From Candidatus Planktophila sp. (lineage in GTDB: Bacteria; Actinomycetota; Actinomycetes; Nanopelagicales; Nanopelagicaceae), in assembly GCA_009691135.1 (NCBI GenBank), contig SHVF01000007.1, forward strand, positions 1-42,491: a stretch of DNA of 42,491 nucleotides. Direction: 5' to 3'. A model generated the notes under the pieces. The model searched no databases. It saw nothing but the letters and a program-made list of their open reading frames with translations, and was not told the origin of the DNA. Position numbers and translations under genes: made by a program. Within the stretch, counting starts at the first letter, position 1. Every line of letters begins with the position of its first letter. Of this stretch, positions 1 to 42,491 are shown piece by piece.

Positions 1-51
1 CGTAAAAAGGCAGTCACACGCGAGGAATTACTTAGTTTGGGCGGTATTTGA
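1..51 (+). CDS. C-terminal end of an unidentified protein (partial)
   Basis: Frame 1 is open from the first base and ends in TGA at 49-51, giving 16 residues ending in LLSLGGI. The gene begins outside the window. The fragment is too short to assign. It is followed after 24 nt by a tRNA gene whose likely -35 box overlaps its last codons. The only alternative is a chance open frame, which a 17-codon stretch cannot exclude. Confidence 0.4.
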   Translation, partial: RKKAVTREELLSLGGI

Positions 52-65
52 AAAGCCTGTAGTAT
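37..65 (+). promoter_or_regulatory. Promoter of tRNA-Arg
   Basis: A -35-like TTGGGC (37-42) and a -10 TAGTAT (60-65) are separated by 17 nt, about 10 nt before the tRNA. The -35 lies in the end of the upstream coding frame. The assignment is inferred from spacing and consensus only. Confidence 0.5.
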
Positions 66-75
66 TCACGGTCTA

Positions 76-148
76 GCGTGCGTAGCTCAACGGATAGAGC
101 ATCTGACTACGGATCAGAAGGTTAGGGGTTCGAATCCCTTCGCGCGCA
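76..148 (+). tRNA. tRNA-Arg (anticodon ACG)
   Basis: A full cloverleaf can be drawn. The 7-bp acceptor stem pairs GCGTGCG (76-82) with CGCGCGC (141-147), with one G-U pair. The D stem is GCTC/GAGC. The anticodon stem TCTGA/TCAGA closes a loop CTACGGA with anticodon ACG at 109-111. The T arm carries GGTTCGAATCC. A148 is the discriminator and CCA is not encoded. The ACG anticodon reads CGU, and also CGC/CGA if A34 is deaminated to inosine by TadA, a gene also present in this window. Confidence 0.97.
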
Positions 149-155
149 CGAGATG

Positions 156-195
156 AGCCTTTCGGTGCCTTTCACACCGGAAGGCTTTTCTTTTT
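156..195 (+). terminator. Intrinsic terminator after tRNA-Arg
   Basis: A 12-bp stem (156-167 with 175-186, one G-U pair) with a 7-nt loop is followed by TTTCTTTTT. The T-tract is only on the plus-strand side, so it ends tRNA transcription. It does not look bidirectional for the convergent gene that stops at 201. Confidence 0.85.
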
Positions 196-200
196 AATTC

Positions 201-1409
201 TTATTTAAAACCCAAAACCTCGCGCAGCCCGCTGACTAAACGATCTACATCATCGCGTGTTGAATAAGGGGCAAGCCCTGCTCTTAGCGCACCATCATCG
301 CCAAGGCCGAGTTTTCTGGAGACCTCAAGTGCGTAGAAATTATGGGCAGGTACATTAACTCGTTTTTCAACCATTGCCTTGTAAATTTCGCCGCTAGTGA
401 AATTAGCAAAGGAGAAGTAGAGCGTTGGAGTGCGGTGCTTAGCATGGCCATACATCGTCACACCAGGTAGCGATTTGATGGCGCTTTCCATATAGACCAG
501 CAGTTCATCTTCGTATGCTTCAAGGGCGCTCATTGAATTAACAATCTTTTCGCGCCTGGACTTGCCGCTGCCCGGGGCCATATTTGCAATGAAATCAATA
601 GCCGCAGTCGCGCCCGCCATGATCTCATAGGGCAGTGTTCCAAACTCAAATTTTTCAGGAACGTTAAATGTTGATGGCAGAAGCTTGTCATTATTAAGTG
701 ATTTAAGCAGTTCGGGGGATGCGGCAAGGGCCGCACAATGTGGCCCCATTAATTTATAGAAAGAGAATCCAAAGAAATCTGCGCCTATATCTTTTGCGCT
801 GATAACTGCGTGTGGAGTTAAGTGCACTCCATCAACATAAAAGAGGGCTCCGACTTTATGAACGGCCTCCCCAATGGCCTTTAAATCTGGTCGAGTTCCG
901 ATGGTATTTCCAGCACCAGTGATCGCAACAAGTTTGGTTTTGTTAGATAAAACTGCCTCAACCGCGGCAACGGTGAGCTCAGATGTAGCAACATCGAATT
1001 CGGCCCACCGAACGGTTGCTCCAACTGCTTCGGCGGCTTGAATCCAAGGTCGGATATTCGAATCGTGATCTAATCTGGAAACAACGATCTCATCTCCGGC
1101 TTTCCAAGTTTTAGCAAGAGTGCGCGAGAAGTCATAAGTTAATTGTGTCCAAGAGCGACCATATACAACGCCATTTGGATCGACATCAATTAAATCTCCG
1201 ACTGCTCTACGAAATCCAAGAACTATCTCTTCAGCATTTTTTTCAGATTCAGTATTTGTATTACGATTTGAAATCGGTTTTGTAATCGCATCGGCGATAG
1301 CAGTGCCTACGACAGCTGGGACTTGGCTGCCCCCTGGGCCATCAAAGAAGGCTAGGCCAGTATTTAGCGAAGGAAAATGGGAGCGGATTTTCTTAACGTC
1401 ATAGCTCAT
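201..1409 (-). CDS. Cysteine desulfurase-like PLP aminotransferase (class V)
   Basis: A 402-residue fold-type I PLP enzyme of the cysteine-desulfurase-like subfamily (TIGR01976 type) rather than housekeeping SufS/IscS. Visible features are an N-terminal FFDGPGGSQVP segment, an aspartate in YVDGVH that would pair with the PLP nitrogen, and the Schiff-base lysine in FSFYKLMGPH. The family acts on cysteine or related amino acids, but the substrate of this subfamily is not established. The ATG start is supported by a leaderless -10 7 nt upstream. The gene lies 26 nt behind the phosphotransferase on the same strand, so it may also be read through from there. No suf or isc genes are adjacent, which argues against a dedicated Fe-S assembly role. 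Confidence 0.88.
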   Translation of the reverse strand: MSYDVKKIRSHFPSLNTGLAFFDGPGGSQVPAVVGTAIADAITKPISNRNTNTESEKNAEEIVLGFRRAVGDLIDVDPNGVVYGRSWTQLTYDFSRTLAKTWKAGDEIVVSRLDHDSNIRPWIQAAEAVGATVRWAEFDVATSELTVAAVEAVLSNKTKLVAITGAGNTIGTRPDLKAIGEAVHKVGALFYVDGVHLTPHAVISAKDIGADFFGFSFYKLMGPHCAALAASPELLKSLNNDKLLPSTFNVPEKFEFGTLPYEIMAGATAAIDFIANMAPGSGKSRREKIVNSMSALEAYEDELLVYMESAIKSLPGVTMYGHAKHRTPTLYFSFANFTSGEIYKAMVEKRVNVPAHNFYALEVSRKLGLGDDGALRAGLAPYSTRDDVDRLVSGLREVLGFK

Positions 1410-1416
1410 GTGCGGC

Positions 1417-1422
1417 AGAATA
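1417..1422 (-). promoter_or_regulatory. Leaderless -10 box of the cysteine desulfurase-like gene
   Basis: TATTCT on the minus strand lies 7 nt before the ATG at 1409, with no Shine-Dalgarno between. Transcription would start at or next to the start codon. Confidence 0.5.
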
Positions 1423-1435
1423 TCAGGATAGGTGC

Positions 1436-2353
1436 TTAAAGCAATAGAGATTTTTGTGTTACTTGAGTAAGTGCTTGTTCAAATTCATTACTTGCAAAAC
1501 TCACTTGGACATCCTCAAACTTTTCCATTCCCCATTGCCAAAAATCAAAATCTATCTCCGAAACTGAATTCTGAATCGAAGCCCACAAAGTCCAGCCGTA
1601 TTTGGCAAGCAGAGCGAATAACCAGGCCCGGGCTAATTTTTCTGGACGCGAACCTCCGTAATAAGAGGTAACTAACTCATCGAGTGCTGATAAAGGTAAC
1701 TTCGCTTCGCTCCAGATATTTCCAAGTTCGAAGCAAGGATCGTTATTGCCAGAGTATTCGTAATCAATTAACCAAATCTTCTTACCGTCATCGATAAAAT
1801 TAGCAGGAAGCAAGTCGTTATTACATGGAACCCTTACCTCATCCAAGATAGCCAGAGCAGTTTTCATTCTAGAAAGGTGTGGTGCGTATTGGTGATAACC
1901 GTTTGGAAATCTAAAACCAGATTCAGTGACCAGTTTTTGATAATTTTTCTGAATAACAAACATGTCGAAGTCTCTAGTGAATGGAGCTGCTTTATGCAGA
2001 AGCTTGCAAGTACTGGCAATCCTGCTTAAGTTATTAGATACATCAATTTCTGAGTAAGTCTTGCCTGGTATGTAACCGATTACCAATAAGCCAAAGTCAG
2101 GCAAATAATCAAAAACGGGAGCGCCAACCCCAATCCCTGCGGCTATTCTTGAGTTTTCATATTCAGAGCGGCGATCTATGGCAAGTAGTGATGATTTATT
2201 GCTAGATATTCTGGCAACATAATCCCCGGACGCAGTTGAAATTTTTAGGTTCCGATTAGTTAGTCCACCAGATAATTCAGTGACCGCTATTCTGTTCTTC
2301 AAACGTGGAACTTTATCTAACAAATCGTCAAATTCATGACTAGATTGGCTCAC
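1436..2353 (-). CDS. Choline/ethanolamine-kinase-like phosphotransferase (APH fold)
   Basis: About 305 residues with the protein-kinase-like fold of the aminoglycoside phosphotransferase/choline kinase family. The C-terminal half carries the catalytic loop (C-N-N-D-L-L-P-A-N) and the metal-binding segment IDYEYSGNNDPCFELGN, both close to bacterial choline kinases. The first position of the catalytic H-x-D-x4-N motif is Asn instead of His, while the catalytic Asp and the metal-binding Asn remain. I prefer the GTG start at 2353, because a -10 TATCCT lies exactly 6 nt upstream; a TTG at 2359 is possible. The divergent neighbour is a dimethylglycine-dehydrogenase-like enzyme, which loosely suggests choline or methylamine metabolism. 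The substrate is inferred, not shown. Confidence 0.8.
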   Translation of the reverse strand: MSQSSHEFDDLLDKVPRLKNRIAVTELSGGLTNRNLKISTASGDYVARISSNKSSLLAIDRRSEYENSRIAAGIGVGAPVFDYLPDFGLLVIGYIPGKTYSEIDVSNNLSRIASTCKLLHKAAPFTRDFDMFVIQKNYQKLVTESGFRFPNGYHQYAPHLSRMKTALAILDEVRVPCNNDLLPANFIDDGKKIWLIDYEYSGNNDPCFELGNIWSEAKLPLSALDELVTSYYGGSRPEKLARAWLFALLAKYGWTLWASIQNSVSEIDFDFWQWGMEKFEDVQVSFASNEFEQALTQVTQKSLLL

Positions 2354-2359
2354 ACGCAA

Positions 2360-2369
2360 AGGATACAGT
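2360..2369. promoter_or_regulatory. Symmetric bidirectional -10 element
   Basis: AGGATACAGT reads A-nnn-TA-nnn-T. On the plus strand it gives TACAGT (2364-2369), 6 nt before GTG 2376. On the minus strand it gives TATCCT (2365-2360), 6 nt before GTG 2353. The central TA is shared, so one 10-bp site appears to serve two leaderless genes. Confidence 0.6.
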
Positions 2370-2375
2370 TGTGTC

Positions 2376-4832
2376 GTGAATCTTCAAGAGTTGCCAACGC
2401 GCGCAAAGATTGTAATTATTGGTGGTGGAGTTGGGGGTACCTCAGTTGCCTATCATCTAGCCCAACTTGGCGAAAAAGATGTAGTACTAGTTGATCGAGC
2501 AGATTTAACTAGCGGTTCAACTTTTCATTCAGCTGGACTTGTTGGACAGTTACGTGCTGATCCAACACTTACCAAGATGAATATGCACTCAGTGGATTTA
2601 TACAGGAGTTTAGAAAAAACAGATACTCCACCGGGATGGAAAGAATGTGGCAGCATTAAAATTGCCTCTACCCAAGAACGAATGCAAGAAATTAAGCGCC
2701 AGATAGGTTGGGCAAAGACTTTTGGGTTGGACCTGAAAGAAATTAGCTTAGGTGAGATAAAAGATTTATTTCCACTCTTAAATATGGAAGGCGTACTTGG
2801 TGGGTGTTACATGGCATCAGATGGACAAGTCGACCCATCTCAATTAACCCAAGCTTTAGCAAGTGGTGCCCGAAAAGAAGGCGTGAAAATTTTCACTCAC
2901 ACCAGAGTGCTAAAGATTAATACTAAAAATGGCAGAGTTACCTCGGTATTGACCGATAAAGGTGAGATTGAATGTGAAGTTGTAGTTAATTGCGGTGGTA
3001 TTTTCGCCGCCGAAATCGGTCGAATGGTAGGCGTGCGCGTCCCGATTGTGCCAATGAGTCACCAATATTTAATAACCGAGAATTTTTTGCCAGAAAATTC
3101 ACTCACTCTTCCATCGCTTAGAGATCCAGATAATTTGATCTATTTCCGCCAAGAAGTCAAAGGCCTACTTATGGGTGGTTATGAGAGAAATTCAAAAGCA
3201 TGGCGGACAAGCCACGAATCATTGGATTCAATACCTGCAGACTTTAATGCAAAATTACTGCCGGAAGAGTGGGATCGGTTCGAAGAGATTGCCACGAACG
3301 CTGCCATGCGCGTGCCAAAAATGGGCGAAATTGGCATCAAGAATTTTATAAACGGTCCGGAAGCATTTACGCCGGATAATGAATTTTGTTTAGGTGAGAG
3401 CTCTGTCGGCGGTTTCTATATAGCTGCAGGTTTTTGCGCACATGGAATTGCAGGAGCCGGCGGCGTTGGCAAAGTAGTAGCCGAATGGATTGTGGCTGGT
3501 GAGCCAACGATGGATTTGTGGCATATGGATATCAAGAGATTCTCTGATGCTTATAAGTCTCCTAAGTTCACTCTGGAAAGAGTTAGTGAAAACTATGAGG
3601 CTTATTACGATATTCATTACCCTGGAGAAGAGCGCCAGAGTGCGCGTGGAGAAAAGAAATCTCCAATCTATGATTGGCATCGCAACAATCATGCAACCTT
3701 TGGAGAGAAGGCGGCTTGGGAGCGAGTTAATTTCTATTCAAACCCAAACGAGAGTCAATTGGATGAAACGTTAAGGCCACATGGATGGGTAGGGAAAAAT
3801 TGGCATCCCGCAGTGGCGCTGGAACATCACGCAACTAGAACTTCAGCTGGGATTTTTGATGAATCAAGTTTTGCCAAAATTGAGGTAACAGGAGAAGGCG
3901 CAGCAGAATTCTTATCTTTAGTCTGTGCAAATAACGTTGTAAGAGGTATTGGCAGAACGATTTATACACAAGCGTTAAATACCAGTGGTGGAATCGAATC
4001 TGACTACACCGTGACCCAAACCGCTGAAAACGCCTTTTTTATAGTAACTGGCACTGCTTTTCTAAACCATGACTTAGGTTGGCTAGAAAAAGTACGTAGG
4101 CAATACAACTATCAAAACGTTGTCATAAAAGATTTAACAGAAGAGTTAGCATGTTTTGGTATCTGGGGCCCTAACGCTCGAAAAATTTTAAGTAAATGCA
4201 CAGAAACGGACTTATCAAACGAAGCCTTCGGCTTCATGCGCTCTCAAGTAATTAAAGTTGCAGGCGTGCAACTTCGGGCAACGCGAATCACCTATGTCGG
4301 TGAATTAGGTTGGGAGCTCTACATCCCGAGAGAAAAATCTTTACAGGTTTGGCTCTCATTAATTGAAGCGGGTAAAGAATTTAATCTACGCCCATGTGGC
4401 TATCGCGCGATTGAGTCCTTGCGTTTAGAAAAAGGATATCGTGCCTGGGCAGGTGAGATAAATAGCGAAACCAACCCATATGAGGCGGGGCTAGGTTTTG
4501 CAGTCTCAACCAAGAAAGAAAATTTTATCGGCCGGCAAGCGGTACTGACTGCAGAGTCTAATAATAAAAGAAAGTTAACTGCTTTGACTTTTAGCGACAT
4601 CAGGGATGTGCCACTCGGCAACGAACCTATTTTCTTTAATAGTGAAGTTATTGGCAGAATTAAATCAGCCGGTCAGGGATACACCCTAAAAACAGCAATT
4701 GCCTATGCCTACCTTCCCTTGGAACATAGCCAACCGGGAAGAGAATTAAGTGTAGAAATGTTTGGTCAGGCTAAGACCGCTACAGTTAGAACAGAGCCAC
4801 TTTTTGATCCGGCAGGGGAGCGAATTAAATGA
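2376..4832 (+). CDS. FAD-dependent dimethylglycine/sarcosine dehydrogenase-like protein with GcvT domain
   Basis: An 818-residue two-part enzyme. Residues 1 to about 370 form a DAO-type FAD domain: the GGGVGG dinucleotide motif is at 16-21, and a GSTFHSAG segment contains His51 at the position where dimethylglycine dehydrogenases attach FAD covalently. A short FAO middle domain follows. Residues from about 430 to the end are a GcvT-like aminomethyltransferase domain that in relatives binds tetrahydrofolate and captures the released one-carbon unit. Family members oxidatively demethylate dimethylglycine, sarcosine or similar N-methyl compounds; the exact substrate is not readable here. The GTG start is set by the leaderless promoter. 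It overlaps the next gene by 4 nt (ATGA), so the two are translationally coupled. Confidence 0.9.
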   Translation: MNLQELPTRAKIVIIGGGVGGTSVAYHLAQLGEKDVVLVDRADLTSGSTFHSAGLVGQLRADPTLTKMNMHSVDLYRSLEKTDTPPGWKECGSIKIASTQERMQEIKRQIGWAKTFGLDLKEISLGEIKDLFPLLNMEGVLGGCYMASDGQVDPSQLTQALASGARKEGVKIFTHTRVLKINTKNGRVTSVLTDKGEIECEVVVNCGGIFAAEIGRMVGVRVPIVPMSHQYLITENFLPENSLTLPSLRDPDNLIYFRQEVKGLLMGGYERNSKAWRTSHESLDSIPADFNAKLLPEEWDRFEEIATNAAMRVPKMGEIGIKNFINGPEAFTPDNEFCLGESSVGGFYIAAGFCAHGIAGAGGVGKVVAEWIVAGEPTMDLWHMDIKRFSDAYKSPKFTLERVSENYEAYYDIHYPGEERQSARGEKKSPIYDWHRNNHATFGEKAAWERVNFYSNPNESQLDETLRPHGWVGKNWHPAVALEHHATRTSAGIFDESSFAKIEVTGEGAAEFLSLVCANNVVRGIGRTIYTQALNTSGGIESDYTVTQTAENAFFIVTGTAFLNHDLGWLEKVRRQYNYQNVVIKDLTEELACFGIWGPNARKILSKCTETDLSNEAFGFMRSQVIKVAGVQLRATRITYVGELGWELYIPREKSLQVWLSLIEAGKEFNLRPCGYRAIESLRLEKGYRAWAGEINSETNPYEAGLGFAVSTKKENFIGRQAVLTAESNNKRKLTALTFSDIRDVPLGNEPIFFNSEVIGRIKSAGQGYTLKTAIAYAYLPLEHSQPGRELSVEMFGQAKTATVRTEPLFDPAGERIK

Positions 4833-5116
4833 GCAAAGTCTTTTTATTCGTTGAAGTAAATGTAAAGCCAGGCCAATTTGATGAGTTTGTTTCTAAACTC
4901 AAAAGCCATATCGCGGTTATACGCACCGAAGCTGGCTGCGAATTTATTGATATTTATCGTGACACCCAGAAGCCAGATGTTGTAAATGTTTGGGAGATCT
5001 GGAGCGATCGACTTTCTTGGGATGCTCACATGGTAAACGAAAATAGCAAGGCCTGGCAGGCCGTTGGGCCCAATTATGTATTCGGCGAAACGATTACCGT
5101 GATGGATTGCCTCTAG
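4829..5116 (+). CDS. Antibiotic biosynthesis monooxygenase (ABM) domain protein
   Basis: A 95-residue single-domain protein of the dimeric ferredoxin-like ABM family. It shows the usual pattern: an N-terminal beta strand (FLFVEVNVKPG), a helix, a central GCEFIDIYRD strand, and a VWEIWSD strand followed by a helix containing H-M. Relatives include small cofactor-free monooxygenases and quinol-related enzymes, and many have no known substrate. The ATG overlaps the stop of the FAD-GcvT gene (ATGA), so it is co-transcribed and probably works on the same pathway. The specific function is unknown. Confidence 0.85.
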   Translation: MSKVFLFVEVNVKPGQFDEFVSKLKSHIAVIRTEAGCEFIDIYRDTQKPDVVNVWEIWSDRLSWDAHMVNENSKAWQAVGPNYVFGETITVMDCL

Positions 5117-5136
5117 AAATATTGAAACACCTGACT

Positions 5137-5142
5137 TAGTAT
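5137..5142 (+). promoter_or_regulatory. Leaderless -10 box of the SDR gene
   Basis: TAGTAT ends 6 nt before ATG 5149 in the 32-nt gap after the ABM gene. No ribosome-binding site is seen. Confidence 0.55.
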
Positions 5143-5148
5143 TGCCCA

Positions 5149-5883
5149 ATGACATACCAACTAAGAGACATCAAAGGTTCAGTAGTAGTAATCACTGGCG
5201 CAACAACCGGTATCGGTGCTGCAGCCGCAAAACAACTCGTTGAATTAGGTTGCAAAGTAGTTTTAAATGCGCGTAACGAAGCCAAGCTTCAGGAAATGGT
5301 CGCTTCACTTGGGGCAGATAACGCCGCTTATTTAGCGGGGGATTCATCTATCCCCGATGTATCGCGCGCTGTTGCAAAGAAGGCTATCGACACATTCGGC
5401 ACAATTGATTGTATTGTTCCAAATGCGGGTATTGGTATGTACGGATCAGTTCTTGATTACAGCGATGATGAAGTAAATCGCATGATGCGTACAAATTACG
5501 AAGCTAGCGTCCATATTGTTCGTGCGACCTTGCCAACAATGCTCGCTAAAAAAGCTGGCGATATCATTATGGTTTCATCCGTTGCAGGTTTTCGCGGTGG
5601 CGGAGATGAATCAATCTATGCCGGAACTAAGCACGCGCAGGTTGGTTTTGCTGGCGGCCTAGATCGAGAACTTCGCGAAAAAGGTGTGCGTGTAGCGTTG
5701 GTATGCCCAGCTGGAACCGATACTCAGTTTGCGATTGAAGCAGGACGTACTGCAGGTGAACCAAAACTTGCCAGCTACTTACGTCCTGACGATGTTGCTT
5801 TCCAGATCGTGCAAATCATGCGCCAGCCGCTAACGGTTCGCACACATATTTGGACACTTTGGTCTATGCAGCAACAGTCATAA
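5149..5883 (+). CDS. SDR family NAD(P)-dependent oxidoreductase
   Basis: A 244-residue classical short-chain dehydrogenase. The nucleotide motif TGATTGIG is near residue 17, PNAG is near 90, the catalytic Ser is in MVSSVAG, and the YxxxK pair is in YAGTKHA. The Arg-Asn after beta2 (NARNEAK) suggests NADP(H) preference, as is common in the family. It would reduce or oxidise a small alcohol or ketone; the substrate is unknown. It has its own leaderless promoter and converges on the IolG-like gene with only 12 nt between stop codons. Confidence 0.92.
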   Translation: MTYQLRDIKGSVVVITGATTGIGAAAAKQLVELGCKVVLNARNEAKLQEMVASLGADNAAYLAGDSSIPDVSRAVAKKAIDTFGTIDCIVPNAGIGMYGSVLDYSDDEVNRMMRTNYEASVHIVRATLPTMLAKKAGDIIMVSSVAGFRGGGDESIYAGTKHAQVGFAGGLDRELREKGVRVALVCPAGTDTQFAIEAGRTAGEPKLASYLRPDDVAFQIVQIMRQPLTVRTHIWTLWSMQQQS

Positions 5884-5895
5884 CTTCTCGCCAAG

Positions 5896-6882
5896 TTACT
5901 TAAGCGAAGCAACACCCATTTCGCAAGCAATTGATGAGGCAAGCCCATCATTTGCTGTTGCTAAATCTGGGTGGCGCACGCCGGTCTTGATTGAGCCAAC
6001 CCATGCGGTTAGCTCATTGATGTATGCCTTCTCGAAACGGCCCATCCAGTTTTCATAAAGTTTGCCGTGTGTACGAGGTGGCAGATTGAAATCATATGAG
6101 ATTGAAAGTCCGCCAAGGTTATCGATTTCGAGCGAACCATTTTCCATCAAAGCTTCCATGCGAATTTCATAACCATAGGTGCTGTTGGCAGCGATATCAA
6201 TTGTCATCAATACACCTGATTCGGTGTGAGCCAAAACAGTAAGCGGATCCTGCAGTTGATCATTAGCGTACTTGGTACGCTTCATCGCAACAGTTGACAT
6301 AGAAACAAATTCTTCGCCAAGCAACCAGCGAGCGATATCTACTTCGTGTACTGCAACATTTGTTAGCAGCATTGCAGTGGTGGCTGTTGGAGAATTTACG
6401 TTGCGCGAGATGCAGCGAAGATGCAGCACCTTGCCATATTTTCCGGATTGGATCTCTTTCTTAAGTTCTATATAAGTTGGATCAAAGCGACGCATAAATC
6501 CGAGCGTGATATTTAAACCTGATGCATTTGCTAAATCAGCAACTTTTTTAGCGTCTACAGACTTTGGAGCGAGTGGCTTTTCGCATAGCGTGTGCTTGCC
6601 AGCGTTGATACTCAAAGTTAAATGTTCTGGGTGCAACCCATCTGGTGAGCAGATGATCACTGCATCAACATTGGCATCACTTACAAGTGCTTCAACGGAT
6701 GCATGTTGGTTAATTGTGGCGCCTGATTTGGCGGAGAGCTCTTTTGCAAGTGAATCCATGCGTGGACCGTCTAAATCAAATAACGCTGTTACAACAGCTC
6801 CATCTACGTGTTCAGTTAAGTAACGCGCATGTCCTGCGCCCATGATTCCAACACCGATGATTCCTACGCGTAGATCAGACAC
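5896..6882 (-). CDS. Gfo/Idh/MocA oxidoreductase, inositol 2-dehydrogenase-like
   Basis: A 328-residue protein with an N-terminal Rossmann domain (GIIGVGIMGAGHARYL), the family EKP motif in LCEKPLAPKS, GFMRRFDPTY, and the catalytic-region helix AVHEVDIARWLLG. This set matches bacterial myo-inositol 2-dehydrogenases (IolG), which convert inositol to scyllo-inosose with NAD. The GTG start has a good Shine-Dalgarno, AAGGAG with 6 nt spacing, unlike most neighbours. An IolE-like gene lies 1.8 kb away, which supports a cyclitol role, but IolB, IolC and IolD are not in the window. Other polyol dehydrogenase activities remain possible. Confidence 0.85.
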   Translation of the reverse strand: MSDLRVGIIGVGIMGAGHARYLTEHVDGAVVTALFDLDGPRMDSLAKELSAKSGATINQHASVEALVSDANVDAVIICSPDGLHPEHLTLSINAGKHTLCEKPLAPKSVDAKKVADLANASGLNITLGFMRRFDPTYIELKKEIQSGKYGKVLHLRCISRNVNSPTATTAMLLTNVAVHEVDIARWLLGEEFVSMSTVAMKRTKYANDQLQDPLTVLAHTESGVLMTIDIAANSTYGYEIRMEALMENGSLEIDNLGGLSISYDFNLPPRTHGKLYENWMGRFEKAYINELTAWVGSIKTGVRHPDLATANDGLASSIACEMGVASLK

Positions 6883-6955
6883 AAAAAACTCCTTCAGATT
6901 GAAAAGTATTTACCTGAGGGCAGTCTACTCAAAAGCCTCTAGTACCGATAGGGAC

Positions 6956-6961
6956 TATTCT
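6956..6961 (+). promoter_or_regulatory. -10 box of the ROK gene
   Basis: TATTCT lies 8 nt before ATG 6970 and only 2 nt before ATG 6964. That spacing favours the second ATG as the leaderless start. Confidence 0.45.
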
Positions 6962-6969
6962 TAATGATT

Positions 6970-7851
6970 ATGAATTTAATTAAGGCAACTCTTGCTGTTG
7001 ATGTCGGTGCATCAAAGATCGCTGTAGCTTTAGTTGGCGCAGACTTTAAAATATTACATGAAATCGCAAAACCTGCGCGCCAGTCACTTTACGGACATGC
7101 TGATCCCGAACTCGCATTAACAAAGGCAATGATCCTAGAATTATTGGCGGTTGCTAAAAGCCAAAGGATTGAAGTTCTTAAAGGTGGAGCATGCTTTGCC
7201 GAGTATGTAACACCAGAGCAAGAGCTAAATAGCAAAGATCAGATTGCCTGGAGTATTCAACCGAAGCAAGATTTATCAGATCTAACAGGCTTTACATGGG
7301 TTATCGAATCTGATGTGCGGGCGATGGCTTTAGCTGAGGTGAGAGCATCTGGTTTGAAAGATTTTCTTTTTGTCACAATTAGTTCAGGAATATCACATGC
7401 ATTAGTAATTAATGGAAAACCATGGGCCGGGGCTACAGGAGAAGCAATTGGTTTTGGAATTACTCAGATTGATAACTCAAAGGAGAGCCCAACACTCGAG
7501 CAATTTTCCTCAGGGCTAGGCATTGCACGCAGGTACCAGCATGTAGTTTTAAAAGATATTGAAAGCGCCGAAATTGTTTTTGCAAATTACAATGAAGATA
7601 AATTTGCTAAAGAGGTAATTGATTCTGCGGCCACCGTGTTAGGTAAATCAATGGCTGCGATGGTTGATTATCTTGATCCGGCAAAGATCGTAATTGGCGG
7701 CGGGCTATGGCTTGGTAGCGAGCTCTATCGCAATTTGGTCTTAGCGAGTTATGAAAAGAACGCAACCAGGCGTCGCCAGGCGCCCAATATTATTAACTCT
7801 GCTTCTGGAGTAAAAGCTGCAGTAATCGGCGCAGCTATTGCAGCAAGTTAA
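6970..7851 (+). CDS. ROK family protein, divergent sugar kinase-like
   Basis: About 293 residues with the ROK/actin-like fold: an N-terminal phosphate-binding AVDVGASK, a central ESDVRAMALAE segment in the place of the usual NDANxxALAE, and a C-terminal IVIGGGL adenosine motif. The ROK zinc motif CxCGxxGC is absent and the usual GTGxGxG loop reads ISSGIS. The Asp equivalent to the catalytic base is kept. The family phosphorylates glucose, N-acetylmannosamine and similar sugars; this member may use an unusual substrate or have weak activity. The start at 6970 is chosen by promoter spacing, with 6964 as the alternative. Its stop shares TTAA with the converging NagB-like gene. Confidence 0.8.
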   Translation: MNLIKATLAVDVGASKIAVALVGADFKILHEIAKPARQSLYGHADPELALTKAMILELLAVAKSQRIEVLKGGACFAEYVTPEQELNSKDQIAWSIQPKQDLSDLTGFTWVIESDVRAMALAEVRASGLKDFLFVTISSGISHALVINGKPWAGATGEAIGFGITQIDNSKESPTLEQFSSGLGIARRYQHVVLKDIESAEIVFANYNEDKFAKEVIDSAATVLGKSMAAMVDYLDPAKIVIGGGLWLGSELYRNLVLASYEKNATRRRQAPNIINSASGVKAAVIGAAIAAS

Positions 7852-8630
7852 GAATTAGCTGCGGCTTTATCGGCGAGTATGTAATAGTCCTTGCAGTCGC
7901 GAATAATTGTGGAAGGCCAATCACTTTCGTAACTAGTTGCTGCGCTGATGCGCGCAAAAGCCTCGGCCTTATGAGTGCCAATCAATTCCATGATCGCAAT
8001 AGCAGAGACATCAACCATGGTGGCTGGTCCAACGCTAACACCATGCTTAGGAACTTCTTCAATATATTTAAAGTCAGGGAAGGTGCTTAAATTATCGTGG
8101 CGGGTTTCATCGGCAATTCGAACAATACGAGTGCATTCATCTCGTTTAGTGCCTGGGGGATTAAACGCAACGTGGCCATCTGATGCACCGCTAGCCATCA
8201 AAAATACATCTACTCCAACTTTGCGAAGAAAGTCTTCATAGCTTTGGGGATCTGACGCATCTGGGAAACGAACGTTCTCTAGTGCAATCTTTCCACCTTC
8301 GGGTGCACTGGCATTTAATACATCGAAAATTTCCAACTTGGCAAAACGGGTACAACTAAAGTGCTTATCAAGTGTGTGATTTGAATAAGTTCCATCAGTG
8401 TTTTCTTCCAGAAACTCATCCATCATGGCGATTATTACGTGGCTAATGTTTGTTTTAGATTCTTTAATTAGATCAGCTAAACCCTTGTATGCACTACGGG
8501 GGGTGCGCCCACCCGGACAACCCAGAACAAAAGGTCGGTTCTCAGTTGCGGCACGAACCATCTCGGAAAAGATGATTTCAGCAGCGTATCGGCCAACTGC
8601 GAAGTCATCGGCAAGAACTATAGGTTTCAA
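7848..8630 (-). CDS. NagB/6-phosphogluconolactonase-family protein (glucosamine-6-phosphate deaminase-like)
   Basis: A 260-residue protein of the NagB/RpiA/SugP fold. The phosphate-binding GCPGGRTPRSAY is at 37-48, MDEF (Asp71) corresponds to the NagB catalytic Asp72, and SDGHVAFNPP (150-159) corresponds to NagB NDGHIAFNEP. Asp and His are kept, but the Glu that partners the catalytic His in NagB is Pro158 here. True deaminase activity is therefore doubtful, and an isomerase or lactonase-like role on another sugar phosphate is possible. The start is a TTG right after the upstream stop (3 nt gap), consistent with coupling to the IolE-like gene. No nagA is nearby. Confidence 0.78.
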   Translation of the reverse strand: MKPIVLADDFAVGRYAAEIIFSEMVRAATENRPFVLGCPGGRTPRSAYKGLADLIKESKTNISHVIIAMMDEFLEENTDGTYSNHTLDKHFSCTRFAKLEIFDVLNASAPEGGKIALENVRFPDASDPQSYEDFLRKVGVDVFLMASGASDGHVAFNPPGTKRDECTRIVRIADETRHDNLSTFPDFKYIEEVPKHGVSVGPATMVDVSAIAIMELIGTHKAEAFARISAATSYESDWPSTIIRDCKDYYILADKAAANS

Positions 8631-8633
8631 TTT

Positions 8634-9545
8634 TTACTTCCCGATTTTGGAAAGTTCTGGTGCAACAACGTTATGCAGATAATCAACTGATTGCTTCATT
8701 CCGGTGATTGGGCCTTGCCCTAAACCAGGCATTTCACCAGTAATAGCGACATCTTGTTCGATGACATACCAACCTTGGTAGCCCGCACTTTCTAGCGCCA
8801 GAATAGTTTCAAGGATTGGAACATCGCCTTGTCCAAGAGGTGTGAACAAACCTTTTTGTACACCTTCCATGATGCTCTGTTGGCGCGCGAGAACAGGCGG
8901 AACAGATTTCATATTTACATCTTTAAGGTGCACATGGCCAACCCGGCTAGCGTATTTCTTAGCAAATTCAGCTGGATCTTGTCCGCCAATTGTCATATGG
9001 CCCGTATCTAGACACCACATCACATCTGAGTTATCAACAACACGATCGATGTCGCGCTTGGTCTCGATGACAGTTTGCAAGTGCGGGTGAACAACTTGAA
9101 CAAGGCCGTGGTCTTTACAGATTTGATCGACTTTGGCGAGCATCTTAAAGAATTGTATAACTTCATCGCTGGTTAACTCTTCGGGGTTAGCCCAGTCCCA
9201 GGTTTGTACAGGGCAAGAGACAAAATGTGTTGCGCCAATTTCTTGGAATTTCTTACTGCTCTTAAGCGCCATTTCAATCGTGGCTTTTTCTTGCGACTTA
9301 TCGTGCAAAACAACTGGCGTGAATCCACCAATCATTGACATCTTAAATTCGGCTAACTGATCTTTAAGTTCTGCTGAATCATCTGAGAAAAATCCTGGCG
9401 CACCGAGTTCGGTTGCTGGCAATCCAAGTCCACTCATTTCAGATAGCACACGCTTAGTTGGCAGCATTGCGCCCCAACCAGGAACTTCACAAATTCCCCA
9501 AGAGATTGGCGCCGATGCGATGCGCTGTAAGAATGTAGTGGCCAT
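8634..9545 (-). CDS. Sugar phosphate isomerase/epimerase, inosose dehydratase (IolE)-like
   Basis: A 303-residue TIM-barrel protein of the xylose-isomerase-like family. The N-terminus APISWGICEVPGWG is typical of IolE-like inosose dehydratases. Likely metal ligands occur in VVHPHLQT, WCLDTGHM and HVHLKD. IolE dehydrates scyllo-inosose in inositol breakdown, and the IolG-like gene nearby fits that role. A longer frame reaches 9689, but its first 48 codons do not resemble the family. ATG 9545 has TATGAT exactly 6 nt upstream and is the better start. It is probably co-transcribed with the downstream NagB-like gene. Confidence 0.85.
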   Translation of the reverse strand: MATTFLQRIASAPISWGICEVPGWGAMLPTKRVLSEMSGLGLPATELGAPGFFSDDSAELKDQLAEFKMSMIGGFTPVVLHDKSQEKATIEMALKSSKKFQEIGATHFVSCPVQTWDWANPEELTSDEVIQFFKMLAKVDQICKDHGLVQVVHPHLQTVIETKRDIDRVVDNSDVMWCLDTGHMTIGGQDPAEFAKKYASRVGHVHLKDVNMKSVPPVLARQQSIMEGVQKGLFTPLGQGDVPILETILALESAGYQGWYVIEQDVAITGEMPGLGQGPITGMKQSVDYLHNVVAPELSKIGK

Positions 9546-9551
9546 TGGCTG

Positions 9552-9557
9552 ATCATA
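9552..9557 (-). promoter_or_regulatory. Leaderless -10 box of the IolE-like gene
   Basis: TATGAT on the minus strand is 6 nt before ATG 9545. This places the real start 144 nt inside the longest open frame. Confidence 0.6.
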
Positions 9558-9567
9558 ACTTGAGCGG

Positions 9568-9573
9568 TAAGGT
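9568..9573 (+). promoter_or_regulatory. Leaderless -10 box of the AroE-like gene
   Basis: TAAGGT is 6 nt before ATG 9580. It lies 10 bp from the opposing -10 at 9552-9557, so this 34-nt gap holds two separate divergent promoters. Confidence 0.5.
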
Positions 9574-9579
9574 CTGAAC

Positions 9580-10443
9580 ATGACTATGGATATTGGCGGA
9601 TCTTTTCGGCACGAATTAACTGGCAGCTTTTCGCAAGGTTCGGACTCAAACCCCACCGTTGCCATGGTGGAAGCCTCGTATAAGGCCAATAATCTGCACT
9701 TTCGCTACATAAACTGCGAAGTTAATCCAGATCAGTTAGAAGTTGCCGTACAGGGCGCCAGGGCGATGAATTGGAAGGGTTTTAACTGTTCTATCCCTCA
9801 TAAAGTAGAAGTAATTAAGTATTTGGACGGCCTCGGTGAATCTGCATCTTTAATCGGGGCAGTTAATTGCGCGGTCAACCGCGACGGTAAATTAATCGGT
9901 GAAAATACTGATGGCAAAGGCTTCCTGAAGTCATTCTTGGAACTCACGCCAGCAACCGGCAAAACCATCGTTCTGTTGGGCGCAGGTGGTGCCGCGCGCG
10001 CGATTGCCGTCGAACTTGCGTTGGCAGGGGTGAAAAAGTTCTACGTAGTAAACCGTTCTCGCGCTCGTGGTGAAGAACTTGCTGCGCTGTTAAATGAAAA
10101 GACAAACTCAACTGCCGAATTTGTGGAATGGAATAAGACTTATTCCATTCCTCTAGACGCCGAAGTTGTAATTAACTCAACTTCTATGGGAATGGCTAAT
10201 ACCGAAGGCAAACAAGATATCGATTTCGATTCTATTCATCCAGGGATGTTGGCAGCGGATGTGATTGTTAATCCGCCGCAAACCTATTTCCTAAATGAAG
10301 CTGGCAAACGTGGTGCAACAACTTTGCAAGGCTTGGGAATGGTTGTAAACCAAGCGGTCATCGGGATCAAGTATTGGACTGGCGTCGATGTTGATGCAAA
10401 AGATTTAAATGATGAACTCTTGCGAGTTCTGGGGCTTAGCTAA
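9580..10443 (+). CDS. Shikimate dehydrogenase-like protein (AroE family)
   Basis: A 287-residue protein with an N-terminal substrate domain, the catalytic lysine in NCSIPHKVEV, GENTDGKGF (usual form YNTDGxGF), and an NADP-binding LLGAGGAARAI near residue 130. The shikimate-contacting Ser-x-Ser is in a longer loop (GSDSNPT) than in housekeeping AroE. Its place inside a cyclitol-type catabolic block, away from aro genes, suggests a quinate/shikimate- or aminocyclitol-directed paralogue, but a biosynthetic AroE cannot be excluded. It has its own leaderless promoter. Its stop overlaps the converging GMC oxidoreductase stop in CTAA. Confidence 0.85.
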   Translation: MTMDIGGSFRHELTGSFSQGSDSNPTVAMVEASYKANNLHFRYINCEVNPDQLEVAVQGARAMNWKGFNCSIPHKVEVIKYLDGLGESASLIGAVNCAVNRDGKLIGENTDGKGFLKSFLELTPATGKTIVLLGAGGAARAIAVELALAGVKKFYVVNRSRARGEELAALLNEKTNSTAEFVEWNKTYSIPLDAEVVINSTSMGMANTEGKQDIDFDSIHPGMLAADVIVNPPQTYFLNEAGKRGATTLQGLGMVVNQAVIGIKYWTGVDVDAKDLNDELLRVLGLS

Positions 10444-11933
10444 ACTTTAGCTAGATCTGATTTGGCAACCACGCGCAGGGCTTGCGCAGCAATTGTTAGC
10501 GCTGGATTCATCGCCGCAGATGATGGGAAAAACCCACCGTCTATCAAATAAAGATTGTGATGATCATGGCTGCGGCAATATCCATCAACAACGCTGGTGC
10601 GTGGGTCGGTGCCTGCAACAGTTGTGCCGCATTGGTGTGAGTTCATTGAGATATCAAAGGGCTGTCTAAAGATCACTTGGTAGCCTGTTTTACGCAAGAC
10701 CTTTTTGGCTCGGCGCAGCAGCTCCATATGCGTTTTCATTCCGACAGATTTGCGGGCGATCTTAATTGCCCCATTTTGCGCGATAGTTACGCGGTTTTCG
10801 GGGTGAGGCAAATCCTCGCTCATAACCACAAATTCGACGCTGTGATCAGATACTAAATTTAGCAATGGTAGAGGTACTTGCTTGGCAAATGATTTCATCA
10901 TGATTCCTTGAACTTTTCCAATCAATTGAACCGCACCTAGAGGATAGCCTTTCCCGCCATCTAGATACCAATCGGTGAAAGAAAGTGTTTTCTGGAAAGT
11001 AACATCGTTCTTGCGGCGCATATCAACGGCTGCGATATGGCTGTTGTTATGCATCATAAAGTTTCGTCCAACTTGATCAGATGAATTTGCAACACCTGAA
11101 CGCAATAACAAAGCCGCAGTATTTACCGAACCAGCTGAAATCACAAATTTCTTTCCATAAATCTCTAGCTTCTGGCCATTGCGAGTTGCTTCCAGATGGC
11201 TAACAGATTTGCCATCGACAGATAAAACAATTCGGTTGACATGAACAGATGTTTCTAGAGTTACGTTGCCACTGGCAATTGCTGGGTTGAGTGCATTTAC
11301 TTCGGCATCACTCTTGGCATCTAACTTGCAGACAAACCCATCGCATGTCTTACAGCGAATACATTTTCCGCCTGGTCCTAAATCAATCCCCATCGAATTT
11401 GAATGTGGATGTACTCCGGCTTTGGTTAGGCGTTTGCCAAGCTCTTCTACATATGGCTCGTGCTTCATTGCTGGATATGGAAATGGCGTACTGCGATCGT
11501 TGCCATAAATATTCTGGGCATCACCGTGTACTCGATATAACTCTTCTGCGGCATAGTAATACGGTTCTAAATCTTCATATGTAAAAGGCCAAGCAGGGGA
11601 AACCCCCTCTTGGTGTTTGATTACTCCAAAGTCGAACCGGCTAAAGCGCGGAAGCGATGCTCCGTATACCTTGCTATTGCCACCAACAAAATAATGAACT
11701 CCCGGAACGAAAGATTTTCCTTTTTCATCAACCCATTTTTCATCTGGCTTGTAACGAGTCTTCATAAATATTTCTGAAGGAGACCAATTTTCTGGCTCAC
11801 GCGGCATCCGCTCACCACGCTCTAAAACCATTGTTTTTATACCCTTATTGGCCAGGGCGAAGGCGGTAGTTGCTCCACCCATCCCAGAACCAACAATGAC
11901 CACATCCGATTCAAGACGAACCGGTGTGGTCAT
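10440..11933 (-). CDS. GMC family FAD-dependent oxidoreductase
   Basis: A 497-residue flavoprotein: an N-terminal VIVGSGMGGATTA FAD motif, LERGERMP after beta2, and a C-terminal NSHQCGTT block with the GMC catalytic histidine, followed by DGGFFPSSAAMNPALT. A Cys-rich insertion, CIRCKTCDGFVC, resembles that in GMC enzymes that oxidise sugars or polyols and pass electrons to a cytochrome or other acceptor. No signal peptide is visible. The gene follows the transporter ATPase by 18 nt on the same strand, so it is probably the last gene of the importer operon and may act on the imported substrate. Confidence 0.88.
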   Translation of the reverse strand: MTTPVRLESDVVIVGSGMGGATTAFALANKGIKTMVLERGERMPREPENWSPSEIFMKTRYKPDEKWVDEKGKSFVPGVHYFVGGNSKVYGASLPRFSRFDFGVIKHQEGVSPAWPFTYEDLEPYYYAAEELYRVHGDAQNIYGNDRSTPFPYPAMKHEPYVEELGKRLTKAGVHPHSNSMGIDLGPGGKCIRCKTCDGFVCKLDAKSDAEVNALNPAIASGNVTLETSVHVNRIVLSVDGKSVSHLEATRNGQKLEIYGKKFVISAGSVNTAALLLRSGVANSSDQVGRNFMMHNNSHIAAVDMRRKNDVTFQKTLSFTDWYLDGGKGYPLGAVQLIGKVQGIMMKSFAKQVPLPLLNLVSDHSVEFVVMSEDLPHPENRVTIAQNGAIKIARKSVGMKTHMELLRRAKKVLRKTGYQVIFRQPFDISMNSHQCGTTVAGTDPRTSVVDGYCRSHDHHNLYLIDGGFFPSSAAMNPALTIAAQALRVVAKSDLAKV

Positions 11934-11951
11934 TGTTATCTAAGCTACTAA

Positions 11952-12746
11952 TTAACGAATTGGTGAAAGAGATTGGTCTTTCTTATCAACTGTCATCGCA
12001 CCAGTCATGATTGCAACAACATCGTTCATAGCGTGTGTCTTTGGAGTAACGACTGCAGCGCGCTTTCCGAGGCGTTGTATCTGGATGCGATCTGCAACTT
12101 CGAAGACCTGAGGCATGTTGTGTGAAATCAAGATAACTGGCATACCACGTTCGCGAAGTGACTCGATAAGTTTTAGAACCTGACGTGATTCGCGAACACC
12201 GAGTGCCGCAGTTGGCTCATCCAAAATGATTAACTTCTGACCAAATGCAGCTGCGCGAGCAACTGCAACTGCCTGACGTTGACCACCTGAAAGTGTTTCA
12301 ACAGCCTGTGTGATGTTTTGGATTGTTCCGATGCCAAGGGCTGCAATATGTTCTTTGGCAGCCTTGCGCATTCCAGAGCTATCGATCATACGCAGAACTG
12401 ATCCAAGCGGTCCACTCTTACGCATTTCACGACCAAGAAATAGGTTAGATGCGATATCAAGTGCCGGTGCCACAGCAAGTGTCTGGTACACAGTTTCGAT
12501 TCCGGCATGACGCCCATCGTTAGGTCGCTTAAATGACATTTGGTGACCATCAAGAATAATTTGACCCTCATCAGGAATTTCAGCTCCAGATAAGCATTTG
12601 ATCATGGTTGATTTACCAGCTCCGTTATCGCCGACAACAGCTAGAACTTCACCGGGAAAGAGTTCCAGATCTGAGCCATCTAGTGCGATGACACGACCAT
12701 AGGATTTAGTTAGCCCAACTGCTTGGAGAATTGGTGACTCACTCAT
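11952..12746 (-). CDS. Sugar ABC transporter ATP-binding protein (single-domain, FrcA type)
   Basis: A 264-residue ATPase with Walker A GDNGAGKST, signature LSGGQRQ, Walker B LIILDEP and a switch His in LISHN. It has one ATPase domain, unlike the double-domain RbsA/AraG proteins, matching FrcA-type importers. The start at ATG 12746 overlaps the permease stop (ATGA) and has GAAAGG upstream; a seven-residue longer frame has no such support. It energises uptake through the adjacent permease at the inner face of the membrane. Confidence 0.93.
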   Translation of the reverse strand: MSESPILQAVGLTKSYGRVIALDGSDLELFPGEVLAVVGDNGAGKSTMIKCLSGAEIPDEGQIILDGHQMSFKRPNDGRHAGIETVYQTLAVAPALDIASNLFLGREMRKSGPLGSVLRMIDSSGMRKAAKEHIAALGIGTIQNITQAVETLSGGQRQAVAVARAAAFGQKLIILDEPTAALGVRESRQVLKLIESLRERGMPVILISHNMPQVFEVADRIQIQRLGKRAAVVTPKTHAMNDVVAIMTGAMTVDKKDQSLSPIR

Positions 12747-13786
12747 TTGCGTGCCTTTCTGATCCACTGGTCAATAGAGACAGCAAAGATAATGAGAAGA
12801 CCGATCGCCATGAGCTGGTAGTAAAGATCCACACCAGCAAGTGTTAGGCCGTTACGGAAAACACCCACGATTATCGCTCCGATTAATGAACCGAAGATTG
12901 TGCCTCGGCCACCGAATAGTGATGTTCCACCAATAACCACCGCAGTGATTGCATCAAGGTTTAGATCGCCGCCGGTATTCGGGCTAGCCACAGTCACGCG
13001 ACCAATAACGATCCAGGCTGCGAGGGCGAAAGTTAACCCGGCAACAATATAAACACTCATTAGGACACGGTTAACTGAGATACCTGCCAGGCGCGCTGCA
13101 TCAATATCATCGCCAACGGCGTATACGTGGCGTCCCCACGAGGTATAACGCAAAACAAAGGCCAAGACCATATACATAGCGAACATAAATAGCACGCCCG
13201 TTGTGACTCGGAATGGTCCGAGATTTACATAATTACCAAGCGTTAATAGGAATGGATCCATCTCAATTGAAGGAACAGTTCCCTTAGTTAGGGTCAAAGT
13301 CAGCGCAAGGAATACGTTGAAAGTACCCAAGGTCACGATAAACGGCGGCAACTTAACTTTTGTAACCAAGAAGCCGTTAATTGCGCCACCGAGCATTCCG
13401 ACAAGAAGTCCGGCCGGGAATGCTAACCAGACAGCTATGCCAACCGGTTCGCCTTCGCCAGGTGTTCCTTGAACTAACTTTGCCATGGTCATTGATGAAA
13501 AGACTGCGATAGCGCCACAAGAAAGGTCGATACCTGCAGTCAAGATAATCAAGGTCTGTCCGGCTGCAACTGCTCCAACGATCGCTACTTGCTGCAGGAT
13601 AAGTGAGAAGTTAGATGGTGTTAAAAAGTTTTCATTGAAAAAACTAAAGATTATCGATGCTACAACTAGCACCATTGTTGAGCTCATCCAAGGATATTTA
13701 TGTAAGAGAGCTTGCATCTTTTGGCTAAACGAAGAGCGATTTTGAAATTCTACTACCGCGTCATCTGTGGCCGTATCTTGACTCAC
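12743..13786 (-). CDS. Sugar ABC transporter permease (RbsC/FrcC family)
   Basis: About 347 residues with roughly ten hydrophobic segments. It carries the family signatures GIDLSCGAIAVFSS near the first third and AVVIGGTSLFGGRGT plus GSLIGAIIVGVFRNGL near the C-terminus, typical of BPD_transp_2 ribose/fructose/xylose permeases. It forms the membrane channel with the ATPase encoded just downstream (4-nt overlap). GTG 13786 is preceded by GAAAGGA at good spacing, so I prefer it to the TTG at 13801. A strong hairpin separates it from the binding-protein gene. Confidence 0.93.
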   Translation of the reverse strand: MSQDTATDDAVVEFQNRSSFSQKMQALLHKYPWMSSTMVLVVASIIFSFFNENFLTPSNFSLILQQVAIVGAVAAGQTLIILTAGIDLSCGAIAVFSSMTMAKLVQGTPGEGEPVGIAVWLAFPAGLLVGMLGGAINGFLVTKVKLPPFIVTLGTFNVFLALTLTLTKGTVPSIEMDPFLLTLGNYVNLGPFRVTTGVLFMFAMYMVLAFVLRYTSWGRHVYAVGDDIDAARLAGISVNRVLMSVYIVAGLTFALAAWIVIGRVTVASPNTGGDLNLDAITAVVIGGTSLFGGRGTIFGSLIGAIIVGVFRNGLTLAGVDLYYQLMAIGLLIIFAVSIDQWIRKARK

Positions 13787-13866
13787 TTTTGGTCCTTTCA
13801 AAGTTGCGAATTTTCAATCTTGATAATTTGCTAAACATAGTCGTGAATCCAATATTTCTTACTGTG

Positions 13867-13904
13867 TTAAAGAGGGCGACCGCCGAAGCAGCCGCCCTCT
13901 TTAA
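13867..13904 (-). terminator. Hairpin between binding-protein and permease genes (attenuator-like)
   Basis: TTAAAGAGGGCG (13867-13878) pairs perfectly with CGCCCTCTTTAA (13893-13904) across a 14-nt loop. It lies between the binding-protein stop (13940) and the permease start (13786). The minus-strand tail has no long U-run, so partial termination or 3'-end protection of the binding-protein mRNA is more likely than full termination. Confidence 0.65.
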
Positions 13905-13939
13905 ACACTCTTCTTTAGTTATTCACTAAAGAGCTGGGA

Positions 13940-15004
13940 TTAACCCCAAGCGTTTGCTAGACCGTATTCAGTTGTCTCTGATGGGACACCCTCTTGTGGG
14001 TCATCAGTAATCAACTTCACGCCGGTGTTGAAGAAGTCAAGGCCTTCTGAAGGAGTTGGCTTTGTACCGTTCTTCACGATGTCGTGGATAGCTTGAACAC
14101 CAAGGTCAGCCATCAACAGTGGGTACTGCTGTGAAGTTGCATTGATGCAACCTGACTTAACAGCGTTGATACCAGCGCCGCCACCGTCAACAGAGACCAT
14201 AACATCGAGCTTGATACCAGCAGCAGCTGCTGCAGCACATGCACCGATTGCTGTTGGCTCGTTGATTGTGTAAACAACGTTGATCTTCTTGTTCTTAGCA
14301 AGAAGTTGTTCCATACCTGTACGGCCGCCGTCTTCGTTAGCACCTGTTGCTACGTTTCCAACGATCTCGTAATCGCCACCTGAGTACTTGCCAGTCTTGG
14401 CTTCGTCACCCATGACGTTTGGATCCTTAACATCAATTCCCATACCTGCAAGGAATCCGTTATCGCGCATGTAGTCAACAGACACAATGCGGTCATCGAA
14501 GATGTCGAGAAGAGCAATTGTTGCCTTCTTGCCCTTAAGTTTTGCTGCAGACCACTGACCAATTAAGAGACCAGCTTCGCGGTTATCTGTTGCGAAAACG
14601 ATGTCAACGATGTCAGCAGGATCTGGTGCTGTGTCAAGGGCAATAACGTATAGACCAGCTTCGCGGGCCTTAGTAATTGCTGCGTTAACTTCTGTTGATA
14701 CTGGAACAATCAAGATACCAGCGTGCTTTGCAGAGATAGCGTTTTCGATCGCTGTGATCTGACCTGCGTAATCTGACTCATCTACGCCAGATGTGACAGT
14801 TAGTTCTACTCCTAGAGTTTCTGCCTTAGCAGTTGCTCCTGCGATCATCGCAACGAAGAATGGGTTTGACTGATCTTTTGTAATAAGTGAAACAGCAATT
14901 TTGTCGCTGCCACTATCGCTCTTTGAACATGCAGAGAGCACAAGCATTGACGCTGCGGCTACAGCAACAATTGCTGCAGTGCGGCGTGAGAAAAGCTTTG
15001 CCAT
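13940..15004 (-). CDS. Sugar ABC transporter substrate-binding lipoprotein (RbsB/FrcB-like)
   Basis: A 354-residue lipoprotein. It starts with two arginines, a hydrophobic stretch and the lipobox LSAC, so cleavage before Cys26 and membrane anchoring are expected. The mature part is a periplasmic-binding-protein type 1 domain starting IAVSLITKDQSNPFFVAM, with NREAGLLIG and VVYTINEPTAIGA segments, as in ribose, fructose and inositol binders. The sugar cannot be read from sequence. It is the first gene of the importer operon. Its strong AGGAGG site and the hairpin behind it fit higher expression than the permease and ATPase. Confidence 0.93.
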   Translation of the reverse strand: MAKLFSRRTAAIVAVAAASMLVLSACSKSDSGSDKIAVSLITKDQSNPFFVAMIAGATAKAETLGVELTVTSGVDESDYAGQITAIENAISAKHAGILIVPVSTEVNAAITKAREAGLYVIALDTAPDPADIVDIVFATDNREAGLLIGQWSAAKLKGKKATIALLDIFDDRIVSVDYMRDNGFLAGMGIDVKDPNVMGDEAKTGKYSGGDYEIVGNVATGANEDGGRTGMEQLLAKNKKINVVYTINEPTAIGACAAAAAAGIKLDVMVSVDGGGAGINAVKSGCINATSQQYPLLMADLGVQAIHDIVKNGTKPTPSEGLDFFNTGVKLITDDPQEGVPSETTEYGLANAWG

Positions 15005-15012
15005 ATATATTT

Positions 15013-15046
15013 CCTCCTATAGGTGGGTCATTCCCTGCCGATACTA
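15013..15046 (-). promoter_or_regulatory. Promoter and strong RBS of the ABC importer operon
   Basis: On the minus strand a -10 TAGTAT (15046-15041) is followed by a leader of about 30 nt ending in AGGAGG (15018-15013), 8 nt before ATG 15004. A TTGACC at 15057-15052 is too close to serve as its -35. This is one of the few leadered genes here. Confidence 0.5.
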
Positions 15047-15088
15047 CATAAGGTCAACCCTCAAAAGAAGGGTTTTTAGATGAAAAAT

Positions 15089-15171
15089 CGGTTGTTACCT
15101 AACCGTTACGCAAGGGGGTATACCCGCGCTAGGCGATCTCAAAGGGGGTCAAAGTAAGGGGTGATTCACCC
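15089..15171. promoter_or_regulatory. Cluster of palindromes upstream of the importer promoter
   Basis: Three inverted repeats sit 40-130 bp upstream of the importer promoter: CGGTT-7-AACCG (15089-15105), the perfect GGGTATACCC (15116-15125), and GGGTGATTCACCC (15159-15171, one central base). They are candidate regulator-binding sites, but no regulator gene is in the window. The last two overlap the tail of the decayed gene. Confidence 0.35.
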
Positions 15172-15613
15172 AAAATTGGGGTTACCTCAGCGAATGACCA
15201 CCAGTCCATTATTTGGCTGGCCTTTTCGCAGTCACTGGCGTGCAAACTTTGTATCGTTTTGTAGTCGGCCAGTACGTTAGATGTAATTTCTATCGCCCAT
15301 GGCCGAAGAGAAGCGACAACAAATTTTTTGCTTTGCGATTTTCAAATGCCACCCAAGAGTTATCGAGTGATGTAGCAATGGTGATCTCATCTGCGTGATG
15401 TGCGCACAGTGCGGCTAAAGCGTGAAATGTTGGCGTGAATTTAATTGCGCCACCATCAGGGTAAATGATTGCGTACTCTCCAAATAATTCGTGCCAGGTA
15501 GCGGCTTCTGATTTTTCGACAAAATGAAGCTCTTATTTCTTAGTATCAAGTAGTGGCTTGGTAACTCGATAACCCATTTTGCCGCCTGCACCCAGAATTG
15601 TTACGACAGTCAT
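15129..15613 (-). pseudogene. Decayed gene: start of a dehydrogenase joined to an unrecognised remnant
   Basis: A good start (AAGGAG, then ATG 15613) encodes MTVVTILGAGGKMGYRV, the Rossmann start of a dehydrogenase related to the 6-phosphogluconate-dehydrogenase-C-terminal-domain family. An in-frame TAA interrupts it at 15535-15533, where the context (KK-stop-ELHFVEKS) suggests a lost Tyr codon. The same frame then stays open for 80 codons to 15290. A one-base loss at an A6 run near 15330 would restore a second open frame (KFVVASLRPWAIEITSN...) running to TAG at 15129. The part after about residue 36 does not resemble the dehydrogenase and I do not recognise it, so a deletion fusing two genes is likely. 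The total of about 160 codons is well below the usual 280 or so. Confidence 0.6.
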
Positions 15614-15666
15614 CAGATCTCCTTGTTAAAGTTTTTCAACTCTAGCAGTTGCAATATCCTCTGCGG

Positions 15667-15672
15667 TAGGCT
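15667..15672 (+). promoter_or_regulatory. Leaderless -10 box of araB
   Basis: TAGGCT lies 7 nt before GTG 15680. This supports that start over an in-frame one at 15623, whose extra residues (rich in Cys and Ser) do not match ribulokinases. Confidence 0.55.
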
Positions 15673-15679
15673 CTGCCCC

Positions 15680-17356
15680 GTGTTAGATAGCGCTGCTAAT
15701 AAGTATGTAATTGGTGTTGATTACGGAACTCTTTCGGGCCGCGCGCTATTGGTGCGAGTTTCAGATGGCGCCGAGATGGCAACTGCGGTTTATGAATATC
15801 CCCATGCAGTAATAGAAGATATATTGCCAGCAACGGGCGCGAAGTTGCCACCAGATTGGGCGCTGCAAGTTCCATCTGATTATGTGAATGTTTTGAAGAT
15901 GACAGTCCCTGCAGTGCTTAAAGAATCCGGGATTAGCCCTGATTCAGTAATTGGAATCACAACTGATTTCACCGCTTGCACAGTACTGCCAGTTAAAACA
16001 GATGGCACTCCTTTATCTGAACTCACTGAATTTGCAAATAACCCACATGCTTATGTGAAGTTATGGAAACATCATGCGGCACAGCCTCACGCAGATCGCA
16101 TCACCGAACTTGCGCACTCGCGTAAAGAACCATGGATTTCTCGGTACGGTGGCAAGATCTCATCTGAATGGGAGTTCGCCAAAGCACTACAGGTTCTAGA
16201 AGATGCGCCAGAAATTTATAACGCAATGGATAAATGGGTGGAAGCAGCCGATTGGATTATCTGGCAACTCTGCGGAACCTATGTTCGCAATATCTGTACC
16301 GCTGGATATAAAGGCATTTATCAAGATGGAAAATACCCAAGCAAAGAATATTTGGCAGCGCTAAATCCAAAATTCGAAAATTTCATATCTGAAAAACTTG
16401 AACATGAGATCGGCCAACTTGGCGCTGTTGCCGGCAAGTTAACTGCGCAAGCCTCTAAGTGGACGGGTTTGCCAGAAGGCATTGCCGTCGCAGTCGGAAA
16501 TGTTGATGCCCACGTAACATCGGCTGCAGCGAATGCGGTTAACCCAGGACAGATGGTTGCAATTATGGGCACATCAACTTGTCACGTAATGGTTTCAGAA
16601 AAATTTGCCGAAGTTCCTGGAATGTGTGGTGTAGTCGATGGCGGAATTATTGATGGGGCACTTGGCTATGAAGCAGGTCAATCTGGCGTTGGCGATATCT
16701 TCGGATGGTTTGCCAACAATTACGCGCCAGCAGATTACACAGCCGCAGCCGCCGCAAAAGACGTAGATATTCATACCTATCTATCTGAATTAGCTAGCGC
16801 GCAACCGGTTGGAGCCCATGGGTTAGTTGCACTTGATTGGCAGAGCGGCAATCGTTCAACCCTGGTTGATCATCAACTATCTGGATTAATTATGGGGCTA
16901 ACGCTTTCGACTAAACCCGAAGAGATTTATCGCGCGATTGTTGAGTCAACTGCTTATGGTGCTCGCAAGATTGTGCAGACATTTAATGAATCCGGAGTGC
17001 CAGTTAAAGAATTCATAGCCGCTGGAGGGTTAATTAAGAATAAATTTGTTATGCAAATTTATGCTGATGTTTTAAATATGCCAATTACTATTATTAAGTC
17101 CGCACAAGGTCCAGCTCTCGGTTCGGCGATTCATGCCGCAGTGGCCGCTGGTGCGTATAAAGATGTACAAAGTGCGGCTGCTGCGATGGGTGGCGTTGCC
17201 CCAGATCGCTACCAACCAATTTCAGCAAATGCCAAAGTTTATGATCAGTTATATAAGCACTACAACGATCTATACGAATCCTTCGGTCACAACGGCACAA
17301 TGCACTCACTGCGCGCTATTCGCGATCGCACACTCACATCTACGGAAGGCAAATAA
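15680..17356 (+). CDS. araB: Ribulokinase
   Basis: A 558-residue FGGY kinase, close to the 566 of E. coli AraB. The N-terminal phosphate loop is YVIGVDYGTLSGRALLV. MGTSTCHVM and the C-terminal AAGGLIKNKFVMQIYADVL segments match ribulokinases rather than xylulokinases. It phosphorylates L-ribulose (and often D-ribulose) to the 5-phosphate in the cytoplasm. The next gene, araD, starts on its stop codon (TAATG), so the pair is coupled and makes xylulose 5-phosphate. L-arabinose isomerase (AraA) is not in the window. A decayed gene lies just upstream on the other strand. Confidence 0.92.
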   Translation: MLDSAANKYVIGVDYGTLSGRALLVRVSDGAEMATAVYEYPHAVIEDILPATGAKLPPDWALQVPSDYVNVLKMTVPAVLKESGISPDSVIGITTDFTACTVLPVKTDGTPLSELTEFANNPHAYVKLWKHHAAQPHADRITELAHSRKEPWISRYGGKISSEWEFAKALQVLEDAPEIYNAMDKWVEAADWIIWQLCGTYVRNICTAGYKGIYQDGKYPSKEYLAALNPKFENFISEKLEHEIGQLGAVAGKLTAQASKWTGLPEGIAVAVGNVDAHVTSAAANAVNPGQMVAIMGTSTCHVMVSEKFAEVPGMCGVVDGGIIDGALGYEAGQSGVGDIFGWFANNYAPADYTAAAAAKDVDIHTYLSELASAQPVGAHGLVALDWQSGNRSTLVDHQLSGLIMGLTLSTKPEEIYRAIVESTAYGARKIVQTFNESGVPVKEFIAAGGLIKNKFVMQIYADVLNMPITIIKSAQGPALGSAIHAAVAAGAYKDVQSAAAAMGGVAPDRYQPISANAKVYDQLYKHYNDLYESFGHNGTMHSLRAIRDRTLTSTEGK

Positions 17357-18018
17357 TGAGCGGCAAGAAAGAATTACGCCAGAAAGTTTGTAAATTAAAT
17401 ATTGACTTGCAGCGTTATGGATTAGTTGCATGGACTGCAGGTAACGTCTCTGAACGCTTGTCAGATGGCGATCGCTTCATGATTAAACCAAGCGGCGTTA
17501 GTTATGAAAATTTAGAACCATCACAAATGATTATCTGCGATCTTGATGGCAATGTTGTTGAAGGGGATCTTTCGCCATCAAGTGATACTCACACACATGC
17601 TTATATCTATCGCCACATGAAAGAAGTTGGCGGTGTTGTGCACACACATTCAAATTACGCAGCAGCCTGGAGCGCTATTCACAGTGCTATTCCATGTGCA
17701 CTAACTGCAATGGCAGATGAATTCGGGGGCGAAATTCCACTTGGGCCTTTTGCACTTATTGGAAATGACGCAATTGGAAAAGGTGTTGTAGAAACCCTCA
17801 CAGGACACCGTTCCTCTGCTGTGATAATGAAAAATCATGGAGTTTTCTCAATTGGTAAAGATGCAACGGCAGCAGTTAAATCTGCGGTGATGTGCGAAGA
17901 TGTTGCAAAGACAACTTGGATTGCAAAGACGCTCGGAACCTTGCAATTAATCGACCAACAGAGCGTTGATAAGTTGTATGACCGATATCAAAATGTCTAC
18001 GGGCAGCGCGAAAAATAG
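17356..18018 (+). CDS. araD: L-ribulose-5-phosphate 4-epimerase
   Basis: A 220-residue class II aldolase/AraD-family protein. The TAGNVSERL and KPSGVSYE segments bind the phosphate. The metal-binding histidines appear in VVHTHSNYA and in the later KNHGVFSIG. It epimerises L-ribulose 5-phosphate to D-xylulose 5-phosphate, feeding the pentose phosphate pathway. Its ATG overlaps the araB stop by one base. An L-fuculose-phosphate-aldolase-like activity is the main alternative, but the araB partner makes AraD more likely. Confidence 0.9.
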   Translation: MSGKKELRQKVCKLNIDLQRYGLVAWTAGNVSERLSDGDRFMIKPSGVSYENLEPSQMIICDLDGNVVEGDLSPSSDTHTHAYIYRHMKEVGGVVHTHSNYAAAWSAIHSAIPCALTAMADEFGGEIPLGPFALIGNDAIGKGVVETLTGHRSSAVIMKNHGVFSIGKDATAAVKSAVMCEDVAKTTWIAKTLGTLQLIDQQSVDKLYDRYQNVYGQREK

Positions 18019-18057
18019 TGGTTTTATTCTTCCAAACTATTGTGGGAAGATTATCCA

Positions 18058-18825
18058 ATGGCTAACGATGAACGTTTAACCCTCTCGGTCGACTGCGGTG
18101 GACTGTTCTTAAAGAGCTGCGTTCTCGACGAATCTGGCACCATGCACTCAAAGCCAGGCCGTATTGAAACTCCTTACCCACTTTCGCCTGAGCGTTTTAT
18201 AGAAACGATCATGGGAATCTCTGATTCATTGCCGCCCACATATCGCGCAACAATCGGTATGCCCGGAATGATTCGACATGGCGTTGTTATTTCAACACCT
18301 CATTACATGACCAAGAGTGGTCCACGAACTCGTATTGATCCAGAACTTCAAGAACAATGGAGTGGCTTTGATATGCAAAACGCCCTTGGCAAAAAGTTAG
18401 CAATGCCAACTCGTGTACTAAATGATGCCGAAGTACACGGTGCCGGAATTATTTCTGGTTCAGGTTACGAAGTTGTAATTACATTAGGCACGGGACTTGG
18501 CTTTGCAATTTTTTATGGTGGCTCACTTTCGCCGCACTTTGAATTTGCAGCGGCACCTGTTCGTCGCGCCACCACTTATGACACTTGGATTGGCGAACAT
18601 GAACGCCGCCGCCTAGGAAATGCCTTCTGGTCACGTCGAATTCGTGCCATGGTTGATGAACTGCGCCCAGTATTTATGTGGGACCGTCTTTATATCGGAG
18701 GCGGGAACGCACGTTGCATTCGCCAAGCGGATTTAGATCGTATGGGAGATGAAGTTGTGATCGTTCCAAATACCGCAGGCGTTGCCGGTGGCGTACGCGC
18801 TTGGACGCTTGAGCAATATAAGTAA
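18058..18825 (+). CDS. ROK-type glucokinase, polyphosphate-glucokinase-like
   Basis: About 255 residues with the ROK/actin-like fold. The N-terminal SVDCGGLFLKSCVLD loop, the GMPGMIRHGVV segment, LNDAEVHG with the catalytic Asp, and ITLGTGLGFAIF all follow the order of actinobacterial polyphosphate glucokinases. It likely makes a hexose 6-phosphate from ATP or polyphosphate; the donor is not resolvable by eye. ATG 18058 is preferred to an in-frame TTG at 18040, since GGAAG lies 9 nt upstream. It follows araD by 39 nt on the same strand and ends 1 nt from the stop of the converging FGGY kinase. Confidence 0.8.
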   Translation: MANDERLTLSVDCGGLFLKSCVLDESGTMHSKPGRIETPYPLSPERFIETIMGISDSLPPTYRATIGMPGMIRHGVVISTPHYMTKSGPRTRIDPELQEQWSGFDMQNALGKKLAMPTRVLNDAEVHGAGIISGSGYEVVITLGTGLGFAIFYGGSLSPHFEFAAAPVRRATTYDTWIGEHERRRLGNAFWSRRIRAMVDELRPVFMWDRLYIGGGNARCIRQADLDRMGDEVVIVPNTAGVAGGVRAWTLEQYK

Positions 18826-18826
18826 G

Positions 18827-20143
18827 TTAACTATTTTTTAGCTGGAAAATTCCAGCTGCAATTCCGGCAAATTCTGCAGCGCCTGTGGCTCCGGCCTCTT
18901 GTGCATCGGAAACTCGGAAACTTCCAAATTGTTTTTCTTTAGCTGCTGCGATCACCGGATTATTAATCCAACCACCTGCGATCACAACGTCCTGCGCTTT
19001 GCCAGTGAATTTTTCAATTAGGGCCACCATTTTAGAGGAGTCATCCACTAAATGTTCTACAGTAGCGCGGAAAAGTGCTGCTGGTGAGACTGCATCATCC
19101 AAATTGGTGACAGATAATCCTTGATAATCATTTACTACGCGCATCGCACTTGCACCGGGATCAATCTTTAGGGCAGCTTGCCCAAGGGCAATCTTCTCTT
19201 CACGTGTTGCAACACCTACTAGTGCGCAAGCACGTTCTAGCGTTAGTCCCGTTGGAAGTGCGCCCAACAAGGTGTAATGATCGGCAATTACTGAACAACT
19301 TAAACCAACATTTGCTGCTGCTAATTCGGCGATGGCATCTCTTGTTAGCGGTGCTTTAAAAGTTCTCAATAAAGCTTCTGCCGTTCCCATTGAATCAAAG
19401 AGTGAGCCTTCGTTGATTGCTCCGCAATAATAAGCAGCAGTGAAATGATCGTGTCCAGCGATTGTAATAAGTGCGCCTCGCAGATTTTCTGGCCCTTGAT
19501 TATTAACGATACCGATTGGCTCGCCTGCAACAACAAGTCTTGCCAAATAGTCTTTACCGCCGCCTACTAAAGCGATCGCTTCTTCCCAAGGTTTGCGTGA
19601 TTCCACATCAAAGAAACCGGTACGGCTAACTAGCGAAAGTTCATTTACAGGTTCTGCACCTAAACAATATGCCACCCACTCAGGTGCTGATTGAAAATAT
19701 TTTGCCTTCTTAGACTCCGGGAAATTTTTATTTAACCAGAGAGTCTTTGAAATAGAGGCGATTTCATTTAGTAGCGCACCTGCACGTGCTCGAAATTCAA
19801 AATCACCAAGTTCTTTTAGAATTGGTTCAGTTATTCCGCGTGGATCATGCCAAGCCAATCCAGGGGCTAGTGGTTTGCCTGCGCCATCGACTAAAACTCC
19901 AGTTTCGCTAAAGCCAGAAAATCCAATTGCTAAAACTTTTCCGCCAGCAATTTCTGCAGCCTTTGAAGCAACTGCAATTACCGTCTTTGCCAGCAGCAAC
20001 ATATCGATATCGCTGAAATTCTTTTCATGTTTCCAAGGTGTTGGCTCGGCATATTCGGCTAAGACTTTTAACTGTAAATCGGTAGCTACCGCTTTTAAGC
20101 GAGAGGTACCGATATCGACACCGATCAGAATTTCTTGAGACAT
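18827..20143 (-). CDS. FGGY family carbohydrate kinase
   Basis: About 438 residues, shorter than most FGGY kinases (about 480-550). It has the N-terminal LIGVDIGTSRLKAVATD loop, the FSGFSETGVLVD strand, a catalytic Asp in LAWHDPRG, the GHDHFTAAYY segment and the C-terminal VIAGGWINNP motif. It phosphorylates a sugar or polyol, but I cannot assign the substrate. ATG 20143 starts one base after the stop of the phosphomannose-isomerase-like gene, so the two form an operon. The longer frame reaching back into that gene is not needed. Confidence 0.88.
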   Translation of the reverse strand: MSQEILIGVDIGTSRLKAVATDLQLKVLAEYAEPTPWKHEKNFSDIDMLLLAKTVIAVASKAAEIAGGKVLAIGFSGFSETGVLVDGAGKPLAPGLAWHDPRGITEPILKELGDFEFRARAGALLNEIASISKTLWLNKNFPESKKAKYFQSAPEWVAYCLGAEPVNELSLVSRTGFFDVESRKPWEEAIALVGGGKDYLARLVVAGEPIGIVNNQGPENLRGALITIAGHDHFTAAYYCGAINEGSLFDSMGTAEALLRTFKAPLTRDAIAELAAANVGLSCSVIADHYTLLGALPTGLTLERACALVGVATREEKIALGQAALKIDPGASAMRVVNDYQGLSVTNLDDAVSPAALFRATVEHLVDDSSKMVALIEKFTGKAQDVVIAGGWINNPVIAAAKEKQFGSFRVSDAQEAGATGAAEFAGIAAGIFQLKNS

Positions 20144-20144
20144 T

Positions 20145-21179
20145 TTATTCGGCGTCCCGGGCCAATTCTGCAAGTGGAGGACGGCAAAGGATCGCGTTAG
20201 AACCGGTAATCGAAAATGAACCAGCAGAAAACGGAATTACGATCGCATCACCTTTTGTAATTGTCATTGCTGGAGCGTTGCTGAATGTGATTTCACCATC
20301 TCCATCTAGGACTAGCGCAACTGCAAACCCTGCTGGGAAGTCGCCAGTTTCGGGCGCCAAGTGAGCACGGAAATAGCCATCAGATTTAAGAGGCAGAACT
20401 GAACGAAGTGATCCACCAGAGAAGGCTGTGTTGGTAATTAGCGAGTCAAATTCGGCATCAGTTAGCGGGTCAAGCTTTAGCGCATCGGTAACGGTTTCAA
20501 AACCTAGCCCCAGATGGCCGTCTTTAATTCCGTCTACTGCAAAACCTTCCCATTCCAAGAGCGCACTGAGATCTGTTGGCTCCTGAAGTTCTAGGACAAA
20601 AATTCCAGCATCAATTGCATGTGCAACACCTGCAGGAACCAAGACGGCGTCTCCAACTTTTACTTCAGTACGGCGAAGTGAGGCAAGGAGCGCGGCAGAA
20701 TCTTGCGCGCGAACTAACTTTAATAAATCTTCTTTGTTCTGTTGTTTTGCAAAACCTAAACCAACTCCAGAGCCAGCGGGCGCTTCCAAAATAATCCAAG
20801 CTTCAGTTTTGCCGTGATCTAAACCTAAATGAGTTTTAGCAAATGCTTTATTTGGATGATAATGAACAGGAAGGCGTTGATCGGGATCTAATAACTTAAT
20901 TAATATTTCAGTGCTTAGCCCAAAATTCTTAACGTGATCAGTACCAAGCCAGCCATCAGGATCGGCCTTAATAGCATCACGTAACAAAGTTCCATCTTCT
21001 AAACGAGAAAGTCCCTGTTCGGCTTCACCGAAACGAGTTGTTACTGAGCCAATCCATTCCTCGGGACGCATTGGACCGCCAGGACCATGTCGTAGCGCAC
21101 CGATGCGATTTCCACCTCGGTAAAAGTGATCGAACTGATTGGAAGGAAGCTTGGCCGGGGTAGTTGAAATATACGACAT
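20145..21179 (-). CDS. Class I mannose-6-phosphate isomerase-like protein
   Basis: A 344-residue cupin of the type I phosphomannose isomerase family. Metal-binding residues are seen in LPVHYHPNKAFAKTHLG, in GKTEAWIIL (Glu) and in VPAGVAHAIDAG (His). The family interconverts mannose 6-phosphate and fructose 6-phosphate; pairing with an FGGY kinase instead of mannose genes suggests a related ketose or aldose phosphate. ATG 21179 has TAGTCT 6 nt upstream (leaderless). It is divergent from the aldolase operon across a 55-nt gap. Confidence 0.85.
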   Translation of the reverse strand: MSYISTTPAKLPSNQFDHFYRGGNRIGALRHGPGGPMRPEEWIGSVTTRFGEAEQGLSRLEDGTLLRDAIKADPDGWLGTDHVKNFGLSTEILIKLLDPDQRLPVHYHPNKAFAKTHLGLDHGKTEAWIILEAPAGSGVGLGFAKQQNKEDLLKLVRAQDSAALLASLRRTEVKVGDAVLVPAGVAHAIDAGIFVLELQEPTDLSALLEWEGFAVDGIKDGHLGLGFETVTDALKLDPLTDAEFDSLITNTAFSGGSLRSVLPLKSDGYFRAHLAPETGDFPAGFAVALVLDGDGEITFSNAPAMTITKGDAIVIPFSAGSFSITGSNAILCRPPLAELARDAE

Positions 21180-21185
21180 GGTTCT

Positions 21186-21191
21186 AGACTA
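21186..21191 (-). promoter_or_regulatory. Leaderless -10 box of the phosphomannose-isomerase-like gene
   Basis: TAGTCT on the minus strand lies 6 nt before ATG 21179. Confidence 0.5.
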
Positions 21192-21204
21192 CTTGCAGGA
21201 ACAA

Positions 21205-21210
21205 TATATT
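21205..21210 (+). promoter_or_regulatory. Probable -10 box of the aldolase operon
   Basis: TATATT lies 24 nt before ATG 21235. A GGAG at about 8 nt before the ATG gives a short leader with a ribosome-binding site, in contrast to the leaderless gene on the other strand. Confidence 0.4.
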
Positions 21211-21234
21211 TACCACCTAAATTGGAGCCAGTTA

Positions 21235-22065
21235 ATGTCTGATGTATCAATTCGCCTGAAGCGTCTATTTAATAACGGTCGTTGCTTTGATATCGCAGTT
21301 GACCACGGCTTTTTTGGTGAAGGTACTTTTCTGGCTGGTATTGAAGATATGAAAGCCGCGGTCGAAACGTTAATTACTGCAGCCCCTGATGCTATTCAGT
21401 TAACTTTAGGTCAGGCAAAGTTGCTGCAGAACCACCCAAACCCACACAAGCCTTCGCTAGTACTTCGCACGGATGTGGCAAATGTTTACGGAAAAGTAAT
21501 TCCGGATCACCTATTTAGTATTTTGCTAGAAGAACCAGTTTTGCAAGCGGTGCGCCTCGATGCCGCGATTGTTGTAGTAAATCTGCTTGACCTGCCAGGG
21601 CGTCCAGAACTTCGTGATGCGTGTATTCGCAACATTATGACTTTGAAAGCTCAGTGTGAACATTACGGAATGCCGCTGATGGTAGAACCGCTTGTGATGA
21701 AAGATTCTTCGGCCGGTGGATACACATCCGATGGTGAATTAGAGAAAGTTGTGCCATTGGTTCGCCAAGCAATCGAGCTTGGTGCAGATGTTATTAAGGC
21801 AGACCCAACTGATAGTGCAGCCGATTATCATTATGTGATTCAAACAGCCGGCACGGTTCCAGTTTTGGTTCGTGGTGGTGGTCGCGTATCTGATGAAGAA
21901 CTTCTGAATAGAACTGCTGAAGTTTTAAAACAAGGTGCAGCAGGAATTGTTTATGGAAGAAATATCATCGCTCATCCGAAACCTGCAAAAATGACCCAAG
22001 CACTAATGGCAATGTTGCATAAGGGCACCTCTGCTGCAGATGCACTAAAGATTGTTAATCCTTGA
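21235..22065 (+). CDS. Class I aldolase (DeoC/LacD/FbaB-like, DhnA type)
   Basis: A 276-residue TIM-barrel aldolase. The CFDIAVDHGFFG start, the LVVEPL-like MVEPLVM strand, the probable Schiff-base lysine in GADVIKADPTD, and VLVRGGGRVSDEE near the C-terminus match archaeal/bacterial class I fructose-bisphosphate aldolase and LsrF-type enzymes. It probably splits a ketose phosphate into two trioses. The neighbouring dehydrogenase and ribokinase could supply that substrate. MSDVSIRL at 21235 is chosen because GGAG precedes it; an open frame extends upstream to 21139 but would run across the promoter. Confidence 0.85.
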   Translation: MSDVSIRLKRLFNNGRCFDIAVDHGFFGEGTFLAGIEDMKAAVETLITAAPDAIQLTLGQAKLLQNHPNPHKPSLVLRTDVANVYGKVIPDHLFSILLEEPVLQAVRLDAAIVVVNLLDLPGRPELRDACIRNIMTLKAQCEHYGMPLMVEPLVMKDSSAGGYTSDGELEKVVPLVRQAIELGADVIKADPTDSAADYHYVIQTAGTVPVLVRGGGRVSDEELLNRTAEVLKQGAAGIVYGRNIIAHPKPAKMTQALMAMLHKGTSAADALKIVNP

Positions 22066-22066
22066 A

Positions 22067-23203
22067 ATGCCATCGCAAAAAATAGTTAAAGTTGGAATCA
22101 TCGGCGGCGGCTTAATGGGCCGTGAGTTATTAGCTTTGGTCGGACGTTGGGATGCGCTATTGGATCATCCGGTAAGACCAGTAATCACAGCAATTGCAGA
22201 TATATCAGATGCGGTACGTGAATTCTTTACCAACGCTGGGGTCGCCGAGTCATATAGCGATTACAAGCAATTACTGGCTAGCCCCAATGTGGATGTCGTA
22301 TACATCGCTGTTCCGCATAACCTGCACGAAGAGATTTACATTGCAACCATTAATGCTGGCAAGGATTTCTTGGGTGAGAAACCATTTGGAATTGATCTAG
22401 CAGCTGCTGAAAAAATTGCCGCCGCGTTAGTTGGAAAGCCTAACTTTGTACGCGTATCTAGCGAACTTCCTTTTTATCCTGGCGCACAAGCCGCTGTACG
22501 CGAAGTGCAGACGGGAAATCTTGGCGAAATTGTTGAAGTTAGATCTGGGCTGCTGCATTCCTCAGATATTGACCGCAAAAAGAAAATTAACTGGAAACGC
22601 CAGCGTAAGTTCTGTGGCGATATTGGCGTATTAGGTGATCTTGGAATGCATGCGGCACATATTCCGTTGCGTTTGGGTTACACACCAACAAAAGTCTTTG
22701 CCGTACTGGACGATATTATTACTCATCGTGAAAATTCTGCTGGCGAGCAAGTTCCTTGCGATACTTTCGATAACGCAGTTTTAGCAATGCGCGCTAAGAA
22801 TCCTGGCAACGATCGCGAATTTCCGATGTATTGGGAGATGAAGCGTATTGCGCCAGGCGAGAGCAACACATTCTTCTTCTCAGCTATTGGTATGACTGGT
22901 GGCGTTCGATTTAGCACTAAGAACCCCGCGGTTTATCACACCTTTGCACTGCGAAACAGCGAGCAAGTTTGGTCTGAGATACAACCCGGCCATGTAACTA
23001 ACTGGCCAGTGATCACTGGACATATATTTGAATTTGGTTTCCCCGATGCCTTATTGCAAATGTGGGCGGCATATTTCGCAGAACGCGAAGGCAAACTTGG
23101 CGATCGTTTTGGTTGTGCAACAGTTGCCGAAGTAGTTAACTCACATAAAACTTTTGCCGCTGCCATGAAGTCTCACGCATCCCACTCAGAAATATCTATT
23201 TAG
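22067..23203 (+). CDS. Gfo/Idh/MocA family oxidoreductase
   Basis: About 378 residues. The Rossmann start VGIIGGGLMGRELLAL, the family motif GEKPFGIDL, and GDLGMHAAHIPLRLGY in the catalytic domain identify the family. It is longer than the IolG-like protein at 5896 and diverges from it, so it likely oxidises a different sugar or polyol with NAD(P). ATG 22067 begins one base after the aldolase stop (TGAAATG), so the genes are coupled. The substrate is unknown. Confidence 0.88.
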   Translation: MPSQKIVKVGIIGGGLMGRELLALVGRWDALLDHPVRPVITAIADISDAVREFFTNAGVAESYSDYKQLLASPNVDVVYIAVPHNLHEEIYIATINAGKDFLGEKPFGIDLAAAEKIAAALVGKPNFVRVSSELPFYPGAQAAVREVQTGNLGEIVEVRSGLLHSSDIDRKKKINWKRQRKFCGDIGVLGDLGMHAAHIPLRLGYTPTKVFAVLDDIITHRENSAGEQVPCDTFDNAVLAMRAKNPGNDREFPMYWEMKRIAPGESNTFFFSAIGMTGGVRFSTKNPAVYHTFALRNSEQVWSEIQPGHVTNWPVITGHIFEFGFPDALLQMWAAYFAEREGKLGDRFGCATVAEVVNSHKTFAAAMKSHASHSEISI

Positions 23204-23205
23204 CA

Positions 23206-24126
23206 ATGACAAGTTTCGTATCCACAAAGATTGCTGTTATCGGCAGCACGATGATGGATCTAACTGTCTATGCAGATATTTTGCCAGCGGCAGGTGAGAC
23301 ACGATTCGGTGAAAGCTTCACAACTGGATTTGGTGGCAAGGGCGCAAATCAAGCAGTGATGGCGGCTCGCACCGGCGCCCGCGTAACGATGATTACCGGA
23401 ATTGGTAAAGATGGCTTTGGCGATGAAAGTTTGCAGAATTTCAAGGATTCAAAGATGGATACCTCATCTGTAATGCGGTTTGAAACCCACACCGGTGTTG
23501 CACATATTTGGGTGGATGGACAAGGCCAAAATCGCATATCCATTGTGCCAGGTGCAAATTTTCAACTAACACCGCTAGATGCCATAGAACAAGTTAATAA
23601 ATTAAAAGACGTTACTGTTTTAATCGCGCAATGCGAGATTCCACAAAAGGTAACTTTGGCCGCATTTCGAACAGCGCAAGAGTTGGGGATCACGACAATT
23701 TTAAATCCTGCGCCTTACCAACCACTTACAGATGACTTGTTGGATCTAACGGATTGGCTGATTCCAAATGAAATCGAATTTGCTGAATTAGATAAATCTC
23801 ACCGCGAACCAAGTTCGGATGAAGTAATAGCGTCGCTGCGCAGTAAAGGCCGCACAATTGTCACACTTGGAAGTGAAGGTGCAGCGCTGGTTACCAAAGA
23901 TGGTCAAGTGAAGAGATTTGCAGCAAACAAAGTTTTAGTAACAGATACAACCGGTGCTGGTGATTGTTTTATCGGTGCCTTCGCCGCCGCTTTGGCATCA
24001 GGTGCGACAGAGGCAAGCGCAGTTGCGTTTGGGATTGATTGTGCGACCAAGAGTGTTACGCGTAAAGGGGCACAATCTTCATACCCAACTTTAAATGAAA
24101 TTGATTTCAGCCTGATTTCAAAATAA
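23206..24126 (+). CDS. rbsK: Ribokinase (PfkB family)
   Basis: A 306-residue PfkB kinase. The N-terminal IGSTMMDLTVYADILPAAGET, the sugar-binding GFGGKGANQAV, ILNPAPYQPL with NEIEF, and the C-terminal DTTGAGDCFIGAFAA with the catalytic Asp all match ribokinases closely. It phosphorylates D-ribose, or a close relative, at O5. It starts 3 nt after the dehydrogenase stop. It overlaps the 3' end of the converging RbsD-like gene by 20 bp, a pairing that supports ribose use. Confidence 0.88.
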   Translation: MTSFVSTKIAVIGSTMMDLTVYADILPAAGETRFGESFTTGFGGKGANQAVMAARTGARVTMITGIGKDGFGDESLQNFKDSKMDTSSVMRFETHTGVAHIWVDGQGQNRISIVPGANFQLTPLDAIEQVNKLKDVTVLIAQCEIPQKVTLAAFRTAQELGITTILNPAPYQPLTDDLLDLTDWLIPNEIEFAELDKSHREPSSDEVIASLRSKGRTIVTLGSEGAALVTKDGQVKRFAANKVLVTDTTGAGDCFIGAFAAALASGATEASAVAFGIDCATKSVTRKGAQSSYPTLNEIDFSLISK

Positions 24127-24496
24127 CACTGCTGTAGGGAACCGCATCACCTGTATGGATAATTCCTAAAGCTTGGCTCACTTTCACTTTGAAATCCTCG
24201 TGCGCGATAATCGTGGTTGGTAAGCCGCCATGATGCCTCTTATATTCAGCAACTGTCGCAGCATCAACCTTTGATTCGAATTCAGCGGCAAGAAACATTC
24301 CAGTTAAATCCAAGTGCGGCAAAATCGCGTCTAGAACTTGGCAGATTGTCGGAGTTCCCATCACAAGCGCCAGATCTATAGTTTCGACACCCGGATAAGT
24401 CGGAAAAGGACCATCCACAATTGCAATCGTATTTACATGGCGAAAGCGCGCCAAGAGTGAAGCAAGGTCGCCATTAATAATTCCATTTTTTATCAT
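24107..24496 (-). CDS. RbsD/FucU-family sugar mutarotase
   Basis: A 129-residue protein starting MIKNGIINGDLASLL with the catalytic-region segment VDGPFPTYPGVETIDLAL, as in D-ribose pyranase and L-fucose mutarotase. It speeds interconversion of sugar anomers before phosphorylation. ATG 24496 gives the usual family length; a longer frame to 24559 adds residues with no family match. Its last 20 bp are antisense to the end of ribokinase. RbsD versus FucU specificity cannot be decided by eye. Confidence 0.85.
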   Translation of the reverse strand: MIKNGIINGDLASLLARFRHVNTIAIVDGPFPTYPGVETIDLALVMGTPTICQVLDAILPHLDLTGMFLAAEFESKVDAATVAEYKRHHGGLPTTIIAHEDFKVKVSQALGIIHTGDAVPYSSVILKSG

Positions 24497-24535
24497 GAAA
24501 TAATAATTCCCTAGTAATCGCCTTCGCACAAGCGC

Positions 24536-24541
24536 TAAACT
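24536..24541 (+). promoter_or_regulatory. Leaderless -10 box of the P-loop kinase gene
   Basis: TAAACT lies 6 nt before GTG 24548, with no ribosome-binding site. Confidence 0.5.
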
Positions 24542-24547
24542 TGAAAA

Positions 24548-25183
24548 GTGCCCGAACAATTAGCCGATCAAAAAGCCGCCCTCGCGCGGATTCAAGAACA
24601 TCTGGAGAAATCTAGAGAACGAGTCTTGATCGGAATCATCGGCAAACCTGGTGCGGGAAAATCGACCCTTTCAAAATTTTTAATGGGAAAACTATCTAAA
24701 GAGTTGGTCACCGTTGTGCCAATGGATGGTTATCACCTCAGCAATAAAGTCCTTAAAGATTTAAAACGGTCTGATCGAAAAGGAGCGCCAGATACCTTTG
24801 ATGTGGCTGGCTTTGTCTCGCTGGTGAAACGAATTCGTTCAGAACAATCTCAAAGTATCTACTATCCAATATTTGATCGGGCAATTGAGGAGTCAATCGC
24901 TGCCCAAGGCGTGGTTACTTCTGCGACCAAGGTAGTAATTATTGAAGGCAACTATTTACTCCATGATGAGGGCGGCTGGGAAGTACTTAACGACCTTTTA
25001 GATGAAAGTTGGATGATTGACGTCGATGATGACAAGCGAATCTCCCGGTTAATTTCGCGCCACATCGCCTTTGGTAAAGATCCGGAAGCTGCCAAAGCAT
25101 GGGCAAAAGGAACCGATGAAGTAAATGCGAGGCTAATCGAACGAGGTCGCACCCGTGCCGATTTTATTATTGCTATTGATTAA
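24548..25183 (+). CDS. Nucleoside/nucleotide kinase family protein (FrcK/uridine-kinase-like)
   Basis: A 211-residue P-loop kinase: Walker A GKPGAGKST near residue 32, VVPMDGYHLSN, GAPDTFDV and VVIIEGNYLL, the order seen in the phosphoribulokinase/uridine kinase superfamily and in FrcK-type proteins encoded with fructose ABC importers. The substrate is probably a sugar or nucleoside. FrcK genes usually adjoin the transporter, and here the importer is 9 kb away. The start is GTG 24548 by promoter spacing. Its stop shares TTAA with the converging aminotransferase. Confidence 0.85.
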   Translation: MPEQLADQKAALARIQEHLEKSRERVLIGIIGKPGAGKSTLSKFLMGKLSKELVTVVPMDGYHLSNKVLKDLKRSDRKGAPDTFDVAGFVSLVKRIRSEQSQSIYYPIFDRAIEESIAAQGVVTSATKVVIIEGNYLLHDEGGWEVLNDLLDESWMIDVDDDKRISRLISRHIAFGKDPEAAKAWAKGTDEVNARLIERGRTRADFIIAID

Positions 25184-26574
25184 CTACGAAGAGCAACTGC
25201 AAAGGAACGGAAATCTTCGACCAAAATGTCGATCTCTTTCTGTCCGTGGGCAAGGCTAATCAACCACTGCTCATCTAATCCTGGAGGCGTAATAATCCCG
25301 CGGTTAAGTGACCAGAGCCAAGATAACTCAGCAACTGCAAAATCTGTTGCTTTATAATCACGATAGTTGCGAACTGGCGCTACAGACCAAGTAATACAGC
25401 CTTTAACTCCAAATCCAACAGTATGTGCTGGAAGTTGGAACTCTTCGATAATTTCAGTAATTCGATCAAGAGCTTGTTGGTTGAACGCTTCTGCAGTAGC
25501 CAAAGCATCTGCTGTACAAATTTTATCAACCGCTCTAATACCCGCCATTGCTAGCGGATTACCGTTGAAAGTACCAAAGTGAGCCATCTTGCCGTTGGAT
25601 ACAAAATCCATGTACTTCTTTTTCCCACCAAATGCAGCGAGGGTAAGTCCGCCGCCAATTGATTTAGCAAGTGTGATCAAATCTGGTTGAACGCCCAGTC
25701 GTTGTGCCGCCCCTTGATGACCTGCAGTAAGACCAGTCTTAACTTCATCAAAGATAAGGACGATGCCATATTGGTCGCAGAGTTCGCGAACACGTTCTAG
25801 ATATCCAGCATCTGGAAGAATTATGCCGATATTTTCAAGAACTGGTTCGACAATAAAGCAGGAAATCGTTTTTGCGTGCTTTTCAAATATACGTTCCAGC
25901 GCATCTGGGTTGTTATATGGAGTGACATAAACATTTCCAGTAACCAGATTTGAATCTGCAACCGGAGTTGGATCTTCTGCATCGCCCGCTTTATCTATAG
26001 ATGGTTTGCTGGAAACAACGAATGGATCGTAACTACCGTGATAGCCGCCTTCGACTTTTACGATGTCGCTCTTTCCGGTTGCTGATCGGGCAACGCGTAC
26101 GGCATACATTGTTGATTCGGTGCCCGAGTTAGTAAAACGCACTTGATCAATTCCAAAGCGGCGACAAATTCGCTCTGCCGCATCGGTTGAGATTGGTGAA
26201 GGAGTTACGAAGAGCATTCCGGTATTTAGCGCTGACTTGGTTTCTTCGACAACAACAGGATTGAGATGGCCGGCAAGCATTGCACCGAAGCCCATTGAGA
26301 GATCCAAGAGCTGGCGTCCATCGACATCGGTCATCCAAGCGCCTTTAGCCGAGACGATTGAGATCGGATATGGATCCCAATGTTGGAAACTGGAGGTAAC
26401 ACCGAGTGGGAGTGACTTCATGGAGCGTGCGCTCTCGGCCTGTGAACCCTTGGTGTTGCTAGTAAATAGTTGCCACTCTGAAGCTAGTAAGGAAGCTACT
26501 TTTTCAGGAGATATCGGCGTGGATGTTGCTGGTGTTGATCTGAAACTTTCCGCATGATGCGATTGTGTAATCAT
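25180..26574 (-). CDS. Class III aminotransferase (glutamate-1-semialdehyde aminomutase-like)
   Basis: About 464 residues. Features are MGFGAMLAGHLNP, FTNSGTESTMYAVRVAR, a PLP-contacting IFDEVKTG, and the Schiff-base lysine in LITLAKSIGGG. The overall arrangement resembles HemL, but a 40-residue N-terminal extension and the changed lysine context (HemL usually has LGKIIGGG) suggest a paralogue acting on another amine. I prefer ATG 26574 over the TTG at 26592. A near-consensus TACAGC lies 6 nt before it. No haem genes are adjacent. Confidence 0.85.
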   Translation of the reverse strand: MITQSHHAESFRSTPATSTPISPEKVASLLASEWQLFTSNTKGSQAESARSMKSLPLGVTSSFQHWDPYPISIVSAKGAWMTDVDGRQLLDLSMGFGAMLAGHLNPVVVEETKSALNTGMLFVTPSPISTDAAERICRRFGIDQVRFTNSGTESTMYAVRVARSATGKSDIVKVEGGYHGSYDPFVVSSKPSIDKAGDAEDPTPVADSNLVTGNVYVTPYNNPDALERIFEKHAKTISCFIVEPVLENIGIILPDAGYLERVRELCDQYGIVLIFDEVKTGLTAGHQGAAQRLGVQPDLITLAKSIGGGLTLAAFGGKKKYMDFVSNGKMAHFGTFNGNPLAMAGIRAVDKICTADALATAEAFNQQALDRITEIIEEFQLPAHTVGFGVKGCITWSVAPVRNYRDYKATDFAVAELSWLWSLNRGIITPPGLDEQWLISLAHGQKEIDILVEDFRSFAVALRS

Positions 26575-26710
26575 TTTAAAGCTGTACGGCAAAGGTTTCT
26601 GATTTAGAAACTCGTTTGAGAAGTACTCTCCCCGTCATTTTCATTCTTTCGAATGTGGGATAAGTATCTCCGAAGTCAAAAAAAGTTGCAACCCCACCCC
26701 ATTTTATGCG

Positions 26711-26739
26711 AGAAGTTCGGGCGTGTCTCCTAAACTTCT
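26711..26739. promoter_or_regulatory. Inverted repeat in the aminotransferase/glycosyltransferase gap
   Basis: AGAAGTT (26711-26717) and AACTTCT (26733-26739) form a perfect 7-bp inverted repeat just before ATG 26747. A second one, GTTTCT-5-AGAAAC, lies at 26595-26611. Both sit in the 170-nt divergent gap and may be operators or mRNA hairpins. A TAAACT at 26731-26736 could be a -10. Confidence 0.3.
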
Positions 26740-26746
26740 GATTGTT

Positions 26747-28162
26747 ATGGAAAAAACCACAATTATTCTTGCAACAAGTAATGGCGTAGGAATGGGCCAT
26801 TTAGCGCGTGCATCCGCCATTGCACTTGCCTTAAAAGAATATGCGAATCCAATTATTGTTTCTATGGCCGGCGGAATTGCCGAAGTTCCAGAATTTATGG
26901 GAATACGTTGTGAGTACATTCCAGGTCGCGATCGTTTATGGATGTCTCGCGAAAAATGGGACGCGTACTTGCGTGACAGATTGTTGGCACTTGTCGATGA
27001 AACTGGCGCAAAAGTTTTATCTTTCGATGGCGTAGTTCCGTACCCAGGTGTTATCGCCGCAAAATTTGGCAATCCAAAACTTTCATTAGTTTGGGTGCGA
27101 CGTGGTCTTTGGCAGAAAAAACCACAACGCTTCGTACTTGGTCTGCAATCAAAGATGATGGATCACATCGTTGAACCCGGGGATATTGCCCGTAGTTATG
27201 ACTTTGGGCCAACGGCTGTCCGTAAAGATGCCACACTAACGTCACCTGTTTCGCTCTTTCAAAAAGCCGATGCGTTTACACGTGATGAAGCGCGTAAAAT
27301 TCTGGGGCTAGATTTGAGCCGTCCCGCCGTTCTGGTTCAACTTGGAACAGGCGACAGTGATGTGAATGAGAAGATGACTGCTGCGCTAACGGGATTACTT
27401 GGGTGGGAAGATCTACAAGTTATTTTGACCAAACAACCACTTGATAAAGATGGCAAGTCACTTGCACCGGAAGGGCTAGATATTCGTGTTGTGCGTTACT
27501 TCCCCCTAGCTAAAGTGCTGCACGCCTTTGATGCCAGTGTTTGTGCTACCGGTTATAACGGGGTGCACGAGTTGTTGCCAGCACAAGTTCCGACAGTTTT
27601 TGTATCAAATATTCGCGGAACCGATGATCAAGAAGCGCGCGCTAAGTGGTGCCACGATTTTGGATTTGCCCTGCGCGCTGATCAAGCAGATCTGGCAGAT
27701 GTGATAGCCAAAGTCCGCCAACTGCAAGATCCTGAAATTCGCAGACGTTTATCGAGTAAGTGCGAAGAGCTACCGGAACCGACCGGCGGTGCGGAAATTG
27801 CCAAAATTCTTTATAAACTTGCGATTGCGAAAGACCCGATTAGACCATCGCGGATAACTTACCTGCGTTTAACGGTTCAAGAACATATTAATCGCGGAAT
27901 GCGCCATGTTGTTTATCTTGGTCTTCGCAGAGCTGGACTCGTTTATCGCGTGATTAACCCACACATTGTTGTGCAAGTGACTAGACAAGAACCACCATTT
28001 TGGGGTGATCAACACACGGCAAAAGAGTTATACCCACTAATAAAAAGCGAACAACGTTTTGAACATTTGATTGCAGGGGCATCCGAAAAATATAAATCTC
28101 GCCGTGCGCAAATTGCAGAAGCCGCGTATGGTGAGCACCTAGAGGTGATTAAAAAGAAATGA
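26747..28162 (+). CDS. Glycosyltransferase, MurG-like (GT28/GT-B type)
   Basis: About 471 residues. The N-terminal ATSNGVGMGHLARASAIA loop resembles the G-loop of MurG-type GT-B enzymes, and the second domain has VLVQLGTGDSD, FDASVCATGYNGVHELL and PTVFVSN in the donor-binding positions. An extension of about 100 residues with basic helices at the C-terminus is not part of the usual fold. It probably transfers a sugar to a lipid or cell-wall acceptor; donor and acceptor are unknown. ATG 26747 fits the family, and GTG 26723 is possible. It overlaps the next gene by 4 nt (ATGA). Confidence 0.75.
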   Translation: MEKTTIILATSNGVGMGHLARASAIALALKEYANPIIVSMAGGIAEVPEFMGIRCEYIPGRDRLWMSREKWDAYLRDRLLALVDETGAKVLSFDGVVPYPGVIAAKFGNPKLSLVWVRRGLWQKKPQRFVLGLQSKMMDHIVEPGDIARSYDFGPTAVRKDATLTSPVSLFQKADAFTRDEARKILGLDLSRPAVLVQLGTGDSDVNEKMTAALTGLLGWEDLQVILTKQPLDKDGKSLAPEGLDIRVVRYFPLAKVLHAFDASVCATGYNGVHELLPAQVPTVFVSNIRGTDDQEARAKWCHDFGFALRADQADLADVIAKVRQLQDPEIRRRLSSKCEELPEPTGGAEIAKILYKLAIAKDPIRPSRITYLRLTVQEHINRGMRHVVYLGLRRAGLVYRVINPHIVVQVTRQEPPFWGDQHTAKELYPLIKSEQRFEHLIAGASEKYKSRRAQIAEAAYGEHLEVIKKK

Positions 28163-28488
28163 AAATCAGAACTTGGTTTAAAAAAACTGAAATTGGTCGC
28201 GTTGTCTGGCGCGTAATTATTGGCGCAATTGGTGGACTCATAACCGTATTTGGCGCAATTACTTTGGTTGGCCCCGGCCCTGGAATTTTGATTGTCTTAG
28301 GAGGCCTTGGAATTTTGGCAACTGAATTTGCTTGGGCAGCGCGTGTAATGGTGCGTACGCGAACTTATGCACAAAGAGCTGCCGATAAAGTTGGCATACC
28401 CAAGTGGGTGCAACTCGCCCTCATAGCAGGGGCCGCACTAATTTCAATCATAGTTATTTTGTATTTATTTTCGACAGGAAAGATTTAA
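28159..28488 (+). CDS. PGPGW-domain small membrane protein
   Basis: A 109-residue integral membrane protein of the actinobacterial PGPGW/TIGR02611 family. Two hydrophobic segments flank the central VGPGPGILIVLGGLGILATEFAWA, and a third hydrophobic segment lies at the C-terminus. The family's role is unknown. Overlap with the glycosyltransferase suggests co-translation, possibly a membrane partner in envelope glycosylation; that is inference only. Confidence 0.85.
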   Translation: MKIRTWFKKTEIGRVVWRVIIGAIGGLITVFGAITLVGPGPGILIVLGGLGILATEFAWAARVMVRTRTYAQRAADKVGIPKWVQLALIAGAALISIIVILYLFSTGKI

Positions 28489-28515
28489 ATAAGCACTTAG
28501 TCTGTGTAATGCGCT

Positions 28516-29313
28516 TTAGAACTGAGAGCGGATATCCCAGAGATCCTTGAATACGGGGCTAAATAAAGTGCTTGCTAAATATTTAACTCCATCTGATCCA
28601 CCGGTGCCAGCTTTTTGGCCGATAGTGCGTTCCACCATTTTCACGTGGCGATAACGCCACTCTTGTAGGCCTTCATCAATGTCCATCAGCCTTTCGCAGA
28701 CCATTGCAGATTCTGGATCGTTGCGATGTACGGCAAGCAACACTTCAATAACGCGTGGATCTGATTGATAGTGAGTAGATTTATCGCGTTCCAAAATTTC
28801 TGGTGGAATCTTGTGACCGCGCTTATCCAAATATACAAGAGTCGAGTCCCAAATCGAATTGCGAGATGTAATCTCCTTTATTTCTACTTGCACATCTATC
28901 GGTAGATGCGATGACATCTTGGTGTCACGTCTACCTAGTAGCGCCTCTACTTTTCTAAACTGCGCAGATTGAAAGCCACTAGATGATGATAAATATCCAC
29001 GGAATGCGTTGAATTGCAGGGGTGTCATCGTCTCTAAAATATCCACTTGGGTCACGCAAACTTTAAGAATTGTACGTATACGACCAAGCATAGCGAGTGA
29101 TCGATGAGTATCTCCTGCTTCTAAAGATTTAGCTGCTGCATTGAATTCATGAATTAATTGCTTAAACCAGAGTTCATAACTCTGGTGGATGATAATAAAT
29201 AACATCTCATCATGTTCGGGCCCGTTAGATAAAGGCTTTTGAAGATTAAGCAGGTCATCTATCGCTAAATAAGAGTTATATGTAAGAGCTGAATCAAACT
29301 CTGATTCACTCAT
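28516..29313 (-). CDS. kynA: Tryptophan 2,3-dioxygenase
   Basis: A 265-residue haem dioxygenase. DEMLFIIIHQSYELWFKQ holds the distal-pocket His43, and EWRYRHVKMVER holds His223, the likely proximal haem ligand, followed by GTGGSDGVKYL for substrate carboxylate binding. It opens the indole ring of L-tryptophan to N-formylkynurenine. Its ATG overlaps the kynureninase stop (ATGA), giving an operon in the order kynU-kynA. The formamidase that links the two steps is not in this window. Confidence 0.95.
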   Translation of the reverse strand: MSESEFDSALTYNSYLAIDDLLNLQKPLSNGPEHDEMLFIIIHQSYELWFKQLIHEFNAAAKSLEAGDTHRSLAMLGRIRTILKVCVTQVDILETMTPLQFNAFRGYLSSSSGFQSAQFRKVEALLGRRDTKMSSHLPIDVQVEIKEITSRNSIWDSTLVYLDKRGHKIPPEILERDKSTHYQSDPRVIEVLLAVHRNDPESAMVCERLMDIDEGLQEWRYRHVKMVERTIGQKAGTGGSDGVKYLASTLFSPVFKDLWDIRSQF

Positions 29314-30584
29314 GTAACTCTCGAATCTGTTATTTTAATTTTTTCATATTGACGAGATATAACAAGGTCGCGAATTCGTGCGAAGCCATCCCAAACTTCA
29401 ACGTAAGAAGTAGGAAGTGGTGCGATCGCTAATCGAATCGCATCCGGGGTTCGATAATCTGGAATCACGCTTGCGAATTCGCGAAGCGCTGTACAAATTC
29501 GAGCAGCATCTGGATGACGGAGAGAGATATGTCCGCCGCGTTCTTGTGGGTTGCGCGAAGTCAATAAAGTAAATCCAAGATCGGCAAGCCAGGCGTCATA
29601 GAGTTGAATCATCATCTCGGTGCCAATCGCTGCTTTCTCAGATATCGCTCCAATACCAGCTTTTTCAATCATACTGAAAGCACTTTTGACGCAACGCAAA
29701 CCGATAATAGAGGGAGATGCGATTTGGAATCCACGAATACCTTCGGCTTTTTCAAAATTAGCACCCATTGCAAATTGGTCACCTTGTGAGAACCATCCCT
29801 GTATTGGCACCTGCAGCTCAGCTTGTACTTTTTTATTTACATATAACCAAGCGGGCGAACCGGGACCCGAGTTTCCATATTTATAAGTACAGCCAACTGC
29901 GATATCAACGCCATTTTTATCGAAATCCATTTCAATGGCTCCGACTGCATGGCTGGCATCCCACAACATAAGTGCGCCATGTTTGCGAGTTAAATCAGTC
30001 AAAGATTTAATGTCATTGCGCGCACCTGAGCGATATTGAATAACTTCTAGCGTTACAAGTGCTACATCATCACTTAAATAAGGGGCGAGAATTTCTGGAG
30101 TAATTCTTTCATTCTCTGCTGATCCCGGAGATTCGTTATCAATAATTATCAAGTTAAGACCAAGTTGTTTGGCTAGACCTTCGAGAATGTAACGATCTGT
30201 TGGAAAGTTAGCGGCGTCGGTAATTATTGTCTTGCGCCCCGGTCGGGCGCTTATCGCAGCAAGTGCTAATTGGTAGAAATTAACTGATGTGGTGTCACAG
30301 GCTAGAACTTGGCCAGCAGCTGCTCCCAGCGTTGCACGACCAATTAAATCGCCGGTTGGCTGAGCTTCATCGACCCAATGGCCCCATCCAGTTACTACTT
30401 CTGGACCCCATTCATTTTTCATAAAAGAATTAATGGCATCAATTGTCGAAAGTGGAAGTCGACCTAGCGAATTTCCATCCAGATAACAGACATTTGGATC
30501 GTTGACCACAAATTGTGAGCGAAAACGCGCCAGTGGATCACGCGAATCTAGGTCTAGTGCGAATTGTCGGTCAGTGGCTTTCAT
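29310..30584 (-). CDS. kynU: Kynureninase
   Basis: A 424-residue fold-type I PLP enzyme. Features are YLDGNSLGRLP near the N-terminus, GWGHWVDEAQP, LWDASHAVGA with the PLP-binding Asp, and GCTYKYGNSGPG with the Schiff-base lysine. It cleaves kynurenine to anthranilate and alanine. ATG 30584 has TACCTT 6 nt upstream (leaderless), sharing its TA with the -10 of the divergent ABC-F gene. Confidence 0.95.
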   Translation of the reverse strand: MKATDRQFALDLDSRDPLARFRSQFVVNDPNVCYLDGNSLGRLPLSTIDAINSFMKNEWGPEVVTGWGHWVDEAQPTGDLIGRATLGAAAGQVLACDTTSVNFYQLALAAISARPGRKTIITDAANFPTDRYILEGLAKQLGLNLIIIDNESPGSAENERITPEILAPYLSDDVALVTLEVIQYRSGARNDIKSLTDLTRKHGALMLWDASHAVGAIEMDFDKNGVDIAVGCTYKYGNSGPGSPAWLYVNKKVQAELQVPIQGWFSQGDQFAMGANFEKAEGIRGFQIASPSIIGLRCVKSAFSMIEKAGIGAISEKAAIGTEMMIQLYDAWLADLGFTLLTSRNPQERGGHISLRHPDAARICTALREFASVIPDYRTPDAIRLAIAPLPTSYVEVWDGFARIRDLVISRQYEKIKITDSRVT

Positions 30585-30590
30585 AATTGA

Positions 30591-30600
30591 AAGGTACGCT
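30591..30600. promoter_or_regulatory. Symmetric bidirectional -10 element
   Basis: AAGGTACGCT reads A-nnn-TA-nnn-T. On the minus strand it gives TACCTT, 6 nt before kynU ATG 30584. On the plus strand it gives TACGCT, 8 nt before GTG 30609 of the ABC-F gene. It has the same design as the site at 2360-2369. Confidence 0.6.
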
Positions 30601-30608
30601 CTTCCATC

Positions 30609-32378
30609 GTGATGCGCAATCTAGTAAATATCGAAGAGGTTAGTAAAGCCTTTGATATTAGAGCGCTGCTCGAAAGAGTTTCTTTGGGTGTTTCTGAGGG
30701 TGATCGCATCGGAATAGTTGGTCGTAATGGTTCAGGTAAAAGCACTCTAATGAAAATTATTGCAGCAGTTGAAAGTCCAGATGAAGGACGAGTGACAAAA
30801 TCAAACTCGGCAAAAATCGGCTTACTTTCACAAGTTGATAAGGCAGATCCAAATTTGACTGTTGGTGATGTCGTACTTGGCGATAGAGCAAAACACGAGT
30901 GGGCCAGCGATGCTGGAATCCGCGAAGTCTTTACTGGTCTATTTGGCGGATTTGATGATCATTTATTTGAAAGGACTTTTGCAACTTTATCTGGCGGAGA
31001 AAAACGTCGTGTCGGATTGGCAAAGTTACTAATCGATGATTTAGATCTAATTCTTCTTGATGAGCCAACTAACCACTTAGATGTGGAAGGTGTTTCCTGG
31101 CTGGCAAGCCACTTAAATCTCCGTAAATCCCTAGCTGTATTGGTTATTACTCACGATCGTTGGTTCTTAGATGCGGTGACCGAGCGCACTTGGGAAGTTG
31201 TTGGTGGGAAAATCGAAGAGTATGACGGTGGTTATTCAGCATTTGTGTTGGCAAAAGCAGAACGTGCGCGCCAAGCAAATGCGATGGATGCCAGAAGAAA
31301 TAACTTGATCCGCAAAGAACTTGCCTGGTTGCGACGTGGCGCACCAGCTCGCACAACTAAACCAAAGTTTCGCGTTGATGCTGCAAATGTCTTAATCGCC
31401 GAAGAACCCGCACCGCGAGATCAAGGTGAACTCTTAAAGTTTGCGCGCAACCGACTTGGAAATACGGTCTATGAAGCACATCATCTGCAAGTGCGAGCAG
31501 GCGAGAAAGACTTAATTGATGATCTTTACTGGAACGTAGGTCCAGGTGATCGAATTGGAATTGTTGGAATCAACGGCGCTGGTAAAACCACTTTGATGCG
31601 TACTTTGGTCGGAGAGATTCAACCATTTGCAGGTAAATTAGTAACTGGCGTAACTGTAAAAGCCGCATTTCTAACGCAGCATTTAGATGAGTTAAATCCA
31701 CAGTGGCGGGTTCTTGAAGCAGTTGAAAAAGTTGCTGCACATATCGAACTTGGAAATGGAAAATCACTTTCCGCATCTCAACTATGTGAACGATTAGGAT
31801 TTGATAAAGATTCACAATGGACGCCGGTTGGGGATCTCTCTGGTGGCGAAAAGCGCAGATTACAACTGACCCGCCTTTTAATGGATTCCCCAAATGTTTT
31901 ATTACTAGATGAGCCAACAAATGATTTCGACATCGAAACCCTTACTGAACTTGAAGATCTATTAGACAGCTACGGCGGGACTCTGGTCGTAATTTCCCAC
32001 GATCGCTATTTTCTGGAAAGAGTTTGTGATCGATTTGTTGGCCTCCTGGGCGATAAAGTCTTGCGTGATTTGCCACGTGGCGTGGATCAATATCTCGAGC
32101 AAAGGGCAGCTGCATTACCAAGTGCGGGCTCAGAAGAAAAAAGCAAGACAGTTTCTTCTGCGGCAGAGCAACGTCAATTTAAGAAAGATTTAGCACGCCT
32201 AGAAAGACAGATAGAGAAAGCAAGGGTTCGAATAACCAAACTAGAACAGGATCAGGCCGCTGCTGCTTTTGAACCTGCAGAATTAGCACGAGTAATGAGC
32301 GAACTGGAATATGCGCGGACGGAACTTAACTCTCGCGAGGAGGAATGGCTAGAAGTGACACTTCTACTGGAGTCATAA
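30609..32378 (+). CDS. ABC-F family ATPase (Uup-like, ribosome-associated)
   Basis: A 589-residue soluble protein with two ATPase domains and no membrane segment. First domain: GRNGSGKST, LSGGEKRRVGL, LILLDEPTNHLD. Second domain: GINGAGKTT, LSGGEKRRLQL, VLLLDEPTNDFD. The interdomain linker is basic, and the C-terminal 80 residues form a charged coiled coil like that of Uup. ABC-F proteins act on translating ribosomes; the specific role (Uup-like or other) is not certain. GTG 30609 is set by promoter spacing; ATG 30612 follows immediately. Confidence 0.9.
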   Translation: MMRNLVNIEEVSKAFDIRALLERVSLGVSEGDRIGIVGRNGSGKSTLMKIIAAVESPDEGRVTKSNSAKIGLLSQVDKADPNLTVGDVVLGDRAKHEWASDAGIREVFTGLFGGFDDHLFERTFATLSGGEKRRVGLAKLLIDDLDLILLDEPTNHLDVEGVSWLASHLNLRKSLAVLVITHDRWFLDAVTERTWEVVGGKIEEYDGGYSAFVLAKAERARQANAMDARRNNLIRKELAWLRRGAPARTTKPKFRVDAANVLIAEEPAPRDQGELLKFARNRLGNTVYEAHHLQVRAGEKDLIDDLYWNVGPGDRIGIVGINGAGKTTLMRTLVGEIQPFAGKLVTGVTVKAAFLTQHLDELNPQWRVLEAVEKVAAHIELGNGKSLSASQLCERLGFDKDSQWTPVGDLSGGEKRRLQLTRLLMDSPNVLLLDEPTNDFDIETLTELEDLLDSYGGTLVVISHDRYFLERVCDRFVGLLGDKVLRDLPRGVDQYLEQRAAALPSAGSEEKSKTVSSAAEQRQFKKDLARLERQIEKARVRITKLEQDQAAAAFEPAELARVMSELEYARTELNSREEEWLEVTLLLES

Positions 32379-32380
32379 GT

Positions 32381-32386
32381 TAAAAT
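32381..32386 (+). promoter_or_regulatory. Leaderless -10 box of the UPF0114 gene
   Basis: TAAAAT lies 6 nt before ATG 32393 and starts 3 nt after the ABC-F stop. Confidence 0.55.
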
Positions 32387-32392
32387 ATATTC

Positions 32393-32923
32393 ATGAGCAA
32401 AATTTCACACGCCGTAGAAGTAGTTCTCTTCCGTAGTCGATTCTTGTTAGCTCCGATGTACCTCGGATTAGTTGGCGCCTTGGTGCTTTTAGCCTACCGA
32501 TTTATCGTGGAGTTTTGGCATTTGGCTGAAAAAACTGTGGAAATGTCCGCGAGTGAATTTACCTTGGCACTTTTGGCGCTGCTCGATCTAACGCTATTGG
32601 CAAACCTAATTTTGATGGTGATTTTTGCTGGATACGAAAACTTCGTTTCCCGAATTGATATTGCAACCGAGTCAAAAGATCGTCCGCATTGGATGGGTAC
32701 TATTGATTTCAGTGGGCTAAAAATAAAGCTGATCGGCTCACTAGTTGCTATTTCTGTTATAGAGCTCTTGAAAGATTTTATTGAGCTTTCCGGTGAAGAC
32801 GAAGTAGGGGAAGGAACCGTCTGGCGTATCGCTATACATCTAACATTTGTAATTTCAGGAGTTCTTTTTGCATTAATGGATTGGATTGCGGATAAGCGCA
32901 AGTTTGATGGCACGCATCCGTAG
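32393..32923 (+). CDS. UPF0114 (YqhA-like) membrane protein
   Basis: A 176-residue protein with about four hydrophobic segments. VLFRSRFLLAPMYLGL at the N-terminus and the NFVSRID and LKDFIEL segments match the UPF0114/YqhA family, whose function is unknown. It has its own leaderless promoter. Its stop TAG overlaps the GTG of the next gene by one base, so the pair is coupled. Confidence 0.88.
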   Translation: MSKISHAVEVVLFRSRFLLAPMYLGLVGALVLLAYRFIVEFWHLAEKTVEMSASEFTLALLALLDLTLLANLILMVIFAGYENFVSRIDIATESKDRPHWMGTIDFSGLKIKLIGSLVAISVIELLKDFIELSGEDEVGEGTVWRIAIHLTFVISGVLFALMDWIADKRKFDGTHP

Positions 32924-33897
32924 TGAACTTATCAATATTGAATAAGAGCAGTTCTCGTTTAGATATTCTCGCGGCAATCTCGGGTTTAATGATCGCGGTA
33001 CAAGCACGTGCCAATGGAGAACTTTCGTATCGCATGGGAAACCCAATTGAAGCCGCACTTGTATCTTTCGGTTCAGGCTTAATTATTATTTCTTTAATTT
33101 CAGCCTTTAACCCAGCAATTAAAAATGGAATTAGAAATCTTCGTGGTGCTGTGGCGAGAAAAGAAATTCCACTTTGGACTCTCTTTGCTGGCATGCTTGG
33201 TGGAAGTTTTGTTGCCGTTCAAACTCAGATAGTTCCAATCATTGGCGTGGCAATTTATTCAGTCGCATCGATTGCTGGCCAAAGCGCTACCTCACTACTA
33301 GTAGACCGCATCGGTTTAACTGGTGGTGGAAAGAAGCACATCACCGTTAGGCGTTTAGCGGCTGCTGGAATAACCGTATTAGCGGTGCTAATTTCCGTCC
33401 TTGATCGCATAGAAGCCAACAACCTCTCGGTTATTGCGGTTTTATTGGGTTGCTTTGCTGGGGCAATAGTGGGCGTGCAACGAGCGCTAAACGGTCAAAT
33501 TAATGAAAGTACACATCAAAGTTTTACTACTTCTCTGCTTAATTTCATTATGGGAACAACAATTCTGGTGATCTTCCTAGGTATTGGCATGCTGATTAAC
33601 CGCACCGACATAGTTTCACTTCCTGCTGGCCCGTGGTGGATGTATACCGGTGGAACTATCGGAATTATTTATATTGCATTCACTTCAACGATAGTTCAAC
33701 ACTTAGGAGTTCTAACCTTCACACTAATCAGTGTTGGTGGGCAGCTAGTTGGTTCGCTATTGATTGACTTCTACTCACCAACTGAAGGTGTGCATATCAG
33801 CGTTTACTTGGTAACTGGAATTCTTATGACTTATCTTGGTGTGGTCGTGGGCGGCGTCGGTAATTTACCCAAGTTGAAATTAAGGATGCGCCAATAA
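32923..33897 (+). CDS. DMT family transporter (YdcZ/DUF606 type)
   Basis: A 324-residue integral membrane protein with about ten hydrophobic segments in two similar halves. Each half has a VQxxxNG-type motif (AVQARANGELS, VQRALNGQIN), as in tandem DUF606 proteins. The substrate is unknown. GTG 32923 overlaps the preceding stop. The last 74 bp are antisense to the end of the dedA-like gene, encoding the C-terminal tails of both proteins. Confidence 0.88.
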   Translation: MNLSILNKSSSRLDILAAISGLMIAVQARANGELSYRMGNPIEAALVSFGSGLIIISLISAFNPAIKNGIRNLRGAVARKEIPLWTLFAGMLGGSFVAVQTQIVPIIGVAIYSVASIAGQSATSLLVDRIGLTGGGKKHITVRRLAAAGITVLAVLISVLDRIEANNLSVIAVLLGCFAGAIVGVQRALNGQINESTHQSFTTSLLNFIMGTTILVIFLGIGMLINRTDIVSLPAGPWWMYTGGTIGIIYIAFTSTIVQHLGVLTFTLISVGGQLVGSLLIDFYSPTEGVHISVYLVTGILMTYLGVVVGGVGNLPKLKLRMRQ

Positions 33898-34444
33898 AAA
33901 AAGTTGCAATCGCGTACGAAGAACTTTTTACCCAAGGCAAAGTCGCTGAATAGTAACCCGCTAAAGTAATTCCAACACCCCATAAGAGTGCACCAAGAAC
34001 ATTCGCGGATAAGAATCTGTAGTAATTCATCTTGGCAGCGCCAGCGATTGGCGGGACAAATGTGCGAATCCAAGGGAAGAAACGAGCGGCAACGACTGCC
34101 CACCAACCTGTTTTCTCATAAAAAGATTCAGCATTTACAATCATGCGCTGCATTCGCGGTGACTGTTTCTTATCTAGATAGGGACGTCCGACAACACGTC
34201 CAATTACAAATCCAACTTGGTCTCCAAAAAAAGCGGCAAGAAAAATAATGGATACTAAAATAACAATATTTATATTTCCATGCGCTGCTGCCACTAAACC
34301 TGCGCTAAAAAGAATTGAATCTCCTGGCAAAAAGAAGCCAAAAAGTAAGCCTGTCTCAATAAAAATAATCGCACCGATGATTAGATAGAAAATAAATGGG
34401 GCAAGCGAAGAGAGTTGGGCATCAAATGATGCGGCTAACTCCAT
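33824..34444 (-). CDS. DedA family membrane protein
   Basis: A 206-residue protein with several membrane segments. The N-terminal ETGLLFGFFLPGDSILF and the central AARFFPWIRTFVPPIAGAA motifs are diagnostic of DedA/SNARE-associated proteins, which act in lipid-carrier recycling and membrane homeostasis in other bacteria. The ATG directly follows the malic enzyme stop (TAAATG). The 3' end overlaps the DMT transporter gene by 74 bp. Confidence 0.93.
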   Translation of the reverse strand: MELAASFDAQLSSLAPFIFYLIIGAIIFIETGLLFGFFLPGDSILFSAGLVAAAHGNINIVILVSIIFLAAFFGDQVGFVIGRVVGRPYLDKKQSPRMQRMIVNAESFYEKTGWWAVVAARFFPWIRTFVPPIAGAAKMNYYRFLSANVLGALLWGVGITLAGYYSATLPWVKSSSYAIATFFIGASLISTWVNYRRRPRPHQDKS

Positions 34445-35764
34445 TTAAACGCTCTTTTTAACTGCGGCAGCCACCTTAGTGACCACTTGTGAGTCGAAAA
34501 CGCTAGGGACGATAAATGAGGCATTTAGTTGAGATGGGCTTACACATGATGCAATCGCTTCGGCCGCTGCAATTAGCAACTCATCCGTGATCTTATGAGC
34601 ATTTGCATCGAGTAGCCCACGGAAAATACCTGGGAAGGCCAAGACATTATTGATTTGATTTGGTTGATCGCTTCTGCCGGTTGCTACAACGGTTGCATAC
34701 TTGCGTGCGATCACTGGATCAATTTCGGGATTGGGGTTAGCCAGCGCGAAGACAATAGAGCCAGTTGCCATAGACGCAACATCGTTTTCCGTTAAGACAT
34801 TTGGAGCACTCACCCCAATAAATACATCCGCACCCTTCATGGCATCAGAGATGTTTCCAGTGAAGCCTTTAGTAACGCAACCATTTACATCAAAGGCAAT
34901 TATTGTCTTGGCTCCGCTCTTGGTGAGCAACCTGGCAATGGCAGTACCTGCAGCTCCGGCACCACTCATTACGATTATTACTTCGCTCAAATTCTTATTA
35001 ACTAAATTAAGAGAATTAGTTAAAGCAGCTAATACTACAATCGCGGTTCCATGTTGATCGTCATGGAAAACTGGAATATCTAATAAATCTCGTAAGCGCG
35101 CTTCGATTTCAAAACATCGGGGTGCAGAAATATCTTCCAGATTTATTCCTCCGTACACAGGTGAAATCAACTGAACAGTTCGAACAATTTCATCAACGTC
35201 TTGAGTGTCTAAACAAACCGGCCACGCATCAACACCAGCAAATCGCTTAAAGAGCGCCGCTTTACCCTCCATAACTGGCAAAGCTGCTGCAGGTCCAATA
35301 TTTCCCAAACCTAAAACCGCAGAACCATCGGTAACAACTGCGACTGTATTTCGCTTCATTGTTAAACGACGCACATCCGATGGATCATCAACGATGGCTT
35401 GGCAGATTCGCGCCACACCTGGGGTGTATGCACGCGAGAGATCATCACGGGTCTTTAGTGGCACCTTTGATTGAACTTCGAGTTTTCCACCAAGGTGGAG
35501 CAAAAACGTGCGATCACTAACTTTACGAACAGTTAATCCAGAATGTGCCGTCAGCGCAGTTGTAATTTCGTGCGCATGGTCAGCATCGATCGTGTCACAG
35601 GTTACGTCAATAACAACTTTTTCCAGTAGCGATTCAACAACATCTAGAGCAGTAATAGTTGCACCGGCTCCCGTAATTTCAGCGGTAATTAAGGCAACAG
35701 GTTGTAGATCAGGTGAACCTTCAACACGTATTGTGATTGCGTATCCTGGGGAAGTTGATGCCAT
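34445..35764 (-). CDS. NAD(P)-dependent malic enzyme with N-terminal ACT-like domain
   Basis: A 439-residue protein. The first 85 or so residues form an ACT-like fold, suggesting amino-acid or metabolite control, as in actinobacterial malic enzymes. The catalytic part shows SRAYTPGVA, KRNTVAVVTDGSAVLGLGN with the catalytic Lys/Asp region, PVFHDDQHGTA with metal ligands, and MSGAGAAGTAI for NAD(P). It converts malate to pyruvate and CO2. The ATG directly follows the upp stop, making a tight upp-malic enzyme-dedA operon. Confidence 0.93.
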   Translation of the reverse strand: MASTSPGYAITIRVEGSPDLQPVALITAEITGAGATITALDVVESLLEKVVIDVTCDTIDADHAHEITTALTAHSGLTVRKVSDRTFLLHLGGKLEVQSKVPLKTRDDLSRAYTPGVARICQAIVDDPSDVRRLTMKRNTVAVVTDGSAVLGLGNIGPAAALPVMEGKAALFKRFAGVDAWPVCLDTQDVDEIVRTVQLISPVYGGINLEDISAPRCFEIEARLRDLLDIPVFHDDQHGTAIVVLAALTNSLNLVNKNLSEVIIVMSGAGAAGTAIARLLTKSGAKTIIAFDVNGCVTKGFTGNISDAMKGADVFIGVSAPNVLTENDVASMATGSIVFALANPNPEIDPVIARKYATVVATGRSDQPNQINNVLAFPGIFRGLLDANAHKITDELLIAAAEAIASCVSPSQLNASFIVPSVFDSQVVTKVAAAVKKSV

Positions 35765-36403
35765 CTAAACAACACCGTATAAACGATCACCGGCATCGCC
35801 AAGACCAGGAACGATATAACCGTGCTCATTTAATTTTTCATCTAGTGCACCAGTGACGAGTGTTATTGGAACACCTGAATTTGCAAAAGTATCTTCCAAA
35901 ACTTTTACTCCTTCTGGTGCGGCAAGAATGCAGATCACAGTTATGTCATTAGCGCCACGTTCGATAAGAAAGTTAATTGCAGCAACTAATGTGCCGCCAG
36001 TTGCCAACATTGGATCAAGTACGAAACATTGACGGCCGGCTAAATTCTCGGGCAAGCGATTGGCATATGTACTGGCTTGCAGAGTTTTTTCATCGCGAAC
36101 CATTCCGAGAAAACCAACCTCGGCAGTTGGAATCAAACGTGTCATTCCTTCAAGCATGCCAAGTCCGGCTCGCAGAATTGGTACCACCACCGGACGTGGA
36201 TCAGAGAGCTTTAACCCCGTGGTTTGAGTTACTGGAGTCTTAATAGAAACTTTTTCAGTTCGGACATCGCGGGTTGCCTCATAAGCCAGGAGAGTCACCA
36301 GTTCTTCAACTAAATGGCGAAATGTTGGCGAATCCGTTTTTTCATCGCGCAGAACGGTCAATTTGTGAGTTACCAGCGGGTGGTCGGCGACGTGAACTTT
36401 CAT
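35765..36403 (-). CDS. upp: Uracil phosphoribosyltransferase
   Basis: A 212-residue protein with [13 protein letters not shown] at the N-terminus, [10 protein letters not shown], the PRPP loop [11 protein letters not shown] and the uracil-binding [11 protein letters not shown] at the C-terminus. It salvages uracil to UMP. A TAAGGT box 7 nt before the ATG indicates a leaderless start. It leads the operon that continues with malic enzyme and dedA. Confidence 0.96.
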
Positions 36404-36409
36404 GACTCA

Positions 36410-36416
36410 TACCTTA
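36410..36416. promoter_or_regulatory. Overlapping divergent -10 boxes, upp and tadA-associated gene
   Basis: TACCTTA gives TAAGGT on the minus strand, 7 nt before upp ATG 36403. On the plus strand it gives TACCTT, which would start a leader of about 25 nt for the tadA-associated gene. The overlap phase differs from the sites at 2360 and 30591. Confidence 0.4.
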
Positions 36417-36449
36417 CAGGGGTTTCCAACTAGCCCAATGAGTGGGAAT

Positions 36450-36932
36450 ATGTCCGATGTGAGCGATGCAATAGTGAACGAGGTAGATATAGCAGTCGCT
36501 GCGTGGCACGAGGACGGGCGCTGGAACTTAGCGATTCTCCCTGATGCACATGATTTACCACACATTATTGATCGTCTTAAGTCACAACAAACAAATGGCG
36601 GTGCGATCGCGCTCTTAGCAATCGATGAAGAATTCTTTATGGTGATTAGAGTCCTTGGTTCGCACATCAGCATGTTTTTAAGTGATGTAACTTGCGCCAT
36701 AGATTACGAAGTTGCTGCAGACTTTTTGGAATTATGTGATCTTGATTCCCCGGAAGAAGAAGATGAACCACTTCCTGTTGGACACTTAGATATTTTGGCT
36801 GACTTAGGTGTTAATCAGATGGAACTTTCCGCACTCTGTGATGACGCAGAACTTTTCCCAGATGAACAACTCGAAGCAATCGCTAGTCGATTAGGATTTG
36901 CAGAACAATTTTCAGAACTATTGGAGCTCTAA
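36450..36932 (+). CDS. tRNA adenosine deaminase-associated protein
   Basis: About 160 residues, acidic. The order VAAWHEDGRWNLAILP, ALLAIDEEFFMVIRV, LSDVTCAIDY, an acidic linker, and HLDILADLGVNQMELSAL with LGFAEQF at the end matches the actinobacterial TIGR03941 family, found next to tadA. It is presumed to help or regulate TadA. Several starts are possible (36402, 36438, 36450). I choose 36450 because the family begins shortly before the first conserved strand. tadA follows after 29 nt. Confidence 0.85.
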   Translation: MSDVSDAIVNEVDIAVAAWHEDGRWNLAILPDAHDLPHIIDRLKSQQTNGGAIALLAIDEEFFMVIRVLGSHISMFLSDVTCAIDYEVAADFLELCDLDSPEEEDEPLPVGHLDILADLGVNQMELSALCDDAELFPDEQLEAIASRLGFAEQFSELLEL

Positions 36933-36961
36933 GAATTTCTAATAAGTCAGCAGAATCGCTT

Positions 36962-37393
36962 ATGGATCAAGCGATCGAAATCGCACGCCAGGCAATCGTT
37001 ACCGGAGATGTTCCAGTAGGAGCAATTGTTGTAAATAAAGATGGCCAAATTATCGGAACTGGGTCTAATGAACGAGAAGCGAATAACGATCCAACCGCGC
37101 ACGCCGAAATTGTGGCAATCCGTAGCGCCACATCTAATATAGAAAATTCACGCCTAGATGGTTGCACGCTCATAGTCACGCTCGAACCATGCGCAATGTG
37201 TGCGGGCGCGATTGCGCAATCACGTATTTCGAATCTGATATTTGGTGCGTGGGATGAAAAAGCTGGCGCAGTTGGCTCGGTTTGGGACGTTATTCGCGAC
37301 CCTCGCGCACTTCATAAAGTAAATGTGACAACAGGAATTCGCGAAAGCGAATGTGCAAAATTATTAACTGACTTCTTTGAAGGTCAACGGTAA
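36962..37393 (+). CDS. tadA: tRNA-specific adenosine deaminase
   Basis: A 143-residue zinc deaminase. His47 and catalytic Glu49 are in TAHAE, and PCAMC supplies Cys77 and Cys80. The VPVGAIVV strand and the SRISNLIFGAWDEKAGA loop fit TadA rather than cytidine or guanine deaminases. It converts A34 to inosine in tRNA-Arg(ACG), whose gene is at the start of this window. Its stop TAA directly abuts the stop of the converging permease gene. Confidence 0.94.
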   Translation: MDQAIEIARQAIVTGDVPVGAIVVNKDGQIIGTGSNEREANNDPTAHAEIVAIRSATSNIENSRLDGCTLIVTLEPCAMCAGAIAQSRISNLIFGAWDEKAGAVGSVWDVIRDPRALHKVNVTTGIRESECAKLLTDFFEGQR

Positions 37394-39736
37394 CTAAACG
37401 AGCAATTGGTAAGAAGGATTCAAGATAGTAAGAACACCTTCTTCTTCGCCAACCATTCCTTCTGCACGAATTTGAGCACCGACTTCCAAGCCCGCGATCT
37501 CGCGTCGGCCTAAGAAATAAAGTGTTACTCCACCGGATTGATCCCAAACTTCCACCTGCAATAGTGGAGCAGCACCTTTTGCAGCACTCTTTATCGCAGT
37601 AACTTGACCTTGAACCTGCGCGCGCTGTCGCCATTGAATCTTTCCAATCGGCGTTAAATCTTCGGCGTAATGGCTAATCGGTTCAGTTGGTTTGATTACA
37701 TCTTTGACTGGCTTGAATAATTCAGTTGATGACACAGAAGCTCTTGTGGCAACAGTTTGTGGTTGGACAGTCAATTGTGATCCAGAAGTGATGCGATCCA
37801 CGTCAAAAGGAACAATCGTTGCGACCACCCGTTGTAATTGTGAAATTGGAGCAGCAATTTCTTCAGCTGTTTGATCGTGCAGTAAACGACCCAAGAAACC
37901 AGAATACGCGCGACGCGGGAGGAGAAGAGTTAATTCCACATCACTTTTCTCTGTCATACGGATTGCGTAATCAAGTGCGGCATTCGCTAATCGGCGGTCA
38001 GAGCAATCAATTAATTCTAGAGTGACATCATCGAGGGCATCAGACTTAGCCCAGGCATCTTTAATCTCTTCTGCTCTGCGATCATCGATTACAAAGTGAA
38101 CGGCGCTTAAATTACGAGGTTTTAAACTTCTCGCGTAACGAATAGCGCCGACAGTTGCTAGATCCACGTTATCGACCAAGACTGTGACGTTATGGCGAAC
38201 AATCGTTGTCGCCCGCTCTTGTTCTGACGAGACCATCAAAGCTTCTTGCTCACGATTGTACTGTTTATTGAAATGTAACATTATCAATATAAATATTGGT
38301 GATCCGATGACAACCACCCAGGTACCTTCCGCAAACTTTAAAGTAATCAGAACTAAAACAGTAAAAGAAGAAATGACAGCCGTAATTCCGTGAAGTAAAA
38401 CCTTAGAATTTATCTTGAGCGAACTGGCATTCCAGGATTTCTTTGTCATGCCTGCGCTTGTGAGTGAAAAACCAATAAATACGGTTAGGGCATATATTGC
38501 GGCCAATACCGTAATACTCGCCTGGGTTGCAATTACTAAAATAAGAGCACCACCTGCAATAAAAAATATACCGTTAGAGAAAACTAGTCGGTGTCCCCTT
38601 TGGCTTAATCTCTTTGGTAGATAGCCATCTGTAGCGACGATATTAACCATATTTGGAAATGCGCTAAAGCAGGTATTTGCCCCAGCGAAAAGAATAAGCA
38701 TTGTTCCTAGCTGGGTGAGGATGAAAAGCACCGAACCAACAACGCTCTCACCTAAAGCAGCTTTTGCAACAAGCGAGATGACGGTAGGTGTTCCATCGGC
38801 ATAAGGGATAGCAAGAGTCTCTTTCGCCAACCATCCGATACCCACAATAAGTATTGCCAGGGTCGCGCTCATTAAGAGCAGCACCTGTCTTGCATTTTTA
38901 TGTTCTGGTGACTTAAAGATAGGAACGCTATCTGAAATAGCCTCAATACCGGTCAGAGATGCACTTCCATTTGCAAATGCTTTTAGGATGTAAAGAACTG
39001 CGGCTAGCGAGATCAATCCCTGGGCTTGGCCAATTTCAACAAGCCCTTCTGTTTGTGCAGAGTAAATTGGTAAAGATCCATCAAAGTAACGATAAACACC
39101 CATTGCAAATACAATGAACATTCCCATAATAAAAAGATATGAAGGAACCACAAATATTAACCCGGCTTCTTTCACTCCCCGGAGATTGACAAATGTAAGT
39201 AGCAGAACTATTCCTACGGTTATATGTACTTTATAGTCATTTATTTCCGGGAAAGTGGAGATAATTGCAGCGACACCGGCAGCTGATTGAATTGCCACCG
39301 TGATGATATAGCCAAACATCAACTCAATCGCTGCTACTTGGGATGTAACTCGGCCGAAATTCTCGCGTGCCACGACGTAAGCGCTACCAGACTTTGTATA
39401 TGTTCCTATCACATCACGATATGAAAAAGTAATAACCAGAAGCATAAGAAGAACGACTGCCAACATTGTTGGAAAGATTGTGAAAGCTGCTAATCCGAAG
39501 GCGGGAATCAGCGCTACAAGTATCTGCTCGCCGCCATACGCCGAAGATGAGATGCAGTCGGATGAAAGGATTCCATAAGCATTACGCTTGCTAAGGCGTT
39601 GGTTACCAAGTGAGTGGCGATTGAGTGCAGCACCTAAAAAATGCCGCTTAATCTTGTAGCTAAGCGGATCCTTAAGGTGGGCACTTTCTTGCATTGCAAC
39701 AGGCTGCGGCGCACCATCTGTCCATGACTTTGGCAC
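37394..39736 (-). CDS. APC superfamily permease with USP-like and C-terminal OB-fold domains
   Basis: About 780 residues. Residues 45-500 or so form a 12-segment amino acid/polyamine-type permease starting GILSSDCISSSAYGGEQIL. Next comes a cytoplasmic region resembling a universal-stress-protein fold (VTVLVDNVDLATVGAIRYA, then LTLLLPRRAYSG). The last 90 or so residues (IGKIQWRQRAQVQGQVTAI to the end) look like the OB-fold protein that is separate, near an APC permease gene, in other actinobacteria. GTG 39736 is preferred because AAGGAG lies 5 nt upstream; an ATG at 39793 has no such site. The substrate is unknown. Confidence 0.85.
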   Translation of the reverse strand: MPKSWTDGAPQPVAMQESAHLKDPLSYKIKRHFLGAALNRHSLGNQRLSKRNAYGILSSDCISSSAYGGEQILVALIPAFGLAAFTIFPTMLAVVLLMLLVITFSYRDVIGTYTKSGSAYVVARENFGRVTSQVAAIELMFGYIITVAIQSAAGVAAIISTFPEINDYKVHITVGIVLLLTFVNLRGVKEAGLIFVVPSYLFIMGMFIVFAMGVYRYFDGSLPIYSAQTEGLVEIGQAQGLISLAAVLYILKAFANGSASLTGIEAISDSVPIFKSPEHKNARQVLLLMSATLAILIVGIGWLAKETLAIPYADGTPTVISLVAKAALGESVVGSVLFILTQLGTMLILFAGANTCFSAFPNMVNIVATDGYLPKRLSQRGHRLVFSNGIFFIAGGALILVIATQASITVLAAIYALTVFIGFSLTSAGMTKKSWNASSLKINSKVLLHGITAVISSFTVLVLITLKFAEGTWVVVIGSPIFILIMLHFNKQYNREQEALMVSSEQERATTIVRHNVTVLVDNVDLATVGAIRYARSLKPRNLSAVHFVIDDRRAEEIKDAWAKSDALDDVTLELIDCSDRRLANAALDYAIRMTEKSDVELTLLLPRRAYSGFLGRLLHDQTAEEIAAPISQLQRVVATIVPFDVDRITSGSQLTVQPQTVATRASVSSTELFKPVKDVIKPTEPISHYAEDLTPIGKIQWRQRAQVQGQVTAIKSAAKGAAPLLQVEVWDQSGGVTLYFLGRREIAGLEVGAQIRAEGMVGEEEGVLTILNPSYQLLV

Positions 39737-39782
39737 ACGAACTCCTTCAGTTACCGCGGCTGGCGCGTCTAATTGCCTGTTC

Positions 39783-39790
39783 AGTATGCT
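39783..39790. promoter_or_regulatory. Overlapping divergent -10 boxes, permease and SSADH
   Basis: AGTATGCT gives TATGCT on the plus strand, 6 nt before ATG 39797. On the minus strand it gives CATACT, which would start a leader of about 40 nt ending at AAGGAG and GTG 39736. One gene would be leaderless and the other leadered. Confidence 0.5.
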
Positions 39791-39796
39791 CATCTT

Positions 39797-41215
39797 ATGC
39801 GCACTCAGTTATATATAGATGGTCAATGGGTCGATGGAAACGGGACTTTGGATGTAATTGATCCAAGTGATGGCTCGGTAATCGCCAAAGTTGCCACCGC
39901 CGGAGATGCCGAAATTGAAGCCGCCCTTGCCGCCGCCGATCGCGCCGCACCCGCCTGGGCCAAGACCGCACCCCGCGTACGCGGTGAAATTCTGCGCAAA
40001 GCATTTGAACTTATGACGCAAGAAGCAGATTACTTAGCCGAGTTAATTTCGAAAGAGAATGGAAAAGCGCTACCTGATGCAAAAGGTGAAGTTGCATACG
40101 CTGCAGAATTTTTCCGTTGGTTCTCTGAAGAGGCAGTTCGTATAACTGGTGATTTCCGAATCTCACCAAGTGGCGACAAACGAATTCTTGTTACGCACCA
40201 ACCAGTTGGCCTTTCAATTCTCATAACACCTTGGAACTTTCCAGCCGGAATGGCCACACGAAAGATTGGTCCAGCAATTGCAGCGGGCTGCACCATGATT
40301 TTAAAACCGGCAGGTGAAACACCACTTACCGCGCTCGCAATTGTGGATATTTTGGATCGTGCAGGAGTTCCTAAAGGAGTAGTGAATTTAATTCTGCCAA
40401 CACCTACTGGTCCAGCAATCGCAAAAATGTTGCACGATAAACGCGTTAAGAATCTTTCATTTACTGGTTCAACCGAAGTTGGCCGCATCATCTTGAAAGA
40501 AGCAGCTGACAACGTTATTCGTTGCTCAATGGAGCTCGGCGGAAATGCACCATTTGTAATTATGGATGATGCCAACGTGGATGAGGCAGTTAAAGGTTTA
40601 ATGCTCGCCAAGATGCGCAATGGTGGCGCTGCTTGCACCGCAGCAAACCGAGTTTATGTGCAACGCCCGGTTGCAAAAGAATTTATGGAAAAGTTTGCGG
40701 CTGCAATGGGTGCATTTGTTATGGGCCGAGGACGCGATGCTGGCGTTCAACTTGGTGCCAGTGTTTCAGTCAAAGAGCGCAACAAGATTGCAGAGCTAGT
40801 TGATAACTCGATTAAGGCTGGCGCAAAGGTGCTAACTGGTGGCAAAACCCCGGATGGCCCAGGTGCTTTCTATCCTGCAACAGTTCTAGAGGTTGATAAA
40901 AAAGCTGAAATCTTGAACCACGAAGTATTTGGTCCGGTTGCCCCAGTTGTTATATTCGACACTGATGCTGAAGCAATTGAATTGGCGAATAACACCGATT
41001 TTGGACTAATAAGTTATGTTTATTCTGAAAATCTAAAACGCGCGATCCAGATATCTGAAGCAATTGAATCTGGCATGGTTGCCATCAACCGTGGACTTAT
41101 CTCAGATCCCGCCGCGCCATTCGGTGGCGTTAAGCAATCGGGACTGGGTCGCGAAGGTGGCTTTGACGGTATTCACGAATTTCTCGAGACAAAATTTATT
41201 GGGGTCGAGATTTAA
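39797..41215 (+). CDS. NAD(P)-dependent succinate-semialdehyde dehydrogenase
   Basis: A 472-residue aldehyde dehydrogenase. LITPWNFP and KPAGETPLTA bind the cofactor, FTGSTEVGR and MELGGNAPF contain the general-base Glu, and GGAACTAANRVYV contains the catalytic Cys. Its resemblance is closest to GabD-type succinate-semialdehyde dehydrogenases, which feed succinate to the TCA cycle. ATG 39797 is fixed by a -10 6 nt upstream. Other semialdehyde substrates are possible. No gabT is nearby. Confidence 0.9.
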   Translation: MRTQLYIDGQWVDGNGTLDVIDPSDGSVIAKVATAGDAEIEAALAAADRAAPAWAKTAPRVRGEILRKAFELMTQEADYLAELISKENGKALPDAKGEVAYAAEFFRWFSEEAVRITGDFRISPSGDKRILVTHQPVGLSILITPWNFPAGMATRKIGPAIAAGCTMILKPAGETPLTALAIVDILDRAGVPKGVVNLILPTPTGPAIAKMLHDKRVKNLSFTGSTEVGRIILKEAADNVIRCSMELGGNAPFVIMDDANVDEAVKGLMLAKMRNGGAACTAANRVYVQRPVAKEFMEKFAAAMGAFVMGRGRDAGVQLGASVSVKERNKIAELVDNSIKAGAKVLTGGKTPDGPGAFYPATVLEVDKKAEILNHEVFGPVAPVVIFDTDAEAIELANNTDFGLISYVYSENLKRAIQISEAIESGMVAINRGLISDPAAPFGGVKQSGLGREGGFDGIHEFLETKFIGVEI

Positions 41216-41224
41216 CTTTTAGTG

Positions 41225-41309
41225 CGGAGGATGAGGGATTTGAACCCTCGAAAGGTTGCCCTTTACACGCTTTCCAAGCGTGCGCACTCGGCCGCTATGC
41301 GAATCCTCC
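41225..41309 (-). tRNA. tRNA-Ser (anticodon GGA)
   Basis: On the minus strand the acceptor stem pairs GGAGGAT (from 41309) with ATCCTCC (to 41226), and the discriminator is G as in serine tRNAs. The anticodon stem CACGC/GCGTG closes TTGGAAA with anticodon GGA. A long variable arm and a T arm with GGTTCAAATCC follow. CCA is not encoded. It reads UCC/UCU. Confidence 0.96.
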
Positions 41310-41353
41310 TGGCGGGATCGCTCCCGACTGGCTAAGGGTATAGGTGTAATAAC

Positions 41354-41359
41354 TATGCT
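41354..41359 (+). promoter_or_regulatory. -10 box of the SRP RNA gene
   Basis: TATGCT lies about 7 nt before the predicted 5' end of the SRP RNA. No clear -35 is seen. Confidence 0.55.
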
Positions 41360-41365
41360 TACGCC

Positions 41366-41455
41366 AGATCCCTCACGCGGCATTACCGCGCTGAACTCCC
41401 CCAGGGTAGGAATACAGCAAGGGTAGGCGTGCTCTGATGGGTGCGTGAGGGGTCC
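41366..41455 (+). ncRNA. ffs: Signal recognition particle RNA (4.5S, small bacterial type)
   Basis: The ends pair over 12 bp: GATCCCTCACGC (41367-41378) with GCGTGAGGGGTC (41443-41454). At the tip is the SRP domain IV pattern: CAGG, then GTA-GGAA-TAC as stem and tetraloop, then AGCAA, which is the Ffh binding site. The size of about 90 nt and the place between tRNA-Ser and dnaX match actinobacteria. The stem closing the GGAA loop is weaker (GTA/TAC) than the usual UCC/GGA. Exact ends are approximate. Confidence 0.9.
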
Positions 41456-41523
41456 TTTATATAGTGCAGGTCAGTGATTTGTAATAGGTTGTAAATATTC
41501 GTGCGCAGAAGAGAGGAGTGAAT

Positions 41524-42491
41524 ATGTCACTCGCGTTGTATCGCAAGTATCGACCATCGGTATTTGCAGATGTAATCGGGCAAGAGCATGTCACTGTTCC
41601 ACTTTCGAATGCACTCACTTCCGGAAAAACTCATCACGCATATTTATTTAGCGGACCTCGTGGTTGCGGAAAAACTTCTAGCGCTCGTATCATGGCGCGC
41701 TCACTTAACTGTGAAAAAGGCCCAACCCCAACTCCGTGTGGACTTTGCCAATCTTGTAAAGATTTAGTTGCCAATGGCCCGGGTTCACTCGATGTCATCG
41801 AACTAGATGCGGCAACACATGGTTTAGTCGACGATGCTCGCGATCTGCGCGATAAAGCTTTCTTTGCACCAGTACAAAGCCGTTACAAGATTTACATTAT
41901 CGATGAAGCTCACCAACTTGGGCCAGGAGCTGCCAACGCGCTTTTGAAAGTTGTCGAAGAACCGCCTCCCCACGTAATTTTTATCTTTGCAACAACCGAA
42001 CCCGAAAAGTTAATCTCAACAATTCGTTCTCGTACCCATCACTATCCATTCCGTCTTGTTCCACCCGGAATCTTGGGCGAGCATCTTGAAAAGATCTGCA
42101 AAGAAGAAGGTGCCACCGTTGCAAAAGGTGTTATTTCTTTAGTTGTACGCGCCAGCGGCGGCTCAGTCCGTGATGCGCTTTCAGTGCTTGGTCAACTACT
42201 TGCAGGTGCTGGTTCTGATGGCGTCAGCTATGAAATCGCAATTCAACTTCTTGGATATACAGATGGCGCACTTCTAGATGATGCCGTTGACGCGCTCGCC
42301 GCCCGTGATGGTGCAACGTTATTTAAGACCGTGGACCAGGTTATCGAATCAGGACATGACCCCCGCAGATTTGCTGGCGATTTCCTAGAACGCCTTCGAG
42401 ATTTAATGATTGTTGATGCACTTGCTGCAACTAACGCCAATTCAATCCTGCGCGAGCTTCCCGATGATCAACTCGAACGAATGCGCACCCA
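41524..42491 (+). CDS. dnaX: DNA polymerase III subunit gamma/tau (5' part)
   Basis: The first 322 residues; the gene runs off the window. MSLALYRKYRP is the typical start. Walker A is GPRGCGKTS at 44-52. A zinc module has its Cys residues in LNCEKG and CGLCQSCKD. IIDEAHQLG is Walker B, and IRSRTHHYPFRL replaces the usual SRC sensor region in the actinobacterial manner. It is the clamp-loader ATPase that loads the sliding clamp. AGGAG at 41514-41518 gives a good ribosome-binding site, and the 68-nt gap after the SRP RNA allows a leader. Confidence 0.97.
   Translation, partial: MSLALYRKYRPSVFADVIGQEHVTVPLSNALTSGKTHHAYLFSGPRGCGKTSSARIMARSLNCEKGPTPTPCGLCQSCKDLVANGPGSLDVIELDAATHGLVDDARDLRDKAFFAPVQSRYKIYIIDEAHQLGPGAANALLKVVEEPPPHVIFIFATTEPEKLISTIRSRTHHYPFRLVPPGILGEHLEKICKEEGATVAKGVISLVVRASGGSVRDALSVLGQLLAGAGSDGVSYEIAIQLLGYTDGALLDDAVDALAARDGATLFKTVDQVIESGHDPRRFAGDFLERLRDLMIVDALAATNANSILRELPDDQLERMRT

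Follow-up and report, generated by a model that had tools for sequence, protein, structure and literature searches.

Bidirectional promoters in bacteria form a class in which the divergent transcription start sites lie 7-25 bp apart, and a 2021 paper is reportedly the founding work on symmetric divergent promoters. In E. coli, the common distances between divergent starts are given as 18 bp and also as 10 and 23 bp, and for five such promoters basal activity is described as too low for competition, with the weakening of one direction hardly affecting the other (PMC12825309). Another point of reference is provided by the leaderless genes of actinobacteria, which are described as having TANNNT promoters and a transcript that begins at the start codon; TAnnnT is placed about 12 bp before the start, with no conserved -35 in M. 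tuberculosis (PMC3160421, PMC3898074). The M. tuberculosis prpD gene and its divergent regulator are both reported as leaderless, but because their starts (1254630 and 1254510) are 120 bp apart they do not have a -10 in common, and the passages of these papers considered here contain no -10 common to two genes (PMC3160421, PMC3898074).

We analysed a stretch of 42,491 nucleotides (the window) from an actinobacterium with a small genome, in which a choline/ethanolamine-kinase-like gene and a gene for an FAD-dependent oxidoreductase with a GcvT fold (FAD/GcvT) diverge from a very short gap. Within this gap the decamer AGGATACAGT reads as TAnnnT on both strands around one common TA (2364-2365), such that the key -10 positions overlap on the two strands (A-n3-TA-n3-T), as in a bidirectional promoter. 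Each hexamer is followed by six bases and then a GTG (2376-2378 on the plus strand, 2353-2351 on the minus strand), which is the geometry that an initial annotation of this DNA had described; its coordinates and sequence proved correct, and a recount again gave 22 bp between the coding regions. Both GTGs open long frames, of 818 aa in the plus direction and 305 aa in the minus direction (307 aa from a TTG at 2359). The start-to-start distance is 23 bp, and this is the separation that the start codons predict for the divergent transcription starts.

Features of the divergent kinase-FAD/GcvT locus, in window coordinates
Feature	Coordinates	Strand	Basis
Symmetric -10 core AGGATACAGT (A-n3-TA-n3-T)	2360..2369	.	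Sequence; 39/39 genus loci with the kinase gene
TACAGT, predicted -10 hexamer for the FAD/GcvT gene	2364..2369	+	6 nt before GTG 2376; genus TAnnnT peak at 6-7 nt
TATCCT, predicted -10 hexamer for the kinase-like gene	2360..2365	-	6 nt before GTG 2353; spacing of 6 in 39/39
FAD-dependent oxidoreductase + GcvT-fold protein, predicted leaderless from GTG 2376	2376..4832	+	Pfam DAO, FAO_M, GCV_T, GCV_T_C
Choline/ethanolamine-kinase-like protein, predicted leaderless from GTG 2353	1436..2353	-	Pfam PF01633 7e-21
Candidate -35 TTGAAG (spacer 16) of the minus promoter, in the first codons of the plus gene	2382..2387	-	Sequence; suggestive only

We consider it very probable that this is a bidirectional promoter whose two transcription starts are the two start codons, a reading that draws on the geometry, its recurrence and its conservation and in which the initiation sites are predicted ones. 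RNA polymerase with a housekeeping (sigma-70-type) sigma factor would read TAnnnT in either direction, with the one TA at the centre, and would initiate 7 nt past the hexamer, at the first base of the start codon on both sides. Because the point of initiation would be that base in each direction, both mRNAs would be leaderless. The 22-bp gap would thereby be essentially the promoter, with any -35 contacts falling within the opposite gene. One polymerase at a time could occupy it, and at ordinary activity both genes would probably be transcribed with little interference. We infer promoter function in both directions from the geometry together with its conservation, and we infer also the initiation sites, the sigma factor, leaderless translation and the absence of competition. 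It had been proposed that the two genes would be mutually exclusive at the level of initiation. In the physical sense this stands, since two polymerases cannot bind at once, but exclusion as a form of regulation is unsupported, the five E. coli promoters being reported to show little competition (PMC12825309).

The kinase gene was detected in 39 of 135 genomes of the genus, and the gap was read in all 39 after being positioned by the kinase match, independently of the motif. Every gap has the form CAY-N6-A-GGA-TA-CA(G/T)-T-N6/7-RTG, with the RTG 6 nt from the core throughout on the minus side and, on the plus side, at 6 nt in 34 loci and at 7 nt in five (G007, G116, G117, G124, G138). The start of the FAD/GcvT protein lies in the plus frame at all 39 (33 recognised by pattern, six by reading the translations). 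The minus start codon is GTG in 31 loci and ATG in eight; GTG accounts for only 98 of the 499 GTN codons in 30 of these kinases. Among the 38 distinct sequences the core columns are invariant except for one (T in 34, G in four), as is the T that follows the core, and the spacers and neighbouring codons vary. A 151-base DNA query across the gap found a full-length match in only four of the 135 genomes (G000, G076, G154, G006) and short-piece matches in nine more, three of them on contigs other than that of the kinase. In a second, partly overlapping collection the motif was present in 27 of 27 listed loci at identities of at least 67% (L155-L180, L219). The named relatives in the collection include IMCC26077 and SCGC AAA044-N04, both of which we take to be members of the freshwater acI/Nanopelagicales lineage. 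Conservation of A-n3-TA-n3-T among related genomes had been set as a check by the initial annotation, and all 39 loci of the genus keep it.

To characterise leaderless spacing, we used 750 candidate RTG codons near the starts of divergent-neighbour genes in 1.24 Mb. TAnnnT ends 6 nt before the RTG 88 times and 7 nt before it 41 times, compared with 4-18 times at every remaining distance between 0 and 39. In this genus a leaderless gene is marked by a TAnnnT 6-7 nt ahead of its start, and the present locus has TAnnnT at 6 nt on both sides, within this peak above background. Additionally, we looked for AGGA, GGAG and GAGG 4-15 nt before either start and found none in 39 of 39 loci, the present one included, that is, each lacks a Shine-Dalgarno element at a usable distance. 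Both messages are thus predicted to be leaderless, each beginning at its own start codon, and the conservation together with the genus spacing supports the proposal that one symmetric -10 serves two leaderless starts.

An improbable alternative is that one direction alone uses this -10, with the other gene transcribed from a leadered promoter inside the neighbouring gene. A leadered start could fit either the AGGA located 12 nt before the plus GTG or an in-frame ATG that overlaps the minus -10 in 35 of the 39 loci. However, the RTG spacing is held on both sides at all 39, the Shine-Dalgarno-like tetramers are missing before both RTGs as described, and several other gene pairs with the 23-bp spacing have no AGGA. 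The overlapping ATG was rejected as the minus start, as in all 35 loci it lacks both such a tetramer and a TAnnnT at a leaderless distance (5-8 nt), and the ATG is absent from four genomes.

Less probable still is that the decamer serves a dimeric regulator as its operator and is not a promoter core. An operator could account for the near-complete invariance of the core, in which a single column varies among 38 distinct loci, and Nonomuraea loci with the same gene pair have a palindrome, GGTCTAGACC, in a longer gap. The decamer, however, is not palindromic beyond A..TA..T, other 23-bp pairs have A..TA..T with a different fill (ACGGTACCCT, AGTTTAGAGT, AGTCTAGTCT), and the start codons lie at the distance typical of leaderless promoters.

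Beyond the genus, the element was absent from the 400 bp before the match in 53 of 53 FAD/GcvT loci at identities of 59% or less among the matches listed, and on these grounds deep ancestry of the compact arrangement at this gene pair was rejected. A kinase signature lies upstream in eight of the 53 (L181, L191, L196, L198, L205, L215, L221, L223), all with longer gaps and without the motif, and in G049 the open frame of a divergent kinase homologue (judged by eye) lies 120 bp upstream of the FAD match. Loss of the motif in close relatives that keep the pair, which had been named as contrary evidence, has no instance among the 39 loci of the genus; the more distant pairs do lack it. The GGTCTAGACC palindrome occurs in the gap of six Nonomuraea loci with the same divergent pair (L191, L196, L198, L205, L215, L223), and the decamer is found also in Pseudonocardia L221. 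It resembles an operator and could be the target of a regulator, and the compact gap may be a reduced form of a longer, regulated one.

We then considered how often such sites would arise by chance. The motif ANNNTANNNT is no evidence in itself, being depleted in the window (68 occurrences, against 171 expected by shuffling). The full 28-mer without a reading-frame filter was not enriched either, with 10 sites in 2.04 Mb against a shuffle mean of 7.55, and three of the 10 fall in the window and one stretch deliberately placed on known sites. We sampled the window together with 100 stretches taken from five relatives. Where head-to-head RTG pairs 23 bp apart open frames of 80 codons or more on both sides, 7 of 54 have both -10s, whereas among control CAY..RTG pairs at the same distance without such frames the figure is 3 of 1752 (Fisher p = 1.6e-9). 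The window and L109, a stretch chosen on known sites, supply three of the seven; without these two the figures are 4 of 50 against 3 of 1713 (p = 1.9e-5), both p-values being approximate because of overlapping frames and orthologues. The seven cases represent six distinct gene pairs, with the present locus appearing twice (window, G067). Across the 135 genomes of the genus, the 23-bp pattern occurs at 614 sites and its reversed version at 305, the forward pattern being higher in 103 genomes, lower in 18 and equal in 14. The register of a shared -10 between two long frames is thus non-random. That the two in-register TAnnnT elements are a coincidental by-product of a compact genome has next to no chance of being correct, as the commonness of ANNNTANNNT and the lack of excess of the raw 28-mer are set against the recurrence with the chosen pieces removed, the genome-wide excess and the conservation at the locus, the last of which by itself contradicts it.

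A number of observations were counted against the bidirectional promoter: the unfiltered 28-mer, the three chosen cases among the seven, the higher rates of double -10s at some start distances other than 23 (given below), the in-frame ATG at 35 of 39 loci, the invariance of GGA and CA in the core of the 38 distinct loci, which exceeds what a TAnnnT promoter needs, and the loss of a plus-side codon in G230 (described below). Sampling bias weakens the recurrence statistic, but the odds we give to this reading are unchanged, because they rest on conservation.

Double -10 pairs occurred at some start distances and not at others. They were absent at distances of 6-17 (0/307), 20-22 (0/81) and 37-39 (0/79) and present at 18-19 (4/29), 23 (7/54) and 24-36 (26/362). 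At distance 23, seven of the eight pairs with any -10 have both, and the 54 pairs divide into seven with A..TA..T, one with A..GC..T and 46 that are non-palindromic. Distances 19 (3/14), 27 (2/12) and 34 (4/16) give higher rates than 23, so there is no particular preference for 23 over separate -10s, and sharing of the -10 is one among several compact solutions. With 6-nt spacers, the hexamers overlap by two base pairs at distances 18 and 23, which therefore need the fewest specified bases; both distances also belong to those reported as common for divergent starts in E. coli (PMC12825309). Elsewhere in the window, at 9545-9580, a compact pair of divergent starts, both predicted to be leaderless, is separated by 35 bp, and each start has its own TAnnnT element. 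At 30582-30611 there is a second common-TA core, AAGGTACGCT (30591-30600), flanked by two divergent genes: one of PLP type (kynureninase-like by eye), with its ATG at 30584 (6 nt), and one for an ATPase that by eye is ABC-F-like, with its GTG at 30609 (8 nt).

The arrangement is not confined to this locus but recurs at other divergent gene pairs. A search with the 28-mer yielded 30 loci (L031-L060); in 14 of them each frame reaches 60 codons or more and in 16 this is not so, one of the latter (L032) ending at a contig edge. Pairs at 23 bp include aldehyde dehydrogenase/hydrolase, polyprenyl synthase/MTHFR, a weak YitT-like/DUF554, a SpoU methylase beside a protein without a family, and EamA/MgtE_N-CBS. 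The window's genome has four 28-mer sites, of which three qualify as pairs: the kinase/FAD-GcvT locus, polyprenyl-synthase/MTHFR (92% and 79% identity to the L033 proteins, the MTHFR match covering 80 residues) and an unassigned pair whose frames run to 403 and 162 codons. The last was rejected as the aldehyde-dehydrogenase pair for want of similarity, and the fourth site, on C6, was set aside with only 12 codons on one side.

All 11 polyprenyl-synthase/MTHFR loci of the family, from three genera, have the core, with the starts in place in 10 (6/6 nt in eight, 6/7 nt in two). G230 retains the core, but it has lost the leaderless codon on the plus side and its plus start has moved downstream. 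In other families the core is present in 2 of 19 loci (L251 and L263, of one genus) and absent in 17. These two, from a second actinobacterial family, carry an A..TA..T core at position 1406 with RTGs spaced 7 and 6 nt from it; the arrangement there could be either convergent or ancient.

Candidate -35 elements are at most suggestive. In the minus direction, at least four of six matches to TTGACA occur with a spacer of 17 in 29 of the 38 distinct loci, the highest mean of the offsets tested, but a competing offset of 26 reaches 26 of 38. The signal for the plus direction is weak (19 of 38, at spacer 18), and the genus profile has only a faint T at -23. With this rival offset and the weak plus direction, we do not regard conserved -35 elements as established; the sequences are suggestive of contacts that would fall within the opposite gene, and most of this signal belongs to the minus direction.

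A more speculative extension, which we think possible but on balance doubtful, is that in these small-genome actinobacteria promoter, starts and codons form a fused 28-bp unit under selection at several gene pairs, with the decamer near-frozen at the present locus because it serves two polymerases and the -35 contacts lying in the codons of the opposite gene. Such a unit might act as an expression coupler or noise limiter for two metabolic genes. Since the arrangement is found repeatedly and close relatives keep it strictly, members of the genus can serve as natural replicates for studying the effects of shared polymerase access, and the spacing to the start codons makes the transcription starts predictable from sequence alone.

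Among the open-licence literature we found no description of a double-leaderless shared -10 as a recurrent, conserved gene-pair architecture. An archaeal parallel is the TATA-driven bidirectional transcription reported in Pyrococcus furiosus, which likewise has one symmetric element with initiation both ways; unlike the present locus it uses a TATA box and TBP with starts about 50 bp apart, and its antisense product is assumed by the authors to be non-functional (PMC6640164). As in the actinobacterial leaderless genes, TAnnnT lies about 12 bp before the start (PMC3160421, PMC3898074). As in the described bacterial bidirectional promoters, the -10 is common to both strands, here with predicted starts 23 bp apart, but unlike in those promoters the predicted starts are both start codons (PMC12825309, PMC10268837). 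The symmetric -10 and the leaderless mRNA are each known; their combination in one element, which we did not find in open-licence papers, makes for a very compact divergent gene pair in which non-coding DNA is reduced to 22 bp.
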